Below are positions 1-64,000 of a stretch of 64,000 bases of DNA, one piece after another. The DNA comes from Mycobacterium sp. Z3061 (lineage in GTDB: Bacteria > Actinomycetota > Actinomycetes > Mycobacteriales > Mycobacteriaceae): assembly GCF_031583025.1 (NCBI RefSeq), contig NZ_CP134062.1, positions 6,421,234 through 6,485,233 on the forward strand, read 5' to 3'. The notes beneath the pieces are model-generated. The model worked only from the letters and a program-made list of their open reading frames with translations. It ran no database searches and had not been told where the DNA came from. The position numbers and the translations under genes were made by a program. Every line of letters begins with the position of its first letter. The first letter of the stretch is position 1.

Positions 1-987
1 CCGGCCGCGCCGGTAGCGCCGGCCAAGGTGTTGCCATTCGTCGGCGATTGGGCAGCCGAGTTGTCCCGTGAGTGGTCCGGCGACCCGCCCGACGTCGTGC
101 ACGGCTTCGGATGGCTGGGAGGACTGGCCGCGCAGTTGGCCGCCCGCCGTAATCATCTGACTACCGTGCAAAGTTTTTACGGCCTGGCCGCGACGGATTC
201 CGGTCCGCAGAACGGACAGTCCGCCGATTCCGAACGTGCCCGCCTCGAACCGTTGCTGATCCGCGGCGCTGGCTGGGTGACCGGCGGCAGCAGCGAAGAA
301 CTCAATGTGCTGACGCGGCTGCGCCGCAATCGCGCCCGCACCTCTCTGCTGTCCACCGGGATCGACGTCGAACGCTACGCCTGCACCAATCCCACGTGGG
401 TGGCAAACGATAGCTTTAGAATCGTGCAGGTCGCGCCGAATCTGCAGCCCTGCAATGGATTCGACAAGACCATCCGGGTTCTGCCGCATGTACCGGACAG
501 CGAACTGGTGATCGTGGAGACGTCCACCAACGACGCCCGCAACAAGCGCGAACGGGCCAAACTCAAGCGCATGGCCACTCAACTCGGCGTGAACAATCGC
601 GTCCACTTCGCGGGTTGTGTTGCACCCGAGGATGTTCCGCCGCTGCTCTGGTCCGCCGATGTGGTCGCTTGCACGCCGCGGCTGGCGCCGCGGGCGACCT
701 CGGCATTGCAGGCCATGGCCAGCGGCCGGGTTGTCGTCGGGACGGCGGTGGGGGCCCTGATGGATACCGTGATCGGGAATGTCACCGGCCTGCTGGTGTC
801 TCCGACAAAGCCGCACGAACTGGCCGGCGCGTTGAAAGCCATGCAACAACAGCGCTTTCAGCGCCAGAGCATGGGCTCAGCCGGCCGCTCCCGGGCAATG
901 TCGCGATTCACCTGGGACCGAATCGCCCAAGACGCGCTGAGCATCTATCAACAGGCAAGTCACGTGAAAACCAGCGCCATAGCCTAG
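1..987 (+). CDS. GT4-like glycosyltransferase, 5' truncated by the window
   Basis: The reading frame is open from the first base, so the true start lies upstream and only about the last 328 residues are visible. The visible part looks like a GT-B fold retaining glycosyltransferase (family 4): an N-terminal half with 'DVVHGFGWLGG', a linker, and a Rossmann half with 'RIVQVAPNLQP', 'VHFAGCVAPEDVPPLLWSAD' and a 'TGLLVSP' segment. The usual E-x7-E nucleotide-sugar motif is not intact: the region reads 'APRATSALQAMASG', with Ala and Gln where the two Glu residues are expected. The enzyme may therefore be catalytically altered. Substrate unknown. It ends 12 bp before the AraC gene and probably shares its transcript. 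Confidence 0.75.
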   Translation, partial: PAAPVAPAKVLPFVGDWAAELSREWSGDPPDVVHGFGWLGGLAAQLAARRNHLTTVQSFYGLAATDSGPQNGQSADSERARLEPLLIRGAGWVTGGSSEELNVLTRLRRNRARTSLLSTGIDVERYACTNPTWVANDSFRIVQVAPNLQPCNGFDKTIRVLPHVPDSELVIVETSTNDARNKRERAKLKRMATQLGVNNRVHFAGCVAPEDVPPLLWSADVVACTPRLAPRATSALQAMASGRVVVGTAVGALMDTVIGNVTGLLVSPTKPHELAGALKAMQQQRFQRQSMGSAGRSRAMSRFTWDRIAQDALSIYQQASHVKTSAIA

Positions 988-999
988 GAAACCGAACAT

Positions 1000-1998
1000 A
1001 TGACAACCGCGCCTTACCTACCGGACACCGCCGACCGATCGCAGGAGGGTCGCCCGCCGGAGGCGGTCCGGTACGCGAAGTTCCACACCTCGGACTCCGA
1101 GACGGCCAAACGCTTTTTCGCCGAGGCCTACCAACCGGGCTGGCGGACCACCAGCCTGCCCGGTGGCTCGTCGGTCACCCATCAGCGCTTCGAGTCCGAA
1201 CCCGTCACCATCGACGAGGTGCTGGTCGAAGGCCGCGTGGGCTGCGAAATCCGGGCCACCGACGCTGTGGTGGTCATCCACCCGCGCGCGGGCTCGCTGA
1301 CGCTGGCCGGCGACCCCGGCACCAGGATGGATACCCCGGTGATCGCCGCCGACGGTCTACCATGCGCCATTCAGGCGAACACGGCGCGCTTTCACGTCGT
1401 GCGGATGGATCTGCGGCACTTGACCCAGGTCGCGGCGGAGAAGACCGGACCGCTGCCCCAGAACATCCGCTTCGCCAGCTGCCGCCCCCGCTCGATGTCG
1501 GTCGCCCGCACGTGGACCCAGGCGCTGGACTACGTCATCGCCAGCCTGTCCTACGCCGAAACCGCTCAGCAGCCACTGGTCGTCAACGCGGCAGGCAACC
1601 TGCTCGGCGCCGCGTTGCTGGAGTGTTTCCCCTCCAACATGAACGACGGCCAGGACCTGCTGCGGAACCCTGCGGTGCCACCGACGTTGAAGGGCGCGAT
1701 CTCGTTCATTCACCGCCACGCCGGGGACGGCATCGGGGTCAATGACGTCGCCGACGCACTGCGCATGACGTCCCGCGCGGTTCAGTACCTGTTCCGGCAG
1801 CATCTGGACACCACGCCCACCGAGTATCTGCGCCGCGTGCGCCTGCACCGCGCCCATCAGGAGCTGATCAACAGCGACCGGTCCACCACCACCGTCAGCG
1901 AAGTGGCCCACCGGTGGAGCTTCGCCCACACCGGCCGGTTCGCGGCGCTGTATCGCAAGACCTACGGCCAGAGCCCGCACGCCACGCTTCAGCAGTAA
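1000..1998 (+). CDS. AraC-family transcriptional regulator
   Basis: A 332-residue regulator with a two-helix-turn-helix AraC DNA-binding domain at the C-terminus: first HTH around 'VNDVADALRMTSRAVQYLF' (about residue 245), second around 'VSEVAHRWSFAHTGRFAALY' (about 295). The N-terminal 200 residues resemble the AraC-binding-like sensor domain of mycobacterial AraC proteins. The ATG is preceded by an AGGA ribosome site overlapping the end of the glycosyltransferase gene, so the two are likely cotranscribed. It converges with the PAS-ANTAR gene, whose stop lies 7 bp away. Effector and targets are unknown. Confidence 0.88.
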   Translation: MTTAPYLPDTADRSQEGRPPEAVRYAKFHTSDSETAKRFFAEAYQPGWRTTSLPGGSSVTHQRFESEPVTIDEVLVEGRVGCEIRATDAVVVIHPRAGSLTLAGDPGTRMDTPVIAADGLPCAIQANTARFHVVRMDLRHLTQVAAEKTGPLPQNIRFASCRPRSMSVARTWTQALDYVIASLSYAETAQQPLVVNAAGNLLGAALLECFPSNMNDGQDLLRNPAVPPTLKGAISFIHRHAGDGIGVNDVADALRMTSRAVQYLFRQHLDTTPTEYLRRVRLHRAHQELINSDRSTTTVSEVAHRWSFAHTGRFAALYRKTYGQSPHATLQQ

Positions 1999-2004
1999 CT
2001 GTCG

Positions 2005-2724
2005 CTACAAACCTTCGCGGGTACGCAGTAGCCGGTCGACCCGGTCGGCCGCGTTGTCGTTGACGACGTCCTGAGACGTGATCTCGTCAACGACCCGCTC
2101 GGCGATGTCGCGCAGCTTGACGTTCGACTCCTGCGACAGCTTCACCAGCAGGTCGAACGCCGACTCGGCGTTGACCCCGTACCGCAGCATCAGAATCCCC
2201 ATCGCCTGGTTGATCACCGCGCGGCGCGAATCGACCGCCAACAGCGCCTCACTGAGGTGCTTCTGCAGGTCAGCGTCGAACTGATCGGTGACGTCGATGT
2301 AGAAGCCGCCGATGCCGAGCAGTCGGCCGTCCGGCCCGCCGAACCGGTCGCCCACCACCACCACCAGATGAGTTTCACCCCGGGTATCGACGATGCGATG
2401 CCGGCTGCTGAACGCGGCGCCGTGCCGGCGCACCTGCTCGATCAGCTCTGGAACTGTCGGTTTGTCGTCGGGATGCTTGTGTTTGAGCAACAACTGCGTC
2501 GTCGGCTGCACGCTGCCCGGCTCATAGCCGTGCATCCGTGCCACCTCTTCCGACCATTCCCAACGGTCCTCTCGGGCCAGGTAGCGAAATCTCCCCACCA
2601 GTGGCCACCGGCGACCCCTCTTTCGCCGCGTATCTGCGCACACCAGGGTCATAATATTCCGAACCGCGCGCCACGTCTGAACTTCGGTGCCTGCCGGATT
2701 CGCTTTCCGAACAAAATCCAGCAA
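2005..2724 (-). CDS. PAS-ANTAR putative RNA-binding signalling protein
   Basis: About 239 residues. The N-terminal half is a PAS_3-type sensor fold ('WEWSEEVARMHGYEPGSV' then 'IVDTRGETHLVVVVGDRFGG', ending 'GFYIDVTDQ'). The C-terminus is an ANTAR domain ('SRRAVINQAMGILMLRYGVN...ESNVKLRDIAERVVDEI'). ANTAR domains bind paired-hexaloop RNA and act as antiterminators; in mycobacteria PAS-ANTAR proteins are common but mostly uncharacterised. The start is uncertain: a TTG gives the stated end, and an ATG at 2652 would remove 24 residues without touching the PAS domain. The gene lies 15 bp downstream of the topoisomerase gene on the same strand, so they may be cotranscribed. Confidence 0.85.
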   Translation of the reverse strand: MLDFVRKANPAGTEVQTWRAVRNIMTLVCADTRRKRGRRWPLVGRFRYLAREDRWEWSEEVARMHGYEPGSVQPTTQLLLKHKHPDDKPTVPELIEQVRRHGAAFSSRHRIVDTRGETHLVVVVGDRFGGPDGRLLGIGGFYIDVTDQFDADLQKHLSEALLAVDSRRAVINQAMGILMLRYGVNAESAFDLLVKLSQESNVKLRDIAERVVDEITSQDVVNDNAADRVDRLLRTREGL

Positions 2725-2739
2725 GCGAATGTTCTTGCG

Positions 2740-3798
2740 CTAGGCCGTCTTGGCCAGGGCTGGTGGACGAGTTTTGTTGTTGCCCTTGGCTATTCGCCGG
2801 ATCATCTCCCGGGTGGCCTTTTCCAGCACGCCTTGAGCGACGTCCGGGCGATCAGCTCGCGCGGCGCGCCGCACGGCAGAGGTGATGGTGATGCCCTCCC
2901 GGTAGCCGCTGACCACCCGAGGGTCCACGTAGGAACTGCGAGCCACCGCGGGTGTGTTGCCCAGTTCCTCGGAGACCTCCCGCATGACTGCGGCCTCGAC
3001 CCGCTTGGCGACCCGCTGGGATACCGCCGGGTCCGCGTCCGCGAAGGCTGTGGCGGCCAGCACGGTGCCATGCCAGGTCCGGAGGTCTTTGACGCTGTAG
3101 TCGGAACCAACGAGCTCTTTGAACCGGGCATTGAGGTCGTCGCTGTGCACGTCGACCCATTCGGAGCCGTTGCGCCACATCAAAAATCGCCCGTTGCTGC
3201 AGTCGGTCCTGCGTAACAGCGCGCGCACCGCACGCACCAACTCGGCGTTCTCGATCTCATACTGGCGCTGCACCCCGCTCTTGGCGGGGTAGTCGAAGGC
3301 CACCGAGTCGCGGCGCAGCGTGACATGCTCACAGAGCAGGGTGGCCAGGCCGTAGGATTCGTTCTCCTCGGCGTACTGCTCGCCGCCGGCGCGGAAATAG
3401 CCCAGGTCAAGCAGGTGCAGGCCCAGGGCAAGCACCCGGTCGCGGGTCAGTCCGCGCCCGGCCAGGTCGCGGGCGATGCGCTCGCGCCAGGCCGGCAACT
3501 CCTTGGACAGCTCCAGCACCCGATCGAACTTCTCTTCCGCCCGTTCCTGCTGCCACCGCTGGTGGTAGAGGTACTGGCGGCGGCCCGCCGCGTCCGTGCC
3601 GACGGCCTGGATGTGTCCGTTGGCATAGGGCGCGATCCACACCTTCTTCCACGCCGGCGGAATGACCAGGTCCTTGATGCGCTGCAACGCGTCGGCATCG
3701 GTCAACCGCTCCCCGTCGGGGCCGTAATAGGCGAACCCCTTGCCACGGCGTTTGCGCGTCAGCCCGGGCTTGGCTAAATCACTGCGGCGCAGCCGCAT
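2740..3798 (-). CDS. DNA topoisomerase IB (poxvirus/bacterial type)
   Basis: A 352-residue protein matching the length of bacterial type IB topoisomerases, which relax supercoils by a 3'-phosphotyrosyl nick. The N-terminal part holds 'YYGPDGERLTDADALQRI' and 'VIPPAWKKVWIAPYANGHIQAVG', typical of the family cap domain. The catalytic domain has 'SVKDLRTWHGTVLAA' with the active Arg/His region, and the likely nucleophile Tyr lies in 'SSYVDPRVVSGYREG' near residue 296. H37Rv carries no gene of this type at this locus. It is accessory and scattered among environmental mycobacteria. An ATG start is clear. It probably heads a two-gene unit with the PAS-ANTAR gene. Confidence 0.9.
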   Translation of the reverse strand: MRLRRSDLAKPGLTRKRRGKGFAYYGPDGERLTDADALQRIKDLVIPPAWKKVWIAPYANGHIQAVGTDAAGRRQYLYHQRWQQERAEEKFDRVLELSKELPAWRERIARDLAGRGLTRDRVLALGLHLLDLGYFRAGGEQYAEENESYGLATLLCEHVTLRRDSVAFDYPAKSGVQRQYEIENAELVRAVRALLRRTDCSNGRFLMWRNGSEWVDVHSDDLNARFKELVGSDYSVKDLRTWHGTVLAATAFADADPAVSQRVAKRVEAAVMREVSEELGNTPAVARSSYVDPRVVSGYREGITITSAVRRAARADRPDVAQGVLEKATREMIRRIAKGNNKTRPPALAKTA

Positions 3799-3862
3799 CG
3801 GCGTCCTCCGCTGTCCCCGACGTCACGTCGGCTGAACGGTGGATAACCCGCGCGGCCGGGGC

Positions 3863-4369
3863 TCACACCTGCCGGCCGCGAGTTCGTAGCAGCAACGGCA
3901 CGAACCACCACGAGATCGCGAACAGCGCGAGCGCACACGCGCCGGCGATGAGCCCGGCGGCGGTGCCGGCCACCGAGTCGAAGATCAGCACCGTCACACC
4001 GGTCAGGGCGAGGCCCAGCAGCAAGAGCCCGCCGTAGGCGCAACGGTGCGCCGCCGACACCAGGACCGAGATGCGATGCCGGCGGAACAGCAGGCGGTGC
4101 AAGCCCACCGGTGCGATCAGAAACACCGTCGCGGCCACCGAGCACCCGACCGTCGCCAGGTACACCATGCGCATGTCCCTGCCCAGTAACTCGAAGCGGG
4201 CCTGGAAGGGCAACGTCAGGAGAAAGCCGGTGAGCAGCTGCACGCCGGTCTGCACCACGCGTAGTTCCTGCAGCAGGCTTGCCCAGTTGCGGTCGAGCCG
4301 CTCGAGTTCCGTTTCTCCCCGCTCGCGGTGATCCCACTGCTGGTCCCGTTCCGGATGATCGACATCCAT
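3863..4369 (-). CDS. DUF6328-type four-helix membrane protein
   Basis: A 168-residue membrane protein, from the ATG of 'MDVDHPERDQQWDHRERGE'. A charged, acidic N-terminus (about 40 residues) is followed by four hydrophobic segments ('GVQLLTGFLLTLPFQARF', 'YLATVGCSVAATVFLIAPVG', 'GGLLLLGLALTGVTVLIFDS', 'LIAGACALALFAISWWFVPL'). The pattern 'WxxLLxELRVxQTGVQLLTGFLLxLPF' is characteristic of the actinobacterial DUF6328 family, whose function is unknown. The frame stays open upstream but that extension runs through the neighbouring gene and a strong hairpin, so this internal ATG is preferred. Confidence 0.78.
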   Translation of the reverse strand: MDVDHPERDQQWDHRERGETELERLDRNWASLLQELRVVQTGVQLLTGFLLTLPFQARFELLGRDMRMVYLATVGCSVAATVFLIAPVGLHRLLFRRHRISVLVSAAHRCAYGGLLLLGLALTGVTVLIFDSVAGTAAGLIAGACALALFAISWWFVPLLLRTRGRQV

Positions 4370-4399
4370 GGCGTGATCATTGCACCAGGCAGGTACGGA

Positions 4400-4429
4400 A
4401 CGACCCGCCACTCCGTTGTGGCGGGTCGT
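4400..4429 (-). terminator. hairpin terminator after the hemophore-like gene
   Basis: A perfect 12-bp inverted repeat (ACGACCCGCCAC / GTGGCGGGTCGT) with a 6-nt loop lies 17 bp beyond the stop of the exported heme-binding-like gene and before the start of the downstream membrane protein gene. No run of T follows, as is common for mycobacterial intrinsic terminators. Confidence 0.7.
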
Positions 4430-4446
4430 CGCGTCTGACCAGACAA

Positions 4447-4845
4447 TCAGCCGGCCATGAATTCCTGGTAAGCCGATTCCAGGTTCGGCGGCAGGGCCGA
4501 CACGTTGCACTGACGTTCGGTGTCGCCGATCGGCGCCAGAATGCCCCGCAGGTCGTAGTACTCGTTGGGGTGCGAGGTGAAGTAGCCGCGCAGGTTGGCG
4601 GCGGCTTCTCCGCGCGGCTGCCCGTACGCCGCGGTGACCACCTGGTTGGCACCCGGGTGGCCGGCGAGGTACTGCTCTGCCGCACCCCGCGCCGACATGA
4701 CGGTGGAGTTGACGCCTTGAGGGCTGCAGTCGGGTGCCGCCGCGGCCGACGGCGCGCCGGCGATACCCATGGCGATTCCCCCGAGCAGACAACCGGCGCT
4801 GATACCGGCTACGCGGCGGCGAGCGACGATACTGCTGAATTTCAT
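4447..4845 (-). CDS. exported hemophore-like (heme-binding) protein
   Basis: A 132-residue exported protein. Residues 1-36 form a Sec signal peptide (basic start, hydrophobic 'GISAGCLLGGIAMGIAGA', cleavage near 'SAAAAPDC'). The mature part starts with 'DCSPQGVNSTVMSARGAAEQYLAGHPGANQVVTAA' and has a second Cys in 'ERQCNVSALPPNLES'. This is the layout of the mycobacterial hemophore/Rv0203-related family (all-helical, two Cys, 'YxxxHPxxxxV'). Heme binding is inferred from the family, not visible here. The ATG is preceded by GGAGGA at good spacing. A strong hairpin follows the stop. Confidence 0.8.
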   Translation of the reverse strand: MKFSSIVARRRVAGISAGCLLGGIAMGIAGAPSAAAAPDCSPQGVNSTVMSARGAAEQYLAGHPGANQVVTAAYGQPRGEAAANLRGYFTSHPNEYYDLRGILAPIGDTERQCNVSALPPNLESAYQEFMAG

Positions 4846-5099
4846 GATGTTTGTTCCTCCGAATGAGTGAACCGATCGTTGGGGTCCCGATCCCCTGAAA
4901 TCCAAGGTAGCGAAATCGAAAACGGTTCAGCCGACGCTGTTTCCGGCCACCAAACGAATGCGGCAGTGCGAATGCCGAAATAATGTGACGCAAGAAACTC
5001 TAGGGACAAATTCAGGCGGACAAACCCTTAGAGAACGCAGGAGTTTCTTAAGGGATCGTGACCTGGTTTGTGACGGAACCGTTACCCGCGTGAGCCCTA
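4846..5099. other. intergenic region between rsfB and the hemophore-like gene
   Basis: 254 bp without a gene. Both flanking genes are on the minus strand. It should hold the promoter of the hemophore-like gene. I see AT-rich stretches around 4975-5060 but no confident sigma consensus or regulator box. Confidence 0.4.
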
Positions 5100-5468
5100 T
5101 CAGCGGTTGAGCTTGCCTTCCCGCGCACCGGTGAGGGCGTCGTCCAGCGTCGGATACAAGGGGAATGTCTTGTCCAGGCCGGTCAGGTGAATCGGCCTTC
5201 TGGTCGCCGGTCCGCGCGCCACCACACCGAACTCCGCCGCATCGCCGAGCTTCTCGTAGGTCGCCGCCAGGATCTTCAACCCCACCGAACCGAGGAATTC
5301 CACCGCGGAAAGATCGATGATCAGCGCCGAGGGACCGTCCACCACCACACCGCCGATGGCCTCTTCCAGAGCGGGTGCCGTGACCAGGTCAATTTCGCCG
5401 CCGATGCTGAGTACGACGATTCCGTCATGGTCGGCGACCGAGGCGGTGATCGAATCAGGAGCTGACAA
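5100..5468 (-). CDS. rsfB: anti-sigma factor antagonist RsfB
   Basis: A 122-residue STAS-domain protein closely resembling M. tuberculosis Rv3687c (RsfB), which binds the anti-sigma factor UsfX/RsbW and frees SigF. Seen: 'SIGGEIDLVTAPALEEAIGG' and 'ALIIDLSAVEFLGSVGLKIL', with the candidate phosphoacceptor Ser in the 'EFLGSVGL' loop. The start is a TTG with an AAGGA site 7 nt upstream, giving 'LSAPDSIT' (read as Met) and the family length; longer upstream starts would add an unconserved N-terminus. In H37Rv the next gene is the YqeY protein, but here a divergent stressosome-type operon sits beside it, suggesting a direct functional link to SigF control. Confidence 0.93.
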   Translation of the reverse strand: MSAPDSITASVADHDGIVVLSIGGEIDLVTAPALEEAIGGVVVDGPSALIIDLSAVEFLGSVGLKILAATYEKLGDAAEFGVVARGPATRRPIHLTGLDKTFPLYPTLDDALTGAREGKLNR

Positions 5469-5632
5469 CAGGCGATCCTTCAGTCCGGGCCTCACGAGTG
5501 AACGAGTGTGCTGCAAGCCTAACCTGCCGTGCTTACCGCAAGTAGTGGAAGACCTCAAGAAGTCTCTCGATGTCGCTCAAGCTACTCTCCCCATAGCGGC
5601 CCCTGGAGGGCTCGGAGGGGTTGGAGGGGCAC

Positions 5633-6511
5633 ATGTCAGATTTGCCGTCAGATTCCAGCAGCACCGGTAACAGCGTCTCCTCCGAAGGTTTGCTACCGCA
5701 GCTCGTTCAGCACCTGCGGCGAAATCGGACCGCGCTGCGCGAAGAATGGGCTCGCCGAATCACCGAGGCGGAACTGCTGACCGCGATGACCCCGGAGGAG
5801 ATCTTCTCCGAGGCGACCGCCGTCTACGACAACTACGTGGAGGTGCTCGAGACCGGCAGCGTCGAGGCGCTGCAGGACTACGCGCGCGACCTCTCCGAAC
5901 GCATCATCCCGCGGGGCGTGGAGACCGATGAGGTGCTGGGCATCGTGCTGCTGCTGCGCGACGTGCTGGCGCGCTCGCTGTTCGAGAAGTACCAGGCCGA
6001 ATTCGACATGCTCAACCGGGTGCTGGACGCCTACGAGCCGGCGGCCAACCGCATCGCCAACACCGTGGGCGTCAGCTTCGTACAGGAACGCGAACGCATC
6101 ATCCGCCAGCAGCAGGAGGCCATCCGCGAGCTGTCCACGCCGGTATTGCAGGTCCGCGAACAGCTGCTGATCCTCCCGATCATCGGCGTGCTGGACAGCC
6201 AGCGTGCCCGGCAGGTCACCGAGCAGCTGCTGCGCGCCATCCGCGCCAACCGCGCCAAGGTGGTCGTCATCGATATCACCGGTGTGCCCACCATCGACTC
6301 CACGGTGGCAAACCACCTGGTGCAGACGGTCGACGCGTCGGGACTGATGGGCGCGAGTGTCATCATCACCGGCCTGTCCTCCGAGATCGCGCTGACCCTG
6401 GTGACCATCGGACTGGACCTGTCGAAGATGAACGCGGTAGGCGACCTGCAGGGCGGCATCGAAGAAGCCGAGCGTCTGCTCGGGTACGAAGTCACCCGCA
6501 CCGGCGAGTAA
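5633..6511 (+). CDS. rsbR: RsbR-type stressosome sensor/co-antagonist
   Basis: A 292-residue protein of RsbR architecture: an N-terminal helical sensor domain (residues about 20-160, RsbRD-like rather than globin) and a C-terminal STAS domain starting 'LSTPVLQVREQLLILPIIG'. The STAS core has 'VVIDITGVPTIDSTVANHLV' and 'GLDLSKMNAVGDLQGGIEEA', strongly RsbR-like. The positions of the two phosphothreonines of B. subtilis RsbRA are Ser here (S189 in 'VLDSQR', S223 in 'TIDSTV'). The ATG has GGAGG 5 nt upstream. It is the first gene of an operon with RsbS, RsbT and two phosphatase genes, divergent from rsfB. Confidence 0.9.
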   Translation: MSDLPSDSSSTGNSVSSEGLLPQLVQHLRRNRTALREEWARRITEAELLTAMTPEEIFSEATAVYDNYVEVLETGSVEALQDYARDLSERIIPRGVETDEVLGIVLLLRDVLARSLFEKYQAEFDMLNRVLDAYEPAANRIANTVGVSFVQERERIIRQQQEAIRELSTPVLQVREQLLILPIIGVLDSQRARQVTEQLLRAIRANRAKVVVIDITGVPTIDSTVANHLVQTVDASGLMGASVIITGLSSEIALTLVTIGLDLSKMNAVGDLQGGIEEAERLLGYEVTRTGE

Positions 6512-6526
6512 GTCGGCGATCAGCCC

Positions 6527-6922
6527 ATGCCCGTACCGATCCTGAAGCAGGGCGCGATCCTGATCGCGACCGTCCAGGCCGCTCTCACCGACTCCGACAC
6601 CGAGCGGCTGCGCGAAGACCTGATGGAACGGGTGAGCAGGTTCCGCGCTCAGGGGATCGTCGTCGACGTGACGGCCATCGACGTGATGGACTCGTTCGCG
6701 GCCCGTTCGCTGCGCACGATCGCGCACATGACCCGCTTGCGGGGGGCGACGACGGTGATCGTGGGTCTACAGCCGGAAGTGGCGTTCGCCATGGTGCAAC
6801 TCGGCCTGGCCTTCGACGACATGAGCACCGCGCTGGACCTCGAAGAGGGCATATCGCTGCTCAACAAGCAACTGGGGCTGGGGCTGGGCAAATCGATGAT
6901 CGGGCGCGACGGTGGCGGGTGA
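6527..6922 (+). CDS. rsbS: RsbS-type stressosome antagonist
   Basis: A 131-residue single STAS domain protein. RsbS forms the stressosome core with RsbR and sequesters the kinase RsbT until phosphorylated. The motif 'TAIDVMDSFAARSLRTIAHM' contains the canonical phosphoserine (S56, D-S-F context as in B. subtilis RsbS). 'GLQPEVAFAMVQLGLAFDDM' is the second family signature. The C-terminal 20 residues ('LGLGLGKSMIGRDGGG') are Gly-rich. It begins 15 bp after rsbR and its end overlaps the start of rsbT by 11 bp, which indicates translational coupling. Confidence 0.92.
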   Translation: MPVPILKQGAILIATVQAALTDSDTERLREDLMERVSRFRAQGIVVDVTAIDVMDSFAARSLRTIAHMTRLRGATTVIVGLQPEVAFAMVQLGLAFDDMSTALDLEEGISLLNKQLGLGLGKSMIGRDGGG

Positions 6923-7322
6923 GACCGTGGTCGCGATCAACACCTCCGACGACATCGTCGCCGCCCGCAAAGCCGGTCATCAGCTCGCCCTCGATCTGGG
7001 GTTCTCCCTGACCGACGTCACGATGATCGCCACCGCGATCTCCGAGATCGCCCGTAACATCACCAGCTATGCCGGCCACGGCGAGGTTCGCGTCGCCGTC
7101 GCCGATCGGGAGGGACGCAAGGCGCTGGTGGTACGGGCCGAAGACGAAGGCCCCGGCATCGCCGACATCGACCGCGCGATGGAAGACGGCTACACCACCG
7201 GGCGCGGCCTGGGCATGGGACTGCCGGGAGCGCGGCGGCTGATGGACCGCCTGGTGGTCGAGTCCTCGCTAGGGCGCGGAACGGTCATCGAGATGTGGAA
7301 ATGGGTTCCGGCCCGTGCCTGA
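6912..7322 (+). CDS. rsbT: RsbT-type serine/threonine kinase
   Basis: A 136-residue GHKL (HATPase_c) kinase. RsbT phosphorylates RsbS/RsbR and, once released from the stressosome, activates an RsbU-type phosphatase. Seen: N-box 'TAISEIARNITSYA', G1 box 'VRAEDEGPGIADIDRAMEDG', and G2 'GRGLGMGLPGARRLMDRL'. It uses a GTG start inside the end of rsbS and its own end overlaps the next phosphatase gene by 8 bp. Length and motifs match RsbT rather than RsbW (no extended N-terminus, 'GYTTGRGLGMGLPGA'). Confidence 0.92.
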   Translation: MAGETVVAINTSDDIVAARKAGHQLALDLGFSLTDVTMIATAISEIARNITSYAGHGEVRVAVADREGRKALVVRAEDEGPGIADIDRAMEDGYTTGRGLGMGLPGARRLMDRLVVESSLGRGTVIEMWKWVPARA

Positions 7323-7953
7323 CCGCTCCCGGTCGGCGGGTCGGTTCGGTCCGATCGAGTGGGCGACGGCCAGTCGCCCCCGTCCGGGCGAGCAACTCTG
7401 CGGCGACCAGGCCGTCGCGGTGGACGTCGACGGCGGGGCCGCGTTGTTCGGTGTGCTGGACGGTCTGGGCCACGGACCGGCCGCAGCCGGCGCCGCGCTC
7501 GCGGGCGTCGAGGCACTCGCGAACGCCAGGGAACAGCGGCTGGAAGTTCTGGTCGCGCTCTCCCACCGGGTGCTGACCGGCACCAGGGGAGCCGCGATGT
7601 CTCTGGCCCGAATCGATTTTCAGACCAGCCAGCTGAGCTGGACCGGGATCGGCAACGTCCGGGCGAACCTGGTGGCCAAGAGCGTCGGAGGAGTCCAGAT
7701 CCGGTCCAGCGCCCGGCTGGTCGGCGGCATCGTCGGCTACCGAATCCCGGAAACCAGGCCCGCACAGGTCGTTTCGATACGCACCGGCGATCTCTTGCTG
7801 ATCACCAGCGACGGCATCTCTGACGACTACCTCGACCATCTCGACTTCGCGGCATCCGCCGCCGACATCGCCGAACAGGTCTTGGCCAAGCACGCCAAGG
7901 AAACCGACGACGCCATGGTGCTGGCCGCGCGTCACCGGGGTATCTCGACATGA
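7315..7953 (+). CDS. RsbX-like PP2C phosphatase
   Basis: A 212-residue SpoIIE/PP2C-type phosphatase domain standing alone, as in RsbX, which resets the stressosome by dephosphorylating RsbS/RsbR. Metal-binding motifs are visible: 'GDQAVAVDVDGGAALFGVLDGLGHG' (Asp residues plus DGLGHG) and 'RTGDLLLITSDGISDDYLDHL'. The final 'ETDDAMVLAARH' carries the last metal-binding Asp. The GTG start lies within the end of rsbT and the stop overlaps the next ATG by 4 bp (ATGA). The RsbX assignment rests on size, domain and operon position. Confidence 0.85.
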   Translation: MPDRSRSAGRFGPIEWATASRPRPGEQLCGDQAVAVDVDGGAALFGVLDGLGHGPAAAGAALAGVEALANAREQRLEVLVALSHRVLTGTRGAAMSLARIDFQTSQLSWTGIGNVRANLVAKSVGGVQIRSSARLVGGIVGYRIPETRPAQVVSIRTGDLLLITSDGISDDYLDHLDFAASAADIAEQVLAKHAKETDDAMVLAARHRGIST

Positions 7954-10190
7954 CGTACCCCGGCGAATTCCACGATCAGTACCGGGCCGCGCTGCGGACC
8001 TATCTGGAGACGCCCAACGAGGACGGCCTGGCGGTCGGGCACGAACTCGGGCGCCGGGCACTGCAGGAACAGATCAGCATGCTCGACATCATCGAGAACA
8101 CGTTCTGGCTGCTCGACGAACTCTCCAAGACCGACCCGGTCGACCGCGGCACCGCACTGGAATTCGTGCTGCAGACCCTGGCGCCCTTGGACGTCGCAAC
8201 TCGCGGCTTCATCGACGGCACAAAGCGATACGCGGAGGAACGGGCTCGCGCCGAAGACCTCGCCGACCGCGACAGGTTCCGCACAGCACTGGTGAACTCG
8301 TTGCAGGAGGGCTTCTTCGTCGCCGACGAGGACGGCGGGGTCGTCGAAGTCAACAACGCCTTCGCCGACATTCTCGGATACGGCGCCGACGGACTGCCGT
8401 ATTCGTGGCCCCAGCCGTGGCTGGTGGACCGCGAAGGCACCTACGCCGAGCAGCAACGGGTCCGCGAACTGGGCAGTGCCGAGTACGAGATCCCGGTCCG
8501 TCACCAGGACGGACACCTGGCCTGGGTTGCGGTCAGCATCAACGCGGTTCGCGGGCCCGACGGCGGGCCGGACGTCTACGTCGGAACGATCCGTGACGTC
8601 ACCGCGCGGCGGGCCTTCGCCGCCCGGGAAAGCGCGGTCATGCGCCTGGCCACCTCGGTGAGTGTCGCCAAGAGCGTGGCCGAAGTGCTGGAGATCACCC
8701 TCGAGGAGAGCCGCGCCGCGGTCGACGTGCGCCGGGTGGTCGCGGTGATGTGGCCGTCGGGCGAGGGCGAACCGACTGTCGTGGTGGCGGGCGATCCACC
8801 CGAATCCACTTGGCGCGCAATGAATCCTGAGCTTCGGGAGATTTTCCAGGAAGCCCGCCATCAGCTCCCGCTGACCGCCAAGACGGTGGAGTGGGCGCAG
8901 GCTCCCGGCAAGGCCCGGGGCCTGGTCGCCATGCTGTCGGGCGCCGGCGACGTGGCCCTGTGGCTGGAACTCGCTTCGCCACGCTGGGTCAGCGCCGAGG
9001 ACAAGCTGCTGGTGACAATGCTGATCGGCCACCTGAGCCTGGCCATCCAGCACGTCCGGCAGTTCGAGGCCGCACGCGTGACGTCGCTGACGCTGCAGCG
9101 GGCGATGCTGCCGCCGATGCAGCCGCCCCCAGGCTTCGCGGTGCGGTACGAGCCGGCGGTCCCGCCCCTCGAGATCGGTGGTGACTGGTACGACGTGCTG
9201 CCGATCGACGAAACCCGCATCGGGATCGTCGTCGGCGACTGCGTTGGCCGGGGGTTGCCGGCCGCCGCGATCATGGGCCAGTTGCGCAGTTCCGCGCGGG
9301 CTCTGCTGCTCACCGGGGCCAGACCGGCGGTGCTGCTGGAGCAGCTCGACGCCGCCGCGTCGCTGATTCCGGACGCGTACTGCACGACGGTTTTCCTGGC
9401 GATCATCGACACCGAATCCGGCGTGCTCGAATACAGCAACGCCGGTCACATGCCGGCCGTGCTGGTCCGGACGGTGGCCGGGACGCCCACCGCGACGTTG
9501 CTGCTGACCGATGCCAGTTCGGTGCCACTTGCCGTGCGGCGCAATGAGACTCGGCCGCAGGCAGCCGAGCAGCTGACCCCGGGGTCGATGCTGATGTGGT
9601 TCACCGACGGCCTGGTCGAGCGCCGGCACGAGTCGATCGACGACGGGCTCGCGCGGGTCGCCGACGTGCTGACGGACACCGTCGGACTGCCCATCAGTGC
9701 CGTCGCCGACGCGGTGCTCGACCAACTGGCACCGGCGGGAGGTTACGACGACGACGTCGCGATGGTCGTGTACCGGCACCGGCTGGCCCCGTTGCGCATC
9801 GAGACCAAGGCGACCGCCGAGAACCTGGCGCCTATCCGGCGGGCGCTGACCTCATGGCTCCGGGATGCCGACGTCTCGGAGCTGCTTTCCGCCGACATCG
9901 TCCTGGTGATCAGCGAGGCCTGCACCAACTGCGTCGAGCACGCCTACGAAGGACACGAGCTCGGTACCATGCGGCTCGAGATGGAAGCCGCCGACGGGGA
10001 GATCCGTGCGCGGATCGCCGACTCGGGATCGTGGAAGCCGCCGGCGGCCGACCCGGGTAACGGGGGCCGGGGCCTGCCGCTCATGAGTGTCATGAGCGAG
10101 TCGATGCTCATCGACAACCGCCCCGACGGCACCACCATCGACATCGTCTTTCGTTTGCCTGACCGCGAGCGGGGTAAAACATCGTGGTGA
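7950..10190 (+). CDS. multidomain RsbU-like phosphatase with PAS, GAF, PP2C and RsbW-like kinase domains
   Basis: A 746-residue protein. Residues 1-110 resemble the RsbT-binding N-domain of RsbU ('FHDQYRAALRTYLETPNEDGLAVGHELGRRAL'). Residues about 115-215 are a PAS domain ('NSLQEGFFVADEDGGVVEVN', 'VGTIRDVTARR'). About 225-365 look GAF-like. About 375-610 are a PP2C/SpoIIE phosphatase ('YEPAVPPLEIGGDWYDVLP', 'VVGDCVGRGLPAAAIMGQLR', 'YDDDVAMVVYRH'). About 615-740 are an HATPase_c anti-sigma kinase domain ('VISEACTNCVEHAYEG', 'GGRGLPLMSVM'). It resembles Rv1364c but has an RsbU-type N-terminus and no C-terminal STAS domain. It could both receive RsbT and act on an RsfB-like antagonist. It overlaps its neighbours at both ends. 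Confidence 0.88.
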   Translation: MTYPGEFHDQYRAALRTYLETPNEDGLAVGHELGRRALQEQISMLDIIENTFWLLDELSKTDPVDRGTALEFVLQTLAPLDVATRGFIDGTKRYAEERARAEDLADRDRFRTALVNSLQEGFFVADEDGGVVEVNNAFADILGYGADGLPYSWPQPWLVDREGTYAEQQRVRELGSAEYEIPVRHQDGHLAWVAVSINAVRGPDGGPDVYVGTIRDVTARRAFAARESAVMRLATSVSVAKSVAEVLEITLEESRAAVDVRRVVAVMWPSGEGEPTVVVAGDPPESTWRAMNPELREIFQEARHQLPLTAKTVEWAQAPGKARGLVAMLSGAGDVALWLELASPRWVSAEDKLLVTMLIGHLSLAIQHVRQFEAARVTSLTLQRAMLPPMQPPPGFAVRYEPAVPPLEIGGDWYDVLPIDETRIGIVVGDCVGRGLPAAAIMGQLRSSARALLLTGARPAVLLEQLDAAASLIPDAYCTTVFLAIIDTESGVLEYSNAGHMPAVLVRTVAGTPTATLLLTDASSVPLAVRRNETRPQAAEQLTPGSMLMWFTDGLVERRHESIDDGLARVADVLTDTVGLPISAVADAVLDQLAPAGGYDDDVAMVVYRHRLAPLRIETKATAENLAPIRRALTSWLRDADVSELLSADIVLVISEACTNCVEHAYEGHELGTMRLEMEAADGEIRARIADSGSWKPPAADPGNGGRGLPLMSVMSESMLIDNRPDGTTIDIVFRLPDRERGKTSW

Positions 10191-11203
10191 CTCACACGTC
10201 GATCACCGTTGAACCGGCCCTGCCGGCGGCACACGGTCCCCTGTCGACGGCTGTACGCCGCATTCTGACCACTCCGGCCTCGCGTGAACCGTCGGGCCGG
10301 ATCGGAGCGTCGGTGCGCGACTCCGATCCCTACGGCCTGGACCTGCAGCTCGCGTTGTACATGTGCTACGAACTCCACTACCGCGGCTTTGCGTCGGTGG
10401 ATCCCGGTTGGGAGTGGAATCCGGCCCTGTTGGGGCTGCGTGCCGAACTGGAGCGCGTCTTCCTCGCCGGCGTACGCCGCGACGTGGGACCCATCGATGC
10501 CGGCCACTCAGCGGCCGCGGAAATGGAAGCGCTGACTATTGAACCGCGCGATGGCTCCGGCCCGTCGTGGCACCTGCGGGACAGCGGGACCTGGGAGCAG
10601 ATGCGGGAGTACTTCGTGCACCGGTCCCTTTACCACCTCAAAGAGGCGGACCCGCACGCATTCGCCATCCCCCGCCTACTCGGGACCGCCAAGGCGGCGT
10701 TCGTCGCGATCGAGTACGACGAGTACGGCGCCGGGCGGGGTCCGCACATGCACCAGCAGCTGTTCGCCGACCTGCTGGAGGCGGCGGGCCTGGATTCGAC
10801 CTATCTGGCTTATCTGGACGCGGTGCCGGCGGAGGCGCTGGCGTCGGTAAACCTGATGTCGCTGTTCGGCCTGCACCGGCGGCTGCGTGGCGCCGCGGTG
10901 GGGCACTTCGCGTCGACCGAGATCACCTCGCCGCCAGGATCACGGCGGATGGTCGACGCACTGCGTCGGATGCAGGCGCCGGAGGCGTGCGTGGCTTTCT
11001 ACCGCGAACACGTGGAAGCGGACGCGGTACACGAGCACATTGTGCGAATCGACGTGGTGGGCGATCTGCTGGCCCGTGAACCTCACCTGGACAGCGACGT
11101 GGTGTTCGGGATTCGCGCGCACGCGGCGGTCGAAGACCGGCTGGCCGATGTGCTCATGACGTCCTGGCAGCAGGGAAGGTCGTCGCTGCGGCGGCCCCTG
11201 TAG
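10184..11203 (+). CDS. haem-oxygenase-like iron-containing redox enzyme
   Basis: A 339-residue protein of the 'iron-containing redox enzyme' family (haem-oxygenase-like diiron oxidase fold). Likely metal ligands lie in 'AAFVAIEYDEYGAGRGPHMH' and in 'FYREHVEADAVHEHI' (Glu, Asp, His); 'LRGAAVGHFASTEITSP' is another family block. Members of this fold include N-oxygenases, desaturase/lyases and decarboxylases, so the reaction cannot be predicted. The GTG start overlaps the end of the phosphatase-kinase gene by 7 bp, so it belongs to the stressosome operon. It converges on a CDGSH protein and a methyltransferase, which often accompany this family in actinobacteria. Confidence 0.82.
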   Translation: MVTHTSITVEPALPAAHGPLSTAVRRILTTPASREPSGRIGASVRDSDPYGLDLQLALYMCYELHYRGFASVDPGWEWNPALLGLRAELERVFLAGVRRDVGPIDAGHSAAAEMEALTIEPRDGSGPSWHLRDSGTWEQMREYFVHRSLYHLKEADPHAFAIPRLLGTAKAAFVAIEYDEYGAGRGPHMHQQLFADLLEAAGLDSTYLAYLDAVPAEALASVNLMSLFGLHRRLRGAAVGHFASTEITSPPGSRRMVDALRRMQAPEACVAFYREHVEADAVHEHIVRIDVVGDLLAREPHLDSDVVFGIRAHAAVEDRLADVLMTSWQQGRSSLRRPL

Positions 11204-11209
11204 GCGGTA

Positions 11210-11425
11210 TCAGCTTTCGGCGTTGAGTAAGCGCTCGACTTTGGGGCCACGACATCTGCGGTGACTGGTGTCGCACAGCGGGTAGTCCTGGCTGCGCCGA
11301 CAGGTGCACACGGCCACCATGAAACGATCGGATTCCACCACGTCCCCGCCGGGTGTCTCGATCCGCGCCGGGCCGGAGACCAGCACCGGCCCGTTCGGTA
11401 TCACCTGTACGCGAGTCGTGCTCAC
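11210..11425 (-). CDS. CDGSH-type 2Fe-2S protein
   Basis: A 71-residue protein with one CDGSH iron-sulfur motif: 'CTCRRSQDYPLCDTSH' (C-x-C-x2-S-x3-P-x-C-D-x2-H), giving the three Cys and one His ligands of a mitoNEET-like 2Fe-2S cluster. The GTG start overlaps the methyltransferase stop (GTGA), so the two are translationally coupled. Longer upstream starts lie inside the methyltransferase and are not needed. Probably a small electron carrier; its partner might be the adjacent diiron enzyme (inference). Confidence 0.88.
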   Translation of the reverse strand: MSTTRVQVIPNGPVLVSGPARIETPGGDVVESDRFMVAVCTCRRSQDYPLCDTSHRRCRGPKVERLLNAES

Positions 11426-12114
11426 GGTTTGTCTGCCCGGATCACCACGATCTGCTCCCTCCGGCAACCGCGCCCGATGCGACCGGTTTCCTCCAGCCAT
11501 TGTGCTCGCGCCGTCAAGACCGGACCGAATGGGATCAGCTGTGATGCAACGACATCGGCCTTCAGTCCGGTGTCCCGCAGGGTTTGCAACGTCGGATCGA
11601 CACCGGCGAGAGCCGAGTGCACCAACAGCAGGGACCCGCCGTCAGCCAGCAACTTCGACGCCGAACCGCACAACGGGTCCAGCACCAGCCGGCCGTCCGG
11701 CCCGGCGTTGTATGCGCGGGACGGGCCCGCGATCGACGCGATCGCGCTTGTGTCATCGAGAGGCGGGGTCGGGACGTAAGGCGGATTCGACACGACGACG
11801 TCGTAGGGTCCGTGATCCAGGGCCTTAACCCAAGAACCCTGCCGCACATCGACATTCACACCGGCACCGGCGGCGTTGCCGCGCGAGTAGCTGACGGCGG
11901 ATGGGCAGATGTCATATGCGGTCACACTGGCACAGCCCATTTCTGCCGCCGCGATCGCGACGAATCCTGATCCGGTGCACAGGTCGAGGACCCGTCGCCG
12001 GGGGATCAGACCTGTTCGTCGCATCGTGTCGACCAACAGGTAGGAGTCGTATTGGGGCTGGTAAACCCTTTCGGCGACCAGTGTTTCGAGTGGCGCGGGG
12101 TATGTGGTCGTCAC
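11422..12114 (-). CDS. HemK2/MTQ2-like SAM-dependent methyltransferase
   Basis: A 230-residue class I methyltransferase with motif I 'VLDLCTGSGFVAIAAAEMG' and the amide/amine-methylating 'VVSNPPYVPTPP' motif, as in release-factor glutamine methyltransferases. It lacks the N-terminal helical domain of PrmC/HemK and has 'YQPQYDSYLL' near the start, typical of the HemK2 group. Substrate unknown; it need not be a release factor. The GTG start has AAAGG 6 nt upstream. It is the first gene of a two-gene unit with the CDGSH protein. Confidence 0.85.
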   Translation of the reverse strand: MTTTYPAPLETLVAERVYQPQYDSYLLVDTMRRTGLIPRRRVLDLCTGSGFVAIAAAEMGCASVTAYDICPSAVSYSRGNAAGAGVNVDVRQGSWVKALDHGPYDVVVSNPPYVPTPPLDDTSAIASIAGPSRAYNAGPDGRLVLDPLCGSASKLLADGGSLLLVHSALAGVDPTLQTLRDTGLKADVVASQLIPFGPVLTARAQWLEETGRIGRGCRREQIVVIRADKP

Positions 12115-12219
12115 GGCAAGCCTTTCTCGACCCGTCGGAGGATTACGCCGTGGCGATCACGGCTCGGCGTTTCTATGCCCTCAAAAGAAGGCGTTGAAAC
12201 CGATTTCAGGGGTTTGTCG

Positions 12220-12777
12220 TTAAATGGACGAACCGGAAGACGCCTGAGCGAATTGCTGCAGAATCGTTGAACAAAAGGCGGATAAATCTTTTGGTGAGCG
12301 ACTGGTGATCAGGTTGCCGTCAACCACCACTTCCTCGTCGACCACATTCGCCCCCGCATTGCGCAGGTCGGTGCGGATGCTCGGATACGACGTCAGTGTG
12401 CGGCCGGTCACCACGCCCGCTTCCACCAGCGTCCATGGGCCATGACATATTGCGGCAACGGGTTTTCCGGACTCGACGAAGTCGCGCACGAACGAGACCG
12501 CGGACTCGTCCAGTCGCAACTTGTCCGGGTTGACGGTGCCACCGGGCAGCACCAGTCCGTCGTATTCCGCCGGTGAAGAATCCGACACCGTGCGGTCGAC
12601 TTTGATGGTTCCGGCGGGTTCGAGATCGTGATTGCGGGCTTGGATTTCACCGTCTTTCAGCGACACGATGTCTATCTGCGCGCCGGCCTGTTGCAGTGCG
12701 TCGCGCGGTTGCTCGAGTTCGATTTTCTCTACCCCGTCGGCCGCCAGGATGGCAATTCTTTTGCCGTCCAAAGTCAT
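12220..12777 (-). CDS. DJ-1/PfpI-family protein (type 1 glutamine amidotransferase-like)
   Basis: A 185-residue DJ-1/PfpI protein with the nucleophile elbow 'KPVAAICHGPWTLVEAGVV' (reactive Cys followed by His) and 'YDGLVLPGGTVNPDKLRLD'. Members act as protein/nucleic-acid deglycases, glyoxalases or proteases; the specific activity here is unknown. The ATG has AAGGAG at 8 nt. It lies 13 bp downstream of the zinc dehydrogenase gene and is the last gene of the SRPBCC-dehydrogenase-DJ-1 operon, which has a SigF-type promoter, so a general-stress role is likely. Confidence 0.9.
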   Translation of the reverse strand: MTLDGKRIAILAADGVEKIELEQPRDALQQAGAQIDIVSLKDGEIQARNHDLEPAGTIKVDRTVSDSSPAEYDGLVLPGGTVNPDKLRLDESAVSFVRDFVESGKPVAAICHGPWTLVEAGVVTGRTLTSYPSIRTDLRNAGANVVDEEVVVDGNLITSRSPKDLSAFCSTILQQFAQASSGSSI

Positions 12778-12790
12778 CGGAATCAGCTCC

Positions 12791-13960
12791 TTATGGATTC
12801 AGGACTACCTTGGTGCAGTTGTCCTGCTTGTGTTTGAAGATCTCGTATCCCTGGGGCGCCTGGTTCAGCGGCATGTGGTGGCTGATGATCGCCGTCGGGT
12901 CGATTTCACCGTTGCGGATCCGCTCGAGCAGTGGACGCATGTAGCGCTGCACGTGGCACTGTCCGGTCTTGATGGTCAACGAGCGATTCATCACCGCGCC
13001 GATCGGGAACTTGTCCATCATCCCGCCGTAGACGCCCACGATCGAAATGGTGCCGCCGTTGCGGCAACTCATCGCCGCTTCGCGAAGTGCATGTGGCCGT
13101 TCGGTTTCCAGCCTTGCGGCCTGCTTGACCCGGTCGTAGACGTCGACGACGGTCGTCCCGCTGCGGGCCTCCATGCCCACCGCGTCGATACAGTGATCCG
13201 GGCCGCGTCCGGCCGTCATTTCCCGCAGTTCTTCGAGCACCGACGTTTCGGCGAAGTTCAGCGGGGTCGCGCCCAGCCGTTCGGCCAACTCCAGCCGGTA
13301 CGGCACCTCGTCGATAACGATCACCTGTGACGCGCCGAGCAGGTTGGCGCTCACCGCCGCGAACAGTCCGACTGGACCGGCGCCCCACACGGCCACCACG
13401 TCACCAGGGGTGATATCGCACATTTCGGCACCCATGTAACCCGTCGGCAGGATGTCGGAGAGAAACAGCGCCTGGTCGTCGGTCAGGTCGTCCGCGATCT
13501 TCAGCGGGCCGACGTCAGCGAACGGGACCCGCGCGTATTCGGCTTGCCCACCGGCGAATCCGCCCAGCATGTGGGAATAGCCGAAGAGTCCCGCCGGCGA
13601 GTGTCCCATCAACTTCTCGGCGATTCCCGCGTTGGGATTGGAATTCTCACACAGCGAATACAGGTCGCGGTCGCAAGCCGAGCACGCCCCGCAGGCAATC
13701 GGAAACGGCACCACCACCCGGTCACCGACGGCGAGGTTGTCCACACCCTTGCCGACTTCGACGACCTCACCCATGAATTCGTGTCCGAGGATGTCGCCCT
13801 GTTTGACCGTGGGGATGTAGCCGTCGTAGATATGTAGGTCCGAGCCGCAGATCGCGGTCGAGGTGACCCGTACGATTGCATCCCGGTCGTTCAGGATCTT
13901 GGGATCCGGAACCGATTGCACCTCAACGCTATTGCGTCCGGCCCAAATTGTAGCTTTCAT
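12791..13960 (-). CDS. zinc-dependent alcohol dehydrogenase (formaldehyde dehydrogenase-like)
   Basis: A 389-residue medium-chain dehydrogenase. Catalytic zinc ligands appear in '[12 protein letters not shown]' and '[12 protein letters not shown]'; the structural zinc loop is '[15 protein letters not shown]'; the NAD-binding Rossmann motif is '[19 protein letters not shown]'. The long insert and 'CIDAVGMEA' resemble glutathione-independent formaldehyde dehydrogenase-like enzymes. Substrate not determined. The ATG overlaps the SRPBCC gene stop by 4 bp (ATGA). It belongs to a stress operon under the SigF-type promoter at 14949-14972. Confidence 0.9.
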
Positions 13961-14892
13961 CGTCGCACCACCTTGCCCGAGGGTTGGGCCGACTGCTGAT
14001 GGAGTTGTCGCCGGGCGGCTGTGCCCTCCGGCGATCCGTCGGAACGCGTTATCTGACCTGTTTCCATGATTTGCTTGAAACGCCGGAGGTCGTCGTTGAC
14101 CTGCTGCTCGGGGGACTCGCCCAGCAGCGTCGCCGCCGCCTTGCCCAGCGCACCGCCAGGCATCTGGTAGGCGAGCGTGACGCGCACCTCGGTGCCCTTG
14201 CCCGAGTGGTCAGGCGTGAACTCGACGCATCCGCTGTTCTCAATTCCGGAGCCCGGCAACGATTGCCAGGCGATCTTCTTGCCGGGCAGGTCTTCGACGA
14301 TCTGCGCGTCCCACTGCACGGGCTGTCCGATCGGGGAGTTGGCGATCCAGTGTGACTGCCCGTCGTCGGCTGTGGTGACCGATTGCAGGTGATACATGAA
14401 GTCGGGCAGGTTTTCCAGGTTCCGCCAGAACCCGTAAACGTATTCCGGACTTCGCATTACGGTGACCGCGGCACGCAACGTGCGGTGCCGCTGACCGCCC
14501 GAGTGGCGGGCGGAGTCGCCGCGGCTGGTCCGCAGCGCGGCATAGAGGTCCGCCCCGCCGATCGCGGTGAGCGCGGCGGCGGTGATGATGCCGCGCCGCC
14601 GCCGGCCGGGTCCACGGCGCATGACTCCCGCGCCCAGGAACGCCACGTCGATAACATCACCTGCGACACGTGTCCACACCAGCTTGTCGGGACCGGCCAA
14701 CAGCGCTGCGCCGTGGCCACATTCGCGCATGCCGAGGGAGCGGATGATGTTGCGGGATCGAGAGGTTTCGTCTACGCCGGCCAGCGCGGCGATCTTGCCG
14801 GGTGCGAGAATTTCGGACAGGCCCAGGCCCAAGCTGGCGACTCCCAGCCCTTTCACCAGCGCCGCCGTTTTACTCGCTGCGGGATCGTTCAT
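13957..14892 (-). CDS. membrane-linked SRPBCC (cyclase/dehydrase) protein
   Basis: 311 residues in two parts: an N-terminal hydrophobic region ('[18 protein letters not shown]', '[25 protein letters not shown]'), probably two or three membrane segments, and a C-terminal SRPBCC/START-like domain from about residue 140 ('[31 protein letters not shown]') to about 285. Such fusions are frequent in SigF-type stress operons; the ligand is unknown. The ATG has AAGGAG 8 nt upstream. The SigF-type promoter lies about 57 bp before the start. First gene of the operon with the dehydrogenase and DJ-1 genes. Confidence 0.82.
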
Positions 14893-14948
14893 CAGCCAAA
14901 CTCCTTGTGTCGCCGCATCATTCCGGCGGTCGTCGGGTGCTGTTCAGG

Positions 14949-14972
14949 TACCCCCGCGCTAGCCGCCCAAAC
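14949..14972 (-). promoter_or_regulatory. SigF-type promoter of the SRPBCC-dehydrogenase-DJ-1 operon
   Basis: On the minus strand: -35 GTTT (14972-14969), a 15-bp spacer, -10 GGGTA (14953-14949). This is an exact match to the core mycobacterial SigF consensus (GTTT-N15-17-GGGTA). It predicts a 5' untranslated region of roughly 45-50 nt before the ATG at 14892. Confidence 0.78.
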
Positions 14973-14995
14973 GTGGCCCCATACGTGACGGAGAC

Positions 14996-15982
14996 TCAAC
15001 TGGAAGCGCTGCGTAGCGCGTCCAGCAGTGGTTCGGCGGCTTCCTTCAGGAACTGCTCCTGGGATTCGCCGCCGATCTGGATGAGCGCGATATCGGTGAA
15101 TCCGGCTTCCCAGTAGGACTTTGCAGCCTCGACAATCGCGTCCAGGTCCGGGCCGCAGGGAATGCTGTCGGCGACATCGTCGGGCCGCACGAACTGCGTA
15201 GCGCCGGCGAATCCGGCTGGCGTCGGCAGGTCAGCGTTGACCGTCCAGCCGCCTGCAAACCAGCGGAACTGGTCGTGTGCGCGAGCGATGGCCGCGTCGC
15301 GGTCGGGATCCCAGCACACCGGCAATTGCCCTACCACCCGGCCGGCGCCGGGCCAGCCACCACTCTGGCGTGCGGTGCGCCAGGCATCGACCAGTTCCTG
15401 GTCGGGTTCCACGGCGATCAGGTGATCGGCCAGCTTGCCGAACTTCTCCACGCCCCTGGCGCCGGCCATTGCCACACCAATGCCGGGCGGCACCTCGGGT
15501 ACGTCCCACAGGCGGGCGGAATCGACCTGGAAGTAGTCGCCGCGCCAGTCGACCAACTCGCCGCCGAACAGCTCGCGGATGATCTTGATGGCTTCGCGCA
15601 ACATGTCTTGGCGGCGCTCCACCGTCGGCCAGCCCTTGCCGACCACGTGTTCGTTGAGATTCTCACCACTGCCCAGGCCGAGGGTGAACCTGCCGTCGGA
15701 AAGGATCTGCACGGTGGCCGCCTGCTGCGCCACGATCGCGGGGTGGTAGCGCATCGTGGGGCAGGTCACGTACGAGTACAGATCGACCCGTTCGGTGGCG
15801 TGTGCGACCGCCCCCAGCACCGCCCAGGCGTTGGGTGCGTGGCCTTGTGAAGCCAGCCACGGCGAGAAGTGATCGCTGCAGACCTCGAAGTCGAAGCCGC
15901 GTTGCTCCGCCGAAACAGCATCGCGCACAAGCTGTTTCGGACCCGCTTGCTCCGTCATCAAGGTATAACCGAACCGTGCCAT
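14996..15982 (-). CDS. F420-dependent LLM-class oxidoreductase (TIGR03557 type)
   Basis: A 328-residue luciferase-like TIM-barrel protein beginning 'MARFGYTLMTEQAGPKQLV', with 'EVCSDHFSPWLASQGHAPNAW' and 'LGLGSGENLNEHVVGKGWP', the signatures of the F420-dependent glucose-6-phosphate dehydrogenase-related TIGR03557 subgroup. The cofactor is probably F420; the substrate is unknown and need not be glucose-6-phosphate. A perfect SigF-type promoter ends only 11 bp before the ATG, giving a nearly leaderless message. Monocistronic by spacing. Confidence 0.87.
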   Translation of the reverse strand: MARFGYTLMTEQAGPKQLVRDAVSAEQRGFDFEVCSDHFSPWLASQGHAPNAWAVLGAVAHATERVDLYSYVTCPTMRYHPAIVAQQAATVQILSDGRFTLGLGSGENLNEHVVGKGWPTVERRQDMLREAIKIIRELFGGELVDWRGDYFQVDSARLWDVPEVPPGIGVAMAGARGVEKFGKLADHLIAVEPDQELVDAWRTARQSGGWPGAGRVVGQLPVCWDPDRDAAIARAHDQFRWFAGGWTVNADLPTPAGFAGATQFVRPDDVADSIPCGPDLDAIVEAAKSYWEAGFTDIALIQIGGESQEQFLKEAAEPLLDALRSASS

Positions 15983-15992
15983 GCCTGACGGG

Positions 15993-16016
15993 TACCCGGA
16001 AGGCAGCTGCGCAAAC
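15993..16016 (-). promoter_or_regulatory. SigF-type promoter of the LLM oxidoreductase gene
   Basis: On the minus strand: -35 GTTT (16016-16013), 15-bp spacer, -10 GGGTA (15997-15993), followed 10 bp later by the ATG at 15982. Exact core SigF consensus. The predicted start point leaves about 4-6 nt of untranslated leader, a layout seen with leaderless mycobacterial mRNAs. Confidence 0.78.
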
Positions 16017-16028
16017 GGTGCAGACCAG

Positions 16029-17534
16029 CTAGAAGGGTGGGGGTTCGTTGTCGGGTGGGCCGGTGGCGGTGGTGCGGGCGTGGTGGTTGGCGCGGCGTTC
16101 GGCGGCCACGCGGGCGGCGCGGTCTTGGGTGCGGGTGCGGCGGCGGGTGGGCATCATCGCGGTGCGCTGGGCGCAGTAATCGGTGGGTGGGGTTTGGGCT
16201 TCGGGGGCGGGCATGCCGCCCACGGCGTGACACAGGCTGGGAAACAGCAGCGCGGAGCCGGGGGTGGTGACGTGGGTGTCCCCGCCGGGGCTGGTCAGGA
16301 TCAGGGTGCCGTCGGCGAGTTGTTTCTCGGTCCAGCCCCAGAAGGTTTTCATTAGATGATGGGTGCGGCAGTAACACTTCATGTTGCCGGCGTGGGTGGG
16401 CCCGCCCTGGGCCCAGGGGATGGTGTGGTCGAGGTCGCAGTGGGTGGCCGGCACCTCGCAGCCGGGCCAGCGGCACGTCAGGTCCCGGGCCCGCACGAAA
16501 TCGGCCAACGCCTGCGAAGGGTGGTAGTGGGGTTCGGGTGCGGCGTAGCCGGGGTGGATCAACGGCACCTGCTTGGCGGTCAACGCCAACTCGGCCAGCA
16601 GCTCGGGGGTGATCAGGTCCTCCCCACCGAGCAGGCACGCGGGGCTGTCGCTGCGCCCGGCCAGGGTGGCGGCTTCGGCGATCACATGAATCACCACCGG
16701 GCTGGCCGACTTGCGCCCGGCGGCGGTGCAGTCGACGCGGCCGCATTCACAGCCCAGCCGGGTGCCACCGGCGGCCAAGGCCCCCAGGGCGTCGGCGCGG
16801 CGCTGGGCGGTGGTGCGGGGATCGTTCGGGCAGACGGTGGCCGCCAGCGCTGAGAGCCGCGCATCGATGGCCTGGGCATCGGTGGCGCGCAGGCGTCCCT
16901 CGATCTGCGCCAGCCCGTTCAGGGGCGGGCTGATCCACACCTCCCGCTCGGCCTGAACCACCTCTGTGCGGCGGCGCAGCGCATCGGCATCGGCGCGGGC
17001 CACGATCGCATCCACCTTCGCCGAGAGCCGCCCCCGGCTCAGCGAGGGCCAGCGCGTCACCCGCGCGGCGACCGTGGCATCCACCGCCGCCAGCACCTGG
17101 GGGTCCTCGATCAGATCGGTGCGGTACACGATCGTCGTGAATGCCTCATAGTCGATGTCCCCGGCGCAGAACACCGCCGCCACCTGCGGTAGCCGCTCCC
17201 GCATCGCCCGGGCATAACGCACCTTGGTCTCCGCGCGGCCCTGACTGATCCGCAGCCCCGCCGCCACCTCCCCGGCCACCGCCTTGACCGTGTCGATCGC
17301 CCACTGCCCCCGCTCCCCACCGCCCACCAAACGGTGGGCGAACAACGCCCCGATCCCCACCAACTCCGCCGCCGCACCCTGATTGACCACCCGCGCCGCC
17401 CCACCAATACGCGCCACCCAGCCCACCGACTCCTCGGTCTGTTCCAGCAGCGCCCGCCGGTGAGCCACCACCTCCGCCAGGTAGCCGTCATATTCCGCCA
17501 ACCCACACGGAAGGCACGGCAACTTATCGAACAT
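16029..17534 (-). CDS. 13E12-family DUF222/HNH endonuclease-like protein
   Basis: A 501-residue protein of the mycobacterial 13E12 repeat family: N-terminal DUF222 domain (residues about 30-300, 'LRISQGRAETKVRYARAMRERL', 'GRLSAKVDAIVARADADALRRR') and a C-terminal HNH nuclease motif ('CRWPGCEVPATHCDLDHTIPW...GNMKCYCRTHHLMK') with zinc-binding Cys and His residues. The tail is Arg/His/Pro-rich and disordered. The ATG 'MFDKLPCLPCGL' is chosen; an in-frame codon 30 bp upstream is possible. A perfect LexA box overlaps this ATG, so the gene is very probably SOS-induced, as known for family members in M. tuberculosis. Its cellular role is unknown. Confidence 0.88.
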   Translation of the reverse strand: MFDKLPCLPCGLAEYDGYLAEVVAHRRALLEQTEESVGWVARIGGAARVVNQGAAAELVGIGALFAHRLVGGGERGQWAIDTVKAVAGEVAAGLRISQGRAETKVRYARAMRERLPQVAAVFCAGDIDYEAFTTIVYRTDLIEDPQVLAAVDATVAARVTRWPSLSRGRLSAKVDAIVARADADALRRRTEVVQAEREVWISPPLNGLAQIEGRLRATDAQAIDARLSALAATVCPNDPRTTAQRRADALGALAAGGTRLGCECGRVDCTAAGRKSASPVVIHVIAEAATLAGRSDSPACLLGGEDLITPELLAELALTAKQVPLIHPGYAAPEPHYHPSQALADFVRARDLTCRWPGCEVPATHCDLDHTIPWAQGGPTHAGNMKCYCRTHHLMKTFWGWTEKQLADGTLILTSPGGDTHVTTPGSALLFPSLCHAVGGMPAPEAQTPPTDYCAQRTAMMPTRRRTRTQDRAARVAAERRANHHARTTATGPPDNEPPPF

Positions 17535-17542
17535 ATGTTCGA
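17527..17542. promoter_or_regulatory. LexA (SOS) box, perfect 16-bp palindrome
   Basis: TCGAAC-ATAT-GTTCGA is an exact match to the mycobacterial SOS box TCGAAC-N4-GTTCGA and is fully palindromic, including the four central bases. The ATG of the 13E12-family gene lies in its centre (17534-17532), so bound LexA would cover the translation start and probably the transcription start. Confidence 0.9.
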
Positions 17543-17615
17543 GTATACCTGCTAGCACCGACAAGGTTCGGTGAGCGTTGATCGCTACCGGGGTGCAGGG
17601 ACGACGCGACCCATT

Positions 17616-18080
17616 TCAGAGCCGGTCTTTGACCGCCGCGGACAGCCGCGACCCGTCGGCCTTTCCCTCGGCTATTCCGGTCGCAACCTTCATCACCAGG
17701 CCCATCTCCTTCATCGAAGGCGCGTGGCCGAGCGTCTCGGCAACCTGGGCGATCGCGGTTTCGACGACGTCGACCACCTCCGCATCGGTCAGCGGCGTCG
17801 GCAGATACTCGTCGATGATGCGCGCCTCGGCATGCTCGTTGGCTGCCAGCTCACCGCGACCGTTCTGCGTGTATATCTCGGCGGCCTCACCGCGCTTGCG
17901 GGACTCCTTGGCGAGCACCTTGAGGACCTCGTCGTCGGAGAGCTCCTTGGCCTCCTTGCCCGAGACCTCTTCGGTCTGAATCGCGGCCAACAGCATGCGT
18001 AACGTCGCAGTGCGCAGCTTGTCCTGCGCTTTCATCGAGTCGGTCAGGTCGGCCCGCAGCCGGGATTTGAGTTCCGCCAT
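17616..18080 (-). CDS. GatB/YqeY domain protein (Rv3688c homologue)
   Basis: A 154-residue YqeY protein ('MAELKSRLRADLTDSMKAQDKLRTATLRMLLAAI', 'IIDEYLPTPLTDAEV', 'MGLVMKVATGIAEGKADGSRLSAAV'). The fold matches the tRNA-binding tail of GatB, and a link to tRNA-dependent amidation has been proposed but not proved. It is the first gene from the left that restores synteny with H37Rv. Divergent from the Pro-rich membrane gene. ATG start with family length. Confidence 0.93.
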   Translation of the reverse strand: MAELKSRLRADLTDSMKAQDKLRTATLRMLLAAIQTEEVSGKEAKELSDDEVLKVLAKESRKRGEAAEIYTQNGRGELAANEHAEARIIDEYLPTPLTDAEVVDVVETAIAQVAETLGHAPSMKEMGLVMKVATGIAEGKADGSRLSAAVKDRL

Positions 18081-18180
18081 TCAAGAGACGCTACGCGCTG
18101 CTCCGGGGACCTACATTGAGAAATGCACCAACCGCCGACAGGATGTACCCCATGACAACCGACGACAGCCGCCGCCTACG

Positions 18181-19476
18181 GTGAGCACGCTGCCGCCTGA
18201 ATACCCGGGTGAGGCCTCACCGGGACCGGCATACGAAACGCCGCCGGCTTACGGCCCGCCACCCGCATACGGCCCGCCACCGGCATACGGACCGCCACCG
18301 GCATACGGACCGGCCCCTGGATATGGCCCCGGCTACGGTCCTCCGCCCGGCTACGGCCAACCTCCGCCCGGCTACGGCCAACCCCCGCCCGGCTACGGAC
18401 CACCACCTGGCTACGGCCAACCGCCGTACGGACCACCACCGGGCTACAGCCCTCCGCCGCCGGGCTACGGCCAACCGCCTCCCGGCTACGGTCCGCCATT
18501 GATCCCGGGTGCGGTCAAGCCCGGCATCATCCCGCTGCGGCCGCTCACTCTGAGCGACATCTTCAACGGCGCGGTCGGCTATATCCGGGCCAATCCGAAG
18601 CCGACCCTGGGCATCACCGCCATGGTCGTCGTCGTCATGCAAGTCATCTCGCTGCTGGCGACCATCGGCCCACTGGCCGCCGCGAACTCGTTGCAGACCA
18701 ACAAGTCCGAGCCCAGCCTCGGAGCCCTCGGGGCGTGGACGGCGTCACTGGGCGGCAGCGCCCTGGTCAGCTGGCTGGGCAGCATGCTGCTCAGCGGGAT
18801 GTTGACCGTCATCGTCGGGCGCGCGGTCTTCGGCTCGCCGATCACCATCGCCGAAGCGTGGGCAAAGGTCCGCGGCCGGTTACTGGCCCTGCTCGGCCTG
18901 GCACTGCTGGAGGCCGTCGGGCTGGCCGTGATCATCGGCCTGGTGGTGGTGATCCTGATCGGCGTGGGCGTGGCCGCCAACGCCGGTGCAGCCGTGTTGC
19001 TCGGATTCCCGTTGCTGTTGCTGGTCATTGTGCTGCTGGCCTACGCGTATACCGTGCTGTTGTTCGCGCCGGTGCTGATCGTGCTGGAGCGGCTTCCGGT
19101 ATTCGACGCCATCACGAGGTCTTTCCGGTTGGTGCGCAACGGCTTTTGGCGGGTACTTGGCATCCGCGTGCTGGCGGCCATGGTGGTCGGCATCGTCGGC
19201 GGTGCGATCTCGGCACCGTTCAGCATCGTCGGCCAGGTGATGCTGATGGGCGCGTCAAGCACCACAACGCTATTGGTGGGCACCACCTTGTCGTCCATCG
19301 GAGGAGGAATCAGCCAGATCGTCACCACGCCGTTCGTCGCCGGCGTCGTCGTGCTGCTCTACACCGACCGTCGGATCCGTGCCGAGGCCTTCGACCTGGT
19401 GCTGCAAACCGGCGCCGCCGGCGGGCCGGCCGCCGTGGAATCCACCGACAACCTCTGGCTGACCCGGCCTTACTGA
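18181..19476 (+). CDS. proline-rich multi-pass membrane protein (Rv3689 homologue)
   Basis: About 431 residues from a GTG at 18181: a Pro/Tyr/Gly-rich cytoplasmic tail of some 110 residues with repeated 'PPAYG' and 'PPPGYGQ' units, then a DUF-type membrane domain with about six hydrophobic segments starting at 'LTLSDIFNGAVGYIRANPK'. The start is in doubt. An ATG at 18152 has a good AGGA site, but its frame ends after ten codons at a TGA that overlaps this GTG; 'MTTDDSRR' followed by a shift into the Pro-rich frame would look like the native N-terminus. Leads the MoxR/DUF58 operon (stop followed by GAGGAG and the next GTG). Confidence 0.82.
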   Translation: MSTLPPEYPGEASPGPAYETPPAYGPPPAYGPPPAYGPPPAYGPAPGYGPGYGPPPGYGQPPPGYGQPPPGYGPPPGYGQPPYGPPPGYSPPPPGYGQPPPGYGPPLIPGAVKPGIIPLRPLTLSDIFNGAVGYIRANPKPTLGITAMVVVVMQVISLLATIGPLAAANSLQTNKSEPSLGALGAWTASLGGSALVSWLGSMLLSGMLTVIVGRAVFGSPITIAEAWAKVRGRLLALLGLALLEAVGLAVIIGLVVVILIGVGVAANAGAAVLLGFPLLLLVIVLLAYAYTVLLFAPVLIVLERLPVFDAITRSFRLVRNGFWRVLGIRVLAAMVVGIVGGAISAPFSIVGQVMLMGASSTTTLLVGTTLSSIGGGISQIVTTPFVAGVVVLLYTDRRIRAEAFDLVLQTGAAGGPAAVESTDNLWLTRPY

Positions 19477-19484
19477 GGAGCACA

Positions 19485-20135
19485 GTGCCCGCCATCGACA
19501 TCGACCGCGATGCCGCGCACGATGCTGCGCAGCGCGAGTTGAACAAGCCGATCTACCCCAGGCCGTCGTTGACCGACGAAATCATGGACAAGATCAATGA
19601 ATTCCTGTTCAAGCTCATCCTGAAGACTTCGCACATATCCGGCGGATGGTTCACCGTCACCGTGCTGGTGATCCTGGCGGCCATCGCGATCTTCGTCGCA
19701 ATCCGTATCGCGCGGCGCACCATGCGCACCAACCGCGGCGGTGACTACGAACTCTTCGACGCCGGCCAATTGACCGCGGCTCAGCATCGTGCGACCGCGG
19801 AATCTTTTGCCGCCGATGGTAATTGGGCGGCAGCAATCCGACATCGGCTGCGCGCGGTGGCCCGCGAGCTGGAGGAGACGGGCGTACTGACCCAGGTTCC
19901 CGGCCGCACCGCCAACGAGCTGGCCCACGACGCCGGCGAAGCACTGCCCCATCTGGCAGCGGAATTGTCGCAAGCGGCAACGGCTTTCAACGACGTCACC
20001 TACGGCGAGCGTCCCGGAACCCAGGCCGCATACCAGATGATCGCCGATCTCGACGACCATCTGCGGTCGAGGTCCGCCACATCTCCCGTCGTCGCGCAGG
20101 CCGCGGCACCGGACTCGTGGGCGAAGGTCCGGTGA
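19485..20135 (+). CDS. single-pass membrane protein with DUF4129 domain (Rv3690 homologue)
   Basis: 216 residues from a GTG preceded by GAGGAG. One transmembrane helix ('WFTVTVLVILAAIAIFVAI', about residues 46-66) is followed by a cytoplasmic DUF4129-like domain ('LTAAQHRATAESFAADGNWAAAIRHRLRAVARELEETGVL...GRTANELAHDAG'). DUF4129 proteins accompany MoxR ATPases and DUF58 proteins. The stop overlaps the next GTG by 4 bp. Confidence 0.88.
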   Translation: MPAIDIDRDAAHDAAQRELNKPIYPRPSLTDEIMDKINEFLFKLILKTSHISGGWFTVTVLVILAAIAIFVAIRIARRTMRTNRGGDYELFDAGQLTAAQHRATAESFAADGNWAAAIRHRLRAVARELEETGVLTQVPGRTANELAHDAGEALPHLAAELSQAATAFNDVTYGERPGTQAAYQMIADLDDHLRSRSATSPVVAQAAAPDSWAKVR

Positions 20136-21274
20136 CGGGCACCCTTCCCGGTGCGCCAACCGGCACCGCGCAGCGACGCCGCCCCTGGCGCGGGGTGTTG
20201 CTCACGCTGGCGGCCCTGGCCGTCGTCGCGTCGATCACCACGTACCTCACGGCGCCGCGACCCGGCGGCACGATGGACCCCGAGGCCACCAGCCCGGCCG
20301 GCGCGCACGCTCTGGTGACACTGCTGCGCGAGGCCGGCGTCGACGTGGTGGTGGCCGGCACCGTCGCCGAGGTCCAGCGCGCGGCGCGGGCGGACACGCT
20401 GCTGTTGGTGGCGCAGTCGCAGCACGTGACCGACAATTCGTTGCTGCACGACCTGGCCGACGTCCCGGGGGATCTGCTGCTGGTCGACCCCACGTCGCGC
20501 ACCCGCGCGGCACTGACACCGAAGCTGCGTGTCGGGGCCGCCAGCAATTTGGAGAACGAACCGAATTGCCAGCTGCCGCAGGCTAATCGAGCCGGTTCGG
20601 TCAACCTGGGATCCAGCGACGCGTACCGGGCGACAGGCGACCTCGACCTGGTCAGCTGCTACGGCGGGGCACTGGTCAGCTACCGCGACGGGGGCCGCAC
20701 CGTCACCGTGGTGGGCACCAGCCACTTCATGCAGAACGACGGGCTTCTGGAAGAAGGCAACGCGGCGCTGGCCATGAATCTCGCGGGCACCCGGTCCCGG
20801 CTGATCTGGTACGCCCCACAGCGGGTCGAGGGACACACGTCGGCGCCGGGATCGATCATGGACCTGATTCCGGAGAACGTGACGTGGATGGTCTGGCAGC
20901 TTTGGCTGGTGGTGATCCTGGTCGCGTTGTGGAAAGGCCGCCGGATCGGCCCGCTGGTCGCCGAAGAACTCCCCGTGGTGGTGCGCGCCTCGGAGACGGT
21001 GGAGGGCCGCGGCCGCCTCTACCGCTCACGGCGGGCCCGCGACCGTGCCGCGGAAGCACTGCGCACGGCGGCGCTGCAACGCCTGGTCCCCCGGCTCGGC
21101 CTGGGACCCAATGCGGCGCCACCCGCGGTGGTGATGACGGTGGCACAGCGCAGTGGCGCCGACCCGGACTTCGTCCAGTACCACTTGTTCGGCCCCCCGC
21201 CGGCCAATGACTCCGACCTACTCCACCTAGCCCGAGCGCTCGACGACATCGAAAGGCAGGTCACCCACTCGTGA
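20132..21274 (+). CDS. DUF4350 membrane protein (Rv3691 homologue)
   Basis: 380 residues from a GTG overlapping the previous stop (GTGA). Hydrophobic helix near residues 20-38 ('GVLLTLAALAVVASITTYL'), an extracytoplasmic DUF4350 domain ('TSPAGAHALVTLLREAGVDVVV', 'DLLLVDPTSRTR', 'VVGTSHFMQNDGLLEEGNAALAMNL'), then a second helix ('VWQLWLVVILVALWKG') and a cytoplasmic tail. Middle gene of the MoxR cluster; its stop overlaps moxR2. Confidence 0.88.
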   Translation: MTGTLPGAPTGTAQRRRPWRGVLLTLAALAVVASITTYLTAPRPGGTMDPEATSPAGAHALVTLLREAGVDVVVAGTVAEVQRAARADTLLLVAQSQHVTDNSLLHDLADVPGDLLLVDPTSRTRAALTPKLRVGAASNLENEPNCQLPQANRAGSVNLGSSDAYRATGDLDLVSCYGGALVSYRDGGRTVTVVGTSHFMQNDGLLEEGNAALAMNLAGTRSRLIWYAPQRVEGHTSAPGSIMDLIPENVTWMVWQLWLVVILVALWKGRRIGPLVAEELPVVVRASETVEGRGRLYRSRRARDRAAEALRTAALQRLVPRLGLGPNAAPPAVVMTVAQRSGADPDFVQYHLFGPPPANDSDLLHLARALDDIERQVTHS

Positions 21275-22224
21275 CAGAACCGGATTCCGCCCGCGAGGCA
21301 TTGCTGGGATTGCGCGCCGAGATCGGCAAAGCGGTCGTGGGACAGGAAGGCGTCGTCAGCGGCCTGGTGATCGCTTTGTTGTGCCGCGGCCACGTGCTGC
21401 TGGAAGGCGTTCCCGGCGTGGCCAAGACGCTGATGATCCGCGCCATGGCCGCTGCGCTGCAGCTGGAGTTCAAGCGGGTCCAGTTCACCCCGGACCTGAT
21501 GCCCGGTGACGTCACCGGATCGCTGGTCTACGACACCCACACCGCGGAGTTCGCCTTCCGGCCGGGCCCGGTGTTCACCAATCTGCTGCTGGCCGACGAG
21601 ATCAACCGCACGCCACCCAAGACACAAGCGGCGCTGCTCGAGGCGATGGAGGAGCGCCAGGTCAGCGTGGACGGTGAGCCGAAACCGCTGCCCGACCCGT
21701 TCATCGTCGCCGCCACCCAGAACCCGATCGAGTACGAGGGCACCTACCAACTGCCCGAAGCCCAACTCGACCGCTTCCTGCTCAAATTGAATGTCACACT
21801 GCCGCCCCGCGATGCCGAGATCGCCATCCTCAGCCGGCACGCGCATGGTTTCGATCCGCGCGACCTGTCCGCGATCAAGCCCGTAGCGGGACCGGCCGAG
21901 CTGGCGGCCGGCCGCGAAGCGGTGCGTCAGGTGCTGATCGCCGACGAGGTGCTGGGCTACATCGTCGACATCGTCGGCGCTACCCGCTCCTCCCCCGCCC
22001 TGCAGCTGGGGGTCTCACCCCGCGGGGCCACCGCCCTGCTCGGCACCGCCCGGTCCTGGGCCTGGCTGTCCGGACGCAACTACGTCACCCCCGACGACGT
22101 GAAGGCGATGGCCCGCCCGACGCTGCGGCACCGGGTCATGCTGCGTCCGGAAGCCGAGCTCGAGGGCGCCACACCCGACGGCGTGCTGGACGGCATCCTG
22201 GCCTCGGTCCCGGTGCCACGCTAG
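21271..22224 (+). CDS. moxR2: MoxR-family AAA+ ATPase (Rv3692 homologue)
   Basis: 317 residues: Walker A 'LLEGVPGVAKTLMIRAMA', Walker B 'NLLLADEINRTPPKTQAALLEAMEE', sensor 1 'FIVAATQNPIEYEGTYQLPEAQLDRF' and a lid domain. MoxR ATPases work with DUF58 and VWA-type proteins as chaperones or assembly factors for membrane or secreted complexes. The client of this cluster is not known. It is coupled on both sides (GTGA overlap before, 1-bp overlap with the DUF58 gene after). Confidence 0.94.
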   Translation: MTEPDSAREALLGLRAEIGKAVVGQEGVVSGLVIALLCRGHVLLEGVPGVAKTLMIRAMAAALQLEFKRVQFTPDLMPGDVTGSLVYDTHTAEFAFRPGPVFTNLLLADEINRTPPKTQAALLEAMEERQVSVDGEPKPLPDPFIVAATQNPIEYEGTYQLPEAQLDRFLLKLNVTLPPRDAEIAILSRHAHGFDPRDLSAIKPVAGPAELAAGREAVRQVLIADEVLGYIVDIVGATRSSPALQLGVSPRGATALLGTARSWAWLSGRNYVTPDDVKAMARPTLRHRVMLRPEAELEGATPDGVLDGILASVPVPR

Positions 22225-23546
22225 TGATCCTCACCGGCCGCACCGGACTGCTCGCGCTCGTCTGCGTCCTGCCGATCGCGGTATCACCATGGCCGGCAAG
22301 GGCTTTCGCGATCCTTCTGGCTGTGTTGGCGATTCTGGTCAGCATTGACGTGATGCTGGCCGCCAGTCCCCGCCGGCTGCGCTTCACCCGATCGCCCAAC
22401 GGTTCGGTCCGGTTGGGTCAACCTGTGGACGCGGGTCTGGCTATCCACAACGACGGCCGCCGCCGCTTCCGCGGCCAGGTGCGCGATGCGTGGCCGCCCA
22501 GTGCCCGGGGCGAGCCGCGTACCCACCGTTTGAGCATCGCGTCCGGGCAGAGCCAGCAGGTGCACACGCACCTACGGCCGGTTCGGCGCGGCGATCAACG
22601 CGCCGCGCTGGTGACGGCGCGCTCCATCGGGCCGCTGGGTTTCGCGGGCCGGCAGAGTTCGCAACGGGTGCCCGGCCAGATGCGGGTGTTGCCGCCTTTC
22701 CTGTCCCGCAAGCACCTGCCGTCGCGCCTGGCGAGGCTGCGGGAGATCGACGGACTGCTACCGACGCTGATCCGGGGGCAGGGCACCGAATTCGATTCGC
22801 TGCGTGAGTATGTCGTCGGTGACGACGTTCGCTCGATCGACTGGCGGGCCAGCGCCCGGCGCAGCGACGTCATGGTCCGCACCTGGCGGCCCGAACGGGA
22901 TCGGCGCGTGGTGATCGTGCTCGACACCGGACGGATGGCGGCCGGACGCGTCGGTGTCGACCCCACGGCGGCCGACCCGGCCGGCTGGCCCCGACTGGAC
23001 TGGGCGATGGACGCCGCGCTGTTGTTGGCGGCGTTGGCATCTCGCGCCGGTGACCACGTCGACTTCCTGGCTCATGACCGGGTGAGCCGGGCCGCCGTTT
23101 TCGGTGCGTCGCGTACCGAACTGCTTGCCCAACTGGTCGACGCGATGGCCCCGCTGCAACCGGCGCTCATCGAATCCGATTGGCGGGCAATGGTTGCCGC
23201 GATTCTGCGGCGGACCCGGCGGCGGTCGCTGGTGGTGTTGCTCACCGACCTGAACTCGACCGCCCTCGACGAGGGCTTGCTGCCGATGATTCCGCAGTTG
23301 TCGGCCAAGCACCATGTGCTGGTTGCCGCCGTGTCCGACCCACGCGTCGACGAACTCGCGGCCGGGCGCAGCGACGCGGCCGCGGTGTACGACGCGGCGG
23401 CGGCCGAACGGTCCCGCAACGAGCGGCGGGCCATCGCCTCGCGGCTGCGGCGCAGCGGGGTGGAAGTCGTCGACGCACCACCCACCGACATCGCACCCAG
23501 CCTCGCCGACCGCTATCTGGCCATGAAGGCGACCGGGCAGCTCTGA
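22224..23546 (+). CDS. DUF58 domain protein (Rv3693 homologue)
   Basis: 440 residues. Two N-terminal membrane helices, a beta-rich region, then the DUF58 core 'GQGTEFDSLREYVVGDDVRS' followed by 'IDWRASARRSDVMVRTW' and a VWA-like fold ('RRVVIVLDTGRMA', 'SLVVLLTDLNST'). The GTG start shares a base with the moxR2 stop. DUF58 proteins pair with MoxR. Last gene of the operon, ending directly against the convergent SpoIIM gene. Confidence 0.92.
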   Translation: MILTGRTGLLALVCVLPIAVSPWPARAFAILLAVLAILVSIDVMLAASPRRLRFTRSPNGSVRLGQPVDAGLAIHNDGRRRFRGQVRDAWPPSARGEPRTHRLSIASGQSQQVHTHLRPVRRGDQRAALVTARSIGPLGFAGRQSSQRVPGQMRVLPPFLSRKHLPSRLARLREIDGLLPTLIRGQGTEFDSLREYVVGDDVRSIDWRASARRSDVMVRTWRPERDRRVVIVLDTGRMAAGRVGVDPTAADPAGWPRLDWAMDAALLLAALASRAGDHVDFLAHDRVSRAAVFGASRTELLAQLVDAMAPLQPALIESDWRAMVAAILRRTRRRSLVVLLTDLNSTALDEGLLPMIPQLSAKHHVLVAAVSDPRVDELAAGRSDAAAVYDAAAAERSRNERRAIASRLRRSGVEVVDAPPTDIAPSLADRYLAMKATGQL

Positions 23547-24539
23547 CTACCCGGTGGGGACGTAGTCCGGGGCGTCCTCGATATCGCCGGTCTCACCGGC
23601 AGCAACACCCCGGCGTCCGAAGTAGACGATGTAGGCCAGGAACGCCGCCTCGGCAAGGACGCCGATGGCGATACGCGCGAACGTCGGCAACGGCGACGGC
23701 GTCACCATCGCTTCGATCAACCCCGACACCAGCAACACCCCCACCAGTCCCACGGCAACCGAGACCACGCCGCGGCCTTCCTCGGCCAGAACCTGGCCAC
23801 GCGGCCGATCACCGGGCGAAATCACCGACCACCCCAACCGCATCCCCACGGCGGCGGCCAGGAACACCGCCGTCAGCTCCAGCAGGCCGTGCGGCAGCAG
23901 CAAACCCAGCAGCAAGCCACCCTTGCCCGCCGGGAACATCAGACCGGCGATGACCCCCACGTTGGCGGCGTTCTGGAACAGCACGAACGGTATCGGCACA
24001 CCGAGCACCACCGACATCGCGATGCATTTGGCAGCCACCCACGAGTTGTTCACCCAGACCTGCAGGGCGAACGCCCCGGCGGGGTGCTCGCTGTAGTAAG
24101 ACTCCACGTCGTGGTTGATGAGTTGGTCGATGTCAGCCGGCGTCCCGACGACCGACTGCACCTCGGGACTGCCGGCCACCCAGAACGCCATGACCACGAC
24201 CACCGCGAAGAACGCCACGGCCGTCGCTGACCACCATCGCCAGGAACGGTAGGCGACCACCGGAAAGGACACTGTCCAGAAGCGGACGAAGGTACTGGTC
24301 AAGGGGGCATGGGCGCCGGTGACCGCGGACCGGGCTCGCGCCACCAGGCTGGACAGCCGGCCGGTGATCAGCGAATCCGACGACACCGACCGCAGGATCG
24401 ACAGATGCGTGGACACCCGCTGATACAGCTCGACGAGTTCATCGATCTCGGCGCCCGTCAGCGAACGCCGCTTCTTGATCAACTGGTCGAGCCGGTCCCA
24501 GGTGCCTCGATGGGTGAGCAGGAACGCGTCGACGTCCAC
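23547..24539 (-). CDS. SpoIIM-like stage II sporulation membrane protein family (Rv3694c homologue)
   Basis: 330 residues with a helical N-terminus ('LLTHRGTWDRLDQLIKKRRSLTGAEIDELVELYQRVSTHLSILRS') and five to six transmembrane helices in the SpoIIM pattern ('IPFVLFQNAANVGVIAGLMF', 'LLLPHGLLELTAVFLAAAVGMRLGWSVISPG'). Mycobacteria do not sporulate; the homologue probably helps membrane or cell-wall remodelling together with the RDD protein and the MoxR cluster next door (inference). GTG start. Divergent from the RDD gene by 35 bp. Confidence 0.88.
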   Translation of the reverse strand: MDVDAFLLTHRGTWDRLDQLIKKRRSLTGAEIDELVELYQRVSTHLSILRSVSSDSLITGRLSSLVARARSAVTGAHAPLTSTFVRFWTVSFPVVAYRSWRWWSATAVAFFAVVVVMAFWVAGSPEVQSVVGTPADIDQLINHDVESYYSEHPAGAFALQVWVNNSWVAAKCIAMSVVLGVPIPFVLFQNAANVGVIAGLMFPAGKGGLLLGLLLPHGLLELTAVFLAAAVGMRLGWSVISPGDRPRGQVLAEEGRGVVSVAVGLVGVLLVSGLIEAMVTPSPLPTFARIAIGVLAEAAFLAYIVYFGRRGVAAGETGDIEDAPDYVPTG

Positions 24540-24574
24540 TTGGGCAGCCTACCCAGCCTGTAGCGTTTCGGGTT

Positions 24575-25441
24575 ATGTCGGAGGTGGTGACCGGGGACGC
24601 CGTGGTGCTCGACGTCCAGATAGCCCAGCTACCGGTGCGCGCAATCAGCGCGATCATCGACCTCACCGTCGTCTTCATCGCCTACATCGTGGGAGTGATG
24701 CTGTGGGCGGCCTCCCTCTCCCAGTTGGACGAGGCCCTGACCGTCGCCTTCTTGATCATTTTCACCGTGCTGGCCATGGTCGGTTACCCGGTGGCCATCG
24801 AGATGGCGACCCGGGGTCGCTCGGTCGGCAAGATCGTGATGGGTCTGCGGGTCGTCTCCGACGACGGTGGCCCGGAACGGTTCCGGCAGGCGCTGTTCCG
24901 CGCGCTGGCCGCCGTGGTGGAGATCTGGATGCTGCTCGGCAGCCCCGCGGTGATCTGCAGCGTGCTCTCGCCGAAGGCCAAGCGGGTCGGCGACATATTC
25001 GCCGGCACCGTGGTGGTCAGCGAACGCGGACCACGGATCAGTCCGCCGCCGGTGATGCCACCGGCACTGGCCGGGTGGGCGGCGTCATTGCAACTGTCCG
25101 GACTGACCACCGGCCAGGCCGAAGTGGCCCGGCAATTCCTGTCGCGGGCGCATCAACTCGACCCGGCGCTGCGCGATCAAATGGCTTATCGGATTGCCAG
25201 TGACGTGGTGTCGCATATCGCGCCGCCGCCTCCGCCGGGCGTACCGCCGCAGCTGGTCCTGGCCGCGGTGCTCGCCGAGCGGCACCGGCGGGAACTCGCT
25301 CGCCTGCGCCCAGCACCCGCGCCGGGCTGGCCTCAGCAGCAGGGTTGGCCGAACTACCAGCCGCCGGCACCGGGCTGGACTCCCACTCCCGAGTCGCCCC
25401 CGCAGAACCCCGAACCCGGCGGCTTCTCCTTACCCAGTTAG
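24575..25441 (+). CDS. RDD-family membrane protein (Rv3695 homologue)
   Basis: 288 residues. An RDD domain with three membrane helices ('VRAIIDLTVVFIAYIVGVML'-like start at 'ISAIIDLTVVFIAYIVGVML', 'VAFLIIFTVLAMVGYPVAIE', and 'RGRSVGKIVMGLRVVSDDGGP', the typical RDD signature) occupies residues 15-150. The C-terminus is soluble and ends in a Pro-rich tail. Function unknown; RDD genes regularly sit beside SpoIIM/MoxR genes. ATG start. The stop overlaps a convergent gene by 4 bp. Confidence 0.9.
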   Translation: MSEVVTGDAVVLDVQIAQLPVRAISAIIDLTVVFIAYIVGVMLWAASLSQLDEALTVAFLIIFTVLAMVGYPVAIEMATRGRSVGKIVMGLRVVSDDGGPERFRQALFRALAAVVEIWMLLGSPAVICSVLSPKAKRVGDIFAGTVVVSERGPRISPPPVMPPALAGWAASLQLSGLTTGQAEVARQFLSRAHQLDPALRDQMAYRIASDVVSHIAPPPPPGVPPQLVLAAVLAERHRRELARLRPAPAPGWPQQQGWPNYQPPAPGWTPTPESPPQNPEPGGFSLPS

Positions 25442-25818
25442 TACTGGGCGACGGAGGCCGCCAGTATGGCCACGTCGGTCACCAACAACGCCAGCCCGAC
25501 CAGGGGCACCGCGATACCCCCGTGCCGCTTTGCGGTGAAGACCGAGGCGACGATCACCAAGACGGCGACGAGTGGCGGACCGTAGAAGAAGACGTCGAAG
25601 CTGATTCCGCCGCCGAGGCTCGGGCAACGGTTCTGGGTGCAGGAGTCGGTACTCATCACGGCGCCGAGCGCGAAAAGCATCACGATCGCGGCACCTGGCA
25701 CGGTCAGCAGGGCCAACACCCAGTTGACCCGCGACCGGGCCTTCTCGCCGTCGTCGCCAGTGGGATCGGTGGCGCTGCCGGGGCCGGTCATGGTCCGGAA
25801 GCGGTTATTGCCATTCAC
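25438..25818 (-). CDS. small three-helix membrane protein
   Basis: 126 residues from a GTG (117 from an ATG at 25791). Three hydrophobic segments ('VNWVLALLTVPGAAIVMLFALG', 'FDVFFYGPPLVAVLVIVASVF', 'GIAVPLVGLALLVTDVAILAAS') and a loop with two Cys ('TDSCTQNRCPSL') that could form a disulfide outside. No family recognised. A perfect GTTT-N16-GGGTA promoter ends 11 bp before the GTG, so it is probably a SigF-regulon member. Confidence 0.72.
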   Translation of the reverse strand: MNGNNRFRTMTGPGSATDPTGDDGEKARSRVNWVLALLTVPGAAIVMLFALGAVMSTDSCTQNRCPSLGGGISFDVFFYGPPLVAVLVIVASVFTAKRHGGIAVPLVGLALLVTDVAILAASVAQY

Positions 25819-25829
25819 CCGTCAGGTGC

Positions 25830-25854
25830 TACCCGGCGTTCGGGGTGCGCAAAC
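25830..25854 (-). promoter_or_regulatory. SigF-type promoter of the small membrane protein gene
   Basis: On the minus strand: -35 GTTT (25854-25851), 16-bp spacer, -10 GGGTA (25834-25830). The start point would fall about 5 nt before the GTG at 25818 or about 32 nt before the ATG at 25791. Confidence 0.7.
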
Positions 25855-26008
25855 GGTCGAGATTCGGGGCGAGTGCCCGTGCAACCGTCACCGAGCCTGC
25901 AGATTTGGTGGCGCGTACTCGCACTTTCGCTGCGGATTTACCGGCTGGGTGCGCGCGGGACGGTGGATGCCCCGCAGGAGGCCCCGCTGCTTGCCAGCCG
26001 ATAGTTAA

Positions 26009-26035
26009 CGATATATCGTGATACATAGTGATACA
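26009..26035. promoter_or_regulatory. likely PadR operator
   Basis: An AT-rich island in a GC-rich context: the palindrome CGATATATCG (26009-26018) overlaps an inverted TATC-GT-GATA, followed by an 8-bp direct repeat GTGATACA at 26018-26025 and 26028-26035. It lies 46-72 bp before the PadR start, a natural place for autoregulation. Binding is inferred. Confidence 0.5.
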
Positions 26036-26080
26036 CCGGAGCGCCGTCGCGGCGCCTCCCCTGACTGAAGGACCACAGAC

Positions 26081-26752
26081 ATGAACACCCTTTTCACCCC
26101 ACCCACCGGGCCCTTCGGCCCACGCCCCGGTTTCGGCTTCGGCCCCGGCGCTCGGCGCCAGGCCCGCCGGGAATTCTTCGAGAACTTGCGCGAGCAGGCG
26201 GGCGAGCACGGCGGCCCCATGGGCTTCGGACCCGGTTTCGGCCCCGGATTCGGGCCCGGGTTCGGCCCCGGCTTCGGATTCGGCCCGGGTGGCCGCGGCG
26301 GACGCCGTGGCGGCCGGGGCCGGCGCGGTGACGTGCGCGCCGCCATCCTGGTGCTGCTCAACGAGCGGCCCATGCACGGCTACGAGATGATTCAGCAGAT
26401 CGCCGAACGCAGCAACGGAATCTGGAAGCCGAGCCCCGGTTCGGTGTACCCGACCCTGCAGCTGCTGGACGACGAGGGGCTGATCAACGCCAGCGAAACA
26501 GACGGCAGCAAGAAGCTGTTCGAGCTGACCGACGACGGTCGCACCGAGGCGGCGAAGGTCGAGACCCCGCCGTGGGACGAGATCGCCGAAGGCGTGGACC
26601 CGGGACACCTGAATCTCCGCAGCGCCGCCCGCCAGCTCTTCGGCGCCGTCGGGCAGTCGGCCCACGCGGCCAGTGCTGAGCAGCAGCAACGCATCGTCGA
26701 CGTGCTCAACAACGCGCGTCGGGAGATCTACGGCATCCTCGGCGAGGACTGA
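26081..26752 (+). CDS. PadR-family regulator with FG-rich N-terminal tail
   Basis: 223 residues. Residues 1-85 are low-complexity: Pro/Gly/Phe-rich 'GFGPGFGPGFGPGF' repeats followed by an Arg/Gly-rich 'GGRGGRRGGRGRRG' stretch. Residues about 86-165 form a PadR winged helix ('RAAILVLLNERPMHGYEMIQ', 'WKPSPGSVYPTLQLLDDEGLI', 'FELTDDGR'). A C-terminal helix probably dimerises. Targets unknown; autoregulation through the upstream palindrome is plausible. ATG start. It converges with glpK across a strong inverted repeat. Confidence 0.88.
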   Translation: MNTLFTPPTGPFGPRPGFGFGPGARRQARREFFENLREQAGEHGGPMGFGPGFGPGFGPGFGPGFGFGPGGRGGRRGGRGRRGDVRAAILVLLNERPMHGYEMIQQIAERSNGIWKPSPGSVYPTLQLLDDEGLINASETDGSKKLFELTDDGRTEAAKVETPPWDEIAEGVDPGHLNLRSAARQLFGAVGQSAHAASAEQQQRIVDVLNNARREIYGILGED

Positions 26753-26763
26753 GGCCCGTCGCG

Positions 26764-26806
26764 GCGGACCCTGGATCAGGACACGTCGACCCAGTCCAGG
26801 GTCCGC
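26764..26806. terminator. inverted repeat between padR and glpK, possible two-way terminator
   Basis: GCGGACCCTGGA (26764-26775) and TCCAGGGTCCGC (26795-26806) form a perfect 12-bp stem with a 19-nt loop. The loop and right arm cover the last codons of glpK, so it is centred just before its stop. It lies 12 bp after the PadR stop and could end both convergent transcripts. Confidence 0.5.
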
Positions 26807-28302
26807 TGCACCGCCTTGCGCCAGCCCGCATATCCGGCGGCGCGCTGGTCGTCGTCCCAATCGGGCGTCCAGCGCTTGTCCTCCTGCCAGTTGGCCCGCA
26901 GCTCGGACGGGCCGGCCCAGAATCCGACGGCCAGGCCCGCCGCGTAGGCGGCACCGAGCGCGGTCGTCTCGGCGACCACCGGCCGCACCACGTCCACACC
27001 CAGCACGTCGGCCTGAATCTGCATGCACAACTCGTTGCTGGTGATTCCGCCGTCGACCTTCAAGACCTCGAGGCTTACTCCGGAGTCGGCCTGCATGGCG
27101 TCCACCACGTCGCGGCTCTGGTAACAGATCGCCTCCAGCGTGGCCCGCGCGAGGTGCGCGTTGGTGTTGAACCGGGACAGCCCGACGATCGCCCCGCGGG
27201 CGTCGGATCGCCAATAGGGCGCGAACAGCCCGGAGAACGCCGGTACGAAGTACACCCCGCCGTTGTCGGCGACCTGTCGTGCCAGCGACTCGCTCTGCGA
27301 GGCGCCGCTGATGATGCCCAACTGGTCGCGTAACCACTGCACCGCGGAGCCCGTCACCGCGATCGAGCCCTCCAGGGCGTACACGGGCTTGGCGTCCCCG
27401 AACTGGTAACACACCGTGGTGAGCAGCCCGTTCTGGGACCGCACGATCGTCTCGCCGGTGTTCAGCAGCAGGAAGTTACCGGTGCCGTAGGTGTTCTTCG
27501 CCTCGCCGGCGTCCAGGCAGACCTGGCCGACCATGGCCGCATGCTGGTCACCCAGGACACCGGTGATCGGGACCTCACCGCCGAAGGGGCCGGTATCAGA
27601 CGTCACGCCGTAGGGCTGCAGAGGCGACGACGGCTCGATCTTGGGCAGCATCTCCCGCGGGATGGAGAAGAACGACAGCAATTCGTCGTCCCAGTCCAGC
27701 GTCTCCAGGTTCATCAGCATGGTCCGGCTGGCATTGGTCACATCGGTGACGTGCACGCCACCACGCGGGCCGCCGGTCAGATTCCACAACACCCAGGTGT
27801 CTGGGGTGCCGAACAGCGCGTCACCCTTTTCCGCGGCCGCGCGCACCCCGTCGACGTTCTCCAGGATCCACTGCAGCTTGCCGCCGGAGAAGTAAGTGGC
27901 CGGCGGCAGACCTGCCTTGCGCCGGATCACGTCGCCGCGACCGTCCCGGTCCAGCGCGGACGCGATCCGATCGGTCCGGGTGTCCTGCCAGACGATCGCG
28001 TTGTAATAGGGTCTTCCGGTACGCCTATTCCATACCAGCGTCGTCTCCCGCTGGTTGGTGATCCCGAGTGCCGCAATATCTTTCGAAGATATGTTGCTGG
28101 CGTTCAGCACGGACATCAGCACCGACGCGGTGCGCTCCCAGATCTCCACCGGGTTGTGTTCGACCCAGCCGGCCCGCGGCAGGATCTGATCGTGCTCGAG
28201 TTGATGACGGGCCACCTCGGCGCCGTCGTGATCGAAGATCATGCAGCGAGTACTGGTGGTGCCCTGGTCGATGGCTGCGATGAATTCCGGCGACTCAGCC
28301 AA
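26776..28302 (-). CDS. glpK: glycerol kinase
   Basis: 508 residues, the usual GlpK length. It phosphorylates glycerol to glycerol-3-phosphate. Seen: N-terminal phosphate loop '[20 protein letters not shown]', '[32 protein letters not shown]', '[14 protein letters not shown]', '[13 protein letters not shown]' and '[19 protein letters not shown]'. The start is a TTG with AGGAG 8 nt upstream; the frame remains open further upstream but that part overlaps the divergent gene and is not conserved. Orthologue of Rv3696c. The vapBC48 genes that follow in H37Rv are absent. Confidence 0.95.
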
Positions 28303-28341
28303 CTCGGCCTCTCCTAGGGTGGCGTTGGACACTGCAGGTAC

Positions 28342-29886
28342 ATGATGGCGCAGTGTCGGGCCGGGTTGCGCGCGGCCCGGGAAACCTGTTCCATCGGTCA
28401 GGTGGGCGAAGAGGTCAAGCGCACCACGTATGACCGCGCACATCGGCGGGAGTACCGGCGCAAAGTGCGGGTGTGTCTCGACGTCTTCGAGACAATGCTC
28501 TCGCGTACCAGCTTCGATTCGGAGCACCCGCTCACCGGCATGGAAATCGAATGCAACCTGGTCGACGCCGAATACCAGCCGGCGATGTCGAACCGGTACG
28601 TGCTGGACGCCATCGGCGATCCCGCATATCAGACCGAATTGGGCGCCTACAACATCGAATTCAATGTGCCGCCGCGCCCGCTACCCGGACACACCACGCT
28701 GGACCTGGAGAAGGACGTACGAGCCAGCCTCAACGACGCCGAACTCAAGGCCAACGCCAGTGGTTCGCACATCGTCATGATCGGCATCCTGCCCACCCTG
28801 ATGCCCAAGCATCTGTCGGAGGGCTGGATGAGCGAGTCGAACCGGTACGCAGCCCTCAACGAGTCGATCTTGGAGGGCCGCGGGGAGGACATCCCCATCA
28901 ACATCGCCGGCCCCGAACCCCTGAGCTGGCAGGCCGCTTCCATCGCGCCCGAATCCGCTTGCACCAGCATGCAATTGCACCTGCAAGTGGCTCCAGAAGA
29001 CTTCGCCGCCAACTGGAACGCGGCGCAGGCGCTGGCTGGCCCGCAACTCGCGCTGGCCGCGAACTCACCCTTTTTCTTCGGCCATCACCTGTGGGCGGAG
29101 ACCCGCATCGAACTGTTCGCCCAGTCCACCGACACCCGCCCCGAAGAACTGAAAACTCAGGGCGTCCGGCCGCGAGTCTGGTTCGGCGAGCGCTGGATCG
29201 CCTCGGCCGTCGACCTGTTCAAGGAGAACATCAAGTACTTCCCGTCACTGCTGCCGGAACTGTCCGATGAGGATCCTGTCGCGGAACTGACGGCGGGACG
29301 CACACCGCGCCTGGCCGAACTGCGTCTGCACAACGGCACCGTGTACCGGTGGAACCGGCCGGTGTACGACGTCTCCGACGGCCGCCCGCAGTTGCGCCTG
29401 GAGAACCGGGTACTGCCGGCCGGACCGAGTGTCGTTGACATGCTTGCGAATTCAGCGTTCTACTACGGAATGCTGCGGACCATGTCCGAAGCCGAACAGC
29501 CGGTGTGGTCGCAGATGGGTTTTCCGGTGGCGCACCGTAATTTCCTGGACGCCGCTCAACAAGGCATAGACGCGCAGCAGCACTGGCCGGGTGTCGGCGA
29601 GGTGAGCACCCAGAAACTGGTGCTGGACACGCTGTTGCCGATGGCCCACGAGGGCTTACGGCGCTGGGGCGTAGATGTCGAAGTCCGCGACCGCTTCCTG
29701 GGCGTCATCGAGGGCCGGGCCAGAACCGGGCGCAACGGAGCCAGTTGGCAGGTAGCCACCGTCCGCACACTGCAGGACGCGGGCATGACCCGGCCCCGGG
29801 CCCTGGCCGAGATGCTGCGCCGCTACTGCGAGCACATGCACGCCAATGAACCGGTGCACACGTGGCCCGTTCGCAGGCCCGACTAG
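28342..29886 (+). CDS. glutamate-cysteine ligase-like (GCS2) protein, Rv3698 homologue
   Basis: About 514 residues. GCS2-type ATP-grasp-like ligase fold: '[21 protein letters not shown]', '[18 protein letters not shown]', '[17 protein letters not shown]', '[20 protein letters not shown]', '[16 protein letters not shown]'. The pattern matches glutamate-cysteine ligase relatives, but mycobacteria make ergothioneine and mycothiol, so the actual substrate is unknown. Start uncertain: a downstream GTG at '[22 protein letters not shown]' would shorten it by 20 residues. Divergent from glpK by 39 bp. Confidence 0.87.
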
Positions 29887-30302
29887 CCCATCTCGGCCAA
29901 TTGCGTCAACCGCACGCTGTTGCCGGACGGGTCGCGGAACCCGCAGTCGATGCCATACGGCATCTCATGCGGGTCTTCAGTGAATTCCACTCCGCGGGAC
30001 TTCATTTCGCGGTAGGTGGCCGCGCAGTCCTCGGTGGTGAGAAACACCGTGCCGGCGAAACCCTTCGCCATCACCTCGGCGACCTGCTGATGGGTCGCCT
30101 CGTCCATCACCGGCTCACCCGGAATCGCCATCAACACGATGGACACGTCGTCCTGGCCGGGAGGACCCACGGTGAGCCACCGGAAATCCAGGCCGGGCAG
30201 CGAAACATCTTGCCGCACTTCCATACCCACCTTTTCGGTCCAGTACTTCAGGGCGGCTTCCTGGTCGTGCACCCAGAGGTGGGCGCTGGCAATCTTGAGC
30301 AT
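29883..30302 (-). CDS. VOC (glyoxalase/bleomycin resistance) family protein
   Basis: 139 residues in two beta-alpha-beta-beta-beta modules: 'MLKIASAHLWVHDQEAALKYWTEKVG' and 'GTVFLTTEDCAATYREMKSRGVEFTEDPHEMPYG', ending '[19 protein letters not shown]'. Metal-site residues would be His8 region and the C-terminal 'DPSGN' module. Substrate unknown. ATG at the stated end; the frame extends upstream through the AraC gene but only in a shadow frame. It lies just downstream of the AraC regulator and overlaps the convergent GCS2 gene stop by 4 bp. Confidence 0.85.
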   Translation of the reverse strand: MLKIASAHLWVHDQEAALKYWTEKVGMEVRQDVSLPGLDFRWLTVGPPGQDDVSIVLMAIPGEPVMDEATHQQVAEVMAKGFAGTVFLTTEDCAATYREMKSRGVEFTEDPHEMPYGIDCGFRDPSGNSVRLTQLAEMG

Positions 30303-30312
30303 GGCCACCACG

Positions 30313-30765
30313 CTACGACCCGGCCGGTCCGTGCGTCTTCTCCCCGTGTGCTGTCTTGACCCGACTGTCGGCGGGCGGGCGGGTGTCGCGCGCGAGGATG
30401 CAACTCGGCACCCGCGCGTGCACCGACGCAGGCCGGAGGCTCGCCCGGTAGGCGGCCGGCGGCAGGCCGTAGACGCGGGCGAAACTCGTTGTGAACGAAC
30501 CGACGCTGCGCAGACCCACCATGACGGCGATGTCGGCGACGGACCGATCGGTGTGGCGCAGCAGCGCCGCCGCCCGCTCCAGCCGGCGTGTCTGCAGGTA
30601 CGAGCGCGGCGACTCACCGAAGGTGCGGGTGAACATCCGGCTGAAGTGCGAACGGGACAGGCCCGCGGCCGCGGCCAGGTCGTCCACCGTGATCGGCTCG
30701 GCGTAGCGGGCGTCGGCGAAATCCTTCGCGCGTAGCAGATAGCGGGCCGGCGGCAGCTGCGGCAT
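30313..30765 (-). CDS. short AraC-family regulator (DNA-binding domain only)
   Basis: 150 residues consisting of the AraC DNA-binding domain without a sensor domain: HTH1 'ITVDDLAAAAGLSRSHFSRMF', HTH2 'RSVADIAVMVGLRSVGSFTTSFARVYGLPPAAYR'. The basic tail (about 40 residues) is unconserved. The ATG 'MPQLPPARYLLRAKDFADARY' has a close GGAG. It probably regulates the downstream VOC gene, 10 bp away on the same strand; this AraC+VOC pairing is common in actinobacteria. Confidence 0.87.
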   Translation of the reverse strand: MPQLPPARYLLRAKDFADARYAEPITVDDLAAAAGLSRSHFSRMFTRTFGESPRSYLQTRRLERAAALLRHTDRSVADIAVMVGLRSVGSFTTSFARVYGLPPAAYRASLRPASVHARVPSCILARDTRPPADSRVKTAHGEKTHGPAGS

Positions 30766-30800
30766 AACTCCCAGTATGCGACGGGCGTAGGTTGGGAACC

Positions 30801-31484
30801 ATGACGGAGCAGGTGATGGACTGGGACGACGCGTACCAGGAGAAGGTCTTCCAGGCGCCGCCGCCGTGGAACATCGGAGAACCGCAGCCTGACTTGGCCG
30901 CGCTGATCGCCGCCGGAAAGGTCCGCGGTGACGTGCTGGACGCCGGATGCGGCGTCGCGGAATTGTCACTCACGCTGGCGGCCGGTGGTTATACCGTTGT
31001 CGGTATTGACAATTCGCCTACAGCGATTGCCGAGGCGACGAAAGCCGCGCGCGAGCGCGGGCTCACCACGGCCACTTTTGTCGTGGACGACATCACGAAG
31101 TTCTCCGGTCACGACGGCCGATTCGGAACGGTGATCGACAGCACGCTGTTCCACTCACTGCCGGTCGAGGACCGCGACGCCTACCTGCAGGCGATTCACC
31201 GGGCTGCCGCACCCGGCGCCGGCTACTTCGCCCTGGTGTTCGCCAAGGGCGCTTTCCCGGCCGAGGCCCCGTACCGGCCCAACGAGGTCGACGAGCAGGA
31301 ACTACGTTCCGCCGTAAGCAAATACTGGGAGGTCGACGAGATTCGGCCCGCGGCGATCCATGGGAACATACCGCAGCTGCCGGATATCCCTGAGCTTCCC
31401 GAAGGGTCCCCGCACCGTGTCGACGACAAGGGCCGCGTGATGATGCCCGCCTATCTGCTGAGCGCGCACAAGGCGGATCAGTAG
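30801..31484 (+). CDS. class I SAM-dependent methyltransferase (Rv3699 homologue)
   Basis: 227 residues: motif I '[30 protein letters not shown]', '[30 protein letters not shown]'. The N-terminus '[25 protein letters not shown]' is typical of the thiopurine/tellurite-type methyltransferase group in mycobacteria. Substrate unknown. ATG start, divergent from the AraC gene. Its end overlaps the convergent PPE gene by 7 bp. Confidence 0.9.
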
Positions 31485-34400
31485 TTCTGCAGGAAGATCC
31501 CGGCCAGGTTCGAACCGATGCTCTGCAGGCCGGATACGAAGCTGCTCACGTTGGCCGGCAGGGTCCCGATGTTTCCGAGACCCGACACACCGCTGCCCAG
31601 GACCGAAAGACCTGAGGACCCTTCGCCGAACACGTTGTAGCCCGAAGCGCCGATGAGTCCCAACGGGTTTCCGCTGAAGAACCCGGACACCCCGCTGCCG
31701 TTGTTGAAGAATCCCGAGCTGTTGCCGCCACCGGTGTTGAAGAAGCCCGACGTCGTGAAGATGTTGTCGGTGGTGTTGCCGTAGCCCGGCGTCGGCGGAA
31801 TCTGGAACTCGAACAGCTTCTGGCTGGGCAGGTGGATGCTCGGAATGTAAATGTCCGGCAGGTTGAAGGCGCCGACTCCGATTGGCGGAATGACCAGCGG
31901 CGGCGTGACGAAGCCCGGGAAGTCGATCTGCGGCAGGATGAACTCGCCGATGGCGATATTGGGAATCCCGATCGACGGCAGGTCGAACGCGGAGGCGATG
32001 ACCTGGGGCAGGTTGAACGCACCCAGCGCGATCGGCGGAATGCCGATCTCGGGCAGCGAGAACGCCTCCGAAGCGAGTTGCGGGAGCAGGAAGTCGCCGA
32101 TGGAGATCGGCGGGATCGTCAACGCCGGAGTGGAGAACTCGGGCCAGCTGATCGGCGGCAGCACGATCTCGCCGAGCTCGATCGGCGGAATGGTCAGCGG
32201 CGGGGTGGTGAATTGCGGCCAGCCGACCTGCGGCAGATCGAAGGAGCCGAGATTTATCGGCGGAATGGTCAACGCCGGCGTCGAGAACTGCGGCCAACCC
32301 ACCTGCGGCAGATCGAACGACCCGAGCTGAATCGGCGGAATGGTCAACGCCGGCGTCGAGAACTGCGGCCAACCCACCTGCGGCAGATCGAACGACCCGA
32401 GCTGAATCGGCGGAATGGTCAACGCCGGCGTCGAGAACTGCGGCCAACCCACCTGCGGCAGATCGAACGACCCGAGCTGAATCGGCGGGATGGTCAACGC
32501 CGGCGTCGAGAACTGCGGCCAACCGATCTGCGGCAGCGTGAAGCCGCTGAACTGCACTGGGTTGAAAGTGATGGACGGGATGTTGAAACCGGAGAGCCCG
32601 ATCGACGGAATGATGTAGTTGCCACCGGCATTGCTGATGTTGAGAGTCGGCAGCGTCATCGCACCGATCTGGATGCTGGGGAAGCTGAATTGCTCGATGT
32701 AGCCCTGCGTAGTGAAGCCCAGCGAAATCGCGTTGATATTGAAGGTACCGAGGTCAATTCGGTAGGTGGGGGCCGCAATGAAGCTCGTGTCCAGGGTAAT
32801 GAGCGTCTGGTTTCCGCCCGGGACGGAGATGTTCGGGAACTGTATACGCGGGATATTGATCTGCGGAACGGTGACTGAAGGCAGGTTCCAGCCCGTGACA
32901 GTTACGGTCGGCGTCTGGAAGGGCGGAATGATTACCTGCGGTAGATTTATCGGCGGTACCGCTATAGGCGGCGTAGTAACGGACGGCAGGTTAAACCCTC
33001 CCACCGTAAGCGCCGGCGACTGGTAAGCCGGAACCGTTATCGCGGGTATACCGATCTGGGGCAGACCAAAGCTACCGATATTGATATTGGCGGGCGTCGT
33101 GTAGGCCGGAACAGTGATCGCCGGAATACCAATCTGCGGCAGGGCGAAATTGCCGATATTGATGTTCGCCGGCGTCGTATACGCCGGAATAGTGATCGAC
33201 GGAATACCAATCTGCGGCAAACCGAAGCTACCGATATTGATATTCGCCGGCGTCGTGTACGCCGGAATAGTGATCGCCGGAATACCAATCTGCGGCAGCG
33301 CGAAACTGCCGATATTGATATTCGCCGGCGTCGTATACGCCGGAATAGTGATCGCCGGAATACCAATCTGCGGCAGGGCGAAACTGCCGATCGTGATGGT
33401 CGACGGCGTCGTGTACGCCGGAATGGTGATCGCCGGGATACCGATCGCCGGCGTCTCGAACGCACTCAGCGCGGCAATCGGTGACAAGAAGGCGCCGATG
33501 TTGATCGGCGGCACGGTGATATCCGGCAGGCTGAACGCGGAGACCAGGACACTCTCGGGCGAGGTGAAGGGCCCGATGTTGATCGGCGGAATGTTGATCG
33601 TCGGCAGGTCGAACGGCAAGATGCGGATGTTCGCCGGCGTCGTGAACGGCGGGATGGTGATCGGCGGGATGCTGATCTGCGGGGTGTTGAAGGCGCCGAC
33701 CAAAATCTGCGAGATGTCGACCGGGGGAAGCTGGATGTCCGGGGTGGTGATGGCGACGACGACGCCGCCCTGTTGGTCACCGGTCCAGCCGATGCCGTTG
33801 TTCATGTTTCCGGTGTTGAGGGCACCGGTATTGAAGTTGCCCCAGTTGGAATAACCGGTATTGGTGTTGCCGATGTTGAAGCCGCCGGTGTTGTAGGAAC
33901 CGGGGTTGACGTCGCCCGTGTTGAAGCTGCCGACGTTGTAGGTACCCGTATTGGCGAAGCCTGCGTTGAAGGCTCCCGTATTGAAGGTGCCCGGGTTGAA
34001 TAAGCCGGTGTTGACGGTACCGGAGTTGCCGATGCCGGTGTTGAAGCTGCCCGAGTTGAAGAGTCCGTAGTTTCCGTGGCCCGAGTTGAAGAAGCCGATG
34101 TTTCCGGTGCCGGAGTTGAACAACCCGACGTTACCGCTGCCGGAATTCAGGTTGATGCCGAATTGGTTGTCACCGGTCAGCCCGATACCGATGTTGTTAT
34201 TACCGGTATTGCCGAAACCGATGTTGAAGTTACCGCTGTTGGCAAGACCCTTATTGCCGATGCCGAAGTTTCCGAGACCGATGTTGGACGTGCCCAGGTT
34301 GCCGAAGCCGATGCTGAAATTGCCGATGTTCGCATCGCCCAGGTTGGAAATGCCGAAGTTGCCACTGCCGATGTTGCCACTGCCGACGTTGCCGAAGCCG

Positions 34401-35041
34401 AAGTTGCTTGCACCGACATTCGCCCACCCGAGCGTGAGTTGCAGCGTCTCCCCGGCGGCGCTCGGAAGTCCGGCGGCAGCCGCGGACCCGGCGGCCAGCT
34501 GGGCCGGCAGACCGGCAAGGGCTTTCAGCGGCTCGGTGAACGGGGCGAGCGCGGCGGCCGCGGCAGAGGCACCGCTGTAGTAGCCGACCATGGCGGCCAC
34601 GTCCTGGGCCCACATCTCCTCATAGACGGCTTCGGCCGCCGCGATGGCCGGTGCATTCTGTCCGAACAGGTTCGAGAGCACCAGTCGCACGAAGCCGGAC
34701 CGGTTTGCCTGGACCGCAAACGGATGGACCGCCGCCGCCACCGCCGACTCGAATACGCCGACCACCGCCTTGGCCTGAACCGCCGCACCCGCAGCCTGGG
34801 TAGCCGCTGAATTCAACCAGCCCGCGTACGGGAGCGCCGCCGTGGCCATCGCCGCAGCCGCCGGCCCCTGCCACGCCTGACTGGTCAGGCCGGCCGTCAC
34901 CGACGTGAAAGATTCTGCAGCCGAGTTCAATTCAGCGGCAAGGCCGTCCCAGGCCAACGCCGCATCCAGCAACGGGCCGGGACCTGCGCCAGTGAAGAGC
35001 CGAAGCGAGTTGATCTCAGGTGGCAGCACTGAAAAATTCAT
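31478..35041 (-). CDS. PPE-MPTR family protein with two internal repeat classes
   Basis: 1187 residues from the ATG of '[15 protein letters not shown]' (a start four codons upstream also exists). Residues 1-180 are the PPE domain with the PPE motif and the W-x-G turn ('[12 protein letters not shown]'). Residues about 215-430 are MPTR repeats of N-x-G-x-G-N-x-G type ('[18 protein letters not shown]'). The rest is a second repeat region built on '[17 protein letters not shown]' (26-residue period) and '[19 protein letters not shown]' (25-residue period), probably a beta-helix. PPE-MPTR proteins are often secreted through ESX-5 and surface exposed. No PE partner is adjacent. H37Rv has no PPE gene between Rv3699 and egtE. 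Confidence 0.93.
32205..32540. repeat. 75-bp tandem repeats inside the PPE gene
   Basis: Units start at 32280, 32355, 32430 and 32505. The first two full units are identical and the third differs at one base; flanking copies are diverged. Each unit encodes a 25-residue beta-helix turn. The near-identity suggests recent duplication, so copy number may vary between strains. Confidence 0.88.
33036..33450. repeat. 78-bp tandem repeats inside the PPE gene
   Basis: About five units of 78 bp (for example the GGCGTCGT landmarks at 33093 and 33171), each encoding a 26-residue turn of the form '[20 protein letters not shown]' plus six residues. Copies are similar but less uniform than the 75-bp array. 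Confidence 0.82.
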
Positions 35042-35224
35042 CGGCGGAAGCACCCCTTATCACTGGATCGATCGCCAAGCGGCGAATCGCGCGAGCGTTA
35101 AGGAGCCCACCCCTAACGACCCGTTTGCATTCGAAGGCAGAAGTTACTCCACACATGACCAATATGCACGCGGTTCGTACGAAAAATTTTGTGTTACAGG
35201 CGGAGCAAGGTCTCCGGTATGAGT
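35042..35224. other. intergenic region upstream of the PPE gene
   Basis: 183 bp, more AT-rich than its surroundings (for example around 35185-35200). It carries the PPE promoter and the 3' end of the egt operon. I see no clear hairpin terminator or consensus sigma site. Confidence 0.4.
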
Positions 35225-36334
35225 TCAGGTCGAAGCGGTAGCAGCCGTCGCCTCGATCAGCGCTTCGGCGAAAGTTTCCAGGTCTTCCGATGCCGTGTCA
35301 ATATGCGGAGAGATCCGCAGCACCGGGCCGGTCAATTCCATCGGGGCACGTTGCACTCCCGCGTAGGTGGTCAGGATGCGGCGCTCGGCAAGCAACCACT
35401 CCCGCACCTCTTCCGGGTCGGCGCCCTCGGTGGGCGCCAAAGTGGTTATGGCGCTTGGCTCTTCGACCTCTTCGACCACCACCCAGCCGTCAACGTCGGC
35501 CAGCAGCCTGCGCGCGATGCCGCCCAACTCGGCCAGTCGCGCCCGGATCCGCTCCGGGCCGCACGCCAGATGCTCGCCCACCGCTACCGAAAAGCCCACT
35601 CGCGCCGCCACATTCGCCTCACCGAAACCCAGTGGCACCCGCGGGATCAGCTGCTCCATCAGCTCGGGCCGCAACGCCAGCACCCCCACGCCCCGGGGCC
35701 CTGCCATCCATTTCCGCGACGATGAATACGTGGCGTCGGCTCCCACCGCGCAGTCGATCTGCCCCAGCGCCTGCGCGGCGTCCACCACCAACGGCACGCC
35801 GAGCTCGCGGCACAGCTCGGCCATCATCGCCAGCGGCTGCACGGTGCCCCGGTGGCTGGCCACCGGTGTCAGGTGAACCAGGTCGGGCGGGTTGTCTTCC
35901 AGCTCGAACGCCGCATCGTCAATCGCCAGCCGGCCGTCGTCGAGGGCAGGAAGCTGCCGCACCTCGAATCCGTGCGCCTCCATCACCGCCAGGTTGGGCC
36001 CGTACTCGCCGGGCAGGCAGGCCAGCGTGCGCCTGTCCCGTGGCCAACTGCTCAACAGCACATCCAGCGCATTCAACGAGCCGGTGGTGTAAACCACCTC
36101 GGCATCGACCAGGCCGCAGAGCTTCGCGACGGCCGCGCGCCCCGCGTCCAGCACCGTGGCGGCCGCTTCGGCCGCCACGTATCCGCCGACCTCGGATTCG
36201 TGCAGCGCATGCTGGGCTGCCGCGTCGAGTGCCGCCAGGCTCTGCCGCGAGCACGCCGCGCTATCCAGATGCAGCCCGGCTACGGGCGGCCGGGACTGGC
36301 GCCACCGCTGCGCCAGCTGTTCGGGATGGCTCAC
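35225..36334 (-). CDS. egtE: ergothioneine PLP-dependent C-S lyase EgtE
   Basis: 369 residues, fold-type I PLP enzyme of the class V aminotransferase group. It cleaves the hercynyl-cysteine sulfoxide to give ergothioneine. Seen: '[21 protein letters not shown]', '[15 protein letters not shown]', and the PLP Lys in '[19 protein letters not shown]'. Last gene of egtABCDE; its ATG overlaps the egtD stop by 4 bp. Orthologue of Rv3700c. Confidence 0.93.
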
Positions 36335-37296
36335 TTGGCGGCCAGCGACAGGCCGAAATCACCCGCCTCGTCGGTCCACCAACGGATCCTCCGCAACCCT
36401 GCGGCGGACAGCTCGTCGCTCACCGCGTCCGGGCGGAATTTGCACGATACCTCGGTGATCATCTCCTCGCCGGCGCCGAAGTCGACGGTCAGGTCCAGCG
36501 CGTCGACACGTACCCGCTGGGGACGGGTGGAGCGCAGCCACATTTCGATGCGCTCCTCGTCGCTGTTCCAGCGCGCGACGTGTTCGAACGAGTCGACGTC
36601 GAAATCCGCGTCGAGTTGCCGGTTGATCACCGCAAGCACGTTGAGGTTGAACCGCGCCGTCACGCCGGCCGCGTCGTCGTATGCCCGTACCAGCCGGCCG
36701 GTGTCCTTCACCAGGTCGGTACCCAGCAGCAAACTGTCCCCGGGCTGCATCACCGCGGACAGCGAGGCGAGGAAGTCGGCGCGAGGCTCCGGCGTCAGGT
36801 TCCCGATCGTCGAGCCCAGAAACACGAACAGCCGCCGCCCACCACTGGGTATTTCGGCCAGGTGCTCCTCGAAATCACCACAGACCGCGCTGATTTCGAC
36901 ACCTGGATACTCGTGCTGGATGGCACGGGCGGCCGCCGACAAAACGCTGGCATCGACGTCGAACGGTACGAAGCTGCGCAACGACGCACGGTCGCGCAGT
37001 GCATCGAGCAGCAACCGGGTCTTCTCGGATGTCCCGCTGCCCAGCTCGACCAGGGTGTCGGCCTGGCTTGCCGCGGCGATCTCGGCGGCGCGGGCACGCA
37101 GGATCTCGGCCTCGGCGCGCGTCGGGTAGTACTCCGGCAGCCTGGTGATCTGGTCGAACAGGTCGCTGCCGGCCGCATCATAAAACCACTTGGGCGGCAA
37201 CGATTTCGGCTGCTGTTGCAGGCCCACGAAGACGTCGCGGCGCAGTGCGTGCAACGCGGAGTCCTCGGCCAGATGGTTGGACAGCGTGAGCGTCAT
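36331..37296 (-). CDS. egtD: histidine N-alpha-trimethyltransferase EgtD
   Basis: 321 residues, matching the EgtD family length. It trimethylates L-histidine to hercynine with SAM. Seen: '[29 protein letters not shown]' (family signature), SAM motif '[20 protein letters not shown]', '[22 protein letters not shown]'. ATG shares one base with the egtC stop. Known in M. tuberculosis to be negatively regulated by phosphorylation; this cannot be judged here. Confidence 0.95.
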
Positions 37297-38003
37297 CAGG
37301 ATCCTTTCGAGCGGTTCAACGCAGTCAATTCGACGCGATCGCCGTTGACTTCCACCAGGTGCCGGTCGGGTATGTCTTCCCAGTCCGGGTCGTCGTCGTA
37401 GGGTTCGCTGGCCAGCACCACGCCGTCAGCACGGCGCAGGATCGACAAGGTGTCTCCCCACGCCGTAGCAATCAGCCGAGAACCGTTGGCGGCCATGATG
37501 TTCAGCCGGGCCAGCGGATCGGCGGCACCCACCTCGACGATGGTGTCGCCCAGCGCGTCCAGGCCGCGGTCGAAGATGGTGGCGGCCAGAACCGCACTGT
37601 CGCAGACAGATTCGGCCGTGGCAGTGAGTGGTAAAACGGCGCGGTCGACAACGCCGTTGTGCGACAACAGCCACCGCCCATCGGTGAACGGTGCGGTGGC
37701 GCTGGCTTCGAGCGGCATGCCCACGGTCGCGGAGCGCACCGCGGCGACGACGCAATGACTCCGCAGCACCGGCGCAACCGACTCGAACGAGACGTCACCC
37801 CACAGCGGCGCGGGGCTGCGCCAGCGTCGCGGCGCGGGGTCCGGGCAGTCGTCAAAGAAGCCGACGCCCCACCCGTCGGCGTTCATCAGGCCGTGTTTCT
37901 GCCGGCGCGGGGCGTATGACTGCACCCGCAGACCCTGCGGTGGGTCCAGGACCAGTGAGGAGACGCTGACCGGTGCACCGAGCCAGCCCAGATGACGACA
38001 CAT
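37296..38003 (-). CDS. egtC: gamma-glutamyl hydrolase EgtC
   Basis: 235 residues. Class II glutamine amidotransferase-type Ntn hydrolase with the catalytic Cys directly after Met ('[20 protein letters not shown]'), '[15 protein letters not shown]', '[13 protein letters not shown]' and '[15 protein letters not shown]'. It removes glutamate from gamma-glutamyl-hercynylcysteine sulfoxide. The ATG overlaps the egtB stop by one base (TGATG), which fixes the start although the frame stays open upstream. Confidence 0.94.
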
Positions 38004-39274
38004 CAGGCGTCCCAGGCCAACCGGACACCCGAGAAGATCTGCCGACGGTAGGGATGGTCCCAATTGCGGAAGCTGGGACGCAGGATGGACTGTTCGACTG
38101 CCCAAGAGCCGCCGCGCAGCACCCGGTAGTCGCCGTCGAAGAAGGGCTGGGAGTAGCGCTCGTAGATCATCGGCACGAATCCCGGCCAGGGACGCAGCGG
38201 CGAGCTGGTCCATTCCCATACGTCGCCCAGCAGCTGCTCGACGCCGTACGCCGACGCACCGGCCGGGTATGCGCCGACGGGCGCGGGCCGTAGCGCGGTG
38301 CCACCCAGATTGGCGCGCTCGGGCGTCGGCGGCTGGTCGCCCCAGGGGTAGCGCCTCCGGGAGTTGGCCGCCGGATCCCAGGCGCACGCCTTCTCCCACT
38401 CCACCTCGGTGGGCAGCCGGGCGCCCACCCAGGCGGCGTAAGCCTCGGCCTCGAAATAGGAGACGTGCTGCACCGGCTCGTCGCCAGGGATGTCCTCGAT
38501 GTAGCCGAACCGGGCGCGGGTGCCGGCGTTCCAGAACTGCGGGGCGTTCAGGCCGGCCTGCTGTCGATGCTGCCACCCGCGTTCGGACCACCACCGCGGC
38601 TGCGCGTAGCCCCCGTCGTCGATGAAGGCGCGCCATTCGGCGTTGGTGACGGGTACCCGTCCGATCCGGAAGCTGGGCACCTCAACGGTGTGGGCAGGCC
38701 GCTCGTTGTCCAGCGAGTAGGGCTCGGTGGCGGCGTCGACGCCCAGAACGAACGGCCCGCCGGGCACCAGAACCGACGTTCCTGCCAGGTCGGGCCGTCC
38801 GGCGGGGACCTCCGAGGTCTCCTGCAACAGCGGCGCGCCGGTACGCAGGTTCAATGCCTGAAGCATGGTCTCGCCGTGTTGATTTTCGTGGCTTATGACC
38901 AGTCCGAACTGGAAGTCTCCCGCGTCCGCCGGCAGAGCGTCCAACGCGTCCAATGCGGCATCGCGGACCGTGCGGCAGAACGACCGCGCCTGGGCCGGCG
39001 ACAGCAGCGGAAGGTCCACCCGGCTGGCGCGCGAGTGCACGAACGCGTCGTAGAGTCCTTCGATCTCCGGAGGCAGCATGCCCGGCCGATCCGGGTTGCC
39101 GCCGCGCAGCAACCACAGGTCTTCCTGTTGACCGATATGCGCCAGGTCCCACACGAGTGGGCTCATCAGCGGGTCGTACTGCCGGCGAAGTTCGTCGTCG
39201 TCGAAATCCACCAGCCGCAACGTCCGCGCGCGGGCCCGCTCCAGATCGCCGGCCAACTGCTCTCGTGCTGTCAC
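38003..39274 (-). CDS. egtB: hercynine oxygenase EgtB
   Basis: 423 residues: N-terminal DinB-like helical domain with the iron-site motif 'HENQHGET' (HxxxHxE) and the early ligand His in '[18 protein letters not shown]', and a C-terminal FGE-sulfatase domain ('[12 protein letters not shown]', '[19 protein letters not shown]', '[18 protein letters not shown]', '[11 protein letters not shown]'). It couples hercynine with gamma-glutamylcysteine using non-haem iron and O2. The GTG start overlaps the egtA stop (GTGA); upstream codons in frame lie within egtA. Confidence 0.95.
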
Positions 39275-40566
39275 TGCTCCCCTTGCGCCGCGCGGGCGGC
39301 CTGCGCGACCGTGGCGGCGATTCCATGTTCGATGACGCGGTCGGAGAAGTCGTCGGCCGGACATCGTCCGGTTTCGACGTTGAGCATCAATTGCTGCATC
39401 GTGTCGGCGAGTTCGGCCGGAGCCCGCTCGGCGGCGATGGACAGGCACCGGTTGGCGGCCGCGTAGAGCCGCCGATCGCGCAGGCCCAGCCGCGCTGCGG
39501 TGTCCCAGGAGGTGGCGACCGGTTCGACGGCCTCGGCGGCCAGGTCAGCGGCGGCCGGATCGTCGAGCAGGGTCGTCAGCGTGAAGACCAGCGCGGGCCA
39601 GACCGCGTCGGGAACGCTGTCGAGGTAGCGGATCTCCAGCCACTGCCGCGGCCGCACCGGCGGGAACAACGTGGTCAGGTGATATTCCAGGTCGGCGATG
39701 GTGGGGCGGCGGTCGCCGAGCAGCACCCGGCCGTCCACCCAGTCGGTGAACGGCACGTAATACGTGACCGCCGTCGCGTCCGGAGCATGGACCATCATCA
39801 CGGGCGCCTTCAGCGCGTACCGGGCCCAGTCGGTGCCGGGATCGTCCCCGCTGACTCCCAGCACGGGGCCACATCGCGCCGAGTCCATTTGACCCCACAC
39901 CCACTGCCGGGTGGACTGCCAACCGGAGAACTCGCCGGCCAGCATCGGGGAGTTCGCCGCGATGGCGATCATCGTCGGACCCAGCGCGTGCGCCAGGCGT
40001 ACCCGATCGGCCCAGCCCGCCTGCGGTCCCGCGTCCAGGTTGAGCTGGATCGACGCCGTCGAAGTCATCATCGCCGCGCCAGCCGATCCACTGTCGCTGG
40101 CGGCGAAGAACTGTTCCATGGCGCGATACCGGGCTCCCGGGTTGATCCGCTCCGGCGACCGCAGCGGGTCTGCGCCCAAGAAGACCAAACCCAGACCAGC
40201 CTCGGCCAGCGCGCTCCTCAGCACGACCTGGTCGCCGGCCATCGCATCGATAGCGGGCAGCACGCCGTCGGCGGGCGGACCCGAGAGTTCGACGGCACCA
40301 CCGGGCTCCACGGTGACGGCGCTGCCGCCCGGCAGCGGTTTGAGCCACTTCAGCACGGCGCTGATCTCGTCCCAGCTCGGCCGGCGCAGCGGATCGGCCG
40401 GATCGAAGCAGTGCGCCTCCAGTTCCAGACCGACGCGTCCCACCGGTCCATCGACAAGACAGCCTTCGGAGATGTGCTTCGCGACGGCGGCCGAGCTGGT
40501 CAGCTCGGCGTTGGCCACATCGATGTCGTCCAGCTGCGGGCCCGCGGTAGCGGCGATGCGCGTCAT
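39271..40566 (-). CDS. egtA: glutamate-cysteine ligase EgtA
   Basis: 431 residues; makes the gamma-glutamylcysteine used by EgtB. Seen: '[20 protein letters not shown]', '[18 protein letters not shown]', '[15 protein letters not shown]', '[20 protein letters not shown]'. Orthologue of Rv3704c (gshA). First gene of the five-gene ergothioneine operon; all junctions downstream overlap by 1-4 bp, which argues for stoichiometric expression. ATG start. Confidence 0.95.
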
Positions 40567-40703
40567 TTCACGATCCCTCCGGGGCAGCTGGATGCGCAGC
40601 TATCGAAACGATAACCACCATCACTTCATCTTCCAGAGAGCACCGACATATTCCCGACCTTTTCAGCTGCACGAGGGAGATGGATACCCAATTCTCGCCT
40701 CGG

Positions 40704-41342
40704 CTACTGGCCCAGCGCGTTCTGCATCGCCCCGGCCAACACATTGACCGCCGGGCCGGCGTTGCCAGATTGGCAGACCTTGGCCTGGAGCAACACGTTT
40801 TCACGCAGCCGGGTTTGAACGAAGCACCGGCGATCGGTTCCCGCCTCCTGCTTGGTCCAATTCGCGTCGGTGGCCCCGGCCGGGCCGCCGGAGAACGACC
40901 ACACCTGGGTGGTGCCGTTGTCCAGATGCATCGGGGTGGTCTGACCCGAGCAACCCACCGTGCGATCGACGACACGGTGGAAAGCCCGGTCGGCCGCGTC
41001 GTTGGTAGCGAAGACTCCGACCGCCTGCTTGACGAGGTGATTCTGGTCGCTGGCCGACGTCTGCGCGGTGGCCCCGTTGAACGCTGCCAGGTCGGGGTCG
41101 TTATACACCTCGGGCAGGCCGATCTCAGCCCAGTTGTTACAGACCGGCAGATCCACCGAGTAGGCCTGGAACGGCTCGGTGAACACTGCTTCCCACCCCA
41201 TCGGGGCGCCGACGATGTTGCCGACCGATCCTTTGCCGAGCACGGCGTAGGACACCACTCCCGGTTCCGACGGATGGGCCGCAGCGCTGGCCGCGCCGCC
41301 GATGGCCAGGCCGATGCCCACCGCTGTGACGGCAAGCCGCAT
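40704..41342 (-). CDS. exported PknH-sensor-like protein (Rv3705c homologue)
   Basis: 212 residues from the ATG 'MRLAVTAVGIGLAIGGAASAAAHP', a signal peptide. The mature domain is of the PknH extracellular sensor type with four Cys ('LPVCNNWAEIGLPEVYNDPD', 'RTVGCSGQT', 'RRCFVQTRL', 'AKVCQSGNA') that form two disulfides in the family. Ligand unknown. It lies 137 bp upstream of egtA on the same strand, so it may be cotranscribed at low level or use its own terminator. Confidence 0.87.
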   Translation of the reverse strand: MRLAVTAVGIGLAIGGAASAAAHPSEPGVVSYAVLGKGSVGNIVGAPMGWEAVFTEPFQAYSVDLPVCNNWAEIGLPEVYNDPDLAAFNGATAQTSASDQNHLVKQAVGVFATNDAADRAFHRVVDRTVGCSGQTTPMHLDNGTTQVWSFSGGPAGATDANWTKQEAGTDRRCFVQTRLRENVLLQAKVCQSGNAGPAVNVLAGAMQNALGQ

Positions 41343-41347
41343 CCGGC

Positions 41348-41776
41348 TTAGACCCGGGCCGAGACGGTGACGTCGACGTTGCCCTTGGTGGCCTTGGAGT
41401 ACGGGCACACCTGGTGGGCCTGGTGGACCAGGTCGTCGGCCGTGCCCTGCTCGAGCCCTGGCAGGTGGCCGACGATCGCGCCGGTGAGCCCGAACCCTCC
41501 GTCGGGGTCCTTGCCGAACCCGATCTCGACCGTGACGTCGGTGGCGTCATCCAGCTTGACCTTCGCCTTGCCCGCCACCAACCTCAGCGCACCCAGGAAG
41601 CAGGCGGCGTAGCCGGCGGCGAACAACTGCTCGGGGTTGGTGCCCTCGCCGTTGCCGCCCATCGCCTTCGGCGGGCGGGTGTCCAGGTCGACGCGACCGT
41701 CGTCCGACTTGACGTGGCCGTCGCGGCCGCCGCCCGTCGCCGTGGCTGCCGTGGTGTAAACGACTTCGATGCTCAT
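41348..41776 (-). CDS. ohr: organic hydroperoxide resistance protein Ohr
   Basis: 142 residues of the Ohr/OsmC family, a thiol peroxidase that reduces organic hydroperoxides. Both catalytic Cys are present ('FAAGYAACFLGALRLVAG' and 'HQVCPYSKATKGNVDV'), with 'GTNPEQLFAAGYAACF' being the Ohr signature. The start is the ATG of 'MSIEVVYTTAATATGGGRDG'. It sits between the Rv3705c homologue and a catalase gene, an insertion relative to H37Rv. No OhrR regulator is adjacent. Confidence 0.94.
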   Translation of the reverse strand: MSIEVVYTTAATATGGGRDGHVKSDDGRVDLDTRPPKAMGGNGEGTNPEQLFAAGYAACFLGALRLVAGKAKVKLDDATDVTVEIGFGKDPDGGFGLTGAIVGHLPGLEQGTADDLVHQAHQVCPYSKATKGNVDVTVSARV

Positions 41777-41804
41777 GGGCTCGATCATGCCAGCCGCGAC
41801 CGTG

Positions 41805-43253
41805 TCAGCCGAGGTTCGCCCGGACCCCCTCTTCGACCTTCTTACCCAGATCGGGGTCCACATTGCGCCAGTACTCGAAGACCCGGGACAGCACCGGCTC
41901 CTTCACACCCTTGGATACATGTCCAATGATGTTGTGAGCCAACCTATCCCGCGCTTCGTCGTCGAGAACCTCGCGGACCAGCGTGCCGGCCTGGCTCCAG
42001 TCGTCATCGTCGGGACGCAACGTGTAGGCCGCGCGAATCATTTCGCCGTCGGCCTGCCAGCGCACCTCGGCAGCACGCGCCGGATCTGCGTGCGGGCCGC
42101 CGAAAGAGTTGGGCGCGTACACCGGATCGGTCGCGTTCTTGATCCGCATGGCCCCGTCTTTGGAGTAGCTGTTGACCTCCACCTTCGGCGTATTGACCGG
42201 AATCTGTTTGTAATTCGTGCCGAGCCGGGCCCGGTGTGCATCGGAGTAGGAGAAGCCGCGCGCGAGCAACATCTTGTCGGGGCTCAGGCCGGTGCCGGGG
42301 ACGATGTTGTTCGGTTCGAAGGCCGCCTGCTCGATTTCGGTGTGATAGTCGGTGACGTTGCGAGTCAGCGTCAGCTTGCCGACGTCGATCAGCGGGTAGT
42401 CGCCGTGCGGCCACACCTTGGTCAGGTCAAAGGGGTTGTAGCGGTAGGTCTTTGCCTCCTCGAACGGCATGATCTGCATCTTGAGCGTCCAACTCGGGAA
42501 GTCGCCGCCTTCGATGGTTTCGTACAGATCGCGCTGGTGGTAGTCGCCGTCCTCGCCGGCCAACCGGTCGGCGTCCTCCTGGGTCAGGTAATCGACCCCC
42601 TGGTCGCTGATGAAGTGGTACTTCACCCAGAAGATCTCGCCGGCAGCGTTGATCCAGCTGTAGGTGTGGCTGCTGTAGCCGTTCATGTGGCGCCAGGTCT
42701 TGGGGATGCCGCGGTCGCCCATCAGCCAGGTCACCTGGTGCGCCGACTCCGGCACCAGAGTCCAGAAGTCCCACTGCATCGTGTGGTCGCGCAGATTGGT
42801 TGCCTGCATCCGCTTCTGGGAGCGGATGAAGTGCTGGAACTTCATCGGGTCGCGGATGAAGAACACCGGCGTGTTGTTGCCGACCATGTCGAAGTTGCCC
42901 TCCGACGTGTAGAACTTCAGCGCGAAGCCGCGCGGGTCGCGCCAGGTGTCTGGGCTGCCCCGCTCGCCCGCCACCGTGGAGAACCTGATCAGGGTGTCGG
43001 TCTTGGTGCCAGGCTGAAACACCGCCGCCCTGGTGTACTTGCTGACGTCATTAGTGACCTCGAAGTGGCCGAAGGCGCCACCGCCCTTGGCATGCGGTTG
43101 GCGCTCGGGGATGCGTTCCCGGTTGAACTGCGCCATCTGCTCAATGAGGTAGTGGTCCTGCAGCAGAATCGGGCCGTCGGGACCCAGGGTCAACGACTGC
43201 TCGTCGCTCGGGGCGGGGCTGCCGCCGTCTGTGGTGGTGTAGCGTTCCGTCAT
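41805..43253 (-). CDS. katE: monofunctional haem catalase
   Basis: 482 residues, small-subunit (clade 3) catalase. Catalytic His in '[19 protein letters not shown]', catalytic Asn in '[19 protein letters not shown]', '[20 protein letters not shown]', proximal haem region '[22 protein letters not shown]'. The ATG '[11 protein letters not shown]' has GAGGAG 9 nt upstream. H37Rv lacks a monofunctional catalase, having only KatG, so this is an accessory peroxide defence gene placed beside ohr and the ergothioneine operon. Confidence 0.95.
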
Positions 43254-43348
43254 TTTTCGCAATCTCCTCTACCTGAACAATCGAAAAACCAAGCGTCTGC
43301 GGAAAACTCGATTCACTCGCTGGTTCCCCGCTACGCGCCGAGGCGAAA

Positions 43349-43768
43349 CTAGGGACGACTGGGCGCGGTGCTGGGTGCCGGCGGTGCGGAGGTCGGCGTC
43401 TGCCCGGGGCTCGCGCCAGGTGGGACGGCACCGGGGCCACCCGGGCCACCCGGGAATCCGGGTGCCATGCCCGGAGGAGGGGGTCCACCCGGGTAGCGGA
43501 ACTGCCAGCCGGGACCGCCGTATCCGCCGGGACCGTCGGGGTGGAACATGCCATGGTGGTGGTGACGGTGGTAGTAGCCATGTCCGCCCCCGAAGATCAT
43601 GGCAGCGGTGAACAGCAGGGTGGATGCGATGAACACGATGCCGGCGACGATCACCACCCACGCCGCGACCACGTAAAGGCGCGGCGGCTTCTCCCGGTAC
43701 ACCGGCCTGGGCGGCGGTGCGGTGGCGACCGGAGCCGGTGGAACTGGGGATTCGGGTGTTTCAGTCAT
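43349..43768 (-). CDS. Pro/Gly/His-rich single-pass membrane protein (Rv3706c family, copy 1)
   Basis: 139 residues: Pro-rich N-terminus ('PPAPVATAPPPRPVYREKPP'), one transmembrane helix ('LYVVAAWVVIVAGIVFIASTLLFTAAMIF'), a His cluster ('GHGYYHRHHHHGMFH') and a long Pro/Gly tail. Tandem paralogue of the next gene, sharing the 'AAWVxIVAGIVFI' helix. The His cluster could bind metal, but this is inference. ATG start. Confidence 0.78.
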   Translation of the reverse strand: MTETPESPVPPAPVATAPPPRPVYREKPPRLYVVAAWVVIVAGIVFIASTLLFTAAMIFGGGHGYYHRHHHHGMFHPDGPGGYGGPGWQFRYPGGPPPPGMAPGFPGGPGGPGAVPPGASPGQTPTSAPPAPSTAPSRP

Positions 43769-43838
43769 ACCTTCGAATATGGTCCAGCCCAGGAGCAGCG
43801 TAAAGGGGCGCGGTCACAAAGTTGCCGTGAATTGATGA

Positions 43839-43869
43839 AGCCCGGCGCTCGCGGTTTGAGCGCCGGGCT
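43839..43869 (-). terminator. hairpin terminator between the tandem membrane protein genes
   Basis: AGCCCGGCGCTC (43839-43850) and GAGCGCCGGGCT (43858-43869) form a perfect 12-bp stem with a 7-nt loop, 15 bp past the stop of the gene ending at 43885 and followed on the minus strand by a mildly T-rich stretch. Confidence 0.75.
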
Positions 43870-43884
43870 GTTAGCGGAGTGCGT

Positions 43885-44253
43885 TCAGCGACCAGGTGTG
43901 GGCGAAGGCGTGACGGACGGGCTGACCGAGGACGGAACCTGGGCGGGTCCGCCGGGTCCGGTGCCCGGGCCGACCTGCTGCTGGCCCCCATTGGTGGGGA
44001 ATCCCGAGCGGTGCATCATCGCCGGGTGGTGCTTGTGGTGCCGGTGGTGTCCCCCGCCATGCCCGGCGGCCAGGCCCAGCCGGAACCCGGTGAAGAAAAT
44101 GACCGAGACGATGAACACGATCCCGGCGACGATGGCTACCCATGCAGCGGCCTTGAAGACCTTGGGTGTCCGGTGTTCAACCCGCTCAGCGGGCGGTGGT
44201 GGTGCTACTGCGGTCGAAGTCCGCGCAGTGGGGGTGTCAGAAATTTCGCTCAT
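43885..44253 (-). CDS. Pro/His-rich single-pass membrane protein (Rv3706c family, copy 2)
   Basis: 122 residues: Pro-rich N-terminus, one helix ('KAAAWVAIVAGIVFIVSVIFFTGFRLG'), a His cluster ('GHGGGHHRHHKHHPAMMH') and a Pro/Ser tail. Orthologous in position to Rv3706c; the neighbouring gene is a second copy. Each copy has its own promoter region, and a strong hairpin separates them. Function unknown. ATG start. Confidence 0.8.
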   Translation of the reverse strand: MSEISDTPTARTSTAVAPPPPAERVEHRTPKVFKAAAWVAIVAGIVFIVSVIFFTGFRLGLAAGHGGGHHRHHKHHPAMMHRSGFPTNGGQQQVGPGTGPGGPAQVPSSVSPSVTPSPTPGR

Positions 44254-44331
44254 GCCACGAATGATCAGGGCCGAACAGTAGTGACCGCTATGCGCTGGTT
44301 ATGTACCAGCTGTGAGCGTCGAAACCACGTC

Positions 44332-44613
44332 TCACCTGGCCGAACCCGGAACGCTGGACAGCGCCTTGGCCGCGACGGCACCCTCTCGCCACGACGATGG
44401 ATGCCGGCGGATCGCCGCGTCAACCTCGACTGCCTGCCGTCGTGCGGCACGCCACCTGTGATGAGACTGCAGGGCGATGACGTTCGTCTCCGGAGCTACC
44501 GCCATGGCTCTGATCCCTTCGCAGGTGTTGCACTTCCATTCGAACAGGCAGCTGGGCGAGCCGATAGGGACCGAAGTCCTCACTGTCACTGAAAAGAGAT
44601 CTCTTCTCGACAT
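44332..44613 (-). CDS. possible small hypothetical protein
   Basis: A 93-codon frame in an otherwise empty 420-bp gap. The product ('LFEWKCNTCEGIRAMAVAPE', then 'NVIALQSHH') has a plausible composition with a C-x2-C pair, but there is no clear ribosome site and the frame continues open upstream as a shadow of the DUF732 gene. Listed so the gap is not left blank; it may be non-coding. Confidence 0.3.
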   Translation of the reverse strand: MSRRDLFSVTVRTSVPIGSPSCLFEWKCNTCEGIRAMAVAPETNVIALQSHHRWRAARRQAVEVDAAIRRHPSSWREGAVAAKALSSVPGSAR

Positions 44614-44673
44614 TCGGGCAATCAGGCGACAATCAGCCTGATTCACGGGCTCTACCTGCGGGTATAGCCCGAT

Positions 44674-44997
44674 ATGTACGCCACGAAATTGCACACGCGC
44701 CAGTCCCCCGCCACACACCATTTCCGGACGCTCGCAGCTGCCGCGGGAATGAGCCTGGCAGCGTGGTGCGGCACCGGAATCGCCCACGCCGACGACAACC
44801 ACGAGCGAGAAGCGTGCGAGCTGATGGATGACAGCGCCAGTGCCGTTCATTTCGGATATGGCGAGTCGGTCCTGCAGTACGCCTATGCGGTGCTCTCCAC
44901 CAAGATGGCGGCTGACGCCGCGGCGCACGTCCTGTTCACGGCCACTCGCAACCAGTGCCCCAACCACGCGGCCGACCTGCCGCCGGGCTGGCGGTAG
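44674..44997 (+). CDS. exported DUF732-type protein
   Basis: 107 residues with a signal peptide ('TLAAAAGMSLAAWCGTGIAHA' then 'DDNHERE') and a mature domain with two Cys ('EREACELMDDSA', 'RNQCPNHAADLP'), the helical DUF732 pattern of small mycobacterial secreted proteins. A GGGTAT box at 44660-44665 with GATT 16 bp upstream is a one-mismatch SigF-like promoter and would give a nearly leaderless mRNA. Role unknown. Confidence 0.75.
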   Translation: MYATKLHTRQSPATHHFRTLAAAAGMSLAAWCGTGIAHADDNHEREACELMDDSASAVHFGYGESVLQYAYAVLSTKMAADAAAHVLFTATRNQCPNHAADLPPGWR

Positions 44998-44998
44998 C

Positions 44999-46132
44999 TC
45001 AGGGCTTGAACGGATTCACCGCGTACTGAATCACCCGGTAAGGGGCCTCCCGGCGCGCGTCGGTGTCCCACTGGCTGACGAATATCCGCAGTTCATCGAG
45101 GGTGGAACCGGGTGAGATGTAGCCGCCGTAGGGCTGCGAGAGCCGGTTGTCGTACGGCGGCGGGAGACTTTCGGGCGGATCGGGCCATTCGTCGTCGTGT
45201 TGAACGACCGTGGTCACCGGGGCCGAACCCAGCGAAGTGGGATCGGCGGCCACCCGGACCTCCATGTCGCCGGTGGTGGCATTGAAGTACGACAGCACCG
45301 TCATGCCGTCGATCTGCTTGATGCTCATCTCGCCGACCAGGTCGGGCCACAGCGGTGTCGGCGTTTTGTTCCACCCGCCACCCGGCCCGGCCGACCAGCC
45401 CTGCCAGCGGGACCGGTCGGTGAACGCCTCCGGGGTGGCCCGATACAGCACCACCGGCTGTCGGCGGGTGAAGCTGTTGGCCACGATGTACACCCACCCG
45501 GTCGGTGAGTCCGCCCGGGGAATCGGGTCGTAGTAACCGCTGATCTGCGTCTGCCGGCCGCCCTGGTAGGGCGCGATGCGCACCGAACCGGGAACGGTCT
45601 CCCAGCCACCGCGGGCGGGGTCGACCCGGACCAGCCGCGTGTTCAACGGGTCCAGGTTCTTCGTCGTAGCCACCATCAGGTAGTTGCGCCGGTTGATCTG
45701 CACCACTCCGGCGGGCAGCTGCGATGCCCCGGGCGGTGTGGGGTCGGCGAGCAACGGTCGGCTGATGCCGGTCACGCCCGTGTAGCGAACGCCGTCGGGG
45801 TCGTCGACGGACGCAGTGTCGACGCGCAAGGCGACCGGCGCATACCAGCCGCCATATCCCACACCCTGCCCGGCAAAGCTGTCGCCGCACACCTGCAGCA
45901 GCTGGCTGGGGAATTCGACGAACTCACACAGGTCGGTCGCGCCGATGCCGTAATCGGCGGTGGGCGTTCCGGTGCCGGCCGCCGGACCCATCCGCAACAC
46001 CTGACCAGGCGCGAGCGGCTGCAGCACCGGCTGCGGAGCCGGGGCCGGCGGGTCGGCGCGCGCGGGCCAAAATCCTTGCGAGACAACGCAATACAAGACC
46101 AGAGCACACCGCGCGAACAGGGCGGAGCGCAC
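44999..46132 (-). CDS. exported DUF4185 protein (Rv3707c homologue)
   Basis: 377 residues from a GTG 8 bp after the asd stop: signal peptide ('SALFARCALVLYCVVSQGFWPARADP'), then a DUF4185 beta-propeller-like domain ('YGIGATDLCEFVEFPSQLLQVCGDSFAG', 'GISRPLLADPTPPG', 'YISPGSTLDELRIFVSQWDT'). Members relate to glycoside-hydrolase-like folds and include cell-wall arabinan/galactan-active enzymes in mycobacteria; activity here is unproven. Likely the third gene of the ask-asd unit. Confidence 0.85.
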   Translation of the reverse strand: MRSALFARCALVLYCVVSQGFWPARADPPAPAPQPVLQPLAPGQVLRMGPAAGTGTPTADYGIGATDLCEFVEFPSQLLQVCGDSFAGQGVGYGGWYAPVALRVDTASVDDPDGVRYTGVTGISRPLLADPTPPGASQLPAGVVQINRRNYLMVATTKNLDPLNTRLVRVDPARGGWETVPGSVRIAPYQGGRQTQISGYYDPIPRADSPTGWVYIVANSFTRRQPVVLYRATPEAFTDRSRWQGWSAGPGGGWNKTPTPLWPDLVGEMSIKQIDGMTVLSYFNATTGDMEVRVAADPTSLGSAPVTTVVQHDDEWPDPPESLPPPYDNRLSQPYGGYISPGSTLDELRIFVSQWDTDARREAPYRVIQYAVNPFKP

Positions 46133-46139
46133 CCGTCGA

Positions 46140-48442
<2,303 letters not shown>

Positions 48443-48529
48443 TGAAATCTTTTCCTGTCTGGGACGGGCCTGCATTAAGTCCACAACAGAATACGTGGCG
48501 GCGCATCTTGATTTACGCGGCGCCGAGGA

Positions 48530-49021
48530 TCACAACCACCCTGCCCCGTCGTCATCCTGGAGGCCCCTGGCGAATCGCGCCAACCGCTGAAACCACCCCG
48601 GACGCCGGTCCAGCCACGGGTCGAACCATTCCTCCGAGGCGAACTTCGCGACGCCGACCGCGGTAATCACCGCGAACAGGAGCCCGAAGCCGGCATAGAT
48701 CACGCCGGAGAACACCACGAACGCCTTGTCGTGATGGACGCGGATATCGATGCTCGAGCCCTGTTCGTGGCGATGAGCGGCCGTCCCCTGCAACTTCTCG
48801 ACGTGAGACCGTCCCGCCGCGTCCCAGGTCACCGCGCACGCGAAACCCACCCGCTCGTTGACGCACGAAACGACCTGCGCCTGCGTCGGTGTGCCGACGA
48901 GGTAGGAGTAGTAGTCGTAGGCGGCCACGCCGAAGAACACCAGCGTCACCGCCACTCCCCCGGCGGCGAACAGTCGCGCTACGTAGCTGCGAAGGCGGGC
49001 CAACGGCACGCGGTGGTGCAT
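48530..49021 (-). CDS. two-helix membrane protein, unknown family
   Basis: 163 residues: helix 1 'LFAAGGVAVTLVFFGVAAYDYYSYL', an extracytoplasmic domain with two Cys ('AQVVSCVNERVGFACAVTWDAAGRSHVEKLQG') and helix 2 'VFSGVIYAGFGLLFAVITAVGV', then a cytoplasmic tail. The outside domain resembles DUF3592-type proteins. Divergent from the leuA leader by 45 bp. Not adjacent to ask in H37Rv. Confidence 0.72.
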   Translation of the reverse strand: MHHRVPLARLRSYVARLFAAGGVAVTLVFFGVAAYDYYSYLVGTPTQAQVVSCVNERVGFACAVTWDAAGRSHVEKLQGTAAHRHEQGSSIDIRVHHDKAFVVFSGVIYAGFGLLFAVITAVGVAKFASEEWFDPWLDRRPGWFQRLARFARGLQDDDGAGWL

Positions 49022-49053
49022 GACTCACATTTTGGCCGATGGGCCGGGCGCGG

Positions 49054-49059
49054 TAGAGT
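49054..49059 (+). promoter_or_regulatory. -10 box of the leuA leader promoter
   Basis: TAGAGT fits a mycobacterial SigA -10 (TANNNT). The predicted start point 7-8 nt downstream coincides with the GTG of the leader peptide at 49067, so the leader would be translated from a leaderless mRNA. A weak TTGGCC at 49032-49037 could be the -35. Confidence 0.6.
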
Positions 49060-49066
49060 TCACACC

Positions 49067-49108
49067 GTGCAGCGGGTGCTCCTTCTCGGACGCCGCGACG
49101 GGGTCTGA
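49067..49108 (+). CDS. leuA leader peptide with Leu-Leu-Leu
   Basis: A 13-codon frame, GTG start, product MQRVLLLGRRDGV, with three consecutive Leu codons (CTC CTT CTC at 49079-49087) and stop TGA. Located 79 bp before leuA, it is a classic attenuation leader: leucine shortage stalls the ribosome at the Leu codons and changes folding of the downstream RNA. Leader peptides of this kind before actinobacterial leuA have been proposed from comparative studies. Confidence 0.8.
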   Translation: MQRVLLLGRRDGV

Positions 49109-49153
49109 TCCAGACCGGCTTCCCGTCGCGGGTGTTCGCGATGCGCCGGTCTG
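49094..49153 (+). promoter_or_regulatory. alternative hairpins of the leuA attenuator
   Basis: Several competing stems: CGCGACGGG (49094-49102) pairs with CCCGTCGCG (49122-49130), 9 bp; GGTCTG (49102-49107) pairs with CAGACC (49111-49116) around the leader stop codon; CAGACCGGC (49111-49119) pairs with GCCGGTCTG (49145-49153), 9 bp. Ribosome position on the leader would decide which forms. There is no U-run, so the mechanism may be translational or Rho-assisted. Confidence 0.65.
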
Positions 49154-49154
49154 A

Positions 49155-50990
<1,836 letters not shown>

Positions 50991-50999
50991 CGACAGGGG

Positions 51000-51036
51000 C
51001 GGGCCCGGCCCCGCCGGGGCAGGGAGGCCGGGCCCG
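51000..51036 (+). terminator. leuA terminator hairpin
   Basis: CGGGCCCGGCC (51000-51010) and GGCCGGGCCCG (51026-51036) form an 11-bp perfect stem, 9 bp after the leuA stop, followed by TGCTTTG. It ends just before the convergent gene stop at 51049 and may serve both directions. Confidence 0.75.
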
Positions 51037-51048
51037 TGCTTTGAGGGG

Positions 51049-51471
51049 TTAGACGGCGAGCAGTCGTTCGAAGAACTCGCGGTAGTGCATCAGCGCGAGA
51101 CGTAGGTCTTCGGTTGACGCCTCCTCACCGCGTGACCACTGTTCCTCCAGACGCGAACGCGCATGAGCGAATCCGGTGGTGAGCTGGTCGACCAGATCGG
51201 AGACCAGCACGTCGGCCTTCTGCACGCAGTCTTTGGGATCGTCGACGAAGGCCGCCTGTACGCCGGCCCAGCGCGCCCGCAGATCCGCGAGGTCTGCGTC
51301 TCCGAAAAGTGTTTCCTCCGTTGATGATCGGCTGGTCTCGTGGCCCGCCTCGTGGGAGGGTTGCACCGGCGCCGCGGGTGCCTGCTGCGGCGGCTGGGTG
51401 TCGTCGTATGCGGCCCGCTGGGTGTCGTCGTATGCGCCACTGGTGTCGGTTCGCTGATCGTGCGTGGTCAT
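51049..51471 (-). CDS. soluble 'FVD' domain protein (paralogue of the next gene)
   Basis: 140 residues. An acidic, Gln/Pro-rich N-terminus with a duplicated 'YDDTQ' motif is followed by a helical domain with 'DLRARWAGVQAAFVDDPKDCVQKADVLVSDLV' and a C-terminal 'EDLRLALMHYREFFERLLAV'. The same two blocks occur in the upstream gene ('RWNQVQTAFVDNP', 'REAFVHYRALFEKLLE'), so the two are paralogous. No named family recognised; the domain is widespread in actinobacteria. The ATG has AGGAGG and overlaps the previous stop (ATGA). Confidence 0.8.
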   Translation of the reverse strand: MTTHDQRTDTSGAYDDTQRAAYDDTQPPQQAPAAPVQPSHEAGHETSRSSTEETLFGDADLADLRARWAGVQAAFVDDPKDCVQKADVLVSDLVDQLTTGFAHARSRLEEQWSRGEEASTEDLRLALMHYREFFERLLAV

Positions 51472-52028
51472 TTCTTTGCCTCCTGTGATGTTGTCTCCAA
51501 AAGCTTTTCGAACAACGCCCGGTAATGGACGAACGCTTCTCGCTGCTGTTCGGTGCTGACCTCGCCGTGCTGTTGCGAAAGATGAACAGCATGCGCAGCG
51601 CGGTAGTTGTCGACGATCTGCGGATGGTCCACCGAAATGTCGGCCGCCCGCTGGTCGAAATCGTCTACGGGATAGCCCCTTTCGCGCATCACATCGGTCA
51701 CCAGCCGATCCGCGACGCCGACGGCGGCGGTGGGGTTGTCGACGAACGCCGTCTGCACCTGATTCCAGCGGGTGGTGAAATTCGACCGCGCGGCAGGCGG
51801 CAGCGGGACAATGTCGAGCTTCTCGTGCTTGTGTTCCCGCGCGATCAGCTCCTTCTCCGCTGCTTTCTGGCCTCCGGTCTCCGACACCAGGCGCTCGTAT
51901 TCGGGGCCGTAGTGCTGTCTCAGTCGCTGTGTCCTGCGACGATTCATGGCGTAGCCGACCGCGCCGATCAGTAAGGCGACGGCGATTACGGCGAAGACCG
52001 CAATCAAAATCGTTTCCCAAGTGGGCAT
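51468..52028 (-). CDS. membrane-anchored 'FVD' domain protein
   Basis: 186 residues: one N-terminal helix ('ILIAVFAVIAVALLIGAVGYAM'), a basic charged linker ('NRRRTQRLRQHYGPEYERLVSETGGQKAAEKELIAREHKHEKL') and the helical domain shared with its downstream paralogue ('NFTTRWNQVQTAFVDNPTAAVGVADRLVTDVMRERGYP'). Probably a cytoplasm-facing scaffold. An imperfect SigF-like promoter (GTTT-N15-GGTTA, 52080-52057) precedes the ATG, which suggests stress control. Confidence 0.8.
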   Translation of the reverse strand: MPTWETILIAVFAVIAVALLIGAVGYAMNRRRTQRLRQHYGPEYERLVSETGGQKAAEKELIAREHKHEKLDIVPLPPAARSNFTTRWNQVQTAFVDNPTAAVGVADRLVTDVMRERGYPVDDFDQRAADISVDHPQIVDNYRAAHAVHLSQQHGEVSTEQQREAFVHYRALFEKLLETTSQEAKK

Positions 52029-52056
52029 TTCGCGCTCCTCTCGTACATGTGTTGAA

Positions 52057-52080
52057 TAACCGTCTGTCCCGGGGCTAAAC
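52057..52080 (-). promoter_or_regulatory. possible SigF-like promoter, one mismatch
   Basis: On the minus strand: GTTT (52080-52077), 15-bp spacer, GGTTA (52061-52057). It differs from the SigF -10 GGGTA at one base. Placed 28 bp before the ATG of the membrane-anchored 'FVD' protein gene. Confidence 0.35.
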
Positions 52081-52145
52081 GTCGATCGCGAAATCAGAAG
52101 TGATGTCGGGCAGCCACGTTGGGGCAGTGACCAATTCAGTCGACC

Positions 52146-52182
52146 ACCCTTACGGGGGGTACTAATACACCCCTAAGGGGGT
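52146..52182. promoter_or_regulatory. paired inverted repeats upstream of the orphan response regulator
   Basis: ACCCTTACGGGGGGT (52146-52160) and ACCCCTAAGGGGGT (52169-52182) are two similar imperfect palindromes of the form ACCCCTNAGGGGT, with centres about 22 bp (two helical turns) apart, ending 12 bp before the ATG. Such pairing fits autoregulation by the NarL-type dimer encoded immediately downstream. Confidence 0.6.
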
Positions 52183-52194
52183 AATCTCCCCGGC

Positions 52195-52863
52195 ATGCCG
52201 CCAGCATCCGGCACACCGATCACGATCGCGCTCGTCGATGACTACGACGTCGTCGTCAAGGGTGTCGCGAACATGCTTGACCCTTACCGCGAACGCATCG
52301 TGATAGCCGAACTCGATTCCTCCATGCCTCTCCAGGACACGGTCGACATCGTCCTGTACGACTCATTCGCTCAGCCGGAGTCCGATCACGAGGAGATCGC
52401 CCACCTGGTCGCCAACCCTCGGGCGCGTCGAGTTGTGGTGTACACCTGGAACTTTCACCCCGATCTCGTCGAAAGTGCAAGACAGCACGGGGCGCACGGC
52501 TATCTGTCGAAGACCCTGCCGGCACGTGAACTGGTTGCCGCCCTGGAGGCCGTGCATTCCGGTGACGTCGTGATCAGTGAGGTGGCAATGCGGGCGCGCA
52601 GCGCACCCGGGCTGGACTGGCCCGGCCGCTGCGAAGGACTCAGCGACCGCGAGGCGGAGATCCTGGCGCTGATCACCCAGGGCAAAAGCAACGCCGACGT
52701 CGCGCGGCTGACCTACCTGAGCCCCAACACGGTGAAGTCCTACATCCGCACGATCTACCGGAAGATCGGAGTCGAAAGCCGCACGCAGGCCGTGTTGTGG
52801 GGCGTCGATCACGGGTTCACCCCGGACCACCACCGCATCGACCACTGGCGCGGCGGCCCCTGA
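52195..52863 (+). CDS. orphan NarL/LuxR-type response regulator
   Basis: 222 residues: receiver domain (residues 8-120) with the acidic pair in 'ITIALVDDYDVVVKGVANML', a candidate phosphoacceptor Asp in 'DTVDIVLYDSF', and the conserved Lys in 'GYLSKTLPARELVAAL'; LuxR HTH at about 150-205 ('GLSDREAEILALITQGKSNA', 'YLSPNTVKSYIRTIYRKIGV'). No histidine kinase is adjacent. It is probably autoregulated through the two inverted repeats before the start. ATG start. Confidence 0.87.
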   Translation: MPPASGTPITIALVDDYDVVVKGVANMLDPYRERIVIAELDSSMPLQDTVDIVLYDSFAQPESDHEEIAHLVANPRARRVVVYTWNFHPDLVESARQHGAHGYLSKTLPARELVAALEAVHSGDVVISEVAMRARSAPGLDWPGRCEGLSDREAEILALITQGKSNADVARLTYLSPNTVKSYIRTIYRKIGVESRTQAVLWGVDHGFTPDHHRIDHWRGGP

Positions 52864-52881
52864 AAAACGGGGTCGCCAACC

Positions 52882-53874
52882 TCAGAACAGCGCGAACTGC
52901 TCGTCGACCATCGCGGTGTCCGCGAACTCCTCCATGCTGCGACCGCCCACCACCGCGCCGACGCCGTCCATGAACTGCACGTCGGAGACCACCGGCACTC
53001 CCAGTTGCAGGGCGTGATAGCCCTTGCCCTGTTCGGGCGCGGGTTCGTTGCACACCACCAGGGAGGTCTCCCGGTCGACGTCGTCACTGTAGGCCAGCCC
53101 GGCGTACAGCATGCGTTCGACGAGTTCCTCGTGGGTGCGTCGCACCTCGGTTGCCAGCGCCACCCGCATGCCCTGGACCAGGGGCCTGCCCCGGACGTAG
53201 CGGCCGGGGTTGAGGTACGGGCAGGGCATCCGGGCGGCCAGCGCCTTCAAGGGCCGCAGCTCGTCATGCGTCACCCGGCCGTTGGGCCAGCGGTGCCGGG
53301 TCACCGGCCGCACCGGCAGCCAGATGTCGCGGTCCCGCGCCCGTTGCAGCGCCGGAGCCAGGATTCCGGTCAACACCATCGCGTCGTCGAACGCGTCGTG
53401 CGGCCGTTCCTGGGTGACTCCCCAGTGCGCGGCCAGCGTCTCCAGCCGGAGATTGTCGACGCCGAGTTCCAGGCGCCGGGCCAGTTCGACCGTGCACATC
53501 ACGGAATCGACCGGCAGTTCCGCCTCGGCGATCTCGGCTTCGGCGGCCAGGAACGAGTAGTCGAAGGCGACGTTGTGGGCCACCAGCGTGCGGCCGCGCA
53601 GCACGTCAACCAGGTCTTCGACGATCTCGGCGAACTGTGGCTGATCTTCGAGCATCGCGGAGGTGAGCCCGTGCACGTGGGTGGGACCGGGATCCACGCC
53701 CGGGTTGAGCAAGCTCACAAATGACTGTTCCACGCGGCCGTCGGCGTCCAGGCCCAGCGCCGCGACGCTGATGATCCTGGCCTGACCCGGGCGAAAGCCC
53801 GAGGTCTCGACGTCGATGACGGCCCATCCCGCGTCCGGCTCACGCGCCGGGCGACCCCAGGACATCCGGTTCAT
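52882..53874 (-). CDS. dnaQ: DnaQ-family exonuclease with BRCT domain (Rv3711c homologue)
   Basis: 330 residues. 3'-5' exonuclease domain (residues about 18-185) with ExoI 'WAVIDVETSG', ExoII 'TLVAHNVAFDYSFL' and ExoIII 'HDAFDDAMVL' (DEDDh type). The C-terminus is a BRCT domain ('RETSLVVCNEPAPEQGKGYHALQLGVPVVSDVQFMDGVG'), as in bacterial DNA ligase. M. tuberculosis proofreading relies on the DnaE1 PHP domain, so this homologue probably has a repair role. The ATG 'MNRMSWGRPAREPDAG' is chosen; the long open frame upstream is antisense to murT. Confidence 0.92.
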   Translation of the reverse strand: MNRMSWGRPAREPDAGWAVIDVETSGFRPGQARIISVAALGLDADGRVEQSFVSLLNPGVDPGPTHVHGLTSAMLEDQPQFAEIVEDLVDVLRGRTLVAHNVAFDYSFLAAEAEIAEAELPVDSVMCTVELARRLELGVDNLRLETLAAHWGVTQERPHDAFDDAMVLTGILAPALQRARDRDIWLPVRPVTRHRWPNGRVTHDELRPLKALAARMPCPYLNPGRYVRGRPLVQGMRVALATEVRRTHEELVERMLYAGLAYSDDVDRETSLVVCNEPAPEQGKGYHALQLGVPVVSDVQFMDGVGAVVGGRSMEEFADTAMVDEQFALF

Positions 53875-53946
53875 GCCATGAGAATGGCACGTCCGACCGA
53901 CATCGCTGGGTCGCTGCCGCGTCGTGTCGGCGGTTAACCTGCACGC

Positions 53947-55185
53947 ATGATCACGACTCGCGCACGTCTGGCTCTTGCCGCCGGGGCAAGCGCGCGGTGG
54001 GCGTCGCGCGTCACCGGCCGCGGGGCCGGCGCCATGATCGGCGGACTGGTGGCGATGACTCTGGACCGGTCGATCCTGCGGCAGCTCGGGGTGGGCCGTC
54101 GCACCGTCATCATCACCGGCACCAACGGCAAGTCGACGACCACCCGGATGACCGCGGCGGCCCTGGGCACGCTGGGGGCCGTGGCCACCAACGCGGAGGG
54201 CGCCAACATGGACGCCGGGCTGGTGGCGGCGCTGGCGGCGGATCGCCGGGCCGGACTGGCGGCCCTGGAAGTCGACGAGATGCACGTGCCGCACGTGTCG
54301 GACGCGGTCGAGCCGACCGCCGTCGTGTTGCTCAACCTGTCGCGCGACCAGCTGGACCGGGTCGGCGAGATCAACGTCATCGAACGAACCCTGCGAGCCG
54401 GCCTGGCCCGGCATCCCAACGCCGTCGTGGTCGCCAACTGTGACGACGTGCTGATGACCTCGGCCGCCTACGACAGCCCCAACGTGGTGTGGGTGGCCGC
54501 GGGCGGCTCCTGGTCGAACGACTCGGTGAGCTGTCCGCGCAGCGGCGAGGTGATCGTGCGCGAGCAGGGCCATTGGTACTCCACCGGCGCCGACTTCAAA
54601 CGGCCCAGCCCGCAGTGGTGGTTCGACCCGGAAGACGGCGGGATGCTGTACGGACCCGAGGGCCTCGCCGTCCCGATGCGGCTGGCCCTGCCGGGAGCGG
54701 TGAACCGCGGCAATGCAGCACAGGCGGTCGCGGCCGCCGTCGCGCTGGGCGCCGACCCGCGCAAGGCGGTGGCGGCCGTCTGCATGGTCGACGAAGTCGC
54801 CGGGCGGTACCGCACCGTGAAGATCGGAACGCACGACGCGCGGATCCTGCTGGCCAAGAACCCGGCCGGCTGGCAGGAAGCGCTGTCGATGGTGGACAAG
54901 CACGCCGACGGCGTGGTTATCGCGGTCAACGGGCAGGTTCCCGACGGCGAAGACCTGTCGTGGCTGTGGGATGTGCGCTTCGAACACTTCGAAGAGACCC
55001 GGGTGGTGGCCGCCGGCGAACGCGGCACCGACCTCGCGGTGCGACTCGGGTACGCCGGCGTCGAGCACACCCTGGTGCACGACACGGTTGCGGCCATCGA
55101 GTCCTGCCCGCCCGGGCGGGTCGAGGTGGTCGCCAATTACACCGCCTTTCTGCAGTTGAACCGGAGGTTGGCGCGGCGTGGCTGA
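53947..55185 (+). CDS. murT: lipid II isoglutaminyl synthase subunit MurT
   Basis: 412 residues: Mur ligase ATP-binding 'TVIITGTNGKSTTTRMTAAALG', 'AGLAALEVDEMHVPHVSD', and a C-terminal DUF1727 domain ('LLAKNPAGWQEALSMVDKHADG') that activates and contacts GatD. With GatD it amidates the D-Glu of the peptidoglycan stem. The zinc-ribbon of S. aureus-type MurT (four Cys) is degraded: only 'SCPRSG' keeps one Cys and the second pair reads 'WYSTG'. ATG start; the next gene overlaps by 8 bp. Orthologue of Rv3712. Confidence 0.94.
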   Translation: MITTRARLALAAGASARWASRVTGRGAGAMIGGLVAMTLDRSILRQLGVGRRTVIITGTNGKSTTTRMTAAALGTLGAVATNAEGANMDAGLVAALAADRRAGLAALEVDEMHVPHVSDAVEPTAVVLLNLSRDQLDRVGEINVIERTLRAGLARHPNAVVVANCDDVLMTSAAYDSPNVVWVAAGGSWSNDSVSCPRSGEVIVREQGHWYSTGADFKRPSPQWWFDPEDGGMLYGPEGLAVPMRLALPGAVNRGNAAQAVAAAVALGADPRKAVAAVCMVDEVAGRYRTVKIGTHDARILLAKNPAGWQEALSMVDKHADGVVIAVNGQVPDGEDLSWLWDVRFEHFEETRVVAAGERGTDLAVRLGYAGVEHTLVHDTVAAIESCPPGRVEVVANYTAFLQLNRRLARRG

Positions 55186-55891
55186 CTTGCGAACTGAACC
55201 GGTCCGGATCGGGCTCGTCCTGCCCGACGTCATGGGCACCTACGGTGACGGCGGCAACGCCGTAGTGCTGCGCCAGCGGTTGCTGCTGCGGGGCATCCCC
55301 GCCGAGATAGTCGAGATCACGCTGGCCGATCCGGTGCCCGACTCGCTGGACCTCTACACACTCGGCGGCGCGGAAGACTATGCCCAGCGGTTGGCCACCC
55401 GGCATCTGCTGCAGTACCCGGGTCTGCAGCGGGCGGCAGAGCGTGGTGCCCCGGTGCTGGCGATCTGTGCCGCGGTCCAGGTGCTCGGCCACTGGTACGA
55501 GACGTCGTCGGGTGAGCGGGTGGACGGCGTCGGCATGCTGGACGCGACGACGTCGCCGCAGGAAAAACGGACCATCGGCGAGCTGGTGTCCAAGCCGCTG
55601 CTGCCCGGTTTGTCGCAGCGGTTGACCGGTTTCGAGAACCACCGCGGAGGGACGGTGCTGGGACCGGCCGCGTCGCCGCTGGCCGCGGTCACCAGGGGCG
55701 CGGGCAACCGCGCCGGCGACGGTTTCGACGGCGTGGTGCAGGGCAGCGTGGTGGCGACGTACATGCACGGGCCGTGCCTGGCGCGCAATCCGGAGCTTGC
55801 CGACCATCTGCTGAGCCAGGTGGTGGGCGAGCTGCCGCCCCTGGAGCTACCCGAGGTGGACCTGCTGCGCCGGGAGCGGCTGGGAGCCTAG
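55178..55891 (+). CDS. gatD: lipid II isoglutaminyl synthase glutaminase subunit GatD
   Basis: 237 residues, class I glutamine amidotransferase fold of the CobB/CobQ type. Catalytic Cys in 'GAPVLAICAAVQVLGHWYE' and catalytic His in 'VVATYMHGPCLARNPELAD'. It supplies ammonia to MurT for amidating lipid II. The GTG start overlaps the murT end. Orthologue of Rv3713, formerly called cobQ2. Confidence 0.94.
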   Translation: MADLRTEPVRIGLVLPDVMGTYGDGGNAVVLRQRLLLRGIPAEIVEITLADPVPDSLDLYTLGGAEDYAQRLATRHLLQYPGLQRAAERGAPVLAICAAVQVLGHWYETSSGERVDGVGMLDATTSPQEKRTIGELVSKPLLPGLSQRLTGFENHRGGTVLGPAASPLAAVTRGAGNRAGDGFDGVVQGSVVATYMHGPCLARNPELADHLLSQVVGELPPLELPEVDLLRRERLGA

Positions 55892-56349
55892 AGCGCTTGG
55901 AGCCAGTCGCCCAGGCCCTCGAACGCGGGGCTGTTTGCCAGTGCCGCATACAGGGGCGTGTCTGCCGCAACCGCATGGCCGACCGCCGGGGTGATCTGCG
56001 CTTCCGTCGCCACGGGACCGCCTGCGCCGCCGCCGCTCACCACGGTCTCGGCCTGCAACGCCGCCTGGTTGGCGGCGTCCACGGTGGAGTAGGACTGCGC
56101 GCCAGACCTCAGCAGGTGCACGAACTGGTCATGGAAAACGGCGGCCTGCGCGCTCAGTTGCTGGTACGCCTGGCCGTGCCAGCCGAACATCGCCGATAGC
56201 GCCGCCGACACCCCGTCGGCACCCGGTGCCGGCACGGCGGTCGTCGGCGCCGCCACCGCGGCGCTGGTCGCCGCAAGGTTGGATCCGATCCCCGCCAGGT
56301 CCGCCGATGCCGCCTCGAGCAATTCCGGTCTTGCGCTTACGAACGACAT
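55888..56349 (-). CDS. PE family protein
   Basis: 153 residues from the ATG of 'MSFVSARPELLEAASADLAGIGSNL', the canonical PE start; a GAAGGG ribosome site supports this ATG over the one two codons upstream. The PE domain covers residues 1-95 (helix-turn-helix with 'QAYQQLSAQAAVFHDQFVHLL'); the YxxxD/E secretion signal appears as 'YSTVD'. The short tail is not PGRS. No PPE or esx partner is adjacent. H37Rv has Rv3714c at this position instead. It converges with gatD, overlapping by 4 bp. Confidence 0.9.
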   Translation of the reverse strand: MSFVSARPELLEAASADLAGIGSNLAATSAAVAAPTTAVPAPGADGVSAALSAMFGWHGQAYQQLSAQAAVFHDQFVHLLRSGAQSYSTVDAANQAALQAETVVSGGGAGGPVATEAQITPAVGHAVAADTPLYAALANSPAFEGLGDWLQAL

Positions 56350-56450
56350 CGCCATCCCTTCTGCCGCCGACGGGGTTCGACGCGGCGGCTCAGTAATGCA
56401 TTTCGTCCGTCGTGCCCGAAGCGTTATCAGAAGAGCGCGACGGATTTAGA

Positions 56451-56465
56451 ATCCCCCCGGGGGAT
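56451..56465. promoter_or_regulatory. GC palindrome at the predicted start point of the C39-like gene
   Basis: ATCCCCCCGGGGGAT is nearly palindromic and directly follows a TAGAAT -10 box (56447-56452) for the plus-strand C39-like gene. It could be an operator or a 5' hairpin. Evidence is positional only. Confidence 0.35.
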
Positions 56466-56482
56466 GGAAGAAACGGATCGCC

Positions 56483-57112
56483 ATGGCCCCTGGTTTCAAG
56501 ACGAGCGTTGCCGCAGCGGTCGGTCTCGCGGCCGTGACCTGCTCGCTGCTCGGATTCCCCAGCACGGCCCAGGCCGATCCGAGCACCGGCGGGATGCACG
56601 GTGACCCGGGCGCCGCCGCACCCTACTGGCGCTACCAGAAGCAGGACCGCGACTGCGGGGAGATGGCCGTGGCCGACGTCATCGGTCAGATCACCGGCAA
56701 CCAGATCTCCGAGGAGGAGATCGACGACGCGGCCGGGAACATCCCCAGCACAGCCCATGCCGGACCGATCTACACACCGGGGAACAGGACCAGCAACCGG
56801 GACCTCCCGGTCCTGCTGGCGCACTACGGCATCCAGGCCGACGAGACCAGGAGCGACACGGCCGCCCTGGAACGTGCCCTGGACCAGGGCCGCAAGGTGA
56901 TCGCCGGGGTCAACAACAGAATCCTGTGGGACGAGGGCGGCGACCGCAGCCGGGAGAACCACTTCGTGGTCGTCACCGGGATAGACACCCGAACCGGGGT
57001 GGTGCACGTCAACGACAGCGGGATCAAGGCCGGCCGCGACGAACAGATTTCGCTCGCCACCTTCGAGGCGGCATGGGCCACCAGCGGCAACTTCGCCGTA
57101 GTGACCAGGTGA
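56483..57112 (+). CDS. exported C39-like cysteine peptidase family protein
   Basis: 209 residues: signal peptide ('VAAAVGLAAVTCSLLGFPSTAQA' then 'DPSTGG') and a papain-like C39 domain with a catalytic Cys in 'QDRDCGEMAVADVIGQITG', His in 'SRENHFVVVTGIDTRTG' and Asp/Asn in 'VVHVNDSGIKAG'. The usual 'Q..DC' oxyanion layout is intact, so activity is plausible; substrate unknown. ATG start with a TAGAAT promoter just upstream. Not present at this locus in H37Rv. Confidence 0.82.
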   Translation: MAPGFKTSVAAAVGLAAVTCSLLGFPSTAQADPSTGGMHGDPGAAAPYWRYQKQDRDCGEMAVADVIGQITGNQISEEEIDDAAGNIPSTAHAGPIYTPGNRTSNRDLPVLLAHYGIQADETRSDTAALERALDQGRKVIAGVNNRILWDEGGDRSRENHFVVVTGIDTRTGVVHVNDSGIKAGRDEQISLATFEAAWATSGNFAVVTR

Positions 57113-57118
57113 CCCGGC

Positions 57119-57730
57119 TCAGACCATGGCGCGGCGACCGGTGAGCGCGCGACCCAGCGTCAGCTCGTCGGCGAACTCCAAGTCGCCGCCCATCGGCAAC
57201 CCGGACGCGATGCGCGTCACGGTCAAACCGGGGATGTCGCGCAGCATCCGCACCAGGTAGGTGGCGGTCGCCTCGCCCTCGGTGTTGGGGTCGGTGGCGA
57301 TGATCACCTCGGCGATGTCGACGTCGTCGACGCGCTGACCGATGCGGGTGAGCAACTCACGGATTCGCAACTGCTCGGGCCCGATTCCCGACAACGGATC
57401 CAGCGCACCGCCCAGAACGTGATACCGACCGCGGAACTCGCGGGTGCGCTCGACGGCCTGAATGTCTTTCGGCTCCTCGACCACGCACACCAGCGAGCCG
57501 TCGCGGCGTGGATCGGCACAGATCCGGCACCGCTCGTCGTCGGACACATTGCCACAGACGGCGCAGAACCGGACGCCGTCGCGGACCTTGCCCAGCACCG
57601 CGGTCAACCGATCGATGTCCGGCGGCTCCACCGACAAAAGATGGAAAGCGATGCGTTGCGCGCTCTTGGGTCCGATGCCCGGCAGTTTGCCGAGCTCGTC
57701 GATCAGGTCCTGAACCGGTCCCTCAAACAT
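57119..57730 (-). CDS. recR: recombination protein RecR
   Basis: 203 residues. Helix-hairpin-helix '[20 protein letters not shown]', a C4 zinc finger '[19 protein letters not shown]', and a Toprim domain ('[18 protein letters not shown]', '[18 protein letters not shown]'). Works with RecF/RecO in loading RecA at gaps. It follows ybaB by 8 bp, the conserved ybaB-recR arrangement. Orthologue of Rv3715c. Confidence 0.96.
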
Positions 57731-57738
57731 TCCGAAGT

Positions 57739-58086
57739 TCAGACCCCCGGCACACCGGGCGGCGGTCCCGGAGGGGCGGGCGGACGCATGCCACCGGCCA
57801 GGGCACCCAGGCGCTCCTGCGCCATCGTGGTGACCTGCCGGGACGCGTCGCCCATCGCGCCGACGATCAGGTCCTGCAGAGTCTCGATGTCGTCCGGGTT
57901 TACGACCTTCGGGTCGATCGTCACGCCGACCACCTCACCGCTGCCTTTGACGACGACCTTGACCAGGCCCCCGCCTGCCTGACCATGCACCTCGGAGTTC
58001 GCCAGCTGCTGTTGGGCTTCCAATAGTTTCTGCTGCATCTGCTGCGCCTGCGCCAGCAGCTGCGACATATCGCCTCCGGGTTGCAT
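57739..58086 (-). CDS. ybaB: YbaB/EbfC nucleoid-associated protein
   Basis: 115 residues of the YbaB/EbfC DNA-binding family ('[52 protein letters not shown]', '[15 protein letters not shown]'). It carries a Pro-rich C-terminal tail ('[14 protein letters not shown]'). Starts at the ATG 'MQPGGDMSQ' or six codons later. Operon with recR; orthologue of Rv3716c. Confidence 0.94.
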
Positions 58087-58184
58087 GACAGTCCCCTCGC
58101 ATCTTGGTCTCGAGTTGGTTTCGCCTGCGGTTGTCGGGCGATTTGAAACATTCAGCGTAGTCCGCGCCGCGTTACCTTGGCGCA

Positions 58185-58946
58185 GTGGACGTACCTGTAA
58201 GCCTGCGTGTCGGTTTAGCCATGCTCGTCGGGGTGCTCGTCGCCGCCGTCATGCCGCTCATGCCCAAAGCCGCCGCGGCGCCGGGCAGCCTGGCCGGCAT
58301 GGTGGTGTTCATCGATCCCGGCCACAACGGCGCAAACGACGCGTCCATCGGCCGTCAGGTACCCACGGGCCGGGGCGGCACCAAGGACTGCCAGGCCAGC
58401 GGAACGTCGACCAACAGCGGATATCCCGAGCACACCTTCACCTGGGACACCGCGCTGCGCCTGCGCGCCGCGCTCAACGCGCTGGGAGTGCGCACCGCCA
58501 TGTCACGCGGCAATGACAACGCGCTGGGCCCGTGCGTCGACGAACGCGCCAACATGGCCAACGCGCTGCACCCCAACGCGATCGTCAGCCTGCACGGTGA
58601 CGGCGGCCCGGCGTCCGGCCGCGGTTTCCACGTCAACTACTCGTCCCCGCCGCTGAACGCCGCCCAGGCCGGGCCGTCGGTGCAGTTCGCCCGCGTCATG
58701 CGGGACCAGCTGCAGGCGTCGGGCATTCCGCCGGCCAACTACATCGGCCAGGGCGGCCTGTACGGACGAGCGGATCTGGCCGGACTCAACCTGGCCCAGT
58801 ACCCATCGGTCCTGGTGGAGCTGGGCAACATGAAGAATCCCGCGGACTCGGCGCTGATGGAGTCCGCGGAGGGCCGGCAGAAGTACGCCGACGCGCTGGT
58901 GCGCGGCGTCGCGGGATTCCTGGCAACCCAGGGGCAGGCTCGCTAG
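58185..58946 (+). CDS. ami1: N-acetylmuramoyl-L-alanine amidase (Ami1)
   Basis: 253 residues: signal peptide or N-terminal anchor ('[27 protein letters not shown]') and an Amidase_3 zinc domain with ligands in '[13 protein letters not shown]' (His), '[14 protein letters not shown]' (Glu) and '[11 protein letters not shown]' (His), plus catalytic Glu in '[12 protein letters not shown]'. Cleaves peptide stems from peptidoglycan during cell separation. GTG start. Orthologue of Rv3717. Confidence 0.94.
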
Positions 58947-59380
58947 CTCTCGAGTTCCTTCTTCAGGTTGTCCAGCACCTCGCCCTGGATCTTCTTCAGC
59001 CCTAGCGGTGCGAACGTCTTCTCGAAGAAACCTTTGACGCCGCCGGCACCCGTCCAGGTGGTCGTCACGGTGACGCTGGAACCTGGCCCGGCGGGCGCCA
59101 CCGTCCAGTTGATGACCATGGACGAATTGGCGTCTTTCTCGATGACGGTGTGACCCGCGACGTCGACGTTCACCTGCACGTCGCGCACCCGCGACTTGGT
59201 CGCCTGCAGCCGCCACTTGGCGACCGTGCCCTTCCCCTGGCCGCCCTCGAGCACCTCGTAATCGCTGTACTGCGGCGAGAGGATCTTCGGGCGGACAGTT
59301 TTATAGTCGGCAACCGCGTCGAGCACCTTCGCGGGCTCCGCCTGGATCAAGACGGTGCTGGTTGCTTTCACCTGTCCCAT
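58943..59380 (-). CDS. SRPBCC family protein (Rv3718c homologue)
   Basis: 145 residues; a START/SRPBCC beta-barrel ('VLIQAEPAKVLDAVADYKTVRPKIL', 'GKGTVAKWRLQATKSRVRDVQVNVDVAG', 'TTTWTGAGGVKGFFEKTFAP'). A hydrophobic ligand is expected from the fold but unknown. ATG start; its stop overlaps the convergent ami1 stop by 4 bp. In H37Rv, Rv3719 and Rv3720 follow; both are missing here. Confidence 0.9.
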   Translation of the reverse strand: MGQVKATSTVLIQAEPAKVLDAVADYKTVRPKILSPQYSDYEVLEGGQGKGTVAKWRLQATKSRVRDVQVNVDVAGHTVIEKDANSSMVINWTVAPAGPGSSVTVTTTWTGAGGVKGFFEKTFAPLGLKKIQGEVLDNLKKELES

Positions 59381-59460
59381 CAGGTGTCACTCCTCTGCTA
59401 GGTAGCCGTTTGTCGTGGACCACGATACGTACGGCCGACCGAAGGATCAGAGACCAGGCG

Positions 59461-59790
59461 TCAATTGCCCTCCATCAAGGCGTACAGCCACGTAAAAAGC
59501 GCAAAACCGATCAGCGCAAGGACTCCCAGCGCGACTCCAGCCAGGAGCGCAGCGCAACCCAGCACGATCCCAGCTATCGCGAAGCGGCTACCGCCGGCCT
59601 CGCCGCGCCGGGCACGGCTCAGGGCAGCACCTCCGACCACCACCGCCACGGCGCCCACGATCGCCCCGCCGAAAATCGGCCAGCCGTTCCCCAATGGAAT
59701 TGCCGTTGAGTCCACCGCCCAGGCGATGACCGCGATCACCAACGCAGCCGTCCCCAGACCGTTCTTCGGGCGGTGCGCGGATTCGGTCAT
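59461..59790 (-). CDS. DUF4190-type membrane protein
   Basis: 109 residues with three hydrophobic segments ('NGLGTAALVIAVIAWAVDST', 'IFGGAIVGAVAVVVGGAALSRARRG', 'FAIAGIVLGCAALLAGVALGVLALIGFALFTW'). The 'GxAIAGIVLG' pattern is typical of DUF4190. Function unknown. ATG start. Sits in the place of Rv3719-Rv3720. Confidence 0.78.
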   Translation of the reverse strand: MTESAHRPKNGLGTAALVIAVIAWAVDSTAIPLGNGWPIFGGAIVGAVAVVVGGAALSRARRGEAGGSRFAIAGIVLGCAALLAGVALGVLALIGFALFTWLYALMEGN

Positions 59791-59965
59791 CGTTGTGACT
59801 CCATGGACCGCTCTCGTTCAGTTCGGCACGGCACAGCCCGGCATGCATGTCAGGTCGACTGCCGGAAATATTGCGCTACCTCGGCGGCACCGGAAAAGGG
59901 TCTTTCGGCCCCGGGTCGGGTGATGGCGTTGAGGCTGTTTCGGCCTTGCTATGCCGGTGACGCCG

Positions 59966-61780
59966 TCAGCCCTCGATGCGGCGGGCGCCCAACTCGCTCT
60001 GCAGCAACTCGAGGGCGACCTCCTCGGGGTCGCGGCGCGGCTGGGACGGGTCGCTGCGGCCGGCTTCGGCGAGCATGCTTTCCTCGTCATCACGGTCGTC
60101 GCGCGCAGCGAAATCCGGCTCGGGCGCAGGCTCCTCGACCTTGGCCGGCGCCGCGCTGATATCGGCCGCGGCGGGCGGACCGGTTTCGCAGCGCACCCGC
60201 CAGTTCACCCCGAGGGCGTCTTTGAGTGCCTCGACGATGACGTCGGCGTTGCGTTGTTCGGAGAGCCTCCTGGCCAGCGGCGCCGCCTCGTGGGTGAGCA
60301 CCAGCGTGTTGTCCTCTACCGCCAGAACCGTTGCGCCAGAGAGCATGACGGCGGTGGTGCGGCTGCGCTCGCGGACCTTGTCGCGCACCGTCGGCCACAT
60401 ACTGCGTACCGCGGCCGCGTTCAGTTCGCCAGGGGCCGGAGTTGAGGCGGCCGGCGCGGGCGCCGGTGCTGGTGTGGGTGTGGGTGGCGGCGGTTCCGGC
60501 TTGGGCTCCGGCGCCGGGGCGGGTTCGGGGGGCGGCGCGGTTGGACGCTGGACCGAGCGGCGCACCGGCGCGGGACGAGCTGGGGGGGCGGTGGCCGCCG
60601 GTTCGGCATCGGTGGCCGGGATGGACATGGCCAGCCGTGTCTCGATGCGTTCGACACGTTGCAGCAGCGCCGACTCGGCGTCGCTGGCCGAGGGCAGCAG
60701 CAGCCGCGCGCACACCACTTCCAGCAGCAGCCGCGGCGCCGTCGCGCCGCGCATCTCGCCCAGGCCCGCCTGAACCACCTCGGCGTAGCGGGTCAGGGTG
60801 GCCGGGCCGATGCGGGCCGCCTGCTCGCGCATCCGATCCAGAATGTCCTCGGGCGCATCGACCACACCGCGGGCTACCGCATCGGGCACCGCCTGCAGCA
60901 CTATGAGGTCGCGGAAGCGCTCCAACAGATCGGTGGCGAAACGCCGCGGATCGTGGCCCGCATCGATCACCGACTCGACGGCCCCGAACAACGCCGCGGC
61001 GTCGCCCGCGCCCAGGGCGTCGACGGCATCGTCGATCAGTGCCACGTCGGTGGCACCGAGCAGGCCCAGGGCCCGCTGGTAGTGCACCCGGCCGCCGTCG
61101 GATCCGGCCACCAGCTGATCGAGTACCGACAGGGTGTCCCGGGGCGACCCGCCCCCAGCCCGGATGACGAGCGGATACACCGCCTCGTCGACGACTACGC
61201 CTTCCTGCTCGCAGATACGGCCGATCAGCGCCCGCATGGTGCGCGGCGGCAGCAGCCGGAAGGGGTAGTGGTGGGTGCGCGACCGGATGGTCGGCAGCAC
61301 CTTCTCCGGTTCGGTGGTGGCGAAGATGAAGATGAGGTGTTCGGGCGGCTCCTCAACGATCTTGAGCAGCGCGTTGAAGCCCGCAGTGGTGACCATGTGC
61401 GCTTCGTCGACGATGAACACGCGATAGCGGGACTGGGCCGGAGCGTAGAAGGCGCGGTCGCGCAGTTCGCGGGTGTCGTCGACGCCGCCGTGGCTGGCCG
61501 CGTCGAGTTCGACGACGTCGATGCTGCCGGGTGCGTTGGGCGCCAGCGCCTGGCAGGAGTCGCAGACGCCACACGGAGTCGGCGTCGGGCCCTGCTCACA
61601 GTTCAGCGATCGCGCCAGGATGCGCGCCGAGGATGTCTTCCCGCAGCCGCGTGGCCCGGAGAACAGATAGGCGTGGTTGATCCGGCCCGCCTGCAGGGCG
61701 ACGGACAACGGCTCGGTGACGTGCTCCTGCCCCACCACCTCGGCGAAGGTTGCCGGTCGGTACTTGCGGTAGAGAGCCAC
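59966..61780 (-). CDS. dnaX: DNA polymerase III subunit gamma/tau
   Basis: 604 residues. AAA+ clamp-loader subunit: Walker A 'YLFSGPRGCGKTSSARILARSLNC', zinc module 'CEQGPTPTPCGVCDSCQ', Walker B 'VFIVDEAHMVTTAGFNALLKIVEEPPEHLIFIFATTEPEKVL', domain III, then a Pro-rich linker (about residues 395-445) and a tau-like C-terminus. Orthologue of Rv3721c; no intein is present. ATG start. Confidence 0.96.
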   Translation of the reverse strand: MALYRKYRPATFAEVVGQEHVTEPLSVALQAGRINHAYLFSGPRGCGKTSSARILARSLNCEQGPTPTPCGVCDSCQALAPNAPGSIDVVELDAASHGGVDDTRELRDRAFYAPAQSRYRVFIVDEAHMVTTAGFNALLKIVEEPPEHLIFIFATTEPEKVLPTIRSRTHHYPFRLLPPRTMRALIGRICEQEGVVVDEAVYPLVIRAGGGSPRDTLSVLDQLVAGSDGGRVHYQRALGLLGATDVALIDDAVDALGAGDAAALFGAVESVIDAGHDPRRFATDLLERFRDLIVLQAVPDAVARGVVDAPEDILDRMREQAARIGPATLTRYAEVVQAGLGEMRGATAPRLLLEVVCARLLLPSASDAESALLQRVERIETRLAMSIPATDAEPAATAPPARPAPVRRSVQRPTAPPPEPAPAPEPKPEPPPPTPTPAPAPAPAASTPAPGELNAAAVRSMWPTVRDKVRERSRTTAVMLSGATVLAVEDNTLVLTHEAAPLARRLSEQRNADVIVEALKDALGVNWRVRCETGPPAAADISAAPAKVEEPAPEPDFAARDDRDDEESMLAEAGRSDPSQPRRDPEEVALELLQSELGARRIEG

Positions 61781-61797
61781 GTGAGCAGGCTACCGAC

Positions 61798-61884
61798 GCC
61801 CGGTGACGATGCGCGCCCCGGAGGGCGCGAGGAGGAGGCGGGCCATCAACCCAGCCCGGTGACGATGCGCGCCCCGGAGGGCGC
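61798..61884. repeat. 31-bp direct repeat pair with internal hairpins
   Basis: The 31-bp sequence from GCCCGGTGACGATGCGCG to GGAGGGCGC occurs at 61798-61828 and 61854-61884, spacing 56 bp. Each copy contains GCGCCC-CGGA-GGGCGC, a 6-bp stem with a 4-nt loop. It lies between the aminotransferase stop and the dnaX start. Confidence 0.75.
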
Positions 61885-62070
61885 TCTCTTGTGCACTCCC
61901 GCGCTGAGTGTGCGCGTACCGCGATACCCGTCGGCGCGTCGCCGCAGTGGACGCACACGCGATGCGGAGGATGCACACTCAAGCCCCGCGCAGCACCCGC
62001 AAGCAGCGGTGTTGATGCTGCGCTCAGGGCGGAGGCCACTCGCACTTCTGCGCCGTGGGCGCAGAGCCAA
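61885..62070. other. non-coding spacer between dnaX and the aminotransferase gene
   Basis: Together with the preceding repeats this is a 290-bp gap without a credible gene. It contains long-range complementary arms GAGTGTGC (61906-61913) and GCACACTC (61973-61980), so the transcript could fold, but I see no known RNA family. Confidence 0.4.
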
Positions 62071-63540
<1,470 letters not shown>

Positions 63541-63553
63541 CTACCATGACCAC

Positions 63554-63639
63554 GGAGGATTCGCCTAGTGGCCTATGGCGCTCGCCTGGAACGCGGGTTG
63601 GGTTAACAGCCCTCGCGGGTTCAAATCCCGCATCCTCCG
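63554..63639 (+). tRNA. tRNA-Ser(GGA)
   Basis: 86 nt. Acceptor arms GGAGGAT and ATCCTCC pair over 7 bp with discriminator G; anticodon loop CTGGAAC gives anticodon GGA; a long variable arm (class II) and the T-arm GCGGGTTCAAATCCCGC are present. CCA is not encoded. A TACCAT box at 63542-63547 is a likely -10. Confidence 0.97.
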
Positions 63640-63736
63640 CTGTACGGTCTGCCGTTTGACCAGGACCGATACCGGAACCGGCTGTCGGGCCCGGTCAATT
63701 TTCGGCGGCTTGGGTTCACCAGCTTGAGGGAGTGGT

Positions 63737-64000
63737 ATGGGGCGCAAGGTCGCCATCCTGTGGCACGCATCGTTCACGATCGGCGCCGGCGTCCTCTACT
63801 TCTATTTCGTCCTGCCGCGGTGGCCCGAGCTGATGGGCGACATCAGCAGTGGCGCGGGGATGACGCTGCGCATCGTGACCGGTGCCCTGCTCGGCCTGGC
63901 CGCCTTGCCGGTGGTGTTCACGCTGTTGCGCACCCGCAAGCCGGAACTTGCCGTGCCTCAGCTGGCGCTGACCATCAGAACCTGCTCGATCGTCGCGCAT
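63737..64000 (+). CDS. lucA: lipid uptake coordinator LucA (Rv3723 homologue), 3' truncated
   Basis: The first 88 codons are visible and the frame runs off the window. Two hydrophobic stretches ('ILWHASFTIGAGVLYFYFVL', 'IVTGALLGLAALPVVFTLL') match the N-terminal membrane region of Rv3723/LucA, which stabilises the Mce1 and Mce4 fatty acid and cholesterol importers. ATG 'MGRKVAILWHASF'. Identification rests on position after tRNA-Ser and membrane layout. Confidence 0.82.
   Translation, partial: MGRKVAILWHASFTIGAGVLYFYFVLPRWPELMGDISSGAGMTLRIVTGALLGLAALPVVFTLLRTRKPELAVPQLALTIRTCSIVAH

What the first reader, a model, noticed from the sequence alone, without database searches (positions are those of the whole stretch)
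5100..10190. Complete stressosome-type module next to the SigF antagonist gene rsfB
rsfB is divergent from five overlapping genes encoding RsbR, RsbS, RsbT, an RsbX-like phosphatase and an RsbU/PAS/GAF/PP2C/HATPase protein. Seen directly: STAS, GHKL and PP2C motifs, and 4-11 bp overlaps from rsbS onward. Known: RsbR-RsbS-RsbT stressosomes control SigB in Bacillus, and RsfB activates SigF in M. tuberculosis, which lacks this operon at this locus. Inference: here a stressosome feeds SigF through RsfB. Stressosome genes are reported in some environmental mycobacteria, so it is the wiring to rsfB that is new to test.
Basis: partly seen in the sequence, partly recalled or inferred. Interest (0 to 1): 0.85.

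Follow-up and report, generated by a model that had tools for sequence, protein, structure and literature searches.

The report
Mycobacterial stressosome operon beside rsfB
This stretch of an environmental mycobacterium carries a complete, already described kind of stress-sensing protein machine next to the gene for the switch protein RsfB, and comparison with relatives suggests that RsfB and one kinase-phosphatase protein are the lasting core while the sensing machine has been lost more than once.

Summary
RsbR, RsbS, RsbT, an RsbX-type phosphatase and RsbUW (RsbU_N-PAS-GAF-PP2C-kinase) lie divergent from an antagonist gene that is RsfB (91 of 122 residues identical to PDB 8ih8, taken as M. 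tuberculosis RsfB). The module is not new: a stressosome of this make-up is published for M. marinum and most slow growers (PMC8115616). Linkage to RsfB is strong as genomics: in 65 of 65 RsbR-bearing genomes among 198 searched, RsfB is divergent and adjacent. Relatives show graded losses at this place: RsbR/S/X gone but RsbT, RsbUW and RsfB kept (at least 4 separate changes on the tree); RsbT gone too; RsbU_N cut off; RsfB alone. RsfB stays beside RsbUW in 17 of 17 decayed loci that keep RsbUW, and RsbU_N is missing only where RsbT is missing. A tree splits RsfB-like antagonists in two: 8ih8 falls in the stressosome-locus clade, while a locus built like M. smegmatis rsfB-rsbW2-rsfSR carries the other kind. 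Most likely RsbT activates RsbUW, which dephosphorylates RsfB Ser61, freeing SigF from UsfX.

The parts
5100..5468 (-). rsfB: STAS anti-sigma-factor antagonist, 122 aa from TTG 5468 (longest frame reaches 5558); phospho-acceptor Ser61 in FLGSVGL
   Evidence: Pfam STAS E 9e-21; 91/122 identical to PDB 8ih8 RsfB; serine 111/111 in the mycobacterial loci read; start from footprint
5469..5632 (.). shared divergent region of rsfB and rsbR with conserved blocks (tgCaAgCcTA at 5512, gCgaActGcgaGaagAa at 5531, GcTAgtCTC at 5581); no SigF-type promoter match
   Evidence: alignment of 94 loci; SigF motif (recalled) in 0 of 94
5633..6511 (+). rsbR: globin-fold N-terminal sensor domain plus STAS domain; phospho-sites Ser227 (Thr171/175 equivalent) and Thr259 (Thr205/209 equivalent), numbered from the frame start 5621
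6527..6922 (+). rsbS: STAS-only core protein, phospho-acceptor Ser56
   Evidence: Listeria RsbS E 4e-26; serine 94/94
6912..7322 (+). rsbT: GHKL serine kinase / RsbU activator (SEIARN, DEGPGI, GRGLGMGLPGARRLMD)
7315..7953 (+). rsbX: small PP2C phosphatase
   Evidence: PDB 3zt9 E 6e-20 and RsbX 3w40 E 1e-9; PP2C aspartates 98/98
7950..10190 (+). rsbUW: RsbU_N (7977-8198), PAS (8292-8615), GAF fold (about 8607-9173), SpoIIE/PP2C phosphatase (9210-9779), HATPase_c_2 kinase (9807-10148)
10184..11203 (+). Haem_oxygenas_2 (iron-containing redox enzyme) gene overlapping rsbUW by 7 bp; a neighbour kept in slow growers, not counted as part of the core
   Evidence: found in 75 of 80 named loci, not found in the 8 more distant loci L149-L156

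Best explanation
A stressosome-controlled partner switch with RsfB as its output. RsbR (globin-fold sensor + STAS) and RsbS form the core and hold RsbT. On stress RsbT phosphorylates the core and is released; RsbX resets it. Free RsbT binds the RsbU_N domain of RsbUW and turns on its PP2C domain, which removes the phosphate from RsfB Ser61. Unphosphorylated RsfB binds UsfX and frees SigF. The C-terminal kinase domain of RsbUW rephosphorylates RsfB at rest, because UsfX lacks the kinase asparagine motif. PAS and GAF give RsbUW a second input. Shown here: genes, domains, intact catalytic and phospho-sites, 65/65 linkage, and loss of RsbU_N only where RsbT is lost. Inferred: every interaction and reaction.
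For: Domain and structure matches for every part. RsfB: 91/122 identical to 8ih8, same clade 100/99; 8ih8 is titled a UsfX-RsfB complex (its organism is not printed, I take the names as those of M. tuberculosis). RsfB divergent and adjacent in 65 of 65 RsbR genomes and in 20 of 20 loci fetched by RsbUW. In 4 of 4 loci of another genus of the family the STAS gene lies just downstream of rsbUW. RsbU_N profile scores: complete loci 96-166 bits (94), RsbT-only 123-142 (6), no RsbT 45-97 (5) or none (5), one apparently recent loss 138. Key PP2C aspartates and kinase Glu/Asn/His/Asp/Gly of RsbUW intact in 115 of 115 loci. Own genome has usfX-sigF, with EACTRLI in UsfX where RsbUW has EACTNCV. M. marinum interactions are published (PMC8115616, two of seven parts and passages); RsbT acting through RsbU_N in B. 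subtilis (PMC12143880, passages).
Against: No biochemistry for this locus. The genome has 14 STAS hits including RsfB itself, a second STAS-kinase pair (363 kb; STAS 48% identical) and a second SigF-like sigma factor (1.74 Mb) that could share or replace the target. RsbU_N scores of loci without RsbT overlap the low end of loci with it (97 against 96; the other-genus loci with RsbT score 96-107) and one RsbT-free locus scores 138. No SigF-type promoter in the intergenic region, 0 of 94. In at least three, probably four, lineages RsbT persists without RsbR or RsbS, so RsbT need not be stressosome-gated. Pfam RsbRD_N on RsbR is below its cut-off (21.1 of 24.3 bits).
Confidence: 0.74

Rival explanations
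1. The stressosome is real but its main output is another antagonist or sigma factor (the second STAS-kinase pair at 363 kb, another STAS protein, or the second SigF-like sigma factor at 1.74 Mb); RsfB is only a genomic neighbour.
For: 14 STAS matches including RsfB itself, 22 HATPase_c_2 matches and two SigBFG matches above the cut-off in the same genome.
Against: Adjacency of RsfB in 65 of 65 genomes; its survival beside RsbUW in 17 of 17 decayed loci that keep RsbUW; linkage kept on the other side of the operon in another genus. The 363-kb STAS has its own kinase gene next to it.
Confidence: 0.14
2. RsbUW and RsfB form a self-contained PAS/GAF-sensing kinase-phosphatase switch; the linked stressosome tunes it little or has a separate output.
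For: RsbUW-RsfB persists without RsbT and without RsbU_N in five loci, and without RsbT but with a mostly weaker RsbU_N in five more; PAS and GAF folds are present.
Against: RsbU_N is present in 104 of 104 loci that have RsbT (94 complete, 6 RsbT-only, 4 of another genus) and is missing only in loci without RsbT; rsbS-T-X-UW overlap one another.
Confidence: 0.08
3. The operon serves an iron/haem response through the overlapping Haem_oxygenas_2 gene rather than a general stress response.
For: The Haem_oxygenas_2 gene overlaps rsbUW by 7 bp and is found in 75 of 80 named loci; a haemophore-type gene lies behind rsfB in the window.
Against: The Haem_oxygenas_2 gene is not found in the 8 more distant loci L149-L156; a haemophore-type match is found in only 19 of 80 named loci, not always beside rsfB.
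Confidence: 0.03

Closest known systems
Mycobacterium marinum stressosome (rsbV, rsbR MMAR_5182, rsbS MMAR_5183, rsbT, rsbX, rsbUW; PMC8115616)
   Same: Same gene set with a fused RsbUW and proposed control of SigF; reported in most slow growers and missing in the M. tuberculosis complex.
   Different: That paper says rsbV and never RsfB or Rv3687c (0 occurrences each). That its rsbV is this rsfB is my inference, and the paper's sentence can be read as rsbV too being absent from the M. tuberculosis complex, which would speak against it. The M. marinum locus was not read here.
Bacillus/Listeria RsbRST-RsbX-RsbU stressosome controlling SigB
   Same: RsbR, RsbS, RsbX and RsbU_N match by sequence or fold, and RsbT has the GHKL kinase motifs.
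   Different: RsbUW adds PAS, GAF and a C-terminal kinase domain; the antagonist gene is divergent; the first RsbR phospho-site is Ser instead of Thr. The sigB operon layout is recalled.
M. smegmatis RsfB-RsbW2-RsfSR (PMC7693655, PMC10950880)
   Same: STAS antagonist of the SigF pathway with a dedicated kinase and PP2C phosphatase; the anti-sigma factor lacks kinase activity.
   Different: Input is a two-component system. A locus of that make-up (L269) carries an antagonist of another clade. M. smegmatis itself was not read.
Rv1364c-type PAS-PP2C-kinase-STAS fusion (PDB 3ke6)
   Same: Best solved match to the PP2C-kinase part of RsbUW, E 7e-40.
   Different: RsbUW has RsbU_N and GAF and no fused STAS; its antagonist is a separate gene.

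Membership tests
RsbRST stressosome | RsbR: N-terminal sensor domain plus C-terminal STAS with two phospho-acceptor sites | tested here: met
RsbRST stressosome | RsbS: STAS-only protein with phospho-acceptor Ser in DSF | tested here: met
   E 4e-26 to Listeria RsbS; Ser 94/94
RsbRST stressosome | RsbT: GHKL kinase with intact N, G1 and G2 boxes | tested here: met
RsbRST stressosome | Output protein with an RsbT-binding RsbU_N domain | tested here: met
   PF08673 E 2.7e-15 in residues 10-83; binding itself not tested
RsbRST stressosome | RsbX-type reset phosphatase (common, not universal) | tested here: met
   3zt9 E 6e-20; RsbX 3w40 E 1e-9
RsbRST stressosome | 1-2 MDa RsbR-RsbS particle binding RsbT | not testable with these tools
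   no experiment; M. marinum interactions and co-localised foci are in PMC8115616
RsfB (M. tuberculosis type) | Orthology to the RsfB of PDB 8ih8 | tested here: met
   91/122 identity against 43% for the next closest STAS of the genome; same clade 100/99. The M. tuberculosis genome locus was not read
RsfB (M. tuberculosis type) | Phospho-acceptor serine at position 61 | tested here: met
   Ser61 counted from TTG 5468; serine 111/111; Ser61 named for M. tuberculosis in PMC10950880
RsfB (M. tuberculosis type) | Binds UsfX and activates SigF | not testable with these tools
   inferred from 8ih8, titled a UsfX-RsfB complex
RsfB-RsbW2-RsfSR (M. smegmatis type) | rsbW2-type kinase gene directly downstream of the antagonist, histidine kinase and REC-PP2C nearby | tested here: not met
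   behind rsfB lies a haemophore-type gene; the rsbW2-like pair lies at 363 kb

The most novel reading that the evidence does not exclude
RsfB plus RsbUW is the true core switch of the mycobacterial SigF pathway, and the stressosome is a detachable input. In several lineages RsbR, RsbS and RsbX vanished while RsbT stayed under purifying selection, giving a 'lockless' RsbT-RsbUW-RsfB switch in which RsbT must be gated by something other than a stressosome. M. tuberculosis RsfB is the last survivor of such a locus, and it is a different paralogue from the M. smegmatis RsfB on which the kinase and phosphatase work was done.
Probability: 0.5. Interest if true: 0.68.

Novelty: new member of a known kind. 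Interest (0 to 1): 0.5.

Why it matters
What feeds stress signals to SigF in slow-growing mycobacteria is open; the kinase of M. tuberculosis RsfB was reported unknown (PMC7693655, passage) and no RsbW2 counterpart was identified there (PMC10950880, passage). Placing that RsfB in the stressosome-locus clade says which partners it has in its relatives, warns against carrying over M. smegmatis results, and points to natural knock-outs (no RsbR/S; no RsbT; no RsbU_N) that make each step of the pathway testable. Loci that keep RsbT without a stressosome would test what RsbT does on its own.

Tried and rejected
SigF autoregulation through the divergent promoter: GTTT-N-GGGTA type motifs (recalled) toward rsbR or rsfB in 0 of 94 intergenic regions, no more than in shuffles; rejected. 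Defence-system reading: no PADLOC match for the five operon proteins. Haem-binding RsbR: globin fold found, but the only histidine of the sensor domain from ATG 5633 on is His31, in the first helix; unlikely, not tested. Position numbers as proof that M. smegmatis RsfB is another paralogue: rejected as weak. Pettersson 2013, the first M. marinum report, is not held (one search was a wrongly guessed DOI); known only from the reference list of PMC8115616. M. tuberculosis, M. marinum and M. smegmatis do not appear among the 80 named loci kept of 96, so those loci were not read.

Rows dropped or picked: of 80 named loci, 74 went into class A; L079, L090 and L108 (short contigs), L102 and L123 were left out and L119 put apart. 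Class A has 94 rows from 93 genomes (M. genavense twice, L080 and L162). In 4 of its rows the best rsbR piece is short (L080, L162, L161, L093) and in 2 the best rsbS piece (L080, L162), so 'complete' means gene order, not that every gene is whole. Classes B-D were picked because RsbUW came without RsbR or with a short N-terminus, so their numbers are not frequencies; the match list was cut, so more may exist. The Pfam scan of class D covered only the aligned part of L158 and L223 and says nothing about RsbU_N; its absence rests.
Full report
What is there. The window is from a 6.79-Mb single-contig genome; the nearest named locus is Mycobacterium gordonae CTRI 14-8773 (13 window proteins 97-100% identical). 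[quoted passage not shown] Solved-structure matches agree part by part: RsbR with Listeria and Vibrio RsbR, RsbS with RsbS entries, RsbT with SpoIIAB-type kinases, RsbX with 3zt9 and RsbX 3w40, RsbUW with Rv1364c. The GAF domain, invisible to Pfam, appears in the model of residues 220-408 (mean pLDDT 86.8; best Foldseek matches contain GAF domains).

The neighbour is RsfB. It shares 91 of 122 residues with PDB 8ih8 RsfB; the next closest STAS of this genome shares 43% over 104. 8ih8 is titled a UsfX-RsfB complex; its organism is not printed, and I take these names as those of M. tuberculosis. In a 62-row tree 8ih8 lies inside the stressosome-locus antagonists (39 rows, 100/99), and antagonists paired with an RsbW2-like kinase lie apart. 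One of the latter, in G144 (L269), is followed by the kinase and by a convergent set of a REC-like protein, a histidine kinase and a REC-PP2C protein (REC-PP2C is a Pfam result, the REC-like and CHASE3-type kinase labels are mine). That is the order described for M. smegmatis rsfB-rsbW2-rsfSR (PMC7693655 and PMC10950880, passages), except that the last M. smegmatis gene is said to have a DNA-binding domain and the 146-aa frame here seems too short for one. So the name RsfB probably covers two paralogues. M. smegmatis itself was not read; residue numbering (Ser61 against Ser63) is weak support.

Linkage. Of 198 genomes of the genus, 65 carry this RsbR (E at most 1e-30; in G045 and G076 it is split). 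In all 65 an RsfB-type gene is divergent and adjacent: 57 by coordinates (aligned ends 63-413 bp apart) and 8 by reading the loci. Of 20 loci fetched by RsbUW, 20 have it too. In four loci of another genus of the family a STAS gene lies just downstream of rsbUW instead; in two of them tblastn scores it slightly closer to the genome's second STAS, but the tree puts all four with the stressosome-locus clade.

Natural losses. At the divergent locus I read: A, R-S-T-X-UW; B, rsfB | rsbT-rsbUW with no RsbR, RsbS or RsbX (6 loci); C, rsfB | rsbUW with RsbU_N but no RsbT (5); D, rsfB | rsbUW lacking the first 88 or so residues, that is RsbU_N (5; only 99-179 bp lie between the aligned ends); E, M. 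sp. E1214 (L119), rsbR-S-T-X gone and rsbUW open; F, rsfB without rsbUW in L159 and in M. simiae JAL-560 (L102), where rsfB and the Haem_oxygenas_2 start are about 60 bp apart near a contig end. No RsbS-like match (E at most 1e-8) was found in the 17 B, C, D and L159 genomes, and RsbT (E at most 1e-15) only in the 6 of class B; both positive controls were found, and there the RsbS query also hit the RsbR STAS. L218 keeps a short RsbR-like frame upstream of rsbT, so that class B case is loss. On the RsbUW tree class B needs at least four changes (starred branches), C two and D one. Three of the B cases (L215, L217, L218) sit beside class A loci; the fourth (L216, L228, L233) groups with class D at 83/75, so those two may share one loss of RsbR/S/X.

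What the losses say. RsbU_N is present in 104 of 104 loci with RsbT and missing only in loci without it: A 96-166 bits (94 rows), B 123-142 (6), other-genus 96-107 (4); without RsbT, C 45-97 (5), D none (5), E 138 (1). The ranges touch, and C keeps a recognisable RsbU_N (Pfam also finds it in L220, L230, L215 and L119), so the pattern is a trend with a clear end point (D), not a clean split. The PP2C aspartates of GGD, GDC, TDG and DDD and the kinase Glu, Asn, His, Asp and Gly motifs of RsbUW are intact in 115 of 115 rows. RsbT in class B keeps its ATP-site motifs, but the N-box Arg, present in 94/94 class A, 4/4 other-genus and 15/15 other-family loci, is changed in 3 of 6 (His, Cys, Leu). 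dN/dS of RsbT is 0.12-0.18 between class B pairs, 0.06-0.09 between class B and class A neighbours and 0.04-0.14 between class A pairs (10 pairs): clearly constrained, not clearly relaxed. The reading is that RsbT works through RsbU_N, that RsfB-RsbUW is the constant output, and that the stressosome is replaceable.

Mechanism. In B. subtilis RsbT binds RsbU_N and the following linker and dimerises the phosphatase (PMC12143880, passages). Here PAS and GAF lie between RsbU_N and PP2C, so how the signal passes is open. UsfX in this genome reads EACTRLI where RsbUW has EACTNCV, and in M. smegmatis only RsbW2, not RsbW1, phosphorylates RsfB (PMC7693655, passage). A separate kinase is therefore likely, and the RsbUW kinase domain is the nearest candidate.

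Known or new. PMC8115616 (first two of seven parts and passages; [quoted passage not shown] tuberculosis complex and others, interactions and co-localised foci in M. marinum, and a proposed route to SigF. The window is a new member of that kind. That its rsbV equals RsfB is my inference; its wording can be read against it. I found no paper that equates the stressosome-linked antagonist with M. tuberculosis RsfB, or that reports RsbT-RsbUW-RsfB loci without RsbR/RsbS, in searches of an open-licence library that lacks most subscription papers.

Noticed in passing
window 10184-12777: Haem_oxygenas_2 gene overlapping rsbUW by 7 bp, followed by a CDGSH-like gene (11210-11500, -), a methyltransferase-like gene (11422-12114, -) and a PfpI-like gene (12220-12777, -); matches to these in 75, 69, 69 and 68 of 80 named loci. 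The last three labels are mine.
   Followed up: partly
L199-L211, L213, L214: In other actinobacterial families the order is rsbT-rsbR-rsbS, and in 9 of 15 loci an RsbU_N stretch without PP2C in the same frame follows rsbS (Pfam confirmed it in the two scanned); the RsbR Thr171-equivalent is Glu in 11 of 15, Ala in 3, His in 1, a possible built-in phosphomimic.
   Followed up: partly
G000:C1:1743765-1744430 (L125): A second SigF-like sigma factor above the SigBFG cut-off (272 bits); no antagonist gene recognised by eye in the 3.7-kb locus.
   Followed up: no
L124:2149-2535 (-): A small STAS-like gene convergent with, and overlapping, the end of sigF (label mine).
   Followed up: no
G000:C1:362842-363645 (L160, L235): Second STAS-kinase pair (rsfB/rsbW2-like) in the same genome; a STAS match lies beside the kinase in 30 of 30 loci examined. 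No two-component genes were recognised by eye in the 10 kb around it here.
   Followed up: partly
L080/L162 (M. genavense), L161 (G045), L093, L123 (M. lepraemurium): Broken or partial stressosome genes: rsbR and rsbS split in M. genavense, rsbR split in G045, rsbR only partly matched in L093, only traces of rsfB and rsbR in M. lepraemurium. Described only.
   Followed up: no
G536 (L196, L197) and G110 (L163, L164): Second RsbR copies away from the operon: a lone one (residues 10-296) in G536 and a partial one in G110.
   Followed up: no
window 5469-5632: Blocks conserved in 94 rsfB-rsbR intergenic regions (tgCaAgCcTA at 5512, GcTAgtCTC at 5581) that do not match a SigF promoter; regulator unknown.
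   Followed up: partly
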